The translations under genes and the position numbers were made by a program. Under the pieces are notes generated by a model that ran no database searches, was not told the DNA's origin, and saw nothing but the letters and a program-made list of their open reading frames with translations. Shown here piece after piece: positions 1-61,142 of a DNA stretch of 61,142 nucleotides; position 1 is the stretch's first letter, and each line of letters opens with the position of its first letter. The DNA is from Sulfurimonas sp. (GTDB lineage: Bacteria > Campylobacterota > Campylobacteria > Campylobacterales > Sulfurimonadaceae): assembly GCA_027064515.1 (NCBI GenBank), contig JAMOPL010000023.1, positions 1 through 61,142 on the forward strand, in the 5' to 3' direction.

Positions 1-747
1 ATCAATATATAACCAGTAGGCTATGAGAAAAAGAAGTAAGCCTTTTAGTTGTCTGATTTTACTAAAGGTTGTTTTTAGTCTTAAATATCCATTTGTAATA
101 ATTGTAGTTGTTTTTAATTTTTTAGAGTTTTTTTTCTCCTTTACAAATAAAAATAGAGGAAGTGAAAAGATAGCCCACCAGATGGATACACTTATAAATG
201 ATGCTTTTACAGCTTGAATCTCATTATCGAAACCAAATAGCATAAACTCTTGTAGCATCCACACATTTATACCAAATAAGATTCCACCACCTAGATAACC
301 AAGTGCAAATCCTAAACCTGATACAAAATCAACATTTTTTTCATTAGATACTGAGGGAAGTAGACCATCATAAAAGGTATTTGAAGCCATAAAACCGATG
401 TTACCTAGAATATATATAAAAGATGCGAGTTGCCAATCACCCTCATTTACAAGTGATAGTGAAGCACTCATTAGGATTCCAAGGTAAGCAAAGATAAATA
501 TAAACCGTTTTTTTAGTGAGGCTGTATCAGCAATAGCACCAAGTAATGGTGCAATGAGAACAACGATAAAACTAGATAATGAGTTAGCAAATCCAAGTTG
601 CGCAGTATTCACTGTTGCATCTGTTCCAGCACTGTAATAAGTTTTAAAAAATAAGGGGAAAAAACCAGCCATTACAGTTGTAGCATAAGCTGAGTTTGCC
701 CAGTCATAAATAGCCCAAGAGTAGATGGTTTTATTTTTTAGATTCAT
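1..747 (-). CDS. MFS transporter, UMF1/Atg22-like (3' end truncated by window edge)
   Basis: Reverse-strand translation from ATG at 747: MNLKNKTIYSWAIYDWANSAYATTVMAGFFPLFFKTYYSAG...; open to window edge (249 codons). Absent from the ORF track because no stop lies in the window. Confidence 0.85.
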   Translation of the reverse strand, partial: MNLKNKTIYSWAIYDWANSAYATTVMAGFFPLFFKTYYSAGTDATVNTAQLGFANSLSSFIVVLIAPLLGAIADTASLKKRFIFIFAYLGILMSASLSLVNEGDWQLASFIYILGNIGFMASNTFYDGLLPSVSNEKNVDFVSGLGFALGYLGGGILFGINVWMLQEFMLFGFDNEIQAVKASFISVSIWWAIFSLPLFLFVKEKKNSKKLKTTTIITNGYLRLKTTFSKIRQLKGLLLFLIAYWLYID

Positions 748-777
748 ATTAAGATTCTAACATAAAGCTAATATGAT

Positions 778-1929
<1,152 letters not shown>

Positions 1930-2006
1930 TTATAACATTATAATTATTGAAATATATTTTATAAAACTTTATGATAAAATATACAAAAAAGATTATACGA
2001 AGGATA

Positions 2007-2507
2007 ATGATGGAAGATATTTTATATGCTCCGTGGCGAGATGAGTATGTTACAAACAAAAAGATAGATGGATGTGTTTTTTGTCATATTAGTTCAAACT
2101 CTAATGATGATGAGTTACATGTTCTTTATAGAGATGAGCATTGTTTTATGGTTATGAATCGATACCCTTATACTCCGGGGCATTTTATGATTATTCCACA
2201 TACTCACACAGATAAACTAGAAGAGTTAGATATTGATACTTGGTTACATATGAGTGCCTTAGCTCAAAAAGGTGTGAAAATGTTAAAAGAGGGGATTAAT
2301 GCACATGGTGTAAATATTGGTATGAATCTTGGAAAAGCAGGTGGAGCAGGAATTGCAGAACATATTCATATGCATTTAGTTCCTAGATGGGAGAGAGATA
2401 CCAACTTTATAACTTCTATCGCAGATACTAGGGTTTACTCTACTGACTTTGAAAAAATTTATAAGAAATTAAAAGGGCTTATTCCTAAGTATATAGATGT
2501 TAGTTAG
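2007..2507 (+). CDS. HIT-family hydrolase
   Basis: GGAGIAEHIHMHLVPRW HIT motif; start trimmed to the ATGATG after aaggata. Confidence 0.92.
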   Translation: MMEDILYAPWRDEYVTNKKIDGCVFCHISSNSNDDELHVLYRDEHCFMVMNRYPYTPGHFMIIPHTHTDKLEELDIDTWLHMSALAQKGVKMLKEGINAHGVNIGMNLGKAGGAGIAEHIHMHLVPRWERDTNFITSIADTRVYSTDFEKIYKKLKGLIPKYIDVS

Positions 2508-2512
2508 GTTTT

Positions 2513-3028
2513 TTACTCCCCTTTATCGTGTAGTATTCTATAATTTCTACAAGCTTTAGTATAACCATCAAAACAAGCTTTTTTATAAAACTTTTTAGCT
2601 TCTTGTTTATCTATTTTTATCCCATACCCTGTTTCATACATATATGCTAAATTATGACAACTTTTAGCATTTCCATTTTCACAAGCAAGAGAATAGTATT
2701 TTCGTGCTTTACTTAGATTTTGTATTAAAGCAGTACCTTTTCTATATATTTGAGCAAGAGAAAAACAAGCATTTTCATTTTTTAGTTCACAAGCTTTTTT
2801 TAGTGTTTTTTTTGAATTAGATATACTTTTTTTTGTGCCATCACCATGAAAATACATAATCCCAAGTTGATAACAACTAAAAGAATCATTTTGATCACAA
2901 TACTTTTTTACCACCTCAAACTCTTCTTTGTTTTTTTCTTTATTAAACTTCTGTAAATTGTGATGACTAGAATTAGCCATTAGGTTCAGAGTAAAAAGTA
3001 AACTAATAATTAATAAAATATTTTTCAT
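2513..3028 (-). CDS. secreted Sel1-repeat protein
   Basis: Signal peptide plus repeated SCYQLGIMYFHGDG / ACFSLAQIYRKG / SCHNLAYMYETGYG. Confidence 0.88.
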   Translation of the reverse strand: MKNILLIISLLFTLNLMANSSHHNLQKFNKEKNKEEFEVVKKYCDQNDSFSCYQLGIMYFHGDGTKKSISNSKKTLKKACELKNENACFSLAQIYRKGTALIQNLSKARKYYSLACENGNAKSCHNLAYMYETGYGIKIDKQEAKKFYKKACFDGYTKACRNYRILHDKGE

Positions 3029-3100
3029 AATTAACCCCTTATAAATTAATATATTATAACAAAAAATAAAAAACTATAAATATATGTATAATTTAGCTAA

Positions 3101-5771
<2,671 letters not shown>

Positions 5772-5799
5772 TTATTATGCACCATCAAGTGCATAATAA
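5772..5799. terminator. bidirectional hairpin between convergent genes
   Basis: ttattatgcac-catcaa-gtgcataataa, 11-bp perfect stem. Confidence 0.75.
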
Positions 5800-5803
5800 A
5801 ATC

Positions 5804-6148
5804 TTAAAATTCATCCTCTTCAGCTTCATAGATAAGAAACTCAAGTGCTTCTTTAGATTTTCTAGCTGTTTCGATTTTTAAATCATCAAAACTAAGCTCT
5901 TTTTCTGTCATATATTTGCTTAGTTCTTCAGCATCTTTAGAACCAAAACACTCTAAAACAGCAATGTCTTCTGTACAAATCTCACCATATTTTGATAGAA
6001 AAGATTCTAAATCATTAGATTCTAAAAGTGAAGTAGTATTGTGTTCAAATGGAATATATTCAGCTTTTACCTCTTCAAGTGCATCTTCACCATCAATTTG
6101 CTCTATAAGTAAATCCATCTCTTTATAGATATTTTTAATCTCTGTCAT
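5804..6148 (-). CDS. small acidic protein of unknown function
   Basis: 114-aa ORF with clear intergenic boundaries, followed by hairpin. Confidence 0.7.
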   Translation of the reverse strand: MTEIKNIYKEMDLLIEQIDGEDALEEVKAEYIPFEHNTTSLLESNDLESFLSKYGEICTEDIAVLECFGSKDAEELSKYMTEKELSFDDLKIETARKSKEALEFLIYEAEEDEF

Positions 6149-6245
6149 TTTATTTCCTATTATTTATTGATAAATTCAAGTTTAGCATAAAAGATGTTTA
6201 TATGCTAAAATGTTACTAATTATAGTTAATAAAAGGAGGGATTGT

Positions 6246-7070
6246 TTGAAAAATAGTATAAAAGCAATCGCTATTGGTGGTTTTGATGGGATGCATATTG
6301 GGCATCAGTCTCTTTTTTCTGCATTAGGGGATGAGGGGTGTGTTGTTGTTATAGAAACTGGATATGCTAATCTTACTCCTAAAAAAGAGAGAGAAAACTT
6401 TTCACATTACCCTATACACTATTTTGAATTAGATGATATTCGTACTCTTGATGGAGTGGAATTTATAAATTTACTAAAAAAAATATTTCCAAAACTGGAA
6501 AAAATTGTGGTTGGTTATGATTTTCATTTTGGAAAAAATCGTAAATATTCATTTGATGATTTAAAAGATATATTTAATGGCGAGGTTGAGGTGATTCAGG
6601 AGGTTTGTCTTGATGGAGATTCTATCCATTCACATAAGATTCGAGCTAAATTAAGTATAGGTGATGTAAAAGGTGCTAATGCTTTTTTAGGGCATAATTA
6701 CATAATTCGTGGTCAGCATATTAGAGGGCAAGGGATTGGTAAAAAAGAGTTAGTAGCTACTATAAATATACAAACAGATGATTACTTAATGCCAAAAGAG
6801 GGTGTTTATGTAACATTGACAAGGATAGACAATGAAGAACATTACCATCCATCGGTTTCTTTTGTTGGTCATAGGATTAGTACGGATGGTTTATTTGCGA
6901 TAGAGACTCATATACTTGATGGTGAAGTTATATGTGATGAAGAGGCAACAATTAGTTTCATATCATTTATAAGAAATAATGAAAAGTTTGAGAATCTTCA
7001 AGATCTTAAAAAAGAGATAAAAAAAGATATAGCGATAGCACATAGAGAGCTAAAACTATTACAATTATAA
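6246..7070 (+). CDS. ribF: bifunctional riboflavin kinase / FAD synthetase
   Basis: AIGGFDGMHIGHQSLF nucleotidyltransferase motif; TTG start after aaaaggaggg preferred over ORF-track start. Confidence 0.9.
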   Translation: MKNSIKAIAIGGFDGMHIGHQSLFSALGDEGCVVVIETGYANLTPKKERENFSHYPIHYFELDDIRTLDGVEFINLLKKIFPKLEKIVVGYDFHFGKNRKYSFDDLKDIFNGEVEVIQEVCLDGDSIHSHKIRAKLSIGDVKGANAFLGHNYIIRGQHIRGQGIGKKELVATINIQTDDYLMPKEGVYVTLTRIDNEEHYHPSVSFVGHRISTDGLFAIETHILDGEVICDEEATISFISFIRNNEKFENLQDLKKEIKKDIAIAHRELKLLQL

Positions 7071-7081
7071 AGAGAGTATAA

Positions 7082-8092
7082 ATGGAAAGAGTATATTTAC
7101 AAAATGGTGGAAAAGTTAAATTTGATTTTTATCAAAACAAGACAGATTTTATAGTAGATGAGATACCTAGTGGAGAGTTTAAAGGTAGTGGAAATTTTTT
7201 AATTTTACATGTTAAAAAAGTTGAACTTACAACTTGGGATATGATTGCAGTTTTTGCAGAATTTTTGAGTATACCAGCACAAAAAATAGGGTATGCAGGT
7301 TTAAAAGATAAACATGCAACAACGACACAATTTATTTCAGTTGAACTAAAATATGAAAAATCATTAAAAAAATTTAAACATTCTCAAATAAAAATATTAA
7401 AAAGCTTTAAACATAATAAGTCTATTCAGATGGGTGATTTAAAAGGTAATAGATTTAGTATCAATCTTTATGATATTGATGACATTAAAGCTGGTAAAAT
7501 TGAAAAAATAGCTAGAAAAAATGAAAAAAATGGTTTAGAAAACTATTTTGGTTTTCAGAGATTTGGTCGAGATGGTGATAGTATAGAACAAGCAAAAGAG
7601 ATGATAAAAGGTGATCTATTTATAGCTGATGCTAAATTAAAAAAGTTTCTAATATCTGTTTATCAAAGTACACTTTTTAATGAGTGGTTGCATGAAAGGG
7701 TAGAGTTAAGTCAAGAAGATGGTAAGTTTAAATTATTAAAAGGTGATATTTACTCAACAAGTGATTCTAAGTTAGTAACACCTAAAAATATTCCATTAAA
7801 AGATTTTTTAGCAAAGAAGATAGTTCCAACAGGACTTTTATGTGGTAGGGGTGCATTTCGTTCAAGAGATGAATCTAGAGAGATAGAAAAAAAATATGAT
7901 GATGAATTTTTGGTGGATAAGGGTTTAAGAAGAGATGCTTTAATCTATCCTAAATCAACTATTTGTAAATATGATAAAAATTTTGGAAAATTAAATATAT
8001 CTTTTACTCTTCCAAAAGGTTCTTATGCAACGGTATTTTTAGAAAGTATCGCAGGTAAAAATTTTACAGCAAAAGATGTAAAAAAAGATTAA
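7082..8092 (+). CDS. truD: tRNA pseudouridine(13) synthase
   Basis: GYAGLKDKHATTTQ, NYFGFQRFG motifs. Confidence 0.95.
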   Translation: MERVYLQNGGKVKFDFYQNKTDFIVDEIPSGEFKGSGNFLILHVKKVELTTWDMIAVFAEFLSIPAQKIGYAGLKDKHATTTQFISVELKYEKSLKKFKHSQIKILKSFKHNKSIQMGDLKGNRFSINLYDIDDIKAGKIEKIARKNEKNGLENYFGFQRFGRDGDSIEQAKEMIKGDLFIADAKLKKFLISVYQSTLFNEWLHERVELSQEDGKFKLLKGDIYSTSDSKLVTPKNIPLKDFLAKKIVPTGLLCGRGAFRSRDESREIEKKYDDEFLVDKGLRRDALIYPKSTICKYDKNFGKLNISFTLPKGSYATVFLESIAGKNFTAKDVKKD

Positions 8093-8216
8093 TATTTCAT
8101 ATTATTTTAAATTTGTAACACAAAAGAAAAAATATTTAAAAAAAATTGTTTTATTAGAATGGTTTAATGCAATTTTGAATATAATTTCGTAAATTTTCAG
8201 ACAAGGGAGCACGCCT

Positions 8217-8891
8217 ATGGGTGAATTGTTTACTTTTTTCGGACTTATCTCACATGATAAGACTTTTATCTATATGACACACATGCTATTATCAGCAGGT
8301 ATTGCGATAATGCTAGTTAAAATGGCTATGTCTAACTTACAGCTAGTTCCAAAAGGGACTCAAAACCTTATGGAAGCATATATTTCTGGTGTTTTAAAAA
8401 TGGGTGCCGATGTTATGGGTGAAACTCAAGCTCGTCGTTTTCTTCCTTTAGTTGCTACAATTGGCTTATTTGTTGCTATTTCAAACATTATTGGAATTAT
8501 TCCTGGTTTTGAAGCTCCAACTGGTTTCTTAGAATTTGCACTTACTTTAGCTCTAAGTGTATTTGTTTACTATAACTATATTGGTATAAAAGAGCAGGGT
8601 GTTATTAAATACTTTAAGCACTTTTTAGGTCCAGTTTGGTGGTTATATTGGTTAATGTTCCCAATCGAAATCGTTTCTCACTTTTCTCGTTTAGTTTCTC
8701 TTTCTTTCCGTTTATTCGGTAATGTTAAAGGTGATGATATGTTCTTGATGGTAATCTTAATGTTAGCTCCATGGATTTTACCAATGATTCCATTTGCTTT
8801 ACTTAGTTTTATGGCATTGTTACAAGCATTTATCTTTATGATGCTTACTTATGTTTACCTTGGTGGTGCAGTAGCAGTTGACGATCACTAG
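8217..8891 (+). CDS. atpB: F-type ATP synthase subunit a
   Basis: Polytopic; [13 protein letters not shown] and [19 protein letters not shown] motifs. Confidence 0.96.
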
Positions 8892-8906
8892 GTCGTAGGT
8901 TTCATT

Positions 8907-9170
8907 ATGCAAAAAGATATTTTTGATAGAATTATAAGCTTTTTGCTTGGAGCATCATGGGCAATTGTCCTTTTTGGTGCTCTTATAACTTTTAAACTCT
9001 TTATAGTCTTTGGTTTAGGGCTATCTATCTTCTTAACACTTCTTTATATAATTACATCATTATTTATGATTTTAGCTCTTGATGCTTTTTCTGTAAATAG
9101 ACAAAGATTAAACGAAGCAAAAAAACATACACAACTTTTAGAAAAAATTTACTCTAAACATACTAAATAA
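8907..9170 (+). CDS. small two-TM membrane protein
   Basis: 87 aa, hydrophobic, directly downstream of atpB. Confidence 0.7.
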   Translation: MQKDIFDRIISFLLGASWAIVLFGALITFKLFIVFGLGLSIFLTLLYIITSLFMILALDAFSVNRQRLNEAKKHTQLLEKIYSKHTK

Positions 9171-9257
9171 TATTTAAATCACTAACAAGGATAAATAAAA
9201 TCCTTTAAAGCAAAAATTAGATAAAATCGATTAATTATTATTTATCTAAGGAAACCT

Positions 9258-10685
9258 ATGTTTGAAGTAGTTATCGGTCTTGAAGTACATGTTCAATTAA
9301 ACACAAAAACAAAACTTTTTTGCTCGTGTCCAACGAGTTTTAATCACAAACAAAATACAAATACTTGTCCAACTTGTCTAGCTCTACCTGGGGCTTTACC
9401 TGTTTTAAATAAAGAGGTTTTACACAAAGCTGTTATGTTGGGTACGGCAATAGATGCTACTGTAAATAAAGAATCATATTTTGATAGAAAATCATACTTC
9501 TATCCAGATTCTCCATCGGCATATCAAATCACACAATTTTACAAACCTGTAATCCAAAATGGTCATTTAGATATTGAGTTGGAAGATGGTTCAAAAAAAA
9601 CTATCCGTGTAGGTTTTGCACATATTGAGGCTGATGCTGGTAAAAATATTCATGATGGTGATATATCAAAAGTTGATTTAAACCGTGCAGGAACTCCACT
9701 TTTAGAGATAGTTACTCAGCCAGATATGAGAAGTGGTGATGAAGCGATTGCTTACCTTAAAAAGCTTCACTCTATTATCCGTTATTTAGATATTGGCGAT
9801 GCAAATATGCAAGAGGGTTCTTTTCGTGTGGATGTAAATGTTTCTATCCGTCCAAAAGGTGATGAGAAACTTTATACTCGTGTAGAGGTTAAAAATATCA
9901 ACTCATTTAAGTTTATTCAAAAAGCGATAGAGGTAGAAGTAGCAAGACAAACTGAAGCTTGGGAAGATGGTCTTTATGATGAAGAAATTTGTCAAGAAAC
10001 TAGACTTTTCGACCAGATTAAAACAGAAACTCGTTCAATGCGAGGAAAAGAGGAAGCTGCTGATTATCGTTATTTTCCAGAACCAGATTTGCTTAAAGCT
10101 CTTATCACTGATGATATGATGGAAAAATACTCTCAGATTCCAGAATTACCAGAGGCTAAAAAAGCAAGATTCTTAACTCAATATGGTTTGAGTGAATATA
10201 ATGCTAGTGTACTTACTTCAGCTATTGAGATGGCTAACTTTTTTGAAACAATGATGAGTAAAGATGGTGTTACAGCTAAAACTGCCAACTCTCTTCTAAC
10301 AGTTGAACTTTTAGCTAGACTAAAAGGTGAATTAAATCTTACAAATTCTCCAGTAGATGCAGATAAACTTGGAATATTGGCTTCTCGTATTGATGATAAA
10401 ACAATAAGTGGTAAAGCTGGTAAAGAGGTTTTGGATTATTTGATGCAAAATGATTCTGATGTAGATTCTGCTATTGAAAAATTAGGCTTAAAACAAGTAA
10501 CAGACACAGGTGCAATTGAGGCTATGTGTGATGAGATTATAGTTGCAAATCCTGATAAAGTTGAGCAGTATAAAGGTGGAAAAGAAAAACTCTTTGGTTT
10601 TTTTGTTGGTCAAGTTATGAAAGCATCAAAAGGTAGTGCGAATCCTCAAGTAGTGAATGAGTTGTTAAAAGCAAAGCTAGGGTAA
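9258..10685 (+). CDS. gatB: Asp-tRNA(Asn)/Glu-tRNA(Gln) amidotransferase subunit B
   Basis: [23 protein letters not shown], full length. Confidence 0.97.
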
Positions 10686-10692
10686 ATTAATT

Positions 10693-12246
10693 ATGATTAA
10701 ACAGTTGATTGTTGATGGAGCTTACTACTTAAATACATCAAGTGTTTATCAAAAGAAGAAACTTTTTTTCTATAATTTATTGGAAAATAGTAATTATAAA
10801 TATAAAAAATATTTTGATATTTTTATGATAACACTTATTTTTATAAGTGTTGCTATCCTTATCCGAGAAGTGAAATCGCATATTAATGATAGCCTACTTT
10901 TCTTTAATAATTATGTAGTATCTTTTATTTTTTTAATTGAATATATACTAAGAGTTTGGGTCAATAACAGTATTAGTAAAATTATCATAAATCAAAATGA
11001 ATATGATTTAATGCTTGGTGAAAGATTTAATATATCAAAAGCACTAAAAGAGATACTAAAAACTAAATTTAAGTATATGATATCTTTTAAGGCAATTGTT
11101 GACTTACTTGCAATTATTCCATTTTTTCATCAATTAAGATTACTTAGAATCTTTATATTATTTAGAGTTTTTAAACTTTTTAGATATGCAAAAAGTATTC
11201 AAACATTTACCTCTGTTGTAACAGCTAAAAAATTTGAATTTTTTACACTCTTTATTTTTGCTTCTATAATTATTTTTGTCTCATCTGTTCTAATCTATGT
11301 TATGGAAGCAAATAATCCTGAATCATCTATTGAGACTATTTTTGAAGCTATTTATTGGTCTGTTGTTACAATATCTACTGTTGGTTATGGAGATATAAGT
11401 CCTGTAACACAAGAGGGTAGAGTTGTAGCAATGTTTGTAATTATTGCAGGAATTGCTGTTTTTTCATTTACAACATCACTTATTGTTACCTCATTTACAG
11501 AAAAACTTGATGAGATAAAAGATATGAAATTTATAAATGATATAGCAAAAATAAAAGAGTTTTATTTAATATGTGGGTATGAAAAGGTTGCAAAAGAGGT
11601 TGTAAAAGAGTTGTCTAAAAATAGTAAAGTTATTATTTTAGAAGAGGATTTAGAAAAAGTTGAATTAGCAAAAAAAGATGGTTTTATAGCCGTGAATTAT
11701 AATCCTGGATCAATACAAAGTTATAAAAAACTTCGTATAAATATTCAAACACAGGTAAAAGCTATTTTATGTTTAAGTCATAGTGATGTAGAGAATGTTT
11801 ATACAGCTTTAACGGTTCGCTCTTTTAACAAAGATGTTTTTATACTCTCTATTTTAATCAATAAAACAAATAGAAATAAATTAAAATTTGCAGGTGTTAA
11901 TGAGATTTTTTATGAAAAAGAACTTGTTGGAATCATAGCAAAAGAGTTTGCAGGACAGCCTGTTGCATTTGAAGCTATCCATGCTCTTCGTTCAAATTAT
12001 AATGGTGTAAAAGTAGAGGAACTATTTATTAGTGATAGAGTTTTAGATAGTTTTAATATAATAGGTGATTTGAATAATAAAAAATATAGAATAGTATTGT
12101 TAGGTGTTTACAAAAAAAGTAAAAAAAGATTCTTTTTTAATCCCATTGACAGCATGATTTTAGAGACGGGAGATTATCTTTTAGTGATAGGAAATACAGT
12201 TTTTATAAAAGAGTTCGATATAAATCTTCATAAAAAGGTTAAATAG
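10693..12246 (+). CDS. voltage-gated-type potassium channel with TrkA-N/RCK domain
   Basis: Selectivity filter TISTVGYGDISP, 6-TM N-terminus, RCK domain. Confidence 0.92.
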   Translation: MIKQLIVDGAYYLNTSSVYQKKKLFFYNLLENSNYKYKKYFDIFMITLIFISVAILIREVKSHINDSLLFFNNYVVSFIFLIEYILRVWVNNSISKIIINQNEYDLMLGERFNISKALKEILKTKFKYMISFKAIVDLLAIIPFFHQLRLLRIFILFRVFKLFRYAKSIQTFTSVVTAKKFEFFTLFIFASIIIFVSSVLIYVMEANNPESSIETIFEAIYWSVVTISTVGYGDISPVTQEGRVVAMFVIIAGIAVFSFTTSLIVTSFTEKLDEIKDMKFINDIAKIKEFYLICGYEKVAKEVVKELSKNSKVIILEEDLEKVELAKKDGFIAVNYNPGSIQSYKKLRINIQTQVKAILCLSHSDVENVYTALTVRSFNKDVFILSILINKTNRNKLKFAGVNEIFYEKELVGIIAKEFAGQPVAFEAIHALRSNYNGVKVEELFISDRVLDSFNIIGDLNNKKYRIVLLGVYKKSKKRFFFNPIDSMILETGDYLLVIGNTVFIKEFDINLHKKVK

Positions 12247-12918
12247 ATGAGAGAGAAAACTGCTTTAATCTTTGGTTTTAATGATTATACATCTGAAATA
12301 GAAAAAAATATATCTAGTGAATATGAGAGTGTTTCTATTTTTACTTTAGATAAAGATGATGAAAATAGTTTTGATTTGAGTGATGATTGGGATGATTTAG
12401 ATAATAGATTTAATATTGAGAATTGTATAGCTTTTTGTATCTTGGAAGATATGGCAGAAAATATTTTTTTAACTATTTCACTTCGTGATACTTTTAAAGA
12501 TTTAACAATTGTTGCTCTTGCACGAGATAAAGAGAGTTCAGATAAATTAACTTTAGCAGGAGCTACAAAAGTTTTACCAAGTACTCAAACCACAGCAAAT
12601 GTAATTGTTGAGATGCTTGAAAAACCAATTATTACAAAAGTGTTTCATGATATATTGTATGAAAAAAGTGCCTTACAAATAGCAGAGATAGAAATACAGA
12701 ATCATAAATGTTTTGATAATAAATACCCATCTGATATTGATTGGAGTAGAAATCATGGAATTATTGTTCTATCAGTTCTACATGAGAATAATACTAGGGA
12801 ATTTATTTATTCATCAAAAGCAAAACACCATATGATAAAAGAGGGTGATATTTTTGTAGTAGTTGGTTATGAGCAAGATATAAAAGAGCTTGAAAAACTA
12901 ATAGGAAAAAAAAGATGA
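12247..12918 (+). CDS. TrkA-N/TrkA-C (RCK) domain protein
   Basis: Rossmann-like N-half and TrkA-C-like C-half (EGDIFVVVGYEQDIKELEKL); adjacent to the channel gene. Confidence 0.8.
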   Translation: MREKTALIFGFNDYTSEIEKNISSEYESVSIFTLDKDDENSFDLSDDWDDLDNRFNIENCIAFCILEDMAENIFLTISLRDTFKDLTIVALARDKESSDKLTLAGATKVLPSTQTTANVIVEMLEKPIITKVFHDILYEKSALQIAEIEIQNHKCFDNKYPSDIDWSRNHGIIVLSVLHENNTREFIYSSKAKHHMIKEGDIFVVVGYEQDIKELEKLIGKKR

Positions 12919-13805
12919 CTAAAATAGGTGTAATTGGAGCAGGTAAATGGGGTTCGGCTTTAGCTTTTGCTTTTTCAGAAAAGAATGAGGTTTTTATAAC
13001 TTCAAGAAAACCAAGGGATATAAAAAACTTTGTATCTTTAGATGATATTTTAGAGTGTGAATATTTGATTATAACAGTACCAGCACAACAGATTACCTCT
13101 TGGTTAGAGGAAAATTTCATATATAAAAATCAGAAGATTCTAGTTGCTTCAAAGGGAATCGAAGCAACAACGGGAAGATTCTTAAATGAGATATATTCAC
13201 AATATATACCAGATTCAAATATAGCCTTTCTCTCAGGTCCATCTTTTGCAGTAGAGGTTCAGAAATCTTTACCAACTGCTTTGGTTGTAAACTCACTAAA
13301 TCAAGAGTTGAGCGATAAGTTCGCATCATTTTTCCCATCATTTATAAAAGCATATACATCAACTGATGTGATGGGTGCTGAGGTAGCAGGAGCATACAAA
13401 AATGTTATAGCGATAGCTGCTGGAATCTGTGAGGGTTTAGGTCTAGGAAAAAATGCAGCAGCTTCTTTAATCTCTAGGGGTTTAGTTGAGATGCAAAGAT
13501 TTGGTTTAGCATTTGGAGCAAAAGAGGAGAGTTTCACAGGGCTTAGTGGAGCAGGGGATTTGTTCTTAACAGCTTCATCAAATATGAGTAGAAATTTTCG
13601 TGTAGGTTTAGGAATCTCACAAGGAAAATCACAAGAGGAGATTCTTAGAGAGTTGGGGGAGGTCGCAGAGGGGATAGGAACTACTTATGCACTTCATGAA
13701 ATCTCTACAAAACAAAATCTTTACCTACCAATAGCTAAAGAGGTTTATGAGATGTTGGAGGGGAAAAATCCTAAAGAATCTTTGAGAGATTTACTTTCGA
13801 GTTAA
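12915..13805 (+). CDS. gpsA: glycerol-3-phosphate dehydrogenase [NAD(P)+]
   Basis: IGVIGAGKWGSALA, GAYKNVIAIAAGICEGLGLGKN. Confidence 0.96.
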   Translation: MTKIGVIGAGKWGSALAFAFSEKNEVFITSRKPRDIKNFVSLDDILECEYLIITVPAQQITSWLEENFIYKNQKILVASKGIEATTGRFLNEIYSQYIPDSNIAFLSGPSFAVEVQKSLPTALVVNSLNQELSDKFASFFPSFIKAYTSTDVMGAEVAGAYKNVIAIAAGICEGLGLGKNAAASLISRGLVEMQRFGLAFGAKEESFTGLSGAGDLFLTASSNMSRNFRVGLGISQGKSQEEILRELGEVAEGIGTTYALHEISTKQNLYLPIAKEVYEMLEGKNPKESLRDLLSS

Positions 13806-13856
13806 GGATTCTATTGTACAAAAAATAAGAAGTTTATTTCTAAAGGAAAAAATAAG

Positions 13857-15218
13857 ATGACACAACATATAGAACAGTTTAAAAAAATAGGTTTGGGAAT
13901 CTTAATTGGACTGATAATATTTTCATTATCACTTATAATTTTCAACCCTCTACAAGCATCTCTTTTAGGTATAATAGCACTTTTAGTTACCTTATGGACA
14001 AATGAGGGTTTACCTTTGGCAGTTGTTTCCCTTTTGCCTATTGTATTGTTTCCAGCATTTTCAATTCTTACTACAAAAGCCACAGCAGTTAATTATGCCC
14101 ACCCAATAATCTATCTCTTTTTAGGTGGATTTATGTTGGCTATTGCCGTTGAGAAAAGTAATCTACATACTGTAATAGCAGATAAGATGTTAGGGCTTTT
14201 TCCAAATACTCCACGGGGGATGATATTTTCTTTGGCTATAACTTCAGGGTTGTTGAGTTCGATTCTCTCAAACACAACCACTACACTTTTGTTAATGTCT
14301 ATCGCTCTATTTATCACAACTGATTTAAAATTAAAGATGAGATTCGCTCTTGCTATCGCTTATGGGGCTAGTGTTGGTGGGATTCTTACACCTATTGGTA
14401 CACCACCGAATCTTATTTTATTAGGAATTATGAACGATAAAGGGATGGAAGCTATACCATTTTTCCAATGGGTTTGGATGGTTGCTCCATTGGCGATGGT
14501 TATGTTTGTTGTTGTGAGTTTACTTCTTAGTTTGGGAGTACCAAATACACCAATTCATAGAGATAGTGAAAATAAACCATTAGATTCTACTCAAAAAAAG
14601 ATTATCTATATTATGGGTGGTTTAATTTTTCTGTTACTTATAAATGCTCCAATGAAACCTTTTTGGGGTGGGCTAGGGCTAAGTGAAGCAGGTATTTTAC
14701 TCAGTGCTGGTTTATTACTTTTTATGCCACCTATCAATGTTTTAAAATGGGATGAAGATTCTACGAAGATACCCTATAAAATTATGTTTTTATTTGGAGC
14801 AGGATTCTCTATTGCTAAAGCATTTTCAGGAACAGGTTTAGCTGATGAGGTTGCTTCTTATCTTATTGTTATGACACAATTAAACCCTATTGTTTTATTA
14901 TTTGCAGTAGCTATGCTCATAACATTTACAACCGAGATAACATCAAATACAGCTCTAATCTCTATTATGCTTCCTGTTATCTATTCAGTAGCAGAACAAA
15001 CTGGAATCAATACAACTCTATTTATGATGGTAGCAACTCTATGTGCTAGTTATGCCTTTATGCTCCCAATAGCCACCCCATCAAATGCAATAGCAATGAG
15101 TAGTGGGGCAGTGAATGTAAAAAGTATGATTAGATATGGAATTGTTTTAAATCTAGTGGGAATTTTTTGTATCGTGATGATAGCAGAGTTCTTTTGGAAA
15201 GGGATTCTTACTACTTAG
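13857..15218 (+). CDS. SLC13/DASS-family sodium-coupled anion transporter
   Basis: SNTTTTLLLM, GASVGGILTPIGTPPN, FTTEITSNTAL motifs. Confidence 0.92.
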   Translation: MTQHIEQFKKIGLGILIGLIIFSLSLIIFNPLQASLLGIIALLVTLWTNEGLPLAVVSLLPIVLFPAFSILTTKATAVNYAHPIIYLFLGGFMLAIAVEKSNLHTVIADKMLGLFPNTPRGMIFSLAITSGLLSSILSNTTTTLLLMSIALFITTDLKLKMRFALAIAYGASVGGILTPIGTPPNLILLGIMNDKGMEAIPFFQWVWMVAPLAMVMFVVVSLLLSLGVPNTPIHRDSENKPLDSTQKKIIYIMGGLIFLLLINAPMKPFWGGLGLSEAGILLSAGLLLFMPPINVLKWDEDSTKIPYKIMFLFGAGFSIAKAFSGTGLADEVASYLIVMTQLNPIVLLFAVAMLITFTTEITSNTALISIMLPVIYSVAEQTGINTTLFMMVATLCASYAFMLPIATPSNAIAMSSGAVNVKSMIRYGIVLNLVGIFCIVMIAEFFWKGILTT

Positions 15219-15224
15219 AATCTC
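15201..15224. terminator. small hairpin at convergent gene ends (GGGATTCT/AGAATCTC)
   Basis: 8-bp stem with one G-U pair, loop tactactt; spans both stop regions. Confidence 0.4.
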
Positions 15225-15411
15225 TTCGTTTATAAAAACTATAAAAATCTTTCAAAATCAAAAAAACTGTTAAAAACCAAAGCCCATCAAGTATGAAGTT
15301 TTGGTTTAGTCCATTCATATAAAGATAGGGAAAACCTAAAAAAAATGGCCATTTAAAAAAGTAAAAAAATAGTATTCCTACTCCATAGAGTTCTTTTAAA
15401 GTTCTTTTCAT
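15211..15411 (-). CDS. small membrane protein
   Basis: 66 aa, two hydrophobic segments; overlaps end of convergent gene. Confidence 0.5.
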   Translation of the reverse strand: MKRTLKELYGVGILFFYFFKWPFFLGFPYLYMNGLNQNFILDGLWFLTVFLILKDFYSFYKRRDSK

Positions 15412-15468
15412 AAAAGTATTTTACCTTTTTAGGATAAAATCCAACAAAATAATTACAAAGGGTTTTAA

Positions 15469-15759
15469 ATGATAGTTCATATAGTTATGTTTAAATTTAA
15501 AGATGAGAATAAAGAGGCTAATTTAGTAGAGGTTACTTCAAGACTAAATGGTTTAGTTGATCTAATTCCAACTCTTAAAACGATGGAAGTTGGAGTAAAC
15601 TTTACAGAATCTGAGAGAGCATTTGATTTGTCTCTTTATAGCACTTTTGAGAGTAAGGATGATTTAAAAGCCTATGCAATTCATCCCGAACATCTAAAAG
15701 TTGTAGAGTTAATCAAAAGTGTAACTATCGAATCTAAGGTAGTTGATTATATTTTATAA
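15469..15759 (+). CDS. Dabb (stress-responsive A/B barrel) protein
   Basis: MIVHIVMFKFKDE...YAIHPEHLKV. Confidence 0.9.
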   Translation: MIVHIVMFKFKDENKEANLVEVTSRLNGLVDLIPTLKTMEVGVNFTESERAFDLSLYSTFESKDDLKAYAIHPEHLKVVELIKSVTIESKVVDYIL

Positions 15760-15819
15760 ATATAGAGTGGAGTTGTTAGTAAAAATGTTAGAATTGCGAA
15801 ATTTATTTAAGGTAAAAAA

Positions 15820-17076
15820 ATGTTAATGACAATAATAGCCATATATAGTATATATGTATTAATCTCAATCTATACAAGTGTGATGCAGATAGGCTATATA
15901 AATATAGCAAAAAGAAAAGAGCCTGTACTTTTAAGTGATACTAAATTTTTAATAGCTGGAAATTATGCTGTTGCAAAAGAGAAACTAAGTATTGTAAACT
16001 CTTTTGTAGATTATATTTTATTTATAGCTTGGATGGGTGTTGGAATCTCTTGGTTACAAAGTAGTATTATTTTAGAAAATGATGCTTTACAAAATATAGC
16101 GATAGTGATGAGTTTTCTTATTATTGGATCTATTATCTCCTTACCCTTCTCTTATTATGAAAAATTTGTTTTAGATGCAGAGTTTGGTTTTAATAAATCA
16201 ACCCTAGGACTTTGGATAAAAGATACTCTCATCTCATTTAGTTTAACACTTGTTTTTGGTTCTTTAGTTGTTTGGGGAATCTATGCAATTATTATTAATT
16301 TTGAGTTGTGGTGGTTATGGAGTTTTATATTTATTTTTGGTGTTATTATCCTTATAAATATGCTTTATCCAGCTTTTCGTGCGATGTTTTTTGACAAGCT
16401 TACTCCGTTACAAGATGAAGAGTTAGATGAAAAAATAAAAGAGCTTATGGATAAAACAGGCTTTGTAAGTTCAGGTGTATTTGTGAGTGATGCTAGTAAA
16501 AGAGATGCTAGATTGAACGCTTATTTTGGTGGTTTTGGTAAGGCTAAAAGAGTTGTGTTGTTTGATACTCTAATAGAAAAGCTAACAACTAAAGAGCTTC
16601 TTGCTGTTTTAGGGCATGAACTTGGGCATTTTGCTCATGGTGATATATATAAAAATATAGCTCTTGTTGGGGCTATGCTTTTTGCTATGTTTGGAATCTT
16701 TGGAAATCTTCCTTCATCATTATATTTAGAGATGGGGATGAGTGAAACTCCAGCAATAATGATGATTCTATTACTTTTATTTATGCCAGTTTTAGGTTTT
16801 GTAATGATGCCAATAATGGGAATCGTTAGTCGCCATAATGAGTATGAAGCAGATAGAATGGGAAGTGAACTTGGTGGTCCAGCTGGGTCGATAGAACTTG
16901 CAAATGCACTTATAAAGTTAGTTCAAGAAAATAAAAGTTTCCCACTTTCACACCCTTTATATATATTTTTTCACTATACACACCCACCAGTAATAGAGAG
17001 ATTAAAAGTTTTAGGTGTTGATATAAATGATACTAGTAAAAGTGCTTTAGAGGGTTCATGCGAAGCAAATATATAG
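15820..17076 (+). CDS. M48-family (Ste24-like) metalloprotease
   Basis: HELGHFAHGD zinc motif, polytopic. Confidence 0.94.
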   Translation: MLMTIIAIYSIYVLISIYTSVMQIGYINIAKRKEPVLLSDTKFLIAGNYAVAKEKLSIVNSFVDYILFIAWMGVGISWLQSSIILENDALQNIAIVMSFLIIGSIISLPFSYYEKFVLDAEFGFNKSTLGLWIKDTLISFSLTLVFGSLVVWGIYAIIINFELWWLWSFIFIFGVIILINMLYPAFRAMFFDKLTPLQDEELDEKIKELMDKTGFVSSGVFVSDASKRDARLNAYFGGFGKAKRVVLFDTLIEKLTTKELLAVLGHELGHFAHGDIYKNIALVGAMLFAMFGIFGNLPSSLYLEMGMSETPAIMMILLLLFMPVLGFVMMPIMGIVSRHNEYEADRMGSELGGPAGSIELANALIKLVQENKSFPLSHPLYIFFHYTHPPVIERLKVLGVDINDTSKSALEGSCEANI

Positions 17077-17885
17077 TAAAAGATGTTTTAAAAGAGATAA
17101 CACAAACTTTAAACTCTAAGATTCCAAGAGCATCAAGAGAAGCCCAACTTCTTTTAATGGCTCATCTTGATGTTGATGAGCTTTGGTTGATGATGAATCG
17201 TGATAAGGAAGTGGAAAATATAGACAGATTAAACTCTTGGATAGAGAGACGAGTGAAAAATGAACCTTATGAGTATATAGTTAATAGTGTAAGTTTTTAT
17301 TCTCAAGAGTTTTATATTGCCGAGGGTGCTTTAATCCCTAGACCTGAAACAGAGATTCTTATAGATGAGATTCTAAAAAATGTAAAAGATAAAGATTCTG
17401 ATTTAACTTTTGTTGAGGTTGGAATCGGTAGTGGAATCATCTCTATAATGTTGGCTTTAAAATTAAAAAATGCTAAGTTTATAGCTGTGGATATATCACA
17501 AAAAGCTCTTGATATTGCGAAGATAAATATAGAAAAATTTGGGCTGAGTGATAGAATTGAACTTAGACTTGGCTCATTACTAGAACCTATAAATGAAAAA
17601 ATAGACTATTTAGTGTCAAATCCTCCATATATTGCTGATGAAGAAATTTTAGAATCAAATCTCTCTTATGAACCTCAAAATGCTCTTTTTGGTGGTGCTA
17701 TTGGTGATGAGATAATAAAAGAACTTCTTGATGAAGTCTTAAAAAGAGAGATTAACTTTTTTTCTTGTGAGATGGGTTATGACCAAAAGGATAAAATTAC
17801 GAACTATTTAAAAGATAGAGATTATAAAGCCTTAGAATTTTATAAAGATTTGAGTAATTTTGATAGAGGTTTTACATTGAGGTAA
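17058..17885 (+). CDS. prmC: peptide chain release factor N5-glutamine methyltransferase
   Basis: LVSNPPYI motif, VGIGSGIISI SAM site. Confidence 0.95.
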   Translation: MRSKYIVKDVLKEITQTLNSKIPRASREAQLLLMAHLDVDELWLMMNRDKEVENIDRLNSWIERRVKNEPYEYIVNSVSFYSQEFYIAEGALIPRPETEILIDEILKNVKDKDSDLTFVEVGIGSGIISIMLALKLKNAKFIAVDISQKALDIAKINIEKFGLSDRIELRLGSLLEPINEKIDYLVSNPPYIADEEILESNLSYEPQNALFGGAIGDEIIKELLDEVLKREINFFSCEMGYDQKDKITNYLKDRDYKALEFYKDLSNFDRGFTLR

Positions 17886-17889
17886 GAAA

Positions 17890-18378
17890 ATGAGTAAAAA
17901 AATATATGTGGATTTTAGTTATCTGATTCTTTTAGCAGCAACATTTGGTGCTGTTATAGTTTTAGGTGTTATTGTTGCTCCTGTTGTTTTTCATACAGAT
18001 AAAATCTTGGTTGACCTTGTTATGGATAGATATAATGAGGGAATCATTATGGGTGAGCTTTTTCATAGATTCTCATATTGGATATACTTTGTAGCTTTTA
18101 GTGTTTTTATATATGAATCTTATATATATAAAATAGGGCAGAGGGATGCGATAGCTTTTGGTGCTACTGTAACAGTTTTATTTTCTTCACTAATGTTTAG
18201 TGGAGTCTATGCACCTAAGATTCTAGATATACAAGATTTAGGGATAGAAGCAACACAAAGTGATACTTTTCAAAATATTCATATTGCTAGTGAGATAGAT
18301 TTTAAGATTCTAGCAGTAGGTTTACTTGTGCTTTTTGTAAGAAGATTGATGTTGCTTAGATTACCAAAATCATTTTAG
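17890..18378 (+). CDS. DUF4149-type four-TM membrane protein
   Basis: Hydrophobic; APVVFHTDK...GELFHRFSYW pattern. Confidence 0.7.
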   Translation: MSKKIYVDFSYLILLAATFGAVIVLGVIVAPVVFHTDKILVDLVMDRYNEGIIMGELFHRFSYWIYFVAFSVFIYESYIYKIGQRDAIAFGATVTVLFSSLMFSGVYAPKILDIQDLGIEATQSDTFQNIHIASEIDFKILAVGLLVLFVRRLMLLRLPKSF

Positions 18379-18550
18379 AATCTTGGAATAAAATTTATGA
18401 CACAATCAAAAGGGTATTTTGCTCACAAAGCAGATAGTTTTTGAGTGTGAGATAGATAAAAAATCTAAATAATTAATAGTTTTAAACTTTCTTAACACTT
18501 TTCTAACAATTGGTAGATATAATGCTTTTATATTTTAAATAAGGAAAATT

Positions 18551-19654
18551 ATGTCTATCAAAAAAACAATAATTTTAATAACTTTACTGATTTTTTCTAC
18601 AATCAATCTAAATGCAGAAAATTTTACAAAAGTAGCTTCATCTAAACCAGTTTTAGTTCAAAGTGGTAAAGAGAAAGAATGGTGTCCTATTTGTGGTATG
18701 AGTATTAAAATGTTTTATAAAACATCACATACTTCAAAACTATTTAATCATAATAATAAAGATAGACAATATTGTTCAGTAAGATGTTTGGTTGTAGATA
18801 TGAAAGAGTATACAATAGATTTAAAAAGTATTAAAGTTGTTGATGCTTCATCCCAACAGCTGATAAGTGCTATAAATGCTTTTTATGTAGTAGAATCTAA
18901 AGTAAAAGGGACGATGAGCAAGGTTAGTAAACTTGCTTTTGCCACAAAAAATGATGCTAACGAATTTATAAAAAAATATGGTGGAAGAGTTGTTAGTTTT
19001 AAAGAGGTGCTAAAAATGGCAGAGGCATCTTTGAAATCTGATATATCAATGGTTACAAAGAAGAAAGAGAAAAAAATATACCCTATGGGTAAAAAGATTT
19101 TTACTAAAATGTGTAAGCAAGATATAAAGTTAACTGATTATTTAGAGATTAATGAATTAAAATCAGATATAAAAAATAAAAAACTTTGTAAACCTTTAAA
19201 AGAGAAACAACTTCAAGCACTTTCATTGTATCTTTGGGAAGTAAAAAGATTTGAAAGATTAGATAAAATATTAGATAAAATTGATGTACCAAAAGATGCT
19301 AAATGTCCAATATGTGGGATGTTTGTATATAAATACCCTAGATGGGCTGTAAAACTAACTCATAATAAAAAAGATTTATATTTTGATGGTGTAAAAGATA
19401 TGTTTAAATACTATTTTAAATATAAAAATATTAAAGATAAAATTATTGTAACAGATTATTATTCTCAAAAAGCGATAGATGCAAGAACTGCTTTTTATGT
19501 TATAGGGAGTGATATTTATGGTCCTATGGGTGATGAACTTATCCCTTTTCAAAATGAAAATGATGCAAAAACTTTTTATATGGATCATAGAGCTAAAAAA
19601 ATTATAAAATTTAAAGATGTTAAAAAAGAGGAAGTGTATAAATTGGATGAATAG
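18551..19654 (+). CDS. secreted protein with two NosL-like domains
   Basis: Signal peptide; CPICGMSIKMFYKTSH and CPICGMFVYKYPRWAVKLTH. Confidence 0.88.
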   Translation: MSIKKTIILITLLIFSTINLNAENFTKVASSKPVLVQSGKEKEWCPICGMSIKMFYKTSHTSKLFNHNNKDRQYCSVRCLVVDMKEYTIDLKSIKVVDASSQQLISAINAFYVVESKVKGTMSKVSKLAFATKNDANEFIKKYGGRVVSFKEVLKMAEASLKSDISMVTKKKEKKIYPMGKKIFTKMCKQDIKLTDYLEINELKSDIKNKKLCKPLKEKQLQALSLYLWEVKRFERLDKILDKIDVPKDAKCPICGMFVYKYPRWAVKLTHNKKDLYFDGVKDMFKYYFKYKNIKDKIIVTDYYSQKAIDARTAFYVIGSDIYGPMGDELIPFQNENDAKTFYMDHRAKKIIKFKDVKKEEVYKLDE

Positions 19655-19955
19655 TTATTTAATTAAGTCTTATAAAATACTATTTTTTAGTTTGATAGTT
19701 ATACTTTTAGTTCTTGCTCAAATTATCTATCTGAGTTATGATAAATCAGTAAATGATGAAGTATTAGAGAAAAAAAATAGTTTTGTAAGTTTAATAACAC
19801 TTCCTGATTTAGCAATCTCAACAGAAGCAACATATGTAAGACATAGAAGTTTAGCTACTGTATTTTCAATATATAAGGATGATGGGACTTTAAGAGAGTA
19901 TTTTCCATCTACTTATACAATTTCACATTCACATATAATTAACAAAAGCGATTAA
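19647..19955 (+). CDS. small membrane-anchored protein, likely extracytoplasmic
   Basis: Start overlaps NosL stop (ATGAATAG); one TM then YVRHRSLATVFSIYKDDGTLREYFPSTYTISHSH. Confidence 0.75.
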   Translation: MNSYLIKSYKILFFSLIVILLVLAQIIYLSYDKSVNDEVLEKKNSFVSLITLPDLAISTEATYVRHRSLATVFSIYKDDGTLREYFPSTYTISHSHIINKSD

Positions 19956-19960
19956 ATTTT

Positions 19961-21145
19961 ATGAAACAATATATAAATCTTTATCTACTTGAATATGCAA
20001 TTAATTCTATACTTAGACAAAAATCAAAAAGTTTTTTTATTGTTATAATTTTTACAATATTAGTTTTTTTACTCACTTCTGTATTTTTCATAACTACATC
20101 TATAAAATCAGAGCTAGAATCAACAGTAGAATCTTTACCACAAATAATAGTACAAAAAATGAAAGCAGGGCGACATTATGATATAGATGTGGATGCTCTT
20201 GATAATATTTTAGGGATAGCTGGTGTTAGTGATGGGGTGGCTCGTGTTTGGGGGTATTACTATTTTGAGAATGCTGGAGTTAACTTTAGTTTAGTTGGTT
20301 TAGATGAGTATGAAAAGCAGTATAAAGATAGTTTTTCTAAAATAGTAGATGATTTTGATTCTGCTAAGTTTAGTGATGATTCTATGCTTGTAGGTGTTGG
20401 GGTAAAGAAGATTATGAGTAAGAGTTATTATAAGGATTATTTTAACTTTATAAAGCCAGATGGTGGTTTAAAAAAGGTTAAAATTGGTGGAGTGTTTGAT
20501 GCACAAACATCACTAGAATCAAATGATGTGATAGTTATGTCAAAGGATATGATTCGAGAGATATTTGATATAGATGATTCTCATGCCACTGATTTGATAG
20601 TGAAAGTGGCTAATCCTAAAGAGATTCCTACAATAGCACAAAAGATTAAACTTATGTTTCCTGATACTAGAGTAATTACAAAAGATGATTTAAAAATTAG
20701 TTATCAAAATATATTTGATTATAAAAGTGGTATATTTTTAGCACTTTTTATTATTTCACTTTTTACATTTTTTATTGTTATTTATGATAAGGCTAGTGGT
20801 TTAAGTAGCGAGGAGAAAAAGGAAATAGGGATATTAAAGGCGATAGGTTGGACCATTGATGATGTTTTAAAAGAGAAGTTCTATGAAGCATTTATTATCT
20901 CTTTTATCTCTTATATATTTGGAGTAGGATTCTCATTTGCTTATGTATATATTTTTCAGGCCCCAATTTTAAAAAATATTTTTGTTGGTTATTCTCAATT
21001 AAAAACTAGTTTTGAATTGCCATTTATTTTTGATGTTCAAACACTATTCTTAGTTTTTTTATTGAGTGTTCCAATCTATATATTTGCAACAATTATCCCA
21101 TCATGGAGAATTGCTACATTAGAAGCAGATGAGGTTATACGATAA
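19961..21145 (+). CDS. FtsX/MacB-type ABC transporter permease
   Basis: N-terminal TM, extracytoplasmic domain, EKKEIGILKAIGWTIDDVLKEKF and C-terminal 3 TM. Confidence 0.92.
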   Translation: MKQYINLYLLEYAINSILRQKSKSFFIVIIFTILVFLLTSVFFITTSIKSELESTVESLPQIIVQKMKAGRHYDIDVDALDNILGIAGVSDGVARVWGYYYFENAGVNFSLVGLDEYEKQYKDSFSKIVDDFDSAKFSDDSMLVGVGVKKIMSKSYYKDYFNFIKPDGGLKKVKIGGVFDAQTSLESNDVIVMSKDMIREIFDIDDSHATDLIVKVANPKEIPTIAQKIKLMFPDTRVITKDDLKISYQNIFDYKSGIFLALFIISLFTFFIVIYDKASGLSSEEKKEIGILKAIGWTIDDVLKEKFYEAFIISFISYIFGVGFSFAYVYIFQAPILKNIFVGYSQLKTSFELPFIFDVQTLFLVFLLSVPIYIFATIIPSWRIATLEADEVIR

Positions 21146-21816
21146 TGATAGAACTAAAAAATATTAATAAAGTTTTTGAAGTTAATAAGAACAACAAAGT
21201 AATCGCTTTACAAAATATAAATTTAAGTATAGATGATGGTGAAATTGTTGTTTTAAAAGGTGCAAGTGGAAGTGGTAAAAGTACAATTTTATCATTAATT
21301 GCTGGGCTTAGTAAACCTACAAGTGGGGAGGTTATTGTAGATAAAAAACATATAGCTAAACTTCCTGATAACTTTGCAAGTATATATAGAAGAGATAATA
21401 TAGGTTTTATATTTCAAAAATATAATCTTATTTCAACATTGAGTGTAAGTGATAATATTTTATTACCACTTATACCTTTAAATTTAGACTTTGATGAGTT
21501 AAATAGTAAACTGGACATTGTTATAAATAGGTTTAATATTTCACATAAAAAAGATTCTATTGTTAAAAACTTATCAGGTGGTGAGCAACAAAGAGTTGCT
21601 ATTGCTCGTGCAAATATAAATAATCCTAAGATAATTATAGCTGATGAGCCAACTGCAAATTTGGATGAAAAATTATCTCTAAATTTTATAGAGCAACTCA
21701 AAGAGTTAAAGAGTTTAGGAAAAACTATAATAATAGCAACACATGATCCACTTTTTTTTGGTTTAGATTTTCTGGATAGAGAGATAGCTATAAATGGTGG
21801 AAAAATAGTTTTATGA
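21145..21816 (+). CDS. LolD/MacB-type ABC transporter ATPase
   Basis: GASGSGKSTILS, LSGGEQQRVAIARA, IIADEPTANLD. Confidence 0.97.
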   Translation: MIELKNINKVFEVNKNNKVIALQNINLSIDDGEIVVLKGASGSGKSTILSLIAGLSKPTSGEVIVDKKHIAKLPDNFASIYRRDNIGFIFQKYNLISTLSVSDNILLPLIPLNLDFDELNSKLDIVINRFNISHKKDSIVKNLSGGEQQRVAIARANINNPKIIIADEPTANLDEKLSLNFIEQLKELKSLGKTIIIATHDPLFFGLDFLDREIAINGGKIVL

Positions 21817-22772
21817 TTCTAAGTCCAGAAGTTTTAACAATATTTATATTAAATATACTATTTTTTATTTTTGGAACAATTGCATTTTTTTTAAGCGTTA
21901 AAATATACTTAGGATGGGATAACGAATCTGTTGAGCAATCTCAGTATAAATTGGAAAAACAAAGCTTTTTAACAGCTACAATTATAAAATATATTTTTGC
22001 TATAAAAGTACCACTTTTTTTGTTTTTTATATTTACATTAGATAAAATTTCTAATGTTTTAGTTGGTGCTATGTGTGGGGCAGGGGTTGTTGATGCTACA
22101 CCTTATGGTATTTATCTGTTTATTTTGAAAATTATAAATTTATATCTATTTGCTTATTGGCTAGTTTTACATAATGAAGATATGAAAAATGAAAAATTGC
22201 CATTTACAAAGATGAAGTTTGGTTTTTATAGTATAGTGTATTTTCTTTTTATAGCAGAATTAGTTATAGAGGGGCTAATGTTTAGTTCTATCGATATTGA
22301 TAAGATGGTTAGTTGTTGTGGGACAATATATTCTAGTTCATCTACATCTTATATATCAACTATCTTTAGTTTAGATTCTACTATTTTATTAGTACTGTTT
22401 TATGGAACTTTCTCACTTATAATCTTATTTTATAAATTAAAATTTAGATATATATATGCTATTTTAAATATTTTATTTATAATTATCTCTTTAATAACTC
22501 TGATAGCTTTTTTTGGAACATATATTTATGAATTACCTACTCATTATTGCCCATTTTGTTTTTTACAAAAAGATTATTATTATGTGGGATACATTTTATA
22601 TACTACACTCTTTCTTGGAACATTTTATGGAATAGTGATTGGATTTATAGATAAATCAAAATTAGAGATAGAAAAGAGTTTTAAAAAATCACTTATATTC
22701 AATCTATTGTATGTTCTAATTGTAACAGTGTATCCAGTTATTTATTTTTTAAAAAATGGTGTATGGTTATAA
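21813..22772 (+). CDS. polytopic membrane protein with Cys motifs
   Basis: About 8 hydrophobic segments; GAMCGAGVVDATPYG, VSCCGTIY, HYCPFCFLQK. Confidence 0.8.
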   Translation: MILSPEVLTIFILNILFFIFGTIAFFLSVKIYLGWDNESVEQSQYKLEKQSFLTATIIKYIFAIKVPLFLFFIFTLDKISNVLVGAMCGAGVVDATPYGIYLFILKIINLYLFAYWLVLHNEDMKNEKLPFTKMKFGFYSIVYFLFIAELVIEGLMFSSIDIDKMVSCCGTIYSSSSTSYISTIFSLDSTILLVLFYGTFSLIILFYKLKFRYIYAILNILFIIISLITLIAFFGTYIYELPTHYCPFCFLQKDYYYVGYILYTTLFLGTFYGIVIGFIDKSKLEIEKSFKKSLIFNLLYVLIVTVYPVIYFLKNGVWL

Positions 22773-22775
22773 AAT

Positions 22776-22805
22776 TTAGTATCAAACTATTATGTTTGAT
22801 ACTAA
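22776..22805. terminator. bidirectional hairpin
   Basis: ttagtatcaaac-tattat-gtttgatactaa, 12-bp perfect stem between convergent genes. Confidence 0.8.
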
Positions 22806-22831
22806 TTAAGGAGAGTAGATTTTGGAGTAAA

Positions 22832-23992
22832 TTAGTCTTGTTGTCTTCTCATATATGCAGGCATATCAAGTTGGTCACTATCAAAATCACCACCAACAAC
22901 TATTCTAGGTTTAACTATTGCTGCTGCTGGAGTAGGAGTTTCACTAACAAAGTCTTTGTTATTTGTTCCAAGGTTTAAATCTTTTTCAAAACCAGTAGCT
23001 ACTATTGTGATTTTTACATAGTTCTCAGGTAAATCATCATCAGTAGATGTTCCCCAAATAATATCTGCTTCTTCATGAGCACTTTCATCTACTACTTCCA
23101 TAGCTTCGCTCATCTCCATAAATGGAAAATCAGGATGTGTTTTGAAGTGAACTAAAATACCCATCGCACCATCAATAGAAAGGTTGTCAAGTAGTGGTGA
23201 TTCAATAGCAGTTTTAATAGCTTCATAAGCAGCATTATCACCATCATGTTCACCAACACCCATAAGTGCCATACCATTGTGACTCATCACTGTTTGTACA
23301 TCGGCAAAATCTAGGTTAATATCATTTCTACCACTAGATAAGATAACACCAGAAGTTCCACTAACAGCTTGTGCTAAAACACTATCTACTATTTTAAAAC
23401 TATCTCTAAGTCCAAGCTTTCTATCAATAATAGATAAAAGTTTATCATTAGGTATAACAACAATAGAATCACTTTCAGCTTTTAGTTCATTAAGACCAGC
23501 TTCTGCTAATTTTAATCTTTTTTTACCCTCAAATTTGAATGGTTTTGTAACAACAGAAATTGTTAAAGCTCCAATCTCCTTTGCTATTTGAGCTACAATA
23601 GGAGCAGCACCAGTACCTGTTCCACCACCAAGTCCAGCAGAGATAAATACTATGTCAGCACCCTCTAAAGAACTTTTAATCTCTTCATAGTTCTCCATTG
23701 CAGAATCTTTACCAACAGATGGTTTCATACCAGCACCAAGCCCTTTTGTAAGCTTTTCACCAATTTGAATCTTAGTAACTGATTCACTTTCTGATAATGC
23801 TTGAGCATCAGTATTTACAAGTATCATCTCTATACCAGCAATACCTTCTCTTAGCATATGTCCAATCATATTTCCACCACCACCACCAACACCGACAGCA
23901 ATGATTCTAGCACCATTAATACTCTTTGATTCTTCTATTACAAATTCATCCATATCTAATCTCCTTAAAATAACTGGGTTGCCCAGTTCCAA
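22832..23992 (-). CDS. ftsZ: cell division protein FtsZ
   Basis: GGGGGNMIGHM, GGGTGTGAAP. Confidence 0.98.
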   Translation of the reverse strand: MELGNPVILRRLDMDEFVIEESKSINGARIIAVGVGGGGGNMIGHMLREGIAGIEMILVNTDAQALSESESVTKIQIGEKLTKGLGAGMKPSVGKDSAMENYEEIKSSLEGADIVFISAGLGGGTGTGAAPIVAQIAKEIGALTISVVTKPFKFEGKKRLKLAEAGLNELKAESDSIVVIPNDKLLSIIDRKLGLRDSFKIVDSVLAQAVSGTSGVILSSGRNDINLDFADVQTVMSHNGMALMGVGEHDGDNAAYEAIKTAIESPLLDNLSIDGAMGILVHFKTHPDFPFMEMSEAMEVVDESAHEEADIIWGTSTDDDLPENYVKITIVATGFEKDLNLGTNNKDFVSETPTPAAAIVKPRIVVGGDFDSDQLDMPAYMRRQQD

Positions 23993-25314
23993 AATTTATT
24001 TAAAGCTCCAGCTTCATTATTCTTTTTATCATTAGTTGATGGTAACTTTACCATTGTTTCAGTTTCTTCATCTACTGCTATTGGTATATCAGGAATAGGT
24101 GAGAAGTTTATATGACTATCTTTACTAGGTGTTTCGTTGGAATGTCTTACTTTTTTATTTGAATCTATCTCATATGGAGTAAAAGATGATACTTCATGCT
24201 TTAGTAGTCCAATCGCTGTTGAGTATATTGGATCACGAAGTTCATCAAAAAGTCCATCCATATCTAATGGTGAAGCTATTCTAACTGGAATAGAACCAAA
24301 AGTTGCTATTGCTAATTCTCGAATCCCTTCCATTTTAGAAAAACCACCAGTTAAAACAATTCCAGCACCTAAGTTATCTTTTAAACCACTTTTTTCAATG
24401 AATTGAGCAAGTATCATAAGTGTCTCTTCAACTCTTGCAAAAATTACATTTTGAACAACTTCTAGAGATACTTCATGAGTATTTTCTGTATCTCCTATAA
24501 TAGGTAATTCGATTAAATCATTACTCTCTTTAGTTAGTGATCCATAAGTAAGTTTAACTTTATCTGCTACATTTAATGGCGTGTGTAGAGCCGTTGATAA
24601 ATCATTAGTGATGTGATTAGACCCAACACCTAAAAAATCATTATATCTGATTGAATTTCCAGAATGGATAATAAGGTTTGTAGTATTTCCACCCATATCA
24701 ATAACGGCTACGCCTAACTCTTTCTCATCATAGTTAATAGTAGCTATTGATGAAGCATAACCGTTAAGTACGATACTATCAACATCTATTCCTGCACCAT
24801 TAACAGCTTTTTTAAGATTATTTAGGTTTGATTTTTGAGTTGTAATTATATGCGTTTCAACTTCAAGTCTAGATGCATTCATTCCTAAAGGATCTTCAAT
24901 ATAATCTTGATCATCTACTTTAAAATTATAAGGTAAAGCATGAAGAACTTCATATTCATTTGGCATATCTGCATTATATAGAGCAGTTCGCATAACTCTT
25001 TCTATCTCGGTAAAGCTAATCTCTTTATTTGGTATGTTTACAATACCATTTGATCTTAAACTTTTTGTATATGCTCCAGATATTGATACAACAGCATTTT
25101 TAATATCACTACCAGCAACTCTTTTAGCATCAGCAATAGCAATTTTTATAGATTTAGAAGCTAACTCTATATTTGTTATGCTCCCTTTTCTTAACCCTTG
25201 AGCTTTAGTAATACCAGAACCTATTATTTTAATAGATTTTTCGTCACTTACTTCAGCAATTATTGCACATATTTTTGTAGAGCCGATGTCAATAGATAAA
25301 AGAATTTTACTCAA
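23965..25314 (-). CDS. ftsA: cell division protein FtsA
   Basis: SIDIGSTKICAIIAEV, actin-like fold motifs, adjacent to ftsZ. Confidence 0.97.
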   Translation of the reverse strand: MSKILLSIDIGSTKICAIIAEVSDEKSIKIIGSGITKAQGLRKGSITNIELASKSIKIAIADAKRVAGSDIKNAVVSISGAYTKSLRSNGIVNIPNKEISFTEIERVMRTALYNADMPNEYEVLHALPYNFKVDDQDYIEDPLGMNASRLEVETHIITTQKSNLNNLKKAVNGAGIDVDSIVLNGYASSIATINYDEKELGVAVIDMGGNTTNLIIHSGNSIRYNDFLGVGSNHITNDLSTALHTPLNVADKVKLTYGSLTKESNDLIELPIIGDTENTHEVSLEVVQNVIFARVEETLMILAQFIEKSGLKDNLGAGIVLTGGFSKMEGIRELAIATFGSIPVRIASPLDMDGLFDELRDPIYSTAIGLLKHEVSSFTPYEIDSNKKVRHSNETPSKDSHINFSPIPDIPIAVDEETETMVKLPSTNDKKNNEAGALNKFWNWATQLF

Positions 25315-25315
25315 T

Positions 25316-26782
25316 TTATAATCCTTGGATAAATATCTCTGTCTTATACTTGCTTTTTAGGTTTTTAATTAAACCTTCATTAAACATAGTATTTTTCAAT
25401 TTAAAAATAGAATCTTCTTGATTCTTGTTTTGTTTATTAAGCAGTTTTTGTTCCATAATATTAAAAAGGACAATGTTTCCACTATTTAGAGTTATATACC
25501 CTTTTTTATTATCTTGAACAAATAGTTTAGCTAAAAAATCATTTGTATCAGCACTATTTAATTCTGGTATAGCATTAATATCAGAATTTGTGATAAAATC
25601 ACTAAGTTTTCCTCTGAATGTTTCAACAGAACTCTTAGCCATCTCTAACAGTTTAACTCTTTTTTGTTCAGCTATAAATAGAGGTATTAAACTTTTTTTA
25701 GCTTCTTCAAAGCTTTTAGGAACAGACGGATAGATTTTTACTAATTCAAAAATATAATAAGTATCACCAACAAGAATTGGTTTTAAATATGGAGAGATTA
25801 TTTTAAGTCCAGATATTTTTTCTAATGCTTTTGCATTAAATGGATTATTAGAATCTGAAATAGTGATTTTATCAATTTTCACATCTTTAGATAATTTTCC
25901 TTTTTTATAGTTAATATAAGTTCTTAAAGCAATATCTTTTGTAGCTTTTGCATTTAACTCTGCAATAACATCCTCTTTTGCATTTTTAAAGATAATAATT
26001 TTCCCATCATTATCTTTAAAATGATTTTTATTGTCTGTATAATATTCTTTTATTTTACTATCAGTATACTCTTTTATAATTGGTTCTTGTTTAATCACCT
26101 TTAATTCATAAGCAATATCAGTCATAAAGTTTTGCTTTGAAGTTTCCCAAAATGGTTTAAGTGATTTATCTGAAGTATCTATATTGATACTATCTTCAGA
26201 TAATATTTTGTATTCAACTCTATCTGCAATATTTATAATCGTATTTAGAATCTTTTTTTCATTATCATTTATTTTAATTGGTAGAAGTTTTAATGTTTTT
26301 TGAATAAGTAATTGTTTTTTTAGGTCAGCTTCATAGTCTTTCATACTTATATTACTTCTTGATAATGCTGATTTATAAATTTCTTTATCGAAATAGCCAT
26401 CTTTAAAAAAATATTTTTGAGTCTTAAGTTCAGCTAATACCTCTTGATCACTAATAGCTAAATTATATGATAATGCAAGGTTTAAAATAAGTGCTTGGTT
26501 TGTTAATTGATTAAGTGCTTGTTTTTCTAGTCCAAAACTTTTAGCTTTTTCTTCATCAAAATCACCTTGAAACATCTGGTTATATTGAGCATATAGACTT
26601 GAATATGACTGCTGTAATTCACCTCTAGTTATTTCAATCTCTCCAACTTTTGCAACTGCTCCAGCTTTGTCTCCATAATTATACTGACCCCAGCCAACAA
26701 AACCAGCTCCAACAAAAGCAATTGTTGAAATCCAAATAGTAATAATGAGATATTTTCTATGTCTCTGCATCCATGTAATCAT
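25316..26782 (-). CDS. SurA/PpiD-like peptidylprolyl isomerase/chaperone, N-terminally anchored
   Basis: N-terminal TM (YLIITIWISTIAFVGAGFVGWG), SurA_N-like and PPIC-like regions. Confidence 0.88.
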   Translation of the reverse strand: MITWMQRHRKYLIITIWISTIAFVGAGFVGWGQYNYGDKAGAVAKVGEIEITRGELQQSYSSLYAQYNQMFQGDFDEEKAKSFGLEKQALNQLTNQALILNLALSYNLAISDQEVLAELKTQKYFFKDGYFDKEIYKSALSRSNISMKDYEADLKKQLLIQKTLKLLPIKINDNEKKILNTIINIADRVEYKILSEDSINIDTSDKSLKPFWETSKQNFMTDIAYELKVIKQEPIIKEYTDSKIKEYYTDNKNHFKDNDGKIIIFKNAKEDVIAELNAKATKDIALRTYINYKKGKLSKDVKIDKITISDSNNPFNAKALEKISGLKIISPYLKPILVGDTYYIFELVKIYPSVPKSFEEAKKSLIPLFIAEQKRVKLLEMAKSSVETFRGKLSDFITNSDINAIPELNSADTNDFLAKLFVQDNKKGYITLNSGNIVLFNIMEQKLLNKQNKNQEDSIFKLKNTMFNEGLIKNLKSKYKTEIFIQGL

Positions 26783-26883
26783 ATATAAACCTTAATCTGT
26801 ATTATTTTTTGTATTCTATTTGAAATCTTATTAAAACTTGCTAAAGGTGGGGATAAATCGATATTTGAGAGTAGAGGTTTATC

Positions 26884-26913
26884 TCCTAATACTTAATTGT
26901 AAAAGTATTAGGA
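26884..26913 (-). terminator. hairpin downstream of Cys-rich protein gene
   Basis: tcctaatactt-aattgtaa-aagtattagga, 11-bp stem. Confidence 0.7.
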
Positions 26914-26925
26914 ATAATTATTTAG

Positions 26926-27168
26926 TTAGTGAGAACCACATCCACCACCACAACATCCATTAGTTGTTGAATTTTCCATAGCGATAACAAAGCTATTTTT
27001 AACCTCTTGTACTTTAAATTTATGTTTACCACAAAAGTCATCATTCATAGTATCTCTCATCTCTAAAGTTTTTAGAAGTGCTTCATCCTTAGATGCTACC
27101 TCTACATTATTTTGTAAATCACTTTTTTTGAAACATCCACACTCTTTTTCTACAACTATTTTAAACAT
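26926..27168 (-). CDS. small Cys-rich protein with CCGGGCGSH tail
   Basis: 80 aa; KECGCFKKS and C-terminal GCCGGGCGSH. Confidence 0.75.
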   Translation of the reverse strand: MFKIVVEKECGCFKKSDLQNNVEVASKDEALLKTLEMRDTMNDDFCGKHKFKVQEVKNSFVIAMENSTTNGCCGGGCGSH

Positions 27169-27252
27169 TTTAATTCCTTTTGTTTTTGAAATAATATCAG
27201 ATAAAAATTGATTTTATCTTGGGTACTTTTATAATCTAAATGATTTAAGATT

Positions 27253-28149
27253 TTATTTAGATTTCGCTACCATTATTCCAGAAGATATAATTAAAATAAT
27301 TCCTAAGAATGTAATTAAATTTGGTAGATTGTCACCTAAAATTATACCAACTAAAATAGCAAATATAATATTTGAATAACTCACTGCCCCTACGATTCCA
27401 GCCTTTGTTTCACCATATGCTTTTGTCATTAAAAGTTGTGAGATTGTAGCAAAGATTCCCATCCCCAAAACATAAAACCAAACGATTCCTTGTGGCATAA
27501 CAAACTCACCCAATATAAAATCAAGTTCAGGTAAATCTATATATGGTGATATAATAAATAATAATATTGGTGCAATAGTCCCAACACCCATAAAAGAGAG
27601 AACAATAGCACGAGTATCATAATAATTTCTTAACTCTCTAATCGAAGTATATGCTAATGCTGCTCCAATTCCACTAAAGATTCCAAGCAAATCATATTTA
27701 GAAAGACCAACTCCACTAGGTTGAGTTATAAGTAAGATTCCAACAAACCCTATCCCAATAGCACCCCATGCTTTAACTGAGAGTTTTTCATCTAAAAACA
27801 TCCATGCAAAAATAGCAGTAAAAATTGGTGAAGTTTTTGAGAATGTCATCGCATCACCTAAAGGTATATGTGCGATATTGTAAAAAAATGCGAGTAAAGC
27901 ACTAAAGCCCATAAAACCACGAAAAAATAGGAGCCAAGGTTTTCCACCATTTTGAACCATTGGTTTTTTTATAACTGCTATCCCTATAAGAATTACACCA
28001 GCTATATTCCTGAAAAACACAACTTCTAAAGAACTCATATGTTCACTAGAGAGTTTAGCAAAAGCTCCCATTATCGCAAATGTAAAAGATGCTATGAGCA
28101 TATATTTTACACCTTTATTTAATTCTTTAATTTGTATTACACTCGGCAT
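27253..28149 (-). CDS. DMT/EamA-family transporter
   Basis: 10-TM EamA repeats; GGGAGG ribosome-binding site. Confidence 0.92.
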   Translation of the reverse strand: MPSVIQIKELNKGVKYMLIASFTFAIMGAFAKLSSEHMSSLEVVFFRNIAGVILIGIAVIKKPMVQNGGKPWLLFFRGFMGFSALLAFFYNIAHIPLGDAMTFSKTSPIFTAIFAWMFLDEKLSVKAWGAIGIGFVGILLITQPSGVGLSKYDLLGIFSGIGAALAYTSIRELRNYYDTRAIVLSFMGVGTIAPILLFIISPYIDLPELDFILGEFVMPQGIVWFYVLGMGIFATISQLLMTKAYGETKAGIVGAVSYSNIIFAILVGIILGDNLPNLITFLGIILIISSGIMVAKSK

Positions 28150-28280
28150 TTGGTGCCTCCCAGTATTGAACTTTTAGCAGTATTAACCCATGACACTTGC
28201 CACTTTGAGTTCTTAACATAATGGAATTATACCCATTCATTTTTTTCTTGTATAATTTTACAAAATTAACAGGAGAATTT

Positions 28281-29036
28281 ATGGGAAATTTAATCGTATT
28301 GGCTATTTTAGGGGCAGTTTTTTACTACATCTTTAAAAGTTATTCAAGCTACACAAGTGAATATTCAAAAGAGGCATTTAAAAATGTCAAAATCACTAAA
28401 GAATCACTAGAACATACAGAGTTAGGTATGTTTGTTGCACTTGTTGCCAAGGTAGCCAAGGCTGATGGAAAAGTTGATGCACTTGAAGCACAACTTATTG
28501 GAATTATGTTTGATGATATATCTGCAGTTTTTCCAGAAACTGAACATACAAAAAGTATTTTAAAACAGATTTTTGATGAGCAAAAAGATAAATTTGATAA
28601 CCTTGAATCTATTGCTCATAATTTAGCTCAAGCTACAAAAAGAGATAAAGCAAAACAACAACAGTTTATAGGTTTCTTAATTCAGTTGGCTTTTATTGAT
28701 GGTGAGGTGAGTGATTCTGAAGATGAGATTCTTCAAACAATTGCACAAGCTTTTGAGTTTGACCCTGATGCTTACCATGCTATTTTTGATCAGTTTGAGA
28801 AAATGATGCAAAATATCACTCCAAAAGCAACGATAGATGATGCTTATAAACTTTTAGGTGTGAATAAAAACGATGATATGAGTGTGATTAAAAAAGCTTA
28901 TAGAAAATTAGTTCGCCAGTACCATCCAGATATTATCAAATCACAAGGGAAAGATGAAGCTTATATGAAAGAAGCAACTGCTAAAACTCAAGAGATTAAT
29001 CAAGCCTATGAGATGATAAAAGATTCGAGAAAATAA
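28281..29036 (+). CDS. TerB-like + DnaJ-domain co-chaperone (DjlA-like)
   Basis: YKLLGVNKNDDMSVIKKAYRKLVRQYHPD; start trimmed to ATG after aggagaa. Confidence 0.9.
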   Translation: MGNLIVLAILGAVFYYIFKSYSSYTSEYSKEAFKNVKITKESLEHTELGMFVALVAKVAKADGKVDALEAQLIGIMFDDISAVFPETEHTKSILKQIFDEQKDKFDNLESIAHNLAQATKRDKAKQQQFIGFLIQLAFIDGEVSDSEDEILQTIAQAFEFDPDAYHAIFDQFEKMMQNITPKATIDDAYKLLGVNKNDDMSVIKKAYRKLVRQYHPDIIKSQGKDEAYMKEATAKTQEINQAYEMIKDSRK

Positions 29037-29411
29037 TTGAAATTTTTTAATATGATTATATTTTTGTTTGGAGTAGGTTTATCTGCGAATGATTTAGGTT
29101 CATTGCTATTTCATGGTAATTGTATAACATGCCATAATGAAACTAAAAATATATCAGCACCATCAATATTGCTTGTTAAAGAGAGTTATAAAAATGTTTT
29201 TCCAAAAAAAGATGATTTTATAAAACAGATGTCAGTTTGGGTTGAACATCCAAAAGAGCAAACTTCTATAATGGCTCAAGCTATTGAAAAATATGAGTTG
29301 ATGCCAGAATTGGGATTTGATTTAAGTACACTAGAAGAGATTGCAGATTTTATATATGATACAGATTTTAGTAATACTAATCATGCTGGACATAGTCCTA
29401 AGCATAATTAA
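29037..29411 (+). CDS. monoheme c-type cytochrome
   Basis: Signal peptide, CITCH; TTG start. Confidence 0.82.
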   Translation: MKFFNMIIFLFGVGLSANDLGSLLFHGNCITCHNETKNISAPSILLVKESYKNVFPKKDDFIKQMSVWVEHPKEQTSIMAQAIEKYELMPELGFDLSTLEEIADFIYDTDFSNTNHAGHSPKHN

Positions 29412-29446
29412 TATTTTCTTTTTTTAATCAGGTATTTAAAAGTTTA

Positions 29447-29887
29447 TTATAAAAAATCTCTTTCCCAAAAAAAATCTATCCAATCATCTGCTTCGTTAAT
29501 CCAAATGTCAGGTTCAAATGATGATGTTGTTTTATAAAAAAGTGTTGCTGATTTAAATTCAATATCTTTATTTACATTTTTTAGATGTTTCATTACAGCT
29601 TGAAAAGTATCGCCACTATCAGAAATATCATCAAGAACTAATATTTTTTTCACCTTGTCAAATTTACACTCTCCAAATATTGTTATTTTATCTCTTTTTT
29701 TTGTATCGTCATAAAGTTCAGTCCTTATTGTATGAACATCTCTTATATTTAAACCCTCTGCCATAGTATGTGCTAGTGTTAAGCCACCTCTAGCAATTCC
29801 TATAATTGCATCAGGTTCATAGCTTTTTAACTCTTGTATCAGTTTATTTGTATCGATTTTAAAATCTTCATAGCTGTAATATTTCAT
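29447..29887 (-). CDS. phosphoribosyltransferase
   Basis: ILVLDDISDSGDTF PRPP motif. Confidence 0.9.
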   Translation of the reverse strand: MKYYSYEDFKIDTNKLIQELKSYEPDAIIGIARGGLTLAHTMAEGLNIRDVHTIRTELYDDTKKRDKITIFGECKFDKVKKILVLDDISDSGDTFQAVMKHLKNVNKDIEFKSATLFYKTTSSFEPDIWINEADDWIDFFWERDFL

Positions 29888-29952
29888 AAATAGGATTATA
29901 CCTTTTTTTATTTGGATATAATTGCATCAATATATAATTTACAAGGCTCTTC

Positions 29953-31446
29953 ATGAAAAAAATCGCCATTATCGGTCGTCCAAATGTTGGAAAAAGTTCA
30001 CTATTTAACCGTTTAGTAAAAAACAGAGATGCTATCACATCTGATTTAGCAGGTACTACAAGAGATGTTAAAAGAAGAACTACTGTTATTATGAACAAAG
30101 AGGTTCAACTTCTTGATACGGGTGGATTAGATAAAGGGTGTGAACTTTTTGATAAAATTAAAGAGATGTCATTAAAAGCTGCTTATAAAGCTGACATCAT
30201 CCTTTATATGGTTGATGGAAAAGGTTTACCTGAAGAGGAAGATAAAAAATTATTTTATGAACTTCAAGCTATGGGTAAAGATATGGCTTTGGTTGTAAAC
30301 AAAATAGACAATGACAAAATGAAAGAAAAACTTTGGGAATACTATGAGTTTGGAACTGATGCCATTTTTGGAATCTCTGTTTCTCATAACCGTAATACTG
30401 TTGAACTTCTTGATTGGATTGCTTCTAAAGTTCCAGATTCTGACATTGTAAAAGATGATGATGAAGAGGAAGAAGATGATATAAATATCATTGAGCCTGA
30501 AACAAATGATGAAGACTTTTTTGCGAATGTTGCTGAAAAAGATGAAGATGATGATGGTTTTACTTATTGGGATGAAGATGAGATGGATGGAGTTATTATA
30601 GATGACACTATCTTTGGAAACAATGACCGAATTAAAGAGTTTGATGAGGAAGATGTTGACCACATAAAAATTGCAATTATTGGTCGTACAAATGTTGGTA
30701 AAAGTTCACTTCTAAATGCACTTCTTGGTGAAGAGCGTTCTGTTGTAAGTTCTGTGGCTGGTACAACTATCGACCCCATTGATGAAACAGTTCAGTATAA
30801 AGATAAGCAAATTACATTTGTAGATACAGCTGGTCTTCGCCGTCGTGGTAGAATCTTAGGGATTGAAAAATATGCTTTAATGAGAACTACTGAGATGCTT
30901 GAAAATTCAAATATGGCTTTAATTGTTTTAGATGCAAGTGAACCATTTATGGATCTTGATGAGAAAATTGCTGGACTTGTAGATAGTAATAGATTGGCTT
31001 CTATTATTGTTTTAAATAAATGGGATATATCTAAAAGAGAAGAGCATGATAAAATCATCAAAGAGGTTCGTGATAGATTTAAGTTCTTAGCGTATGCACC
31101 TATTATCACTCTATCTGCGAAATCTCATCTAAGAGTTGATAAACTTCACGATATGATTTTAGAGATAAATGCAAACTACTCACAAAGAATCCCAACTTCT
31201 AAAATTAATGAAGTTATAGAAAAAGCACTAAGAAGACATACTCTTCCAAGTGTAAGTGGACAAGTTATTAGAATCTATTACGGAACACAATATGAGACAA
31301 GACCACCAAAAATTGCGATTGTTATGAATAAACCAAGTGGTCTTCACTTTACTTATAGAAGATACTTAACAAACAAAATGAGAGAAGCATTTAACTTTAC
31401 TGGAACACCTTTACTCTTTAAAGCTAAAAAGAAAGGGGAGAAGTAA
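29953..31446 (+). CDS. der: GTPase Der (EngA) with long acidic linker
   Basis: Two GTPase domains (GRPNVGKSSLF, GRTNVGKSSLL), KH-like C-terminus. Confidence 0.97.
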   Translation: MKKIAIIGRPNVGKSSLFNRLVKNRDAITSDLAGTTRDVKRRTTVIMNKEVQLLDTGGLDKGCELFDKIKEMSLKAAYKADIILYMVDGKGLPEEEDKKLFYELQAMGKDMALVVNKIDNDKMKEKLWEYYEFGTDAIFGISVSHNRNTVELLDWIASKVPDSDIVKDDDEEEEDDINIIEPETNDEDFFANVAEKDEDDDGFTYWDEDEMDGVIIDDTIFGNNDRIKEFDEEDVDHIKIAIIGRTNVGKSSLLNALLGEERSVVSSVAGTTIDPIDETVQYKDKQITFVDTAGLRRRGRILGIEKYALMRTTEMLENSNMALIVLDASEPFMDLDEKIAGLVDSNRLASIIVLNKWDISKREEHDKIIKEVRDRFKFLAYAPIITLSAKSHLRVDKLHDMILEINANYSQRIPTSKINEVIEKALRRHTLPSVSGQVIRIYYGTQYETRPPKIAIVMNKPSGLHFTYRRYLTNKMREAFNFTGTPLLFKAKKKGEK

Positions 31447-31455
31447 AACTTCTCC
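31437..31455 (+). terminator. hairpin overlapping der stop
   Basis: ggagaagt-aaa-acttctcc, 8-bp stem. Confidence 0.4.
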
Positions 31456-31516
31456 TATCTAAAGTAATTAGATTATAGTTTATAAAAGTAACATATTTTA
31501 TTAGGAGTTGATAATT

Positions 31517-32155
31517 ATGAAGTTATCAGAAAAATTATATATATGGGATTCTGAAGATTTTTTAGAGAGAATTGATAACTCTAGTGAACTTTTAATTTCC
31601 ATAATAGAAATTTTTATAGAAGAAACAATAAAGCATAAAAATGAATTGAAAAAAGGTATAAATGACTTTTCTCTAGAAGATATACATCTTCATTCACATA
31701 GTATAAAAGGTGCAGCTGCCAATATAAGTGCAAGTAAACTTAAAGATATAGCACATACAATAGAAACAAGTACCAAAAGTAATAGTGCATATACTCATAC
31801 AGAACAATTTTCTCAAAATTTCATTAAACTAGATAATGCTTTAGATGAGTTAATTGTAGAGTTAAATAATTATTTGGGAAAAGAGTTTAGTAGTAACAGT
31901 AAAGAAAATATATTAGATAAAAATGATGCTATATTGGAATTAAAAACTATAAAAAAGAATCTTAAGCTCGGTATCTATATCGATACAGTATCAATAGATA
32001 TTTTTAGAAATTTTGTTGATGAGCGAATACAAAGACAATTAACTGAACTAGAAAAATTGATTAATAGTTTTTCATTAGAAGAATCTTTAAAATTAACAAA
32101 TGATTTAATTTTCAAATTGAACCTAATGGTAAAAGGTAAATTAGATGAAAAATAA
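31517..32155 (+). CDS. HPt domain protein
   Basis: HSHSIKGAAANISA phosphotransfer motif; start trimmed. Confidence 0.85.
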   Translation: MKLSEKLYIWDSEDFLERIDNSSELLISIIEIFIEETIKHKNELKKGINDFSLEDIHLHSHSIKGAAANISASKLKDIAHTIETSTKSNSAYTHTEQFSQNFIKLDNALDELIVELNNYLGKEFSSNSKENILDKNDAILELKTIKKNLKLGIYIDTVSIDIFRNFVDERIQRQLTELEKLINSFSLEESLKLTNDLIFKLNLMVKGKLDEK

Positions 32156-33023
32156 AAGAGTTATATTATTAGTGGATGATGTTCCTGTAAATATGCATGC
32201 ATTAGCACATCTTCTAAAAAATGATTATATTTTAAAAGTAGCTATTAGTGGTGCAAGAGCTTTAGAATTAGTTCATCTTGAGCCTATGCCTGATTTGATT
32301 TTATTAGATGTTAAGATGCCAGGTATGGATGGATATGAGGTTTTAGAAAATCTAAAGAATGACTATAAGACAAAAGATATACCAGTTATATTTGTAACTG
32401 GCAATAGTAATATAGAGGATGAGGAGAGAGGACTCAGTAGTGGAGCAGTAGATTACATCACAAAACCAATCCGTCCTATTATAGTTAAATCTAGGATAAA
32501 AACTGCAATAGATCTTAAGGTAAAAAGAGATGAGTTAATTTATAATGGTCTGTATGATAGATTAACTGGTCTTTACAATAGGCATAATCTTTTTGATTCA
32601 GGAAGTAGAGAATTTTCAAAATTCAAAAGAACTAATCATGATATTAGTTTAATCAGAATAAAAATAACAAATTATAAAAAAATTAATACTATATATGGTG
32701 ATATAAAATATGATAAAGTGATAGTTGATATTGCTAAAATTATAAAAAATAAAACAAGAGAAGAAGATTTTGTAGCTAGAAATGAAAGAGATGAATTTAC
32801 AATGTTACTTTTAGATTGTGATATAGAATCAGCAGTTAAGAAAGCTCAAATTTTAGAGAGTAAAATAGATGAGTATCAGTTAAGTGGGATAAAGGTTAGA
32901 ACAATTTTTGGTATAGCCAAACTAAGAAAAAAACATGATAAATTTAATGCTGTATTGGTTGATTTAGAATCTGCTATACACAAAGCTAAGTCTAAAAAAG
33001 GGGATAGAATCATCTCTCTTTAA
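32145..33023 (+). CDS. response regulator with degenerate GGDEF domain
   Basis: Receiver VDDVPVN...LLDVKMPGMDG; RLTGLYNRH then ARNERDEFTMLL in place of GG[DE]EF. Confidence 0.92.
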   Translation: MKNKRVILLVDDVPVNMHALAHLLKNDYILKVAISGARALELVHLEPMPDLILLDVKMPGMDGYEVLENLKNDYKTKDIPVIFVTGNSNIEDEERGLSSGAVDYITKPIRPIIVKSRIKTAIDLKVKRDELIYNGLYDRLTGLYNRHNLFDSGSREFSKFKRTNHDISLIRIKITNYKKINTIYGDIKYDKVIVDIAKIIKNKTREEDFVARNERDEFTMLLLDCDIESAVKKAQILESKIDEYQLSGIKVRTIFGIAKLRKKHDKFNAVLVDLESAIHKAKSKKGDRIISL

Positions 33024-33037
33024 TAGAGATGATTCTA
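33005..33037. terminator. hairpin built from GAATC/GATTC
   Basis: tagaatcatctct-ctttaat-agagatgattcta, 13-bp perfect stem between convergent genes. Confidence 0.8.
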
Positions 33038-33041
33038 GAAA

Positions 33042-33464
33042 TTAAAAAGGTTTAAATATAACCATTCCCACTATTACTAAAAGTAGTAAAGTTGGAACCT
33101 CATTATAAAATCTAAAAAATTTCCCACTTTTTATACACTTATCTTCTAAAAGTTTTTTTCTAAAATGACCAAGCGAAAAGAAATAAGCCATCAATATAAC
33201 CACAAAAAGTATTTTTGCATGTAACCAAGCATTTCCACTAAAACCTAGCTCGAAGCCAAGGTATAAACCACTAAATACTGTTGCCCACATAGCTGGAACA
33301 CCAATATACTTATAAATCTTTAATTCCATAACTTTCACAACTTCAATAAAGCCTGAATTATCAGCATTTTCTACATGATAAACAAAAAGTCTAGGCAAAT
33401 AAAATAAAACTGCAAACCAAGAGATTAAAGATAGAATATGAAACCAAAGTATCCAGCTATACAT
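33042..33464 (-). CDS. hemJ: protoporphyrinogen IX oxidase HemJ
   Basis: 4-TM; WFHILSLISWFAVLFYLPRLFVYH. Confidence 0.92.
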   Translation of the reverse strand: MYSWILWFHILSLISWFAVLFYLPRLFVYHVENADNSGFIEVVKVMELKIYKYIGVPAMWATVFSGLYLGFELGFSGNAWLHAKILFVVILMAYFFSLGHFRKKLLEDKCIKSGKFFRFYNEVPTLLLLVIVGMVIFKPF

Positions 33465-33475
33465 ATAAATATACT

Positions 33476-33805
33476 TTAAGCATCAAGTGTTTCAATATCT
33501 TTTATTGAACTTGTTTGTTTTGAAGATACTTTATCGTGTAAACGACGAAGTGCTTTAGTTGTTCTATCAATTGCTAAATCGATTGCAGAATCTAAATTAT
33601 CATCTGTTTGTGTAATTACTACTGGTTGTGCATGTGCGATATGGATATCAAACTCAATAGTTATACCTTTTTTTTCTGCTACTATACTTGTATTTACTGT
33701 CGTAATATCTAGCTGATATTTAGTAAAAGTTTCAACCGCTGACTCTATATGAGCTTTTGTGTTTGCATTTAAGTTTACATCTTTTGTGCGAATTTGTACA
33801 TTCAT
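33476..33805 (-). CDS. hpf: ribosome hibernation promoting factor / RaiA-like
   Basis: MNVQIRTKDVNLNANTKAHIESAV; start trimmed from ORF track. Confidence 0.88.
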   Translation of the reverse strand: MNVQIRTKDVNLNANTKAHIESAVETFTKYQLDITTVNTSIVAEKKGITIEFDIHIAHAQPVVITQTDDNLDSAIDLAIDRTTKALRRLHDKVSSKQTSSIKDIETLDA

Positions 33806-33924
33806 AATAAATCCTTTGTATAAGTAGCTTCTGCTACTTTTGATACTTATTATTTTATCACAAAATATATAAAAAAATATAAGAGTTTGATATAATGTCA
33901 AAAAATATTAGGAAATATATAATT

Positions 33925-34890
33925 ATGAGATTATTAACAGGAATACAGCCATCAGGGGATTTACATATAGGGAACTATTTTGGTTCTATTAAGCAGATGG
34001 TTGAAGCTCAAAAGAGTGGTGAAACATTAGCATTTATAGCAAACTATCATGCTATGTCAAGTGGCAATGGTGGAGAAAAACTTGCAAATTTAACAATGCA
34101 AACAGCAACAGATTTTTTATCTTTAGGAATAGATCCTCAAAAATCAACTTTTTGGGTTCAGTCTGATGTTAAAGAGGTTTTAGAGTTATACTGGATTTTA
34201 TCATCATTTACACCTATGGGTCTATTAGAAAGAGCACATAGTTATAAAGATAAAATAGCTAAGGGAATTAATGCTAATCACTCTTTATTTTCATATCCAG
34301 TATTGATGGCAGCAGATATTTTACTGTTTTCTCCAGATATTGTTCCTGTTGGAAAAGATCAGATTCAACATGTAGAGATTGCTAGAGATATAGCTATAAA
34401 GTTTAACAATGAATATGGAGATATTTTAAAAGTACCAGAGTTTAAGATACAAGAAGATGTGGCAACAGTTCCAGGAACTGATGGGCAAAAAATGTCTAAA
34501 AGTTATGGAAATACTGTAAATATTTTTGGTGAAGAAAAAAAGCAGTTAAAAATAATTAAAAAAATTGTAACTGAAAATGTAGCTATGGAAGAACCTAAAG
34601 AGTTTGAGGGGTGTAATGTATATAATATGGCTAAACTATTTTTAGATAAAAATGAACTTGTTTCATTGCAAAATAGATATTTAAGTGGTGGTGAGGGTCA
34701 TGGACATTTTAAATTGTATTTAGCAGAGGTTATGTGGACATATTTTAACGAGTATAGAGTTAAAAGAGAATACTATATAAATAACCAAGATGAGGTTAGA
34801 GATATTTTAAGTAATGGGGCTAAAAAAGCTAGCTTAATTGCTTTAGAGAAGATAGAAAAAATTAGAACTGTCACTGGTATAAGGTATTAA
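33925..34890 (+). CDS. trpS: tryptophanyl-tRNA synthetase
   Basis: TGIQPSGDLHIGNYFG, KMSKS. Confidence 0.97.
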   Translation: MRLLTGIQPSGDLHIGNYFGSIKQMVEAQKSGETLAFIANYHAMSSGNGGEKLANLTMQTATDFLSLGIDPQKSTFWVQSDVKEVLELYWILSSFTPMGLLERAHSYKDKIAKGINANHSLFSYPVLMAADILLFSPDIVPVGKDQIQHVEIARDIAIKFNNEYGDILKVPEFKIQEDVATVPGTDGQKMSKSYGNTVNIFGEEKKQLKIIKKIVTENVAMEEPKEFEGCNVYNMAKLFLDKNELVSLQNRYLSGGEGHGHFKLYLAEVMWTYFNEYRVKREYYINNQDEVRDILSNGAKKASLIALEKIEKIRTVTGIRY

Positions 34891-34973
34891 TTTTTATTAT
34901 TTTTATATATTCAAGTATTAACTAAATAAATATTAGATAGAATGGCTTCGAAAATAAAATTTAAAGGATTCGA

Positions 34974-35825
34974 ATGCGTATATTTTTAGTAGTTGCATTA
35001 TTGCTGTTTAACTTACAAGCAAAATCACTATTTAGTAATGATAATCAGGCTGAAACTGGTAAGTATATTCTTGCTCTTAAGGACTTAATTGTAGCAGCAC
35101 AAAGAACAAGAGGTGTAACACTTAGTTATATTAATGGAAATCAAAGTGCATTATTGTTGATTCAGAATTATAGAGATGATATGAAAAAAGCGATAGGAGA
35201 TATGGATTCTTTACCATTAGCTAAAGAGCCTACTATTAATTCCAGAGCTACTTTGATTAGTAATTCTTTTACAAAACTAAATTCTAGAGCATTAAAAATG
35301 ACATCCACTGAAGCTTTTGATGCTTATTCTGAAAATATTGCTCAAGCTTTAATGCTAGCACAAACTGTAAGTAAAAGTGGTTCTAAGAATATGAATGATT
35401 TTGGAAAAGAGGTTTCTTCAATTATGATGGAAACAATAATGCCATTATCAGAATATATAGGTAAACAAAGAGCTTTAGGCTCAGGAGCTGCTGCAAAAGG
35501 TTCTGCTAATGAAACTGTAAAAGTAAAAATGAAAGTTTTACTTCATAAAATTGAAAAACTTAATGATCAATTACAGTCTCAAATGAGATCGGTTGTAAAT
35601 CAAAAACCTGATTATTATAATGCAAATGTTAATTCGAGATTAATTACTGCACAGCAAAAAATTAATAAGTATGTAGCATTTTCAAAAAAAGAGCTATTTA
35701 AAGATAAGATAACTATTGATGCAAATGAATATTTCACAATGGCAACAGATGCTATATCTACAATAATGGTTATTTTTGACATGAATATTGTAGCAATTGA
35801 AGAAGATTCTAAAGGTTGGATTTAA
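34974..35825 (+). CDS. secreted protein resembling a stand-alone nitrate/nitrite-sensing (NIT) domain
   Basis: Signal peptide; all-helical; VAAQRTRGVTLSYINGN and IGKQRALGSGAAAKGS. Confidence 0.65.
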   Translation: MRIFLVVALLLFNLQAKSLFSNDNQAETGKYILALKDLIVAAQRTRGVTLSYINGNQSALLLIQNYRDDMKKAIGDMDSLPLAKEPTINSRATLISNSFTKLNSRALKMTSTEAFDAYSENIAQALMLAQTVSKSGSKNMNDFGKEVSSIMMETIMPLSEYIGKQRALGSGAAAKGSANETVKVKMKVLLHKIEKLNDQLQSQMRSVVNQKPDYYNANVNSRLITAQQKINKYVAFSKKELFKDKITIDANEYFTMATDAISTIMVIFDMNIVAIEEDSKGWI

Positions 35826-35835
35826 TCTTACTATA

Positions 35836-35864
35836 AAATAAACTCACATTATGTGAGTTTATTT
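35836..35864. terminator. bidirectional hairpin
   Basis: aaataaactcaca-tta-tgtgagtttattt, 13-bp perfect stem. Confidence 0.85.
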
Positions 35865-36791
35865 TTGTTTGTTTAACCAAACCATTAAACCTTTTTGAGC
35901 ATGAAGTCTATTTTCGGCTTCATCAAAAACTATCTTTGAATGACCCTCTAAAACTGATTCACTTACCTCTTGACCTCTATATGCTGGTAAACAGTGTAAA
36001 AATTTAGCATTTTTCTTTGCAAGACACATCATTAAGTCATCAACCATAAAACCTTTAAAGTCCTTAATTCTCTGCTCTTTTTCATCCTCTTGACCCATTG
36101 AAGCCCAAGTATCTGTTGTAACTATTGTAGCATTGTGAATTGCTTCTTTAGGGTCATTTGTTACTATTATTTTAGCTCCACTTCCTTTTGCTATTTTAAG
36201 AGATTCTTCTAAAATATCTCCATCTACCTCATAACCTTTTGGTGTTGCGATTCTTAAGTCAAAACCTAATTTAGCAGATAACATCATCCAAGAGTTAGTC
36301 ATATTGTTACCATCACCAACATAAGCTACAACAGCATTTTCATCTATACCATACTCAATCATAGTCATGTAGTCAGCTAAAAGTTGAACAGGGTGGTAAG
36401 TGTCTGTAAGCCCATTTATGACAGGTACTTTAGAGTAAGAGGCAAACTCTTCAATCATAGAGTGTTTAAAAGTTCTTATCATCACCATATCACACATACT
36501 ACTAATTACTCTAGCAGTATCTTTTACTGGTTCACCTCTACCTAAATGGATGTCACGATTCGACAAGAAAAGAGCGTGTCCACCAAGTTGAAATATTCCA
36601 GTTTCAAAACTAACTCTTGTTCTTGTTGAGCTTTTTTCAAAAATCATACCAAGTGTTTGTTTTTTTAATTCATCTTTATAGATACCATTTTTTAAATCTT
36701 TTTTTATCTCTAAACCAATATCTATAATCTCTAAAATTTCATCTTTTGTAAAATCTTTAAGTGTTAAAAAGTGTCTCATTGTTTTTTCCAA
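35859..36791 (-). CDS. argF: ornithine carbamoyltransferase (start may be 36779)
   Basis: [24 protein letters not shown]. Confidence 0.96.
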
Positions 36792-36793
36792 AT

Positions 36794-37768
36794 TTATTTT
36801 TTTTGTAACATTAATGCTACTTCTTTAGCGTGGTAAGAGATGATAATATCTGCTCCAGCTCTTTTAAAACTTATCATAGTTTCCATAACAACTCTTTCAT
36901 AATCTATAAGATTATGTTTTTGAGCTATTTTTAACATAGCGTATTCACCACTTACATTATAAACTGCCATAGGTAAAGATGTATTGTCTTTTATCTCTCT
37001 TACAATATCAAGATATGCTAATGCTGGTTTAACCATTAAAATATCTGCACCCTGTTTTTCATCAGATATAGATTCGTTAATAGCTTCTCTTCTATTAGCA
37101 GGATCCATTTGGTAAGATGCTCTATCACCAAAACTAGGTGTAGATTCTGCTACATCTCTAAATGGTCCATAGTAACCTGAAGCAAATTTAGTTGAGTAAC
37201 TCATAATTGGTAAGTTTTCAAATCCAGCTTTATCAAGAGCATCTCTAAGTGTTTCAATGATTCCGTCCATCATTCCAGATGGTGCTATCATATCTGCTCC
37301 AGCTTTAGCATGAATTACTGCTTGTTGTCCTGAAATCTCTAAAGTAGCATCATTGTTTACAGTCTCATTTTTTTCATCAATAATTCCACAATGTCCGTGG
37401 TCTGTGTACTCACAAAAACACAAGTCTGTAACTATAAACATATCTGGATGATGCTTTTTAATAGTTCTAATTGATGAAGCAATAATCCCATGTTCACAAA
37501 GAGAATCAGAACCTATTGAATCTTTTACATCAGGGATACCAAATAATATAATTGAATAGATTCCAAGTTGTTTCAGTTCTACACACTCTTTTAAAATCTC
37601 ATCAATGCTCATTTGGTAAACACCAGGCATAGAGCTAACTTCAGTTTTAATCCCCTCACCACTTCTTATAAAGAGTGGGTAAATAAAATCATCTACACTA
37701 ACAGTAGTTTCTCTAACTAATGCTCTTAGATGCTTATTAAAGCGAGTTCTACGAAATCTTTGAAACAT
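36794..37768 (-). CDS. hemB: delta-aminolevulinic acid dehydratase
   Basis: Full-length; [23 protein letters not shown]. Confidence 0.97.
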
Positions 37769-37833
37769 ATTTAACCTTTATTTGATATAATCATATTTTT
37801 ATAAAATAAATTTTACCCTTTTAAAGATTAATA

Positions 37834-38397
37834 ATGAATATAGATATATCTAACATAGCAAATTTACCATCAAGATTTGGTGATTTTAAAGTAAAAGCCT
37901 TCAAAGAGGGCATAAAAGAACACTTAGTAATTTACAAGGATAATCTTGCAAAGATTCCAGTTGTAAGAGTTCACTCAGAGTGTCTAACAGGTGATGCGAT
38001 AGGTAGTTTGAAATGTGATTGTCGTGATCAATTAGAGTATGCTCTTAAGTTAGCAGAGAGTACAAATGGGATGGTTATCTATCTTAGACAAGAGGGTAGG
38101 GATATTGGTCTTTTAAATAAAATCAATGCTTATGCACTTCAGGATAAAGGATATGATACCGTCGAAGCAAATCATCAATTAGGTTTTAAGTCTGATGAAA
38201 GAACTTATGAGGTGGTAACTTTTATACTTAATCACTTTGGTATTAAAAGAATAAAGCTACTTACAAATAATCCTAATAAAATAGATTCTATAAGTGATAT
38301 AGAGATAGTAGAAAGAGTGCCTATTATTATGGAAGCCAATAAATACAATAAAGATTATATTCAGACTAAAAAAGATTCAATGGGACATCTTTTTTAG
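37834..38397 (+). CDS. ribA: GTP cyclohydrolase II
   Basis: VRVHSECLTGDAIGSLKCDCRDQL. Confidence 0.96.
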   Translation: MNIDISNIANLPSRFGDFKVKAFKEGIKEHLVIYKDNLAKIPVVRVHSECLTGDAIGSLKCDCRDQLEYALKLAESTNGMVIYLRQEGRDIGLLNKINAYALQDKGYDTVEANHQLGFKSDERTYEVVTFILNHFGIKRIKLLTNNPNKIDSISDIEIVERVPIIMEANKYNKDYIQTKKDSMGHLF

Positions 38398-38405
38398 TCT
38401 CAAAG

Positions 38406-38852
38406 TTAAGATATAAACTTACTATCAGCCATCGCAGATACTTTTCTTTTTGAGGCTAATAATGCTCTAAATAGTTCCTGTGTTGTTATCAGTAGGTCTG
38501 AATAATATAATTTAGCTCTATCCATAGACATCTCATCAATTTTATCTGCACCAATAAGTTTTGAGAAAAACCCTTTTTTTCTATCTCTATAAAAAATATT
38601 AAAAATTTGTGAATACTCTGCATGCCATTTACCATGTACATCTTCTAGGTTATCATAAAATTGAGCACCAAGTATCTCTTTTAGATGGTTGTTTTTATCA
38701 TAAATCCATAAACCAAATTCACACTCTCTTTTATTGACAACAGGGGGAGATTTGATTTCACTTCCCTCAAGTAGAGCTTTTATTTTATTCATTTGATATT
38801 CATGTGCTTGTGTAGCTTGGTCTATTGCTTTTATTGTTTCTTCTCTATTCAT
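38406..38852 (-). CDS. stand-alone CZB (chemoreceptor zinc-binding) domain protein
   Basis: AHEYQMNKI...KRECEFGLWIY...HGKWHAEY pattern. Confidence 0.75.
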   Translation of the reverse strand: MNREETIKAIDQATQAHEYQMNKIKALLEGSEIKSPPVVNKRECEFGLWIYDKNNHLKEILGAQFYDNLEDVHGKWHAEYSQIFNIFYRDRKKGFFSKLIGADKIDEMSMDRAKLYYSDLLITTQELFRALLASKRKVSAMADSKFIS

Positions 38853-38911
38853 TTATAATTCTTTGTGGTAATAATTTTATTTATTATCTCATAAATAAGC
38901 TAATTATTTAA

Positions 38912-39910
38912 TTATCTATTATTTAACTCTTCCCATATTTTAAATTTATCACTAAAGTATACAATTCTTACTTTTTTAAATTCTCTTGATGAGTATAAAG
39001 GGCGAAATGATTTGTGTTCAATCTCTTTTGTCATTTCCTCAATAAGACTCTTCGTTTCATCATCTGTTTTTCCATGAACCATTGTAAAAAGATTATATGG
39101 CCAGTTAGAATATTTAGGACGAAGATAACAATGACTTACAGCACTAAACTCTGAGGCAACTTTCCCAATAGATTCTCCATTTTTTTCATCTATATCCCAG
39201 ACAACCATTGCATTTGCATTAAAACCTGCTTTTCTATGGTTTAAAATAGATGCAAACCTTCTCATAACTCCAGAATCTTGTAATTCTGAGATTATTTTAA
39301 AAAAAGTATCATAATTTATATCTAATTCATTTATAATTTTTAAAAAAGGTTCACTTATAATTTCAATATCATGTTGAATCTTTCTGATTATCTCATAATG
39401 AAGAGGTGTTAATTCTATCTCTTTGTGGATAACTTTTTTTACTTTTTCTTTTTTTTCATCTTTTCCAGTTGTATTTAGTTTTACATTTATTTTAAACATT
39501 TTTAATGTAGGAAGCATAATATACTCATCAGCTTTTGTTAGTTTTGAGAGTATCTCTACTGTTTTTGAGAGTCCGATAGTTGAATCTGGAGCAGTTGCTA
39601 GAGTAAACCATATATTAAATTCATGATTCCTCTCATAGTTATGGGAAACGCCAGGGTGTGAATTTATTATTTTAACAGCTTCATCTATCTTATCTTTAGA
39701 AATTTTGAAAGCTATTAGTGATGATCCATATCCTAATCTTTTTGTATCAAATATTGCAGATGTTTGTCTGATTATATTGTTGTTTTTTTCTTTTTTTAGA
39801 ATCTCTAAAACTACTTGTTCACTTAAGTTAAGTTCATCTCCGATAACTTTAAATGGTCTTGGAACTAATGGAAATTTTTTTTGTATTCTTGATAATATCT
39901 CTTGAGTCAT
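38912..39910 (-). CDS. nirDL: siroheme decarboxylase, fused NirDL/AhbAB-type (two Lrp/AsnC-like modules)
   Basis: Two modules: IIRQTSAIFDTKRLGYGSSLIAFKI and VMRRFASILNHRKAGFNANAMVVWDI; near nirS genes. Confidence 0.85.
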   Translation of the reverse strand: MTQEILSRIQKKFPLVPRPFKVIGDELNLSEQVVLEILKKEKNNNIIRQTSAIFDTKRLGYGSSLIAFKISKDKIDEAVKIINSHPGVSHNYERNHEFNIWFTLATAPDSTIGLSKTVEILSKLTKADEYIMLPTLKMFKINVKLNTTGKDEKKEKVKKVIHKEIELTPLHYEIIRKIQHDIEIISEPFLKIINELDINYDTFFKIISELQDSGVMRRFASILNHRKAGFNANAMVVWDIDEKNGESIGKVASEFSAVSHCYLRPKYSNWPYNLFTMVHGKTDDETKSLIEEMTKEIEHKSFRPLYSSREFKKVRIVYFSDKFKIWEELNNR

Positions 39911-40032
39911 AAGTATCTTTTATATAAAATTTTGATTTATTTTAACAATATAAAAATTAAGAGATGATTATATTTATTAATTATCTATAAGTTTTTGATA
40001 TCCTTATGCATAATAATTAAATAGGACTAAAT

Positions 40033-40599
40033 ATGGCTTACTTTCCAGCTTTTTTAAAGCTTGATAATAAAAAAATTCTAATTATAGGTGGTGGTAATAT
40101 AGCTTATGAAAAGTTGATTCATTTATTAGATTTTACTAAAGATATATCTATTATTGCAAATAATTTTAGTAATGATATGCTTACTGAAATAAAAAAAAAG
40201 AATTTAAACTATAAAAAAAGAATTTATAAAACAGATGATATTAAAGATTTTGCAATAGTTGTTGTAGCAGTAGATGATATAGCCTTACAATCTGAAATAT
40301 ATGAAGAATCTAAAAAATACAACTGTTTATGTAATGCTGTAGATTCTACTAAGTATTGTGATTTTATATTTCCATCTTATATTAAAAAAGATGATTTAAC
40401 TATTGCTATATCAACATCAGGCTCCTCCCCAGCAATGGCAAAACATCTAAAACTATATTTACAAAATCTTATACCAAATGGAATCTCAGAATTTTTAAAA
40501 GAGATGAAATATTTAAGAGAAACTATTCCAAAGGGTAAAGAGAGGATGAAAATGTTTGATAAAAAAGTAAAAGAATATATAGATAGTTGGGATAAATAG
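40033..40599 (+). CDS. precorrin-2 dehydrogenase / siroheme synthase N-terminal type (Met8p/CysG-B)
   Basis: MAYFPAFLKLDNKKILIIGGGNIAYEKL; STSGSSPAMAKHLK. Confidence 0.93.
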   Translation: MAYFPAFLKLDNKKILIIGGGNIAYEKLIHLLDFTKDISIIANNFSNDMLTEIKKKNLNYKKRIYKTDDIKDFAIVVVAVDDIALQSEIYEESKKYNCLCNAVDSTKYCDFIFPSYIKKDDLTIAISTSGSSPAMAKHLKLYLQNLIPNGISEFLKEMKYLRETIPKGKERMKMFDKKVKEYIDSWDK

Positions 40600-40693
40600 T
40601 TTTTATTTTATATATGTTATAAAATAAGATTGTTTTATAGTGTATATAAGTTACATATAGATATATTTCATAAAATTTATTTTAAGGTTTTCA

Positions 40694-41329
40694 GTGGAAG
40701 AATTAAGAAACTGTTCATATTTTGAGAATTTAGAACAAGAGCAATTAAATCTATTAGCATCATTTACAAAGAAAAAATTTTATAAAAAAAATTCAATTTT
40801 ATTTTATGAAAAGGAGCAATCAAAATCTCTTATATTACTTATATCTGGTGAATTAAAAGTGTATAAAACAGATATAAAAAATAATGAAATTATTATGAAT
40901 AGATTTATTGCAACATCAATGATTGCCGAGATGGCTGTATTTGAAGAGATTCCATATCCTGCTTCAGCTTCATTTGAAACTGATGGCACAGTTTTGGAGA
41001 TTGATTTTGCAAGATTTAAAAAAGAATTTTTACAAAATCCAGAAATATCATTACAATTTTTTAAATCATTATCTAAAAAAATAAAAAATCTTGAAAAAGT
41101 TATATCGCTAAATATTGTTTTAGATTCAACATCAAGATTGGCAAAATTTATTTATGAAAATGAGAATGTATTAGCAGATATAAAACATTATAAATTAGCT
41201 CAAAACCTAAATATGACACCAGAAACATTATCTAGAATCTTTAAAAAACTTGTAACTTTAAATTTAATAGAGAAAGAATCTAAATTTTATATAATTAAAA
41301 ATAGAGAGGGTTTGAAAACTCTCTTTTAA
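40694..41329 (+). CDS. Crp/Fnr-family regulator (DNR/NNR-like), GTG start
   Basis: cNMP-binding-like domain plus HTH LAQNLNMTPETLSRIFKKL; only one Cys. Confidence 0.92.
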   Translation: MEELRNCSYFENLEQEQLNLLASFTKKKFYKKNSILFYEKEQSKSLILLISGELKVYKTDIKNNEIIMNRFIATSMIAEMAVFEEIPYPASASFETDGTVLEIDFARFKKEFLQNPEISLQFFKSLSKKIKNLEKVISLNIVLDSTSRLAKFIYENENVLADIKHYKLAQNLNMTPETLSRIFKKLVTLNLIEKESKFYIIKNREGLKTLF

Positions 41330-41346
41330 GAGTTAGTTTTCAAACC
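41309..41346. terminator. long hairpin spanning both convergent stop codons
   Basis: ggtttgaaaact ... agttttcaaacc (12 bp) with inner ctctt/aagag. Confidence 0.75.
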
Positions 41347-42067
41347 ATTTTAATTGTTCTCTTAATTCAACAACTTTACCAACTACTATTAAAGCAGGGG
41401 TAGGGGTATCTTTTGTTCTTTCAACAATATTTTCAAGAGTTCCAACAACAACTTTTTGTTGTGGCGTTGTTCCTTTTGAGATAACGGCAATAGGATAATC
41501 ACAACTCTTACCAATCTCTATCAGTTTTTTAGAGATATGAGCAAGATTGTGAAGTCCCATCAAAAATATAATTGTGTCATCTGTTTTGAAATTATTCCAT
41601 GGAATCTGAGATATTTTTTTATTTGGAGATTCATGACCTGTTACTACTCTAAAACTTACAGAGATTCCACGGTGAGTAACGGGAATACCTGCATAGGCTG
41701 GTACAGAGATAGCAGATGTAATTCCAGGGATAATATCAAATTCAATCCCTCTCTTTTCTAGATATATAGCCTCTTCACCACCACGACCAAATACAAATGG
41801 ATCGCCACCTTTTAGTCGAACAACTATTTTATGTTTTAGTGAGTTTTGGTAAATTACCTCATTTATATCATCTTGAGGCATAATATGGCGACCATCCTCT
41901 TTACCTACATAAACAAATTCACATCCATCTTTTGTAATCTCAAGAATCTCAGGATTTGCTAGTCTGTCATAGATAATAACATCAGCTTCTTTTATTACTT
42001 TAAAAGCTTTAAGTGTTAGTAACTCAATATCTCCTGGCCCAGCACCAGTTAAATAAACTTTACTCAT
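41333..42067 (-). CDS. nirE: uroporphyrinogen-III C-methyltransferase
   Basis: VYLTGAGPGDIELLTLKA, VRLKGGDPFVFGRGGEE. Confidence 0.92.
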   Translation of the reverse strand: MSKVYLTGAGPGDIELLTLKAFKVIKEADVIIYDRLANPEILEITKDGCEFVYVGKEDGRHIMPQDDINEVIYQNSLKHKIVVRLKGGDPFVFGRGGEEAIYLEKRGIEFDIIPGITSAISVPAYAGIPVTHRGISVSFRVVTGHESPNKKISQIPWNNFKTDDTIIFLMGLHNLAHISKKLIEIGKSCDYPIAVISKGTTPQQKVVVGTLENIVERTKDTPTPALIVVGKVVELREQLKWFEN

Positions 42068-43181
42068 TGTTTTTTTCCTCATAAATAAAAATACCTGATG
42101 GTTTTTTAACTTGAAATATCTCTCTATTTAAAGACCAATTTTTAGTATTTATTACTGCTAGTTTATTTGTGTCATTAACAGATATGTAAAGGTTTGGTTT
42201 TGTATTTGACCATCTTAGATGTAGTACTTTCCCATCAAATTCAAATCTTTTAATTATTTTTAGTGTTTTTGTATCTATGATTTGAACTATTGGAAACTCT
42301 TTACCACTAAAAGTTACAGCTAAATAATTTTTATCTGGTGATAATGAAGTAAAAACTGGTAAACCTTCAGTTTCAATATTTTTAATAAATTTAAAATCAT
42401 TTGTGTAAACTAAAACTTTGTTGTTACCTACTGCTGGGATAAAAATATGTTTATCGCTAATACTCCAAAAACCAAAATGTGGAACTTTAAGGACAGGCTT
42501 CCTACCCTCAAGTAAGATTTTTATTTTTGAGTATTTCATAGAATCTAAATCTAGTACACCAAAAAAATCACTCTTGAAAAATCCAACTATAAAATTATTA
42601 TTTTTTATCATAGCATCAAAAGGCATTGTACCTATATTTTTAAACTCTTTGTATATCTCAAAATTAGGAATTGATTTTCCACTATTTTTATCTTTTAATA
42701 CGGTGATTTTGTCATTATCCATTTGTGAAAATATTAGGTAGTTTTTATAAGTTTTGATTCCAACATTTTTTGAGTTTGTATAAAATAGTTGTATAGGATT
42801 TAGATCTCTATCTAATATATTTACACTTTTAGAATCGTAATTTGCTACGGCAATAAAATATTCCGATATAACAAAACCGATAGCACTTTTACTTGTTTTA
42901 TACTCTTTTAGTATTGTATTTTTTTCTGGATCAAATTTTATTATATAACCATCACGACTAATCGCATAAGCATCATTTTCATAGAATTTCACAACACCAT
43001 GATTCATATTGTGCATACCAGTTATGTGAGTTTTTATTACACCTTTTTCTATTACGGCGAGAGAACTATCTTCTCTTTCAACAACAAATATTTTTTCATC
43101 TGCATTTGCATTTAAAAATATAAAAACTATCAGTATACTTTTTAATAATAATTTATTTAACATAATTTTTTTCTCTTTCAT
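42060..43181 (-). CDS. nirF: NirF-like heme d1 biosynthesis protein (cytochrome d1-like propeller)
   Basis: Signal-like N-terminus, d1-like beta-propeller sequence, between SUMT and radical SAM genes. Confidence 0.82.
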   Translation of the reverse strand: MKEKKIMLNKLLLKSILIVFIFLNANADEKIFVVEREDSSLAVIEKGVIKTHITGMHNMNHGVVKFYENDAYAISRDGYIIKFDPEKNTILKEYKTSKSAIGFVISEYFIAVANYDSKSVNILDRDLNPIQLFYTNSKNVGIKTYKNYLIFSQMDNDKITVLKDKNSGKSIPNFEIYKEFKNIGTMPFDAMIKNNNFIVGFFKSDFFGVLDLDSMKYSKIKILLEGRKPVLKVPHFGFWSISDKHIFIPAVGNNKVLVYTNDFKFIKNIETEGLPVFTSLSPDKNYLAVTFSGKEFPIVQIIDTKTLKIIKRFEFDGKVLHLRWSNTKPNLYISVNDTNKLAVINTKNWSLNREIFQVKKPSGIFIYEEKNNE

Positions 43182-44283
43182 TTTTAGTTAGATAACAAGA
43201 TGGGTCTTCACCCCATAAATCGCCATGAATAGCATAGGCTCTAGCTCGAGAACCACCATTACAGATATTAATCTGTTTACAATCATTGCAAATTCCACTT
43301 ATCTGTTTTCTAGGATAGACTCTAAGCTCTTTAAGTAATTCATTATTTTGCCAAATATTAGCAAAATTTTCTTCAATTATATTACCTGAAGTGATAGGAA
43401 AAAATGGATCGGCTCGTAAATCACCCTCACTATTAATATTTACTAATTTTTTACCAGCACTATTACCACCCCATTCAAGAAGTCTATTTCTCATCTCATT
43501 AGCAAATTCAGGATACCTATTTGAAAACTTATTTAGAAAAATTATGGAATCTTGTTCCATATTTCCAGTTACTATCTCTATCTCTACACCATTCTCATAA
43601 TATTCAAATGCCTTATTTATTATAAATTCTACTGCTTCTCTTCTTTGCTCTTTTGATAAATCTATCTTTTGATTCTCTAAACCACGACCTGAGTAAACTA
43701 AGTGCGAAATATATATTTTTGGAATCTTATGCTTTTCTACTAAATCAAACATATACTCCAAAGAATCTATTGTTGTTTTAGTGATTGTAAATCTAATTCC
43801 AACTTTTGCACCAGTTGAGTTAGCTAAAAGAACAGCTTTTAGTGTCTCTTTAAAAGCACCTTTTAAACCACGAAAATAATCATGAGTTTTTTCATCTCCA
43901 TCTATACTAACCCCAATATAATTAAAAGATTCTACAATTTTTTGTATATTATTTTTTGTAAAGTAGAGACCATTACTAGAGAGGTAAGTGATGATTCCAT
44001 TCTCTTTACAAAAGTTTGCTATTTCAAAAATATCTTTTCTTGTTAATGGCTCTCCACCAGAAAAGATTATGAATTTAATTCCACTCTCTTTCATCTCAAA
44101 AATAGTTTTTTTAATCTGTTTAGTTGATAATGTATCTATCTCATCAAGAGTAGATTTGGAGTAACAGTGCATACAAGAGAGGTTGCATCTATTGGTAAGA
44201 TTCCAAATAGCAATAGTACCATTTAAAACTCTTGATGGTTTATTTTCTACTACTGAAGATATTAAGTTTGATAATCTAAACAA
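43153..44283 (-). CDS. nirJ: NirJ-like radical SAM protein
   Basis: CNLSCMHCYSKS, SPASM-like CNDCKQINICNGG. Confidence 0.9.
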   Translation of the reverse strand: MFRLSNLISSVVENKPSRVLNGTIAIWNLTNRCNLSCMHCYSKSTLDEIDTLSTKQIKKTIFEMKESGIKFIIFSGGEPLTRKDIFEIANFCKENGIITYLSSNGLYFTKNNIQKIVESFNYIGVSIDGDEKTHDYFRGLKGAFKETLKAVLLANSTGAKVGIRFTITKTTIDSLEYMFDLVEKHKIPKIYISHLVYSGRGLENQKIDLSKEQRREAVEFIINKAFEYYENGVEIEIVTGNMEQDSIIFLNKFSNRYPEFANEMRNRLLEWGGNSAGKKLVNINSEGDLRADPFFPITSGNIIEENFANIWQNNELLKELRVYPRKQISGICNDCKQINICNGGSRARAYAIHGDLWGEDPSCYLTKNEREKNYVK

Positions 44284-44589
44284 CTATTTGCCTTTTTGTA
44301 AGAGGATATATTTAACAATAGAATCTATCTCTTTATCTGTAAGTTCAAATTGAGTCATAACCGTTCTTTTATAACCAAAAGATTTATACATAGATTTTGG
44401 AGAGATTATATAAGCTTTTATCTCATCTTTTGTTCTTTTAGAAGCTATCTCACTAAATGAGATTCCAAATGAGGTAGCAGTTTGATGGTGACAGCCCCAA
44501 CAGTAAGTTTCAAATACTTTTTTGCCATCTAAATTATTTGCTGATAATGTATAAGAAAAAATAGATAAAAATAGTATAAATATTTTCAT
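44284..44589 (-). CDS. monoheme cytochrome c (NirC/NirM-like)
   Basis: Signal peptide, CWGCH. Confidence 0.85.
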   Translation of the reverse strand: MKIFILFLSIFSYTLSANNLDGKKVFETYCWGCHHQTATSFGISFSEIASKRTKDEIKAYIISPKSMYKSFGYKRTVMTQFELTDKEIDSIVKYILLQKGK

Positions 44590-44708
44590 AATGAACCTTT
44601 TTTATAAAAAAATCATTTTAACAAAAAATAACTTGATTTAATCATTAAAAAAAAATTAAATAAATATACTAAGAGAGAATTTCCCCCTAAAAAGAGGAAA
44701 ATTAGTGG

Positions 44709-46349
44709 CTATGCACCAGGTATAGTTTGTCTATGTTCAATAGAGTATGTGAAAGTTGGTGTTATTAACCCATCTATATATTTTATAAACTCACCAGTTT
44801 TTGAATCGTATATGCCGATTCTATTACAGTTCCATTCAGAAATCATAGTCCATTTACCGTGATTTGCTGGTTCTGCATGTAAGATTCTAGGAATCACCTC
44901 TTTCCCTTTTTTATTTGTTATAGTTGGGACATCCCATTGGTAAATTACTTTATTTGTTTTAGCATCAGTAATGCTACCTGTTGAAGTTCCTATTGTGATA
45001 ACTCTATCTAGTTTTAAACTTTGTTTATTTACTAGATGAATTTTATTCCAATTTTCAGATCCACCTACAACATTATCTGCCCACAGATAAGGTGTATTTA
45101 TTGATGTACTGATAAATAGTCCAGCACCACTTGTTGGAATCTCTGCGATAATATCAAAGTTATCATCCCAGATAGTAACTTCTCCAAGATTCATATTTAC
45201 AGTAGCTGATAATTGTTGATTAAGTTTTTTGTTATACCAAGAAGCACCTTGTCCTACATGAGGTTTTGAAGATGGTTTCATATAAATTTTACTTACTAGA
45301 GACTTTGTCTTAAAATCTATAACACCAATAAGGTCTGATCCTTGAGAAGCGACAAATAGATATCTACCCATCTCTTTCCCCTCATTTAAAAAACCATTAT
45401 GTATATTTTTTCCAATATCTGAAATAACTCCAACAACAGGAAAACCAGCTTTATAGTAGTCTACAATATAAACACGACCAGCATCTTTAAGTGCAAATGC
45501 GAAATATGGACCATAAGGTGTATCAAAAACACCAGATACTCTAGAAGCAGCTATCTTTCCATCAAAATTTGTAATATTTGAAGTTGGATAAACTTTTAGT
45601 GGTTCTAGTGTTAGGGCATTTAATAGAACAGCTCCACTAGGAAAATAGTTACCAGCTAGTAAATAATTTCCATTAGGGGAAACTGCAAGACCACGAGAAT
45701 CTGTACCAACCTTGACCTCTGCAATTTTTTGTTGACCTGGAGAATTAAGATCAAACATAGTTAATAAACCTGAACGAGATATAGAGTAAGCATAGCGAGG
45801 TAGTTTTTTGTTTGTAACTGTTATATGAACAGCATATCCAGCAGAGTGTCTTGATAGGATATCACCAGTTGTTCCATCAAGAAAAGTAACCCTCTCAGCA
45901 TCTCTTTCTGTAACAAAACAGATATCAGTTGTCTGGTTTACATCTACTGGTTTAGCGTATTTTCTTAAAAACCCAACTCTATCATTAAGTTTTCTCCAAC
46001 TGGATTTTACTGCTTTTAGTGAAAGAATATCTGGTCTTTTTGTTTTAAAATGTTGAAGGTAATCAACCATTTTTAAGGCATCAGCCTGAGAAAACATATC
46101 TTTAAAGGCGGGCATTTTAATAAAAGAATTACCATTTAAAATAGCATCAACAAGTTGATAAGCATTTTTTTTAGCTATTGCTGATGGGCGAAGATCTGAG
46201 CCTATCCCACCAGAGTGATTAGAACTATGACAAACTTTACATTCTTCTTCAAATACTTTTTCTACATCCATATTTGAAACATTAGCAAGTAAATTTAAAT
46301 TTAGAACTGTCATTGAAATAAGTAATATAATAGATTTTTGGAATCTCAT
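44709..46349 (-). CDS. nirS: cytochrome cd1 nitrite reductase
   Basis: N-terminal CKVCHSS heme c site, d1 propeller (MGRYLFVASQGSDLIGVIDF), adjacent d1-heme genes. Confidence 0.95.
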   Translation of the reverse strand: MRFQKSIILLISMTVLNLNLLANVSNMDVEKVFEEECKVCHSSNHSGGIGSDLRPSAIAKKNAYQLVDAILNGNSFIKMPAFKDMFSQADALKMVDYLQHFKTKRPDILSLKAVKSSWRKLNDRVGFLRKYAKPVDVNQTTDICFVTERDAERVTFLDGTTGDILSRHSAGYAVHITVTNKKLPRYAYSISRSGLLTMFDLNSPGQQKIAEVKVGTDSRGLAVSPNGNYLLAGNYFPSGAVLLNALTLEPLKVYPTSNITNFDGKIAASRVSGVFDTPYGPYFAFALKDAGRVYIVDYYKAGFPVVGVISDIGKNIHNGFLNEGKEMGRYLFVASQGSDLIGVIDFKTKSLVSKIYMKPSSKPHVGQGASWYNKKLNQQLSATVNMNLGEVTIWDDNFDIIAEIPTSGAGLFISTSINTPYLWADNVVGGSENWNKIHLVNKQSLKLDRVITIGTSTGSITDAKTNKVIYQWDVPTITNKKGKEVIPRILHAEPANHGKWTMISEWNCNRIGIYDSKTGEFIKYIDGLITPTFTYSIEHRQTIPGA

Positions 46350-46439
46350 ATTCTCTCCTTGTTTAATAATATATAAAACTTGATATAGTTTATTACAATT
46401 AGTATAAATGTATTATAAGTTTAGAATTAATATTAACTA

Positions 46440-46453
46440 TTGATACATATCAA
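46440..46453. promoter_or_regulatory. FNR/DNR-type binding site
   Basis: TTGATACATATCAA, perfect TTGAT-N4-ATCAA palindrome between divergent nirS and 46513 gene. Confidence 0.85.
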
Positions 46454-46512
46454 GGTGTAAATAAGTTATATTAATTATAATTATCAAATATATTTAATAA
46501 AGGATTTATAAA

Positions 46513-46857
46513 ATGTCAAATATTCCAAGTGAAGCAAAAAAAATAGAGGTTGATGGTGCAACTGTTGATTTCTTTGAATTAGCAAAAGATGGTGTAAGTA
46601 GTTATTACTTCGATACTTCAGCAGAGGGTCCTCCACATCCAATGGTTAATGCTATGTGTGGTTTAAAGCTTATCAAGGGTACTAATAATAGAGTAGTTAT
46701 GATTAATCATAAAGCACCAGGTGGTCTTTTTGCTAAATTAGAGGCAGATGTAGCATATTGTACTGAAGATATTGATGGTGGTCTTGTTAAAGTTGTTTTT
46801 ACAAGTGTTGAAGCAGGTGTAGATTCTGATTTAAATCAAACATCTTGCCACGGATAA
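46513..46857 (+). CDS. small Cys-containing protein of unknown function
   Basis: 114 aa, no signal peptide; AMCGLK, AYCTED, TSCHG; RBS aaagg upstream. Confidence 0.85.
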   Translation: MSNIPSEAKKIEVDGATVDFFELAKDGVSSYYFDTSAEGPPHPMVNAMCGLKLIKGTNNRVVMINHKAPGGLFAKLEADVAYCTEDIDGGLVKVVFTSVEAGVDSDLNQTSCHG

Positions 46858-46860
46858 ACA

Positions 46861-48096
46861 ATGTCTAGCATCTCGCAAGATTTTGCTCCCCCATTTAAAC
46901 TAATAGCTCCCTTTTTTATATTGGGGAGTTTCTTTTATCTTATTACAGCTCTTTTTCTTTTTTCAATAAATATCGAAGATTTATCATTTGTAAACCCTCA
47001 AGTTTTAGGATTTGTACATCTGTTTTTACTTGGATTTGTGATGATGATTATTTTTGGAGCTATGGCACAACTTGTTCCCGTAGTTCTTGAAGTAGGGCAT
47101 TTTGGGGTTGAACTCTTTTATGCTATTTGGCCTTTACTGCTCATAGGTACGATTCTTATGGTGTTTGGATTTTTGTATTCCCCTCAACTATTACCTTATG
47201 GTGGTGTTGTTGTGCTTGTCTCTATGATGATTTTTGTTATGGAAATATTTATGACAATTTTTAAAGTAGAAAAATTAAATCTTGTTATGAGTAGTGTTCT
47301 TATCTCAAATACATTTCTATTTTTTGGGATTATTTTTGGTCTTTTAATGGCACTATCTTATGCTGGAACTATTGATGTAGATATAGCATCACTTTTAAAA
47401 GGTCATATCTCTTTAGTTATTGGTGGTTATATTACTATCACTATTATGGGATTATCTATCGTCTTAGTGCCTATGTTTACCCTTTCTCATGGATTTTCTA
47501 TGAAGCCCTTAGAGATTGCTATATCACTAATGAGTGTTGGTGTTATCTCTGTTGTAGTTGCTACACTTATGGATATTGTATTTTTAGAGTATATTGGGTA
47601 TCTATTGTCGGCTATTTCTATGCTATTTTATTTTTATATTATCTATATTATCTATAAAACAAGACCTAGAAAAGAGAATGATGTATATGCAATATCGTTG
47701 ATGTTTTCATACATATCTATGCTCGTTGCATTAGCATTAGGTGTTTTATATTTTATAGTTGGTAGTGAGAATCTACTTTTAGCTTCTGGATGGTTACTAA
47801 TTTATGGATTTTTTTCTTTTCTAATTACAGGACATATCTATAAAATTATCCCATTTTTGGTTTGGTTTGAGAAATTTTCACCACTTGTAGGGAAACAAAA
47901 AGTACCAATGTTAGCCGATATGGTACCGTACAAAAGTTCACAGGCACAGTTTGTTTTTTCAGCTGTTGGTGTTGTTTTAATAACAATAGCACTTGTAGTG
48001 CAAAGTAATATACTTATAAGTGCAGGAGCATCATTTTTGGTTATTGGTGCTTTGGCGTTTATACGAAGTGTATTTTATATGATAAATTTTAAATAA
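46861..48096 (+). CDS. polytopic membrane protein, NnrS-like / heme-copper-oxidase-subunit-I-like
   Basis: About 12 TM; His in or near TMs: GFVHLFLLGF, EVGHFG, KGHISLVIGGY, TLSHGFS, TGHIYKIIPFLVWFE. Confidence 0.75.
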   Translation: MSSISQDFAPPFKLIAPFFILGSFFYLITALFLFSINIEDLSFVNPQVLGFVHLFLLGFVMMIIFGAMAQLVPVVLEVGHFGVELFYAIWPLLLIGTILMVFGFLYSPQLLPYGGVVVLVSMMIFVMEIFMTIFKVEKLNLVMSSVLISNTFLFFGIIFGLLMALSYAGTIDVDIASLLKGHISLVIGGYITITIMGLSIVLVPMFTLSHGFSMKPLEIAISLMSVGVISVVVATLMDIVFLEYIGYLLSAISMLFYFYIIYIIYKTRPRKENDVYAISLMFSYISMLVALALGVLYFIVGSENLLLASGWLLIYGFFSFLITGHIYKIIPFLVWFEKFSPLVGKQKVPMLADMVPYKSSQAQFVFSAVGVVLITIALVVQSNILISAGASFLVIGALAFIRSVFYMINFK

Positions 48097-48108
48097 GGAT
48101 TTTACAAA

Positions 48109-48411
48109 ATGTTATACACAAAAGAGGAACTATTTTTAGCAATTTCTACTGTTATTGACCCTGAGGTTGGATTTAATCTTGTAGAGATGGGTCTTATTTA
48201 TGATGCCAAATCTGATGATGAGGGTAATGTAAAAGTTACTATGACCTTATCAACAAAAGCTTGTCCATTGCATCAGATGATTGTTCAGTGGGTTAAAGAA
48301 TCTGTTGAGAAGATGGATGGAATAAAAGAGGTTGAAGTTGAGGTTGTTTGGGAACCAGTATGGAATATCTCAATGGCTGACGATAATGTTAAAAAAGCAC
48401 TAGGTGCTTAA
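48109..48411 (+). CDS. DUF59/MIP18-family (PaaD/SufT-like) protein
   Basis: VIDPEVGFNLVEMGLIYD; TLSTKACPLHQMI. Confidence 0.92.
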   Translation: MLYTKEELFLAISTVIDPEVGFNLVEMGLIYDAKSDDEGNVKVTMTLSTKACPLHQMIVQWVKESVEKMDGIKEVEVEVVWEPVWNISMADDNVKKALGA

Positions 48412-48416
48412 TTAAC

Positions 48417-49517
48417 TTATATAATTAATGAGTTACTCTCATATGAGTGTATCTCATCTAACAAAATTTTTAGTTCCTTAGAGTATTTTTTTATAGCAAT
48501 TATACAATCTTGGGAATTTTTATTATCAATTGCCTCAATTAATTGTATTGATGTCTTATATAAATCATTGGCTCCTATATTTAAACATACACCTGAAATA
48601 TCTAAAGCTACTTTATGGGCTTCTTGTAATTTATGCTCTTTAAGTAGTCTATATATCCACTGATCAGATTTAGAATAGTTGGAGATAAACTCTGTAAGTA
48701 TCTCTTTATAAAAATTAGTATCACCAGAACAAACCTCTAAACCTTTATTTGTGTCTAGTATATCATTTGTTAAAGTATCTATTAGATTTATTTCATTCTC
48801 TTCAGTATAAGAGTAAATTATATCGTAAAGTGCATCAAGATTTAATGGTTTCTCAAGATGATTTTCCATCCCTGCATCATTCATTTTTCTCACATCATCC
48901 ACGGCTGTATCACCACTTAATGCAATTACTGCTATATGTTCATATCTAGGATTTTTTCTTATAGTCATAGTCGCTTTAAAACCATCAACTCTAGGCATAT
49001 GTGCATCCATAAGTATAAGAGCGAAATTTTGGTCGTTTTCTAGGATATCTAAAGCTATTTGCCCATCATCTGCTATCACTATTTCCATTCCACTATCAGC
49101 TAGTAAACTTGTGATAACTTTTTGATTTATTAAGTTGTCTTCTGCCACTAAAATTCTTGTACCTTTAAAAATTTTAAAATCATCTTTTAAAATTTTATCG
49201 TGAGCTGGTACAACCCTTTTTATTCTATTTAATTTTGGTTTTTTTTCACTAGCTTTAGGTAGTGGCTTTTTAGGTTTAGGTGGTTTATTTTGTTCTTCTA
49301 CCCTCTTTTTTTCTTCATCTATTACTTTTTGTTTTTCTGTTTCAATATTTTTTATAAACTCTTCTTCATAAGGATCAGCTACTAAATCACTATTCATTAA
49401 ACCTAATGTATCCTTATCACTCTTTTTATTAGTGATTTTTTTAACTACTAGATAAACTATAATAATTGCAAAAACAATCAATAATGGCAGTATATATTCA
49501 GAGTAAGTGTCAAACAT
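48417..49517 (-). CDS. membrane-anchored response regulator with degenerate HPt-like C-terminus
   Basis: N-terminal TM, receiver LVAEDNLINQKV/LILMDAHMPRVDG, C-terminal ALDISGVCLNIGA. Confidence 0.85.
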   Translation of the reverse strand: MFDTYSEYILPLLIVFAIIIVYLVVKKITNKKSDKDTLGLMNSDLVADPYEEEFIKNIETEKQKVIDEEKKRVEEQNKPPKPKKPLPKASEKKPKLNRIKRVVPAHDKILKDDFKIFKGTRILVAEDNLINQKVITSLLADSGMEIVIADDGQIALDILENDQNFALILMDAHMPRVDGFKATMTIRKNPRYEHIAVIALSGDTAVDDVRKMNDAGMENHLEKPLNLDALYDIIYSYTEENEINLIDTLTNDILDTNKGLEVCSGDTNFYKEILTEFISNYSKSDQWIYRLLKEHKLQEAHKVALDISGVCLNIGANDLYKTSIQLIEAIDNKNSQDCIIAIKKYSKELKILLDEIHSYESNSLII

Positions 49518-49639
49518 TTTGTATTTCCTATTGCTAATTATCTTTATTATAGCAAAAAATAAAAAATAAAAGTTTATAATATTTACTTTTTTTTATTCTA
49601 TATGTGTTATTATCTGCTATTAAGCACTTAGGAAAATAG

Positions 49640-50230
49640 ATGAAAAGCTATATAAAAAATCAGATAAAAGATTCTTACGAAACAAAAAAAGCTATATATG
49701 AAAATGATATTTTACTTGATAAAATAGAAAAACTTTCAAGATTATGTGTAGAGTTGTATAGAGGAAAAAATAAAACAATTTTAGCTGGTAATGGTGGAAG
49801 TGCAGCAGATTCTCAACATATTGCTGCTGAGCTAGTTGGTAGATATGGTTTTGATAGACCATCTATTCCATCGTTGGCACTTACAACAGATACTTCAAAT
49901 CTAACAGCTATTGGTAATGATTATGGATATGATAAAATATTTTCTCGTCAGTTAGAGGGGATGGGGCAAGATGGTGATATTTTTATTGGAATCTCTACAT
50001 CTGGAAATTCTCAGAATCTAATTAATGCATTCAAAGTAGCAAAAGAGAAAAATATTTTAACAGTGGCTTTAGTTGGTAAAGATGGTGGGAAAATGGCACA
50101 GATGGCTGATATTGCCTTAATTGTTCCATCAAATTCAACTCCTCGTATTCAAGAATCTCATATTTTGATTGGTCATATTTTATGTGATATTATTGAAAAA
50201 GAGATTTTTGGTGATGGTGTTGGTAATTAA
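49640..50230 (+). CDS. gmhA: sedoheptulose-7-phosphate isomerase
   Basis: AGNGGSAADSQHIAAELVGRY. Confidence 0.96.
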   Translation: MKSYIKNQIKDSYETKKAIYENDILLDKIEKLSRLCVELYRGKNKTILAGNGGSAADSQHIAAELVGRYGFDRPSIPSLALTTDTSNLTAIGNDYGYDKIFSRQLEGMGQDGDIFIGISTSGNSQNLINAFKVAKEKNILTVALVGKDGGKMAQMADIALIVPSNSTPRIQESHILIGHILCDIIEKEIFGDGVGN

Positions 50231-50233
50231 TCT

Positions 50234-50749
50234 ATGAAAAAAGCCCTTTTCCTTGATCGTGATGGTGTTATAAATGTTGAAAAAGATTATCTTTACAAGA
50301 TAGAAGATTTTGAGTTTATTGATGGAATATTTGATCTTTGTAGGTATTATCAAAATCTTGGATTTTTGATTGTAGTGGTTACGAATCAGTCTGGAATAGC
50401 AAGAGGTTATTATAATGAAAATGATTTTAATATCTTAACATCTTGGATGGTACAAAAATTTTCTGATGAAAATATAGATATATCAAAAGTTTACTTTTGC
50501 CCACATCATCCTGATATTTCAGGTGATTGTGAGTGTAGAAAACCAAAATCTGGAATGCTTTTAGAGGCTCAAAAAGAGTTTGATATAAATTTAGAAGATT
50601 CTATTCTTGTCGGTGATAAAGAGAGAGATATAGAAGCTGGAATCTCTGCTGGATTGAGAGAAACTTATCTGTTTGATGAATCTTGTAAGGTTTTAGATTC
50701 TAAAGCAACTAAAATAGTATCAAAATTGAAAAATATAATGGAAAAATAG
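50234..50749 (+). CDS. gmhB: D-glycero-beta-D-manno-heptose 1,7-bisphosphate phosphatase
   Basis: LFLDRDGVINVEKDYLYK, CPHHPDISGDCECRKPKSGM. Confidence 0.95.
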   Translation: MKKALFLDRDGVINVEKDYLYKIEDFEFIDGIFDLCRYYQNLGFLIVVVTNQSGIARGYYNENDFNILTSWMVQKFSDENIDISKVYFCPHHPDISGDCECRKPKSGMLLEAQKEFDINLEDSILVGDKERDIEAGISAGLRETYLFDESCKVLDSKATKIVSKLKNIMEK

Positions 50750-51235
50750 ATGTTGATTTTAAATAGTGGTGGAACATTTAACAAAAGATATAATGAGATA
50801 AGTGGGGAGTTAGAAGTTCCTTTTGATAATTTAGCGATAGATACTATACTTAAAAATTATAATGATAATTTTAATATCGCTGGGGTTGTTTATAAAGATA
50901 GTCTTGAGATGGATATAAATGATAGAAAGATGCTTACAAATATTATTATGGAATCTGAAGAGGATACTTTTATAGTGGTTCATGGAACAGATACTATGGA
51001 TGAAACAGCAGAGTTTTTTGATGCGATATTTGATGATAGAAAGATAATTTTAGTGGGTGCTATGAAACCATTTGAGATAGATAAGATAGAATCTAGTTTT
51101 AATCTTGGGATGGCTATTGGTTTTGCTAACTCTCAAAATGATGATGGAATCTATATATGTATGAGTGGTTTTGTTCAGCCTTGGGATAAAATCAAAAAAA
51201 ACAGGGTAATAGGGAAGTTTGAAGTTGTCGAATAA
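50750..51235 (+). CDS. single-domain asparaginase-like protein
   Basis: ILNSGGTFNKRY and VVHGTDTMDETAEFF; lacks C-terminal domain. Confidence 0.85.
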   Translation: MLILNSGGTFNKRYNEISGELEVPFDNLAIDTILKNYNDNFNIAGVVYKDSLEMDINDRKMLTNIIMESEEDTFIVVHGTDTMDETAEFFDAIFDDRKIILVGAMKPFEIDKIESSFNLGMAIGFANSQNDDGIYICMSGFVQPWDKIKKNRVIGKFEVVE

Positions 51236-53624
51236 AATAGCTTGTACACATTGTCACTTAGAATTTAATGAAGATGTGCTAATAAAAGATGGTGAGCATT
51301 ATTTTTGTTGTAATGGTTGTCAAGGAGTTTATCATCTACTAAGTGATGAGGGGCTTGATAGTTTTTATGATAAACTAGGTTCAAATACTTTAACTGCTCC
51401 AACTACTCAATATGAAGATTCTTCTAATTTTGATTCACCAGCTTTTTATGATAAATTTGTAAAAGAAAATAGTGAAGGTTTTAATGAAGTTTCACTTATC
51501 ATAGAGGGGATTCACTGTTCTGCTTGTGTTTGGTTAAATGAAAAAGCTCTTCACAAAATGGATGGAATCATTGATGCAAGTATAAATTTCACAAATAATA
51601 AAGCTGTGATTACTTGGGTAGATAAAGTGGTAAAACTATCACAAATTATAGATATGATTCGTGCTATTGGTTACAATGCTTTTCCTTATGATTCTTCTAT
51701 CCAAGAGGCTCATGCGAATAAAGAGAGAAAAGATTACTATCTAAGAATGGCAGTTGCAATTTTTTCATCTATGAATATTATGTGGATAGCAGTTGCTCAA
51801 TATGCTGGATATTTTTCTGGAATGTCTCAAGATATAAAAACTATTTTAAATATTGGGGAGTGGATTTTAGCTACTCCTGTTCTTTTTTATAGTGGTTGGA
51901 TATTTTTTAGAGGTGCTTACTATGGTTTAAAAACTAGAGTTGTCAATATGGATATTTTAGTATCAACAGGAGCTTTATTAACTTATATTTATTCTATTTA
52001 TATAACCATTATGGAAAATGGGGAAGCCTATTTTGATTCTGTAACTATGATAATAAGTTTTGTTTTAGTAGGTAAATTTTTAGAGGTTTTAAGCAAAAAA
52101 AGTGCGGCTGATGCTCTTGATATGATTGGTAAAAATATACCAACAGAAGTAAATATTATTAGAGATGAAAAGATTATATCTTGTAAATTAGCTGATGTAG
52201 TTGTTGGTGATACTATTGTTGTTTCTACTGGTGAAAAAGTTTTATTTGATGGTGAGATTCTAAAAGGGAGTGGTTCTTTTGATGAATCTAGTTTAACGGG
52301 TGAGAGTGAGCCTATCTATAAAACTATTGGTGATAGTGTGGTTAGTGGGACTGTAAGTTTAGATGCTGATATACACTATGAAGCTAGTAAAGATTTTGAA
52401 CACTCTACACTTTCAAATTTAGTAGCACTTTTGGAAACAGCGATACTTAAAAAACCAAAAATTGAACAGATGGCAAATAGATTATCAGAGTGGTTTTCTT
52501 CTGTGATTTTAGGATTATCTCTTATCACTTTTTTAGTATGGTGGTTTTTAGGGAGTGGTTTTGAACTCTCTTTTATGGTTGCTATATCTGTTATTGTTAT
52601 AGCTTGTCCTTGTGCTTTAGCTTTGGCTACACCTGTTGCAACATTAGTGGGGCTTAGTCTAGGAGCAAATAGAGGAATCCTTTTTAAGGAAGCTGCTCAA
52701 CTTGAAACTATGGCAAAGGTAGATACTTTAGTGTTGGATAAAACAGGAACTATAACAGTGGGTAAACCTGAGGTTATTAATGAAAATATCTATAAAGATT
52801 TTGATAAAAATATTTTATATTCACTTGTAAAATCATCTAGGCACCCAGTAGCAAAAGGGATAGCAAATTATTTAAAATTGGATGAAAATATCGATGAGTA
52901 TATTTTAGATGATTATACTCAGATTCCAGCATCTGGAATCTCTGCTAGATATAATAAGAGTAAAATTTTAGGTGGTAATCTAAAACTTCTAGTAGATAAT
53001 GGTTTAGAGAGTGAATTTGAGAGTGATAATACACTCTTTTACTTTAGTGTTGATGATTCTATTGTTGCTATTTATGAGCTACGAGATAGTATAAAAGATA
53101 ATGCTAAAGAGTTAGTTAGTAACCTAAATAATAAAGGTATATCGGTAGTGATGCTTACTGGTGATCATGCAAATACTGCAAAACGGGTAGCTTTAGAGGT
53201 TGGGATAACCCAGTATGAAAGTGAACAAACTCCAGAAGATAAATCAAAATATATTGAGAATCTTCATACTCAAGATAAAGTAGTTGTGATGGTTGGCGAT
53301 GGTGTGAATGATATTTTAGCACTCGCTCAAGCTGATATTGGGATTGTTATGGGTAGTGGAAGTGATATAGCTGTTGATGTTGGAGATGTTGTTCTTTTGG
53401 ATGATTCTCTCCGTTCACTAGAAGATTCTTTTAAAATATCTCGTACAACTTTTGGACTTATAAAACAAAATCTTGGAATCTCTTTGGTTTATAATGCTAT
53501 TACCGTTCCCCTTGCAATGACAGGATATGTTATACCGTTGGTCGCTGCAATATCTATGAGTGTGAGTTCATTACTTGTTGTTGGTAACTCTATGCGAATC
53601 CGTTATAAATGGAATAAAAATTAA
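51219..53624 (+). CDS. ccoI: cbb3-oxidase-assembly copper P-type ATPase (CcoI/FixI-like)
   Basis: CTHCHLEF/FCCNGCQGVYHLL, HMA GIHCSACVW, CPCALALATP, DKTGTIT; TTG start. Confidence 0.92.
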   Translation: MKLSNKIACTHCHLEFNEDVLIKDGEHYFCCNGCQGVYHLLSDEGLDSFYDKLGSNTLTAPTTQYEDSSNFDSPAFYDKFVKENSEGFNEVSLIIEGIHCSACVWLNEKALHKMDGIIDASINFTNNKAVITWVDKVVKLSQIIDMIRAIGYNAFPYDSSIQEAHANKERKDYYLRMAVAIFSSMNIMWIAVAQYAGYFSGMSQDIKTILNIGEWILATPVLFYSGWIFFRGAYYGLKTRVVNMDILVSTGALLTYIYSIYITIMENGEAYFDSVTMIISFVLVGKFLEVLSKKSAADALDMIGKNIPTEVNIIRDEKIISCKLADVVVGDTIVVSTGEKVLFDGEILKGSGSFDESSLTGESEPIYKTIGDSVVSGTVSLDADIHYEASKDFEHSTLSNLVALLETAILKKPKIEQMANRLSEWFSSVILGLSLITFLVWWFLGSGFELSFMVAISVIVIACPCALALATPVATLVGLSLGANRGILFKEAAQLETMAKVDTLVLDKTGTITVGKPEVINENIYKDFDKNILYSLVKSSRHPVAKGIANYLKLDENIDEYILDDYTQIPASGISARYNKSKILGGNLKLLVDNGLESEFESDNTLFYFSVDDSIVAIYELRDSIKDNAKELVSNLNNKGISVVMLTGDHANTAKRVALEVGITQYESEQTPEDKSKYIENLHTQDKVVVMVGDGVNDILALAQADIGIVMGSGSDIAVDVGDVVLLDDSLRSLEDSFKISRTTFGLIKQNLGISLVYNAITVPLAMTGYVIPLVAAISMSVSSLLVVGNSMRIRYKWNKN

Positions 53625-53635
53625 GGTGGTAAAAA

Positions 53636-53851
53636 ATGGATAATTGGGTAATAGCTATGATGCTAGGAGCATCTATATTTTTAGGATCAATTGCACTTTT
53701 TGCTTTTCTTTGGGCTGTTAAAAATGGTCAGTTTGATGATCAAGAGAAGTTTTTAAATGGTGCTAAGTTTGATAATGAAGAGGAATTGAATGACGCTGTA
53801 AATCAAGAGAGAAAAAAGGAAAAGTTGAAAAAAAGTTATAGACCAGAATAA
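53636..53851 (+). CDS. ccoS: CcoS-like cbb3 oxidase maturation protein
   Basis: Small one-TM protein directly after ccoI; FLWAVKNGQFDDQE. Confidence 0.92.
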   Translation: MDNWVIAMMLGASIFLGSIALFAFLWAVKNGQFDDQEKFLNGAKFDNEEELNDAVNQERKKEKLKKSYRPE

Positions 53852-53861
53852 AGTTTATGGG

Positions 53862-53887
53862 TATGAATTGCCAAAAGGCAATTCATA
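53862..53887. terminator. bidirectional hairpin
   Basis: tatgaattgcc-aaaa-ggcaattcata, 11-bp perfect stem. Confidence 0.85.
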
Positions 53888-53899
53888 AGGTAATATTAA

Positions 53900-54187
53900 T
53901 TACTTACCGATTGTTTGAGCAAAAGCTTCTAAATCAGCATCAGAATATTTAGCTACTTGACCTTTCATAAGACCTTTCATTGGACCACCATAAGTACCAG
54001 CTTTGTAACCTTTAAGAGCAGTAGCGATATCAGCATGAGTCATTGCAGAAACAACTTTAGATTTACCAAGAGCTTTTTTACTAAAGTCAGCACCATGACA
54101 CCCTTTACAAGCACCAGCATTTACTGCTGCCATAGAAGTTGTAGCCATTGCTACTGTTGCGATTGTTGCGATTACGATTTTTTTCAT
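53900..54187 (-). CDS. cytochrome c553-like monoheme cytochrome
   Basis: Signal peptide, CKGCHGADFSKKALGKS. Confidence 0.93.
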   Translation of the reverse strand: MKKIVIATIATVAMATTSMAAVNAGACKGCHGADFSKKALGKSKVVSAMTHADIATALKGYKAGTYGGPMKGLMKGQVAKYSDADLEAFAQTIGK

Positions 54188-54300
54188 TTTATTTCCTTTA
54201 AGATGAAGTTACTGATAATTATAGTGGCTTAAATCTTAAATACTTGTTAATAATTTATCTGCTATTATTTTATTAAATTAATATAATATTAGGTAACAGA

Positions 54301-55308
54301 ATGAGATACATAAAAAGTGATTTAGATAATAAAATGATTTTAATAACAGGTGGAGCTGGTTTTATAGGCTCAAATTTAGCTTTTTATTTTCAAGAGAACC
54401 ACCCAAATGCAAAAGTTGTTGTACTTGATAGTTTTAGAAGTGGTGAAACATTATCTAATGGTAATCTTAAAAGTTTTGGTCATTTTAAGAATCTTATAGG
54501 TTTTAGAGGTGAAGTGATAAGTGGAGATATTAATGATAAGGATATGCTTTTAAATTTAGAAGTAAATTATAAATTTGATTATATTTTTCATGAAGCTGCC
54601 ATCTCTGACACCACTGTACTAGAACAAGATTTAATGATAAAAACTAATGTTAATGCTTATAAAGATTTACTTGATTTAGCAGTTATACATGGAGCAAATA
54701 TGGTTTATGCTTCATCTGCTGCTACTTATGGAAATGCAGAATCTCCACAAAGAGTGGGAAGAGAAGCCCCACAGAATGTATATGGATTCTCAAAATTATC
54801 TATGGATAACATTAGTAAAGAGTATATGAAAAATACAGATATAAGTATTGTTGGTCTAAGATATTTTAATGTATATGGTGCTAATGAGTACTTTAAAAAT
54901 TCAACTGCATCTATGGTTTTACAGTTTGGACATCAAATTTTAGCAGGTAAAAATCCTAAGTTATTTGAGGATAGCGATAAGATTCTTAGAGATTTTATAT
55001 ATATAGAAGATATTGTTCAGGCAAATATAAAAGCTATGAATCCTAAAAAAAGTGGAATCTATAATGTGGGAACTGGAAAAGCAAGAAGTTTTCAAGATAT
55101 AGTAGATATTTTACAGAAAGAACTTGGTACAGCATTGAAATGTGAATATATCCCAAATCCATTTATTGGAAGTTATCAGTTTCATACAGAAGCAAATATA
55201 GATACTACTAAAGAATTTTTAGATTATAAACCAGCTTTTGAAATGGAAGATGGGATAAAAGATTATGTTAAAGAGATTCGAAGAGTTTATGAAGAAGAAG
55301 TAAAATAA
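54301..55308 (+). CDS. hldD: ADP-L-glycero-D-manno-heptose-6-epimerase
   Basis: ILITGGAGFIGSNLAFYFQ, YGFSKLSMD, RYFNVYGANEYFK. Confidence 0.95.
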   Translation: MRYIKSDLDNKMILITGGAGFIGSNLAFYFQENHPNAKVVVLDSFRSGETLSNGNLKSFGHFKNLIGFRGEVISGDINDKDMLLNLEVNYKFDYIFHEAAISDTTVLEQDLMIKTNVNAYKDLLDLAVIHGANMVYASSAATYGNAESPQRVGREAPQNVYGFSKLSMDNISKEYMKNTDISIVGLRYFNVYGANEYFKNSTASMVLQFGHQILAGKNPKLFEDSDKILRDFIYIEDIVQANIKAMNPKKSGIYNVGTGKARSFQDIVDILQKELGTALKCEYIPNPFIGSYQFHTEANIDTTKEFLDYKPAFEMEDGIKDYVKEIRRVYEEEVK

Positions 55309-56735
55309 TGCTAGTGTTGAAAAATGCAAAACCAAAGATTCTTGTAGTTGGTGATTTGATGATAGATCACTACTTATGGGGAAGTTGTGAGAGAATATCA
55401 CCTGAAGCACCTGTACAAGTTGTAGATATATCAAAAGAGACAACAGTTTTAGGTGGAGCAGGGAATGTTATAAATAATCTTGTAACACTTGGAGCAATTG
55501 TAAGTGTAAGCAGTGTAATTGGAGATGATTCTAATGGCACTGAACTTATAAATATGCTTAAATCAATCAATGTAGATATTGATAATATTATAGTTCAAAA
55601 TAAAAGAAAAACATCCAAAAAGAGTAGGGTAATTGCTAGTAATCAGCAGGTGATACGATATGATAAAGAGAGTAAAAATCCTATAACACTAGAATCTGAA
55701 AAAGTTATTTTGGAAAGATTAGCTTTAAATATTAATAATTTTGAGATAGTTATATTATCTGATTATGGTAAAGGTGTCTTAACTGAATCTTTATGTCAAG
55801 GGATTATAAAACTAGCAAATAGTAATAGTATAAAAGTTGTAGTTGATCCAAAAGGGGATGATTTTTCTAAATATAAGGGTTCATATCTTTTAACACCAAA
55901 TAAAAAAGAGGCTATATTAGCCACAAAAATAGATATAAAAGATGAAGAATCTTTAAAAAATGCTTTAGTAAAATTAAAAAAAGATTGTGATTTAGGAATC
56001 TCTCTTATAACATTATCAGAAGATGGAATTGCTACTTATGATGATGAAGTTAAAAAATTTCCAACAGTTGCCAAAGAAGTATTTGATGTAACTGGAGCAG
56101 GGGATACTGTAATTGCTTCCATTGCATTTGGACTTAGTGCGGATAAATCTATTGATGAAACTTGTGCATTTTCAAACTTAGCTGCTGGAGTAGTTGTTGG
56201 AAAAATTGGTTCAGCTACTGTAACAATGCAGGAGATAGAGGATTATGAGGCATCTTTGCATAAAAGTACTTCAGATTCACATATAAAAAGTTTTAGTGAT
56301 ATAAAATCTATTGTAAGTAGATATAAATTAAATGCTAAGAGAGTTGTTTTTACAAATGGCTGTTTTGATATTTTACATGTTGGTCATGTGAAGTATTTAC
56401 AGATTGCTAAAAGTTTTGGTGATATACTTATTGTTGGACTTAACTCTGATGAATCTGTATCAAGATTAAAAGGGCCTACTCGTCCAGTAAATATAGCAGA
56501 GGATAGAGCATACCTTTTAGCAGCACTAGAAGCTGTTGATTTTGTAGTTCCTTTTAGTGAGGATACCCCTCATGAACTAATCAAAATGATAAAACCAGAT
56601 ACCTTAGTAAAAGGTGGAGATTATGAGGGAAAAACTGTTGTAGGAACAGAATTTTCAGGAGAATTAAAACTTGTTGATTTTGTAGATGGAAAAAGCACTA
56701 CTAAAACAATAGAGAAGATTCAAGCAAGTTCTTAA
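55308..56735 (+). CDS. hldE: bifunctional heptose kinase / adenylyltransferase
   Basis: PfkB-type VTGAGDTVIA and nucleotidyltransferase FTNGCFDILHVGHVKYL. Confidence 0.97.
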   Translation: MLVLKNAKPKILVVGDLMIDHYLWGSCERISPEAPVQVVDISKETTVLGGAGNVINNLVTLGAIVSVSSVIGDDSNGTELINMLKSINVDIDNIIVQNKRKTSKKSRVIASNQQVIRYDKESKNPITLESEKVILERLALNINNFEIVILSDYGKGVLTESLCQGIIKLANSNSIKVVVDPKGDDFSKYKGSYLLTPNKKEAILATKIDIKDEESLKNALVKLKKDCDLGISLITLSEDGIATYDDEVKKFPTVAKEVFDVTGAGDTVIASIAFGLSADKSIDETCAFSNLAAGVVVGKIGSATVTMQEIEDYEASLHKSTSDSHIKSFSDIKSIVSRYKLNAKRVVFTNGCFDILHVGHVKYLQIAKSFGDILIVGLNSDESVSRLKGPTRPVNIAEDRAYLLAALEAVDFVVPFSEDTPHELIKMIKPDTLVKGGDYEGKTVVGTEFSGELKLVDFVDGKSTTKTIEKIQASS

Positions 56736-57706
56736 ATCTCTAAGCTTTTTACAGCTTCTATAACTTCATTAGCAGTTATACTTCTCATACACTCGTGATG
56801 TTTGAGAGGGCATTCCCTTTTCATACATGGGGAACACTCCATTTCATGTTTCACTATCGTACTTTTTTCATTCATCCATTGGGATGTTTCTTTATCTCTT
56901 GTAGGTCCAAATATAGCTACTGTTGGCACTTGATAGGCAGCTGCTACATGCATAGGTCCACTGTCATTTGTGATGAAAAGTGAACATCCACCTATGTATG
57001 AGCATAACTCCTCTATATTTGTTTTTCCTGCTAAATTAGAATAGTTTTTTACACTTTTAGCTTTTAAATTATCTTCGATATCTTTTGCCATCTCAACCTC
57101 ATTGGGACCACCAAATATGATTATGTCAAATTTATCACTAAAGTTTGATGCAACCTCTGCAAATTTTTCAGGATACCACCGTTTTGCACTTCCGTAGGTT
57201 GCTCCTGCATTTATCCCTAAAGTTGGTCTATCAAACTCTTTAGGTTTTATATATAGTTTTAGAGTTGAAATTTCTCCATTATAGTTTGTTGTATTACTCA
57301 TAGCTAACTGAGCATATTGGAGGACTAAATGTTGGTTGTTTTTTATTTTTGGTGTGTGAGATAGTAGGAAGATAGAGTGCCAAGATTGTTTTGCTAAACA
57401 AACTACTGTTTTTGTGAATCTTAGAAGTAGGGAAGAATGAGGTTGATTTCTGAATGTTACAGCTAAGTTAAATACACCAAGTTTTTTTGCTAGTTGATAT
57501 GTAGCTATAAATCTATTTGATGCTTTTTTTGTATCATCAACTACTGCCATTTCGCATAATGGATGATGCTTTATAGCTTCTATCGATACATAGCTACCCA
57601 CAAAGGTAAATCTAGCAGATGGATAGTTTTTTGCAAGTAACTCTATTGCAGGAGTTGCCATTATAGCATCACCAAGCCAGTTTGGTAAAATAATTAAGAT
57701 TCTCAT
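56732..57706 (-). CDS. waaF: lipopolysaccharide heptosyltransferase II
   Basis: ILPNWLGDAIMATPAIELL, NDSGPMHVAAAYQVPTVAIFGPT. Confidence 0.94.
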   Translation of the reverse strand: MRILIILPNWLGDAIMATPAIELLAKNYPSARFTFVGSYVSIEAIKHHPLCEMAVVDDTKKASNRFIATYQLAKKLGVFNLAVTFRNQPHSSLLLRFTKTVVCLAKQSWHSIFLLSHTPKIKNNQHLVLQYAQLAMSNTTNYNGEISTLKLYIKPKEFDRPTLGINAGATYGSAKRWYPEKFAEVASNFSDKFDIIIFGGPNEVEMAKDIEDNLKAKSVKNYSNLAGKTNIEELCSYIGGCSLFITNDSGPMHVAAAYQVPTVAIFGPTRDKETSQWMNEKSTIVKHEMECSPCMKRECPLKHHECMRSITANEVIEAVKSLEI

Positions 57707-57713
57707 ATAGACT

Positions 57714-58076
57714 CTATTTTATGAATTGAGAAAAAATAATTCCCCAAGTTACAACAAATACAATAATACTTAAAAATACAACTGTACTACCAACATCTTT
57801 AGCTCGACCAGCCATATCATGGTATTCTAATGTTACTAAGTCTACAACTCTCTCAATAGCACTATTTGTAGCCTCAGCGATTAGCATCCCCATCAATGTT
57901 ATAAACATTAAGGCTTTTTCAACTAATGTAACATCTAAGATTAATATTATAGGAATTAAAATTATTGCAATAATTAATTCTATTTTAAAAGATGTTTCAT
58001 TTTGTATAAGGTCAAGAAAACCTTTTAAAGCATAAGTTGTATTTTTAAAAAAATTATATTTTGGTTGATTTCTCAA
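57714..58076 (-). CDS. dgkA: diacylglycerol kinase
   Basis: EATNSAIERVVDLV, 3 TM. Confidence 0.94.
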   Translation of the reverse strand: MRNQPKYNFFKNTTYALKGFLDLIQNETSFKIELIIAIILIPIILILDVTLVEKALMFITLMGMLIAEATNSAIERVVDLVTLEYHDMAGRAKDVGSTVVFLSIIVFVVTWGIIFSQFIK

Positions 58077-58077
58077 A

Positions 58078-58653
58078 TTATTTACCTTTTTTAGAGAGAT
58101 ATTTTTTTATAAATTTATCCCATCTTCTATTTATTTTTTTTCTTGCAAAGAATGATATTTTATTTGGAAAAGTAAAATATGTTATATCCCCTAAACCATC
58201 AATCAAAACTAAATTAGATTCAGTTTCACTGTTTTTTCTAAGTAAAATATTTTTTGGCATCATCCCATAATTAAAAATAACATTATATTTTAAAAAGAAT
58301 TTTTTATACTCTTCTAGCTCTTTTTTATATTTTTCTACACCATTTTTATCTATATAGTATTGAAAACTTTTTGAGATTTCACCATCATAATCTCGAATCA
58401 ATTCTACAATAAAACCATCACCTTTATTTGTTTTAACTTCACCATAAAATTTAGGTAGATGTTTCCAAGAGATATCTTGTTTTTTTAGTAACTCTTTATA
58501 GTAACTTATCTCTGTTGTTGTTTGTTTTGATCTACCTATATTTTGCTCATAGCTAATTTTTATAGCTTTGTTTTTATCAGTTGAATCTAAATAACAAGCT
58601 CTCTCATTACCTTTTGCAATAAACTCTTCATCTTTAAGCTCAATTATATTCAT
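58078..58653 (-). CDS. YrbL-like / LPS-kinase-like protein
   Basis: FIAKGNERACYLDSTDKNKAIKI, NYGMMPKNILL, LVLIDGLGD kinase-like pattern. Confidence 0.8.
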   Translation of the reverse strand: MNIIELKDEEFIAKGNERACYLDSTDKNKAIKISYEQNIGRSKQTTTEISYYKELLKKQDISWKHLPKFYGEVKTNKGDGFIVELIRDYDGEISKSFQYYIDKNGVEKYKKELEEYKKFFLKYNVIFNYGMMPKNILLRKNSETESNLVLIDGLGDITYFTFPNKISFFARKKINRRWDKFIKKYLSKKGK

Positions 58654-58679
58654 TATTTATCTATCCTTGGCAGTTAAAA

Positions 58680-59939
58680 TTATTTTGCATTATCTATATA
58701 AATATATATTGGTGATGAAGCAATATCTAAGATTTTCTCTTTTATAAGTTTCCCATCACGGGAATAAACAGTAAAAAAATCTTCATTTTTTAGTGTTGTT
58801 GGTTTTAGAGACCAATGTATTTGAAGTAGTTGATTATCTACTAAAAATTGTAAAATATAATAGCCTCGTTTAATATCAAGACGAAGAAATTGAGCATTTT
58901 TTAAATTTTGAATCATATATTTATATGTTTTAAATGCTGGTCTATATTTTATTTTATCTATATTGTCAACAAGCCCATAACCTCTAGCGATTAGTTGATG
59001 CCAAGATAGAGAGTTTACCTGCTGAGAAGCAAATGCTAAAAGATGGTAACGAAGCATAAAGTCTGCATACTCTTGCTCATCTATACACTCATACTCACTA
59101 GTAGGGGCATAAGGTGCAGTATTTTTTAATGGATAATTTGTTTCTGTAATATACAAAGAGTGTTTGGATTTTGGGCTAAGCCATACCATAGTACTTAACC
59201 AAGCAATTTTATCAGATAGAGTAAAACCTAATTGAGTATGCTCTGGTGCACCTCTTCTATCTACATAAAGCAGAGATGAAACAGCATCATATTTATACTT
59301 AAAACGGTTAAAAAGAGTATGTGCAGTGTAGTGATACTCAAAATCGATAACTCCACTTCCTATAAGTGTTAAATCTTTAAACTCAGTTTCTTTTAAATCA
59401 TAGGCTGTTTTATAGAATTTGTTATACTCATCAACACTAAAAAATCCCCATTTAGTTCTGTTGATAGTTGTTCCAATTTCATATACATCTACAAGATTCT
59501 CTAAGATAGTAAAAATAGTTCTTAAATCATTTTTTGTTAGTTCTAAATCCTCTATATGCTCTCTGTCTTGTATTATTTTCAAGATTATTTTTTTATCTTT
59601 ACATTTTAAAATAAACTCTTTAAGTTCATTTAGTGTATCCATCTCCCAAAGTTTTAAACGAACTAAAACAGATTCTACTTCTAGCTCATCCAAAAGCTCA
59701 ATAGTTAGTTTTTGTTCTCTTTGAAAATCAACACCCATACTGAAAAACTTTGAAGAATCTATATGCTTTCGTTTTATAAATGGCATTGCAATAATAGAAA
59801 AAGGGAGTACAAATATAGCCAATAAAAATGTTTTAACAAGAGAAAATAGTTCTTTTTTTCTCATCATTTTTTTATAAACTTTATCTTTAAGTAGTGTTGG
59901 TTGGTCGGAATATTCATCCCATTTAAAAGGTTCTTTCAT
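58680..59939 (-). CDS. glycoside-hydrolase-like TIM-barrel protein, N-terminally membrane-anchored
   Basis: N-terminal TM; VYEIGTTINRTKWGF, LYITETNYPL reminiscent of clan-A glycosidases. Confidence 0.6.
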   Translation of the reverse strand: MKEPFKWDEYSDQPTLLKDKVYKKMMRKKELFSLVKTFLLAIFVLPFSIIAMPFIKRKHIDSSKFFSMGVDFQREQKLTIELLDELEVESVLVRLKLWEMDTLNELKEFILKCKDKKIILKIIQDREHIEDLELTKNDLRTIFTILENLVDVYEIGTTINRTKWGFFSVDEYNKFYKTAYDLKETEFKDLTLIGSGVIDFEYHYTAHTLFNRFKYKYDAVSSLLYVDRRGAPEHTQLGFTLSDKIAWLSTMVWLSPKSKHSLYITETNYPLKNTAPYAPTSEYECIDEQEYADFMLRYHLLAFASQQVNSLSWHQLIARGYGLVDNIDKIKYRPAFKTYKYMIQNLKNAQFLRLDIKRGYYILQFLVDNQLLQIHWSLKPTTLKNEDFFTVYSRDGKLIKEKILDIASSPIYIYIDNAK

Positions 59940-59993
59940 AAGGCGAATTATATCCTATTTAATGTAAAATATCTTTTTAAAATTAGGAAAAAT

Positions 59994-60956
59994 ATGAATA
60001 TTTTAGTAGTAAGAAATGATAAACTAGGTGATTTTATAACAGCCTTACCTGCGATATATGTACTAAAAAAATATAACCAAAACAATAAAATCATAGTATT
60101 AGTCGCACCTTTAAACAAAGCGATAGCTATGGAGTGTGATTTTATTGATGATATTATCGTAGATGATGAAAAAAGTGTGTGGAGTTTAGCAAAAAAAATA
60201 AAAGATAAAAAAATAGATACTTCAATAACTCTTTTTTCAAATACAAGAATTGCGATAGCTCAGTTTTTAGCAAGAATTCCAAAACGGATAGCTCCAGCAA
60301 CAAAAATTGCTCAAATTTTTTATACAAATAGAGTCAAACAAAGAAGAAGCCAAGTAGAAATGGCAGAGTTTGAATATAATTTAGAACTTACAAAAGAGTT
60401 ATTTAAAGATATAAATTTAGAGTATAGAAAACCTTTACTTGAGTTTGAAGATAGTAAAAATATTTATGATGTTTTTTGTAAAAAAAATAAAATAGAAAAA
60501 GAGATAGTTGCTTTTCATGTAGGCTTTGGTGGTTCTAGTGATGCTAATTGGAATCTTGATGAGTATGAGATTCTAATAAAAGAGGTTCTAAGAGAAGATA
60601 AATATCAAGTTCTTATGACATTTGGACCTGATGAACAAGATTTATATGAAAATATGAGAAATAGATTTAAAGATTCTAGTGTTATTTTCTATAATTCAGT
60701 AGATGGAATTATTTATTTTTGTAAACTAATAAGTAATTTTAAACTTTTTGTAAGTACATCAACTGGAACTTATCATTTAGCTTCTATGGTTGGAACACCA
60801 ACGATGACATTTTTTGGGTCTTCTCTTTTTGCTAGTTCAAAAAGATGGAAGAGTATAGGGGAAGATTCTAAGCAGAAACATTTTATGATTCCAGTAAGTG
60901 TAGAATCTAGGAGTAAGCTATTTGAAGATGTAAAAAGAAATTTAGAAATGGTGTAA
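59994..60956 (+). CDS. ADP-heptose:LPS heptosyltransferase family (GT9)
   Basis: ILVVRNDKLGDFITALPAIYVL, STSTGTYHLASMVGTPTMTFFG; start trimmed to ATG 59994. Confidence 0.92.
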   Translation: MNILVVRNDKLGDFITALPAIYVLKKYNQNNKIIVLVAPLNKAIAMECDFIDDIIVDDEKSVWSLAKKIKDKKIDTSITLFSNTRIAIAQFLARIPKRIAPATKIAQIFYTNRVKQRRSQVEMAEFEYNLELTKELFKDINLEYRKPLLEFEDSKNIYDVFCKKNKIEKEIVAFHVGFGGSSDANWNLDEYEILIKEVLREDKYQVLMTFGPDEQDLYENMRNRFKDSSVIFYNSVDGIIYFCKLISNFKLFVSTSTGTYHLASMVGTPTMTFFGSSLFASSKRWKSIGEDSKQKHFMIPVSVESRSKLFEDVKRNLEMV

Positions 60957-61095
60957 TAAAAATATTAAAGAGTTAGTAAAGTGAAAATATTAAAGCAAAT
61001 ATATTAAATAGTTAGGTTAATGGAATAAAAAAGATTGAGTTAAATAATCTTGATGAATGAGAATGTTATAGTTGTATTTTATAGGTTTTTGTATG

Positions 61096-61142
61096 TGGCT
61101 CCGGATGCTGGATTCGAACCAGCGACCAAGTGATTAACAGTC
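61096..61142 (-). tRNA. tRNA-Asn (GTT), 3' half only
   Basis: Reverse complement gactgttaatcacttggtcgctggttcgaatccagcatccggagcca: anticodon loop ctGTTaa, T-loop ggTTCGAAtcc, 3' CCA. Confidence 0.9.

Follow-up and report, generated by a model that had tools for sequence, protein, structure and literature searches.

What does a compact three-gene unit contribute beside the nitrite reductase gene nirS in a Sulfurimonas genome? Denitrifiers need their Fe-S and haem enzymes kept alive in NO that they make themselves, and the accessory genes are largely unassigned. The window (the whole stretch of DNA analysed, 61,142 nucleotides, from a 1.85-Mb assembly that is 80% complete) holds three genes, here called P1, P2 and P3 (together, the trio), which a first-pass annotation had put forward as an under-described operon and as a nitric-oxide-associated unit beside nirS.

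Anatomy of the locus

The relevant features of the window are the following.

44709-46349, minus strand: nirS (cd1 nitrite reductase; PF02239, 196 bits), outside the unit, divergent, sharing its promoter region with P1
46440-46453, no strand: FNR/DNR-type palindrome TTGATACATATCAA, between nirS and P1
46513-46857, plus strand: P1 (114 aa), open reading frame (ORF); divergent DUF2249 protein, predicted TusA/SirA-like fold
46846-46848, plus strand: codon of P1 C112, the sole near-invariant Cys (alignment column nearly invariant)
46861-48096, plus strand: P2 (411 aa), ORF; 12 transmembrane segments (TM), predicted haem-copper-oxidase (HCO) fold, putative HCO-homology type
47017-47019, plus strand: codon of P2 H53 (TM2), invariant in 86/86 homologues
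47404-47406, plus strand: codon of P2 H182 (TM6), invariant in 86/86 homologues
48109-48411, plus strand: P3 (100 aa), ORF; DUF59 / FeS_assembly_P (PF01883), metal-sulfur cluster assembly factor type

The gaps between the ORFs, 3 bp from P1 to P2 and 12 bp from P2 to P3, are exactly those claimed for three tightly packed genes. Downstream of nirS lie a small cytochrome c gene, nirJ, a NirF-like gene and a gene that we take, by eye from its sequence, to be NirE-like. Against PF02239 the NirS of the window reaches about 196 bits, like that of other genomes in its genus, and another set of Campylobacterota NirS reaches 387-412 bits, so that Campylobacterota hold two clearly distinct NirS classes by this score. 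At 51219-53851 a metal-type P-ATPase is followed by a 71-aa CcoS-like protein, presumably the usual cbb3 oxidase maturation pair.

Co-inheritance of the three genes

P1 is present in 64 of the 121 genomes of the same family, and in nearly all of 40 loci examined the three genes are adjacent and co-directional. Among 135 strong P2 loci, 111 carry the full operon (P2 with P1 as its immediate upstream and P3 as its immediate downstream neighbour, all on one strand), with median intergenic gaps of 8 and 9 bp. Contig ends or simple ORF calling account for some of the exceptions. In 298 evenly sampled Campylobacterota genomes, which are not phylogenetically independent and were scored with thresholds set for this analysis, P1 was found in 112 (a short paralogue, P1b, being left out of this count), P2 in 109 and P3 in 107. 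All three occur together in 107 genomes, P2 stands without P1 and P3 in two, and P3 without P2 in none. P1, P2 and P3 are one co-inherited module: the conserved association in relatives on which the first-pass annotation had staked its proposal is there, and the parts are almost never found alone.

The description as an under-described operon likewise holds, for a conserved unit with an FNR/DNR-type box and ties to nitrogen-oxide respiration. A literature search, with poor coverage of subscription papers, returned no description of the three-gene module. As far as checked, the DUF2249-HCOH-DUF59 unit with its promoter box is new; the class of P2 (HCO-homology, HCOH) is already known.

The DUF2249 protein P1

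P1 had at first been assigned to no recognised family; it is in fact a DUF2249 protein. DUF2249 (PF10006) is matched by 19 of 30 P1 relatives (best 2e-8) and TusA by 3 of 30, and in profile-profile comparison the P1-relative profile aligns with proteins annotated as DUF2249 in Thermus, Ensifer and Halobaculum (6e-10, 96.6%). Judged by these profiles P1 is a divergent DUF2249 member, an assignment that holds for the family, the window protein alone having no Pfam match. DUF2249 is known yet uncharacterised, and the expectation that P1 would not turn out to be a characterised family therefore stands.

A search with the P1 sequence against the PDB returned no real relatives. The structural model (pLDDT 87.6), which has an N-terminal beta-hairpin extension, superposes on the SirA-like protein 3hz7 with a modest Z of 7.8 (1.9 Å over 70 residues), and P1 is predicted to have a TusA-like alpha/beta fold, to which the TusA matches of 3 of 30 relatives lend support. 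This fold would be common to P1 and the TusA/SirA sulfurtransferases, whereas P1 lacks their catalytic CPxP Cys: in the window protein and nearly all trio homologues it is replaced by Pro (GPPHP/GPPEP). A rusticyanin-like identity was rejected, the NCBIfam match (6e-4, 45 residues) lying far under the cut-off and the predicted fold being TusA-like.

Three Cys sites had been highlighted in P1. The C-terminal one (TSCHG in the window) is kept, with a Cys within the last eight residues in 45 of 47 homologues, but those in MCGLK and YCTED (C49 and C83) are not conserved in the alignment. An Ensifer DUF2249 protein from a similar cluster ends in CDCCCGSSSGH and thus has a Cys tail at the same place. 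The short paralogue P1b is a DUF2249 protein without the Cys tail (L002 1492-1776; L072-L085; e.g., L076, PF10006 1e-4). It is located 3' of 420-aa and 327-aa proteins, often 5' of a 1041-aa membrane protein; we take the 420-aa neighbour to be peptidase-like and the 1041-aa protein to be a cytochrome c biogenesis (CcsBA-type) look-alike.

The membrane protein P2

P2 had been described as a protein of about 12 TM, and its AF2 model (pLDDT 88.4, pTM 0.89) indeed has 12. By this model P2 has the fold of the haem-copper-oxidase superfamily, superposing on CcoN of cbb3 oxidase (8smr_E) with Z 33.0 and an rmsd of 3.4 Å over 383 residues, and on NorB of cNOR (4xyd_A) with Z 32.2. COX1 (PF00115) is weakly matched by 7 of 40 P2 homologues (2.2e-5), searching the PDB with the P2 sequence gave no genuine relative, and hhalign against CcoN/NorB yielded weak alignments in local mode and trivial end alignments in global mode. 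Within P2, hhalign detects three 4-TM repeats (EU1-EU2 2.4e-7, EU2-EU3 2.3e-6). A one-unit shift, with EU1 of P2 equivalent to EU3 of the HCOs and EU2 to their EU1 (25-33% probability), is only suggestive; it would make H53 and H182 the low-spin haem pair.

These two residues, in TM2 and TM6, are the same in all 86 homologues compared, from Campylobacterota, Thermus, Ensifer and Halobaculum, and Q70 and W335 are also kept. H325 (TM10) is lost in Thermus, Ensifer and Halobaculum, and H210 in some homologues. Catalytic HCOs and NO reductases use six His ligands (TM2, TM6, a His-His pair in TM7 and an HxH motif in TM10) for their haems and CuB/FeB; neither the TM7 pair nor the TM10 motif is conserved in the P2 alignment. 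P2 would thus share with CcoN/NorB (PF00115) a fold over about 380 residues (Z 32-33) but not the catalytic His set. We rejected it as a catalytic HCO or NO reductase, since the binuclear-centre His are absent, two His are invariant and a NorB-like protein is encoded separately. NnrS is also a 12-TM protein from the NO/denitrification context and at times sits beside the trio (L065, L067), but at E<=1 none of 40 P2 homologues matches PF05940, and the same genome encodes a true NnrS (203 bits) elsewhere, as it does CcoN and the NorB-like protein; P2 as NnrS was rejected on these grounds. The first-pass annotation is thus borne out as to an HCO-like membrane protein, and P2 is neither an ordinary NnrS nor a NO reductase subunit, in line with its proposal.

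Might P2 nevertheless remove NO itself, as a divergent NO reductase or an NO-dioxygenase-like haem protein helped by P1 and P3? The fold similarity to cNOR, the FNR/DNR-type box and the Ensifer homologue located between nor and nirK genes all point that way. Set against them are the two invariant His, without the TM7 pair or the TM10 HxH, and the separate NorB-like protein and NnrS in the window's genome, and we regard direct NO removal as distinctly unlikely.

A closer match is offered by the HCO-homology (HCOH) proteins, described by Pei et al. in 2014 (Protein Sci 23:1220, a paper cited in PMC11218638), which reportedly have two conserved His and a single haem. Like P2, they are said to combine 12 TM, the HCO fold, three 4-TM units and two conserved His with a denitrification context. 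By this definition P2 fits with the HCOH proteins of the three-unit type, and its haem is putative. Beyond that description, the present analysis documents the three-gene unit, its near-complete co-inheritance and the FNR/DNR box. In a genome of the window's genus, a second HCO-homology protein (L210 8166-10073) clusters with an 80-aa DUF2249/TusA protein and a hemerythrin (PF01814), thioredoxin-like genes lying close by; this makes a parallel DUF2249-HCOH pair.

The DUF59 protein P3

P3 had been placed in the DUF59/MIP18 family, and this is confirmed: it scores 61.1 bits against PF01883 (cut-off 23.5), and the hallmark residues D17, P18 and E19 (DPE) and C52, P53 and H55 (CP) are invariant. 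The nearest solved relative is TM0487 (1uwd, 6e-25). P3 thus shares its family with SufT, PaaD and MIP18, but reaches only 88.9 bits against SufT (TIGR02945 SUF_assoc; equivalog cut-off 143.4) and also falls under the PaaD equivalog cut-off; in contrast to SufT/PaaD, no suf or paa genes occur among the trio neighbours examined.

The promoter box

The perfect FNR/DNR box announced for the operon is present: TTGATACATATCAA lies 5' of both genes, about 59 bp from the start codon of P1 and 91 bp from nirS. The AT-rich 61-kb window contains 11 sites with at most one mismatch where 9.7 are expected, and the lone box is therefore not significant by itself. Of 114 distinct homologous trios, however, 56 have TTGATNNNNATCAA upstream without mismatch and 80 have it with at most one, as opposed to 32 and 72, respectively, of 574 control promoters from the same loci. 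In the trios, which come from several families, the box mostly sits 55-70 bp (about 64) upstream of the P1 start. Because the box is kept at a steady spacing and well above the control promoters, this pattern is strong evidence that the trio is under FNR/DNR/NnrR-type control. Of the 135 P2 loci, 35 have a CRP/FNR-type gene at most four genes away. In the window's genome, of the first 15 loci with an exact box, the nirS/P1 site alone precedes gene starts and one other overlaps a start; the norB, nnrS and ccoN loci of this genome show no box at up to one mismatch.

Links to nitrogen-oxide respiration

The trio occurs in 41 of the 46 genomes with a full-strength nirS (absent in 5) and in 78 of the 88 with nosZ (absent in 10). 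Conversely, 66 of the genomes with the trio are without nirS, and in 23 of them nosZ is missing as well, so that NO made by NirS is no requirement. Only one of 135 P2 loci, that of the window itself, has nirS within four genes, and elsewhere the neighbours include nirDL/sirC homologues and NapA, NIR_SIR, DUF1858 and FmdE-type proteins, as well as NnrS (2e-48 and 7e-51). Taken together, the nirS/nosZ counts, the distance to nirS and the varied neighbours indicate that the trio belongs to nitrate/NO respiration generally and not to NirS.

A nirS-specific link was accordingly rejected. The divergent arrangement with nirS is real in the window but is no conserved trait, and co-occurrence with nirS across Campylobacterota, proposed as a check, holds for most genomes with nirS but not from the trio to nirS. 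What remains of the nitric-oxide-associated unit is its link to nitrogen-oxide respiration. FmdE-like 200-aa proteins adjoin the trio in several families (by profile at L205 7749-8351, as a weak FmdE match at L051 11351-11947 and by eye at L207 12587-13189).

P3 could be a target-specific Fe-S inserter, the role generally ascribed to DUF59 proteins of the PaaD type, the trio then being a dedicated maturation factor for a specific respiratory enzyme (Fe-S/Moco of Nap/Nar, or cofactors of NosZ/NOR) to which NO stress is irrelevant. Besides the family of P3, the trio's presence in genomes without nirS and nosZ is in keeping with this, as is locus L204, where napA (PF00384, 936 aa) lies beside the trio. 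The partners, however, vary by lineage (Nap, Nar, NirK/Nor), so that no single client suits all lineages, and the need for a protein with the haem-oxidase fold is left without a reason. Even with the finding that NarG is inactive in Thermus without DrpA/DrpB (PMC6282519), we hold such a factor to be unlikely, if worth keeping in view.

Variants outside Campylobacterota

P2 homologues are also found on plasmids of Thermus, rhizobia and haloarchaea. In T. thermophilus JL-18, narGHJI is followed by a transporter, two DUF2249 genes in the position of DrpA/DrpB, a hypothetical protein, a protoglobin, the P2 homologue and DUF59. The order in Ensifer canadensis is nor genes, hemN, DUF2249, P2 homologue, DUF2249, DUF59, NnrS, nirK and a CRP/FNR gene, and in Halobaculum a DUF2249 gene lies near the P2 homologue in a trio that is not compact. 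An Aliarcobacter butzleri plasmid (NZ_CP104333.1, L255 8664-10537) has the complete trio flanked by Tn3 and IS21 transposases; the trio can therefore probably move between strains.

DrpA and DrpB of Thermus thermophilus are DUF2249 proteins like P1, encoded downstream of nar in a plasmid region that goes on to the P2 homologue and DUF59. They differ from P1 in that DrpA (72 aa) is reported to be periplasmic and has no Cys tail, and DrpB has extra domains. When both proteins are missing, Thermus still makes NarG, but nitrate reductase activity falls to about 1/10 of the wild-type level and nitrate dependence is lost, a phenotype that the authors attribute to nitrate sensing (PMC6282519).

By analogy, P2 and P1 might act as membrane sensors of nitrate or NO that adjust the regulators of denitrification. 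The DUF2249 family common to P1 and DrpA, the lost nitrate dependence of the drpAB mutants (PMC6282519) and the CRP/FNR genes adjoining many trios would agree with such a signalling module. Yet the Fe-S assembly protein P3 belongs to the unit no less tightly than P1, and profile searches with the three proteins gave neither a DNA-binding nor a transmitter domain. We consider signalling very doubtful.

Proposed function

In M. tuberculosis, depletion of the DUF59 protein SufT reduces Fe-S maturation and lowers survival under NO (PMC9045647), and haloarchaeal denitrification induces DUF2249 genes (PMC11218638). From these two papers, the DrpA/DrpB work and the anatomy of the trio, we infer upkeep of Fe-S and haem enzymes in NO. 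Our preferred reading, tentative and a little short of an even call, is that the trio is an FNR/DNR-controlled accessory module whose membrane haem protein works with a DUF2249 partner and an Fe-S carrier to keep metal enzymes active in nitrate/NO respiration. In its favour are the co-inheritance, the tight operon, the box spacing, the nosZ/nirS association, the CRP/FNR, NnrS, NapA, NIR_SIR and DUF1858 neighbours, the nar/nor variants, the HCO fold of P2 with two invariant His and no binuclear set, the DUF59 family of P3 and the SufT and DrpA/DrpB findings; against it count the 23 trio genomes with neither nirS nor nosZ, the 5 nirS and 10 nosZ genomes without the trio, the nitrate-sensing explanation given for DrpA/DrpB and the loss of H325 outside Campylobacterota.

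Under this preferred reading, an FNR/DNR-family regulator would induce the trio during nitrate or nitrite respiration, with NO rather than nitrate as the presumed stress. P2, deprived of the catalytic binuclear centre, would probably retain a single b-type haem with H53 and H182 as its ligands; at the membrane it may sense, bind or hand over NO, electrons or haem iron. Cytosolic P1 would dock on P2 via its TusA-like domain, its flexible Cys tail handling thiol or metal cargo, and P3 might load or repair Fe-S or other iron sites in NO-damaged respiratory enzymes. A bolder version, which we think improbable though conceivable, is an undescribed membrane-coupled system, shared by Campylobacterota and, as variants, by Thermus and rhizobia, in which a single-haem, non-catalytic P2 passes an NO-derived signal, electrons or iron via the Cys-tailed P1 to P3, rebuilding NO-damaged Fe-S centres on site.

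Biological significance

The bolder version, if true, would give the HCO fold a role other than oxygen or NO reduction. Campylobacterota include many nitrate and N2O respirers, and the trio, found in 107 of 298 of their genomes, recurs in other phyla. Three orphan families are at stake, namely DUF2249, HCO-homology and the DUF59 branch of P3; as the trio is widespread and near-always co-inherited, one deletion mutant could give all three a function.
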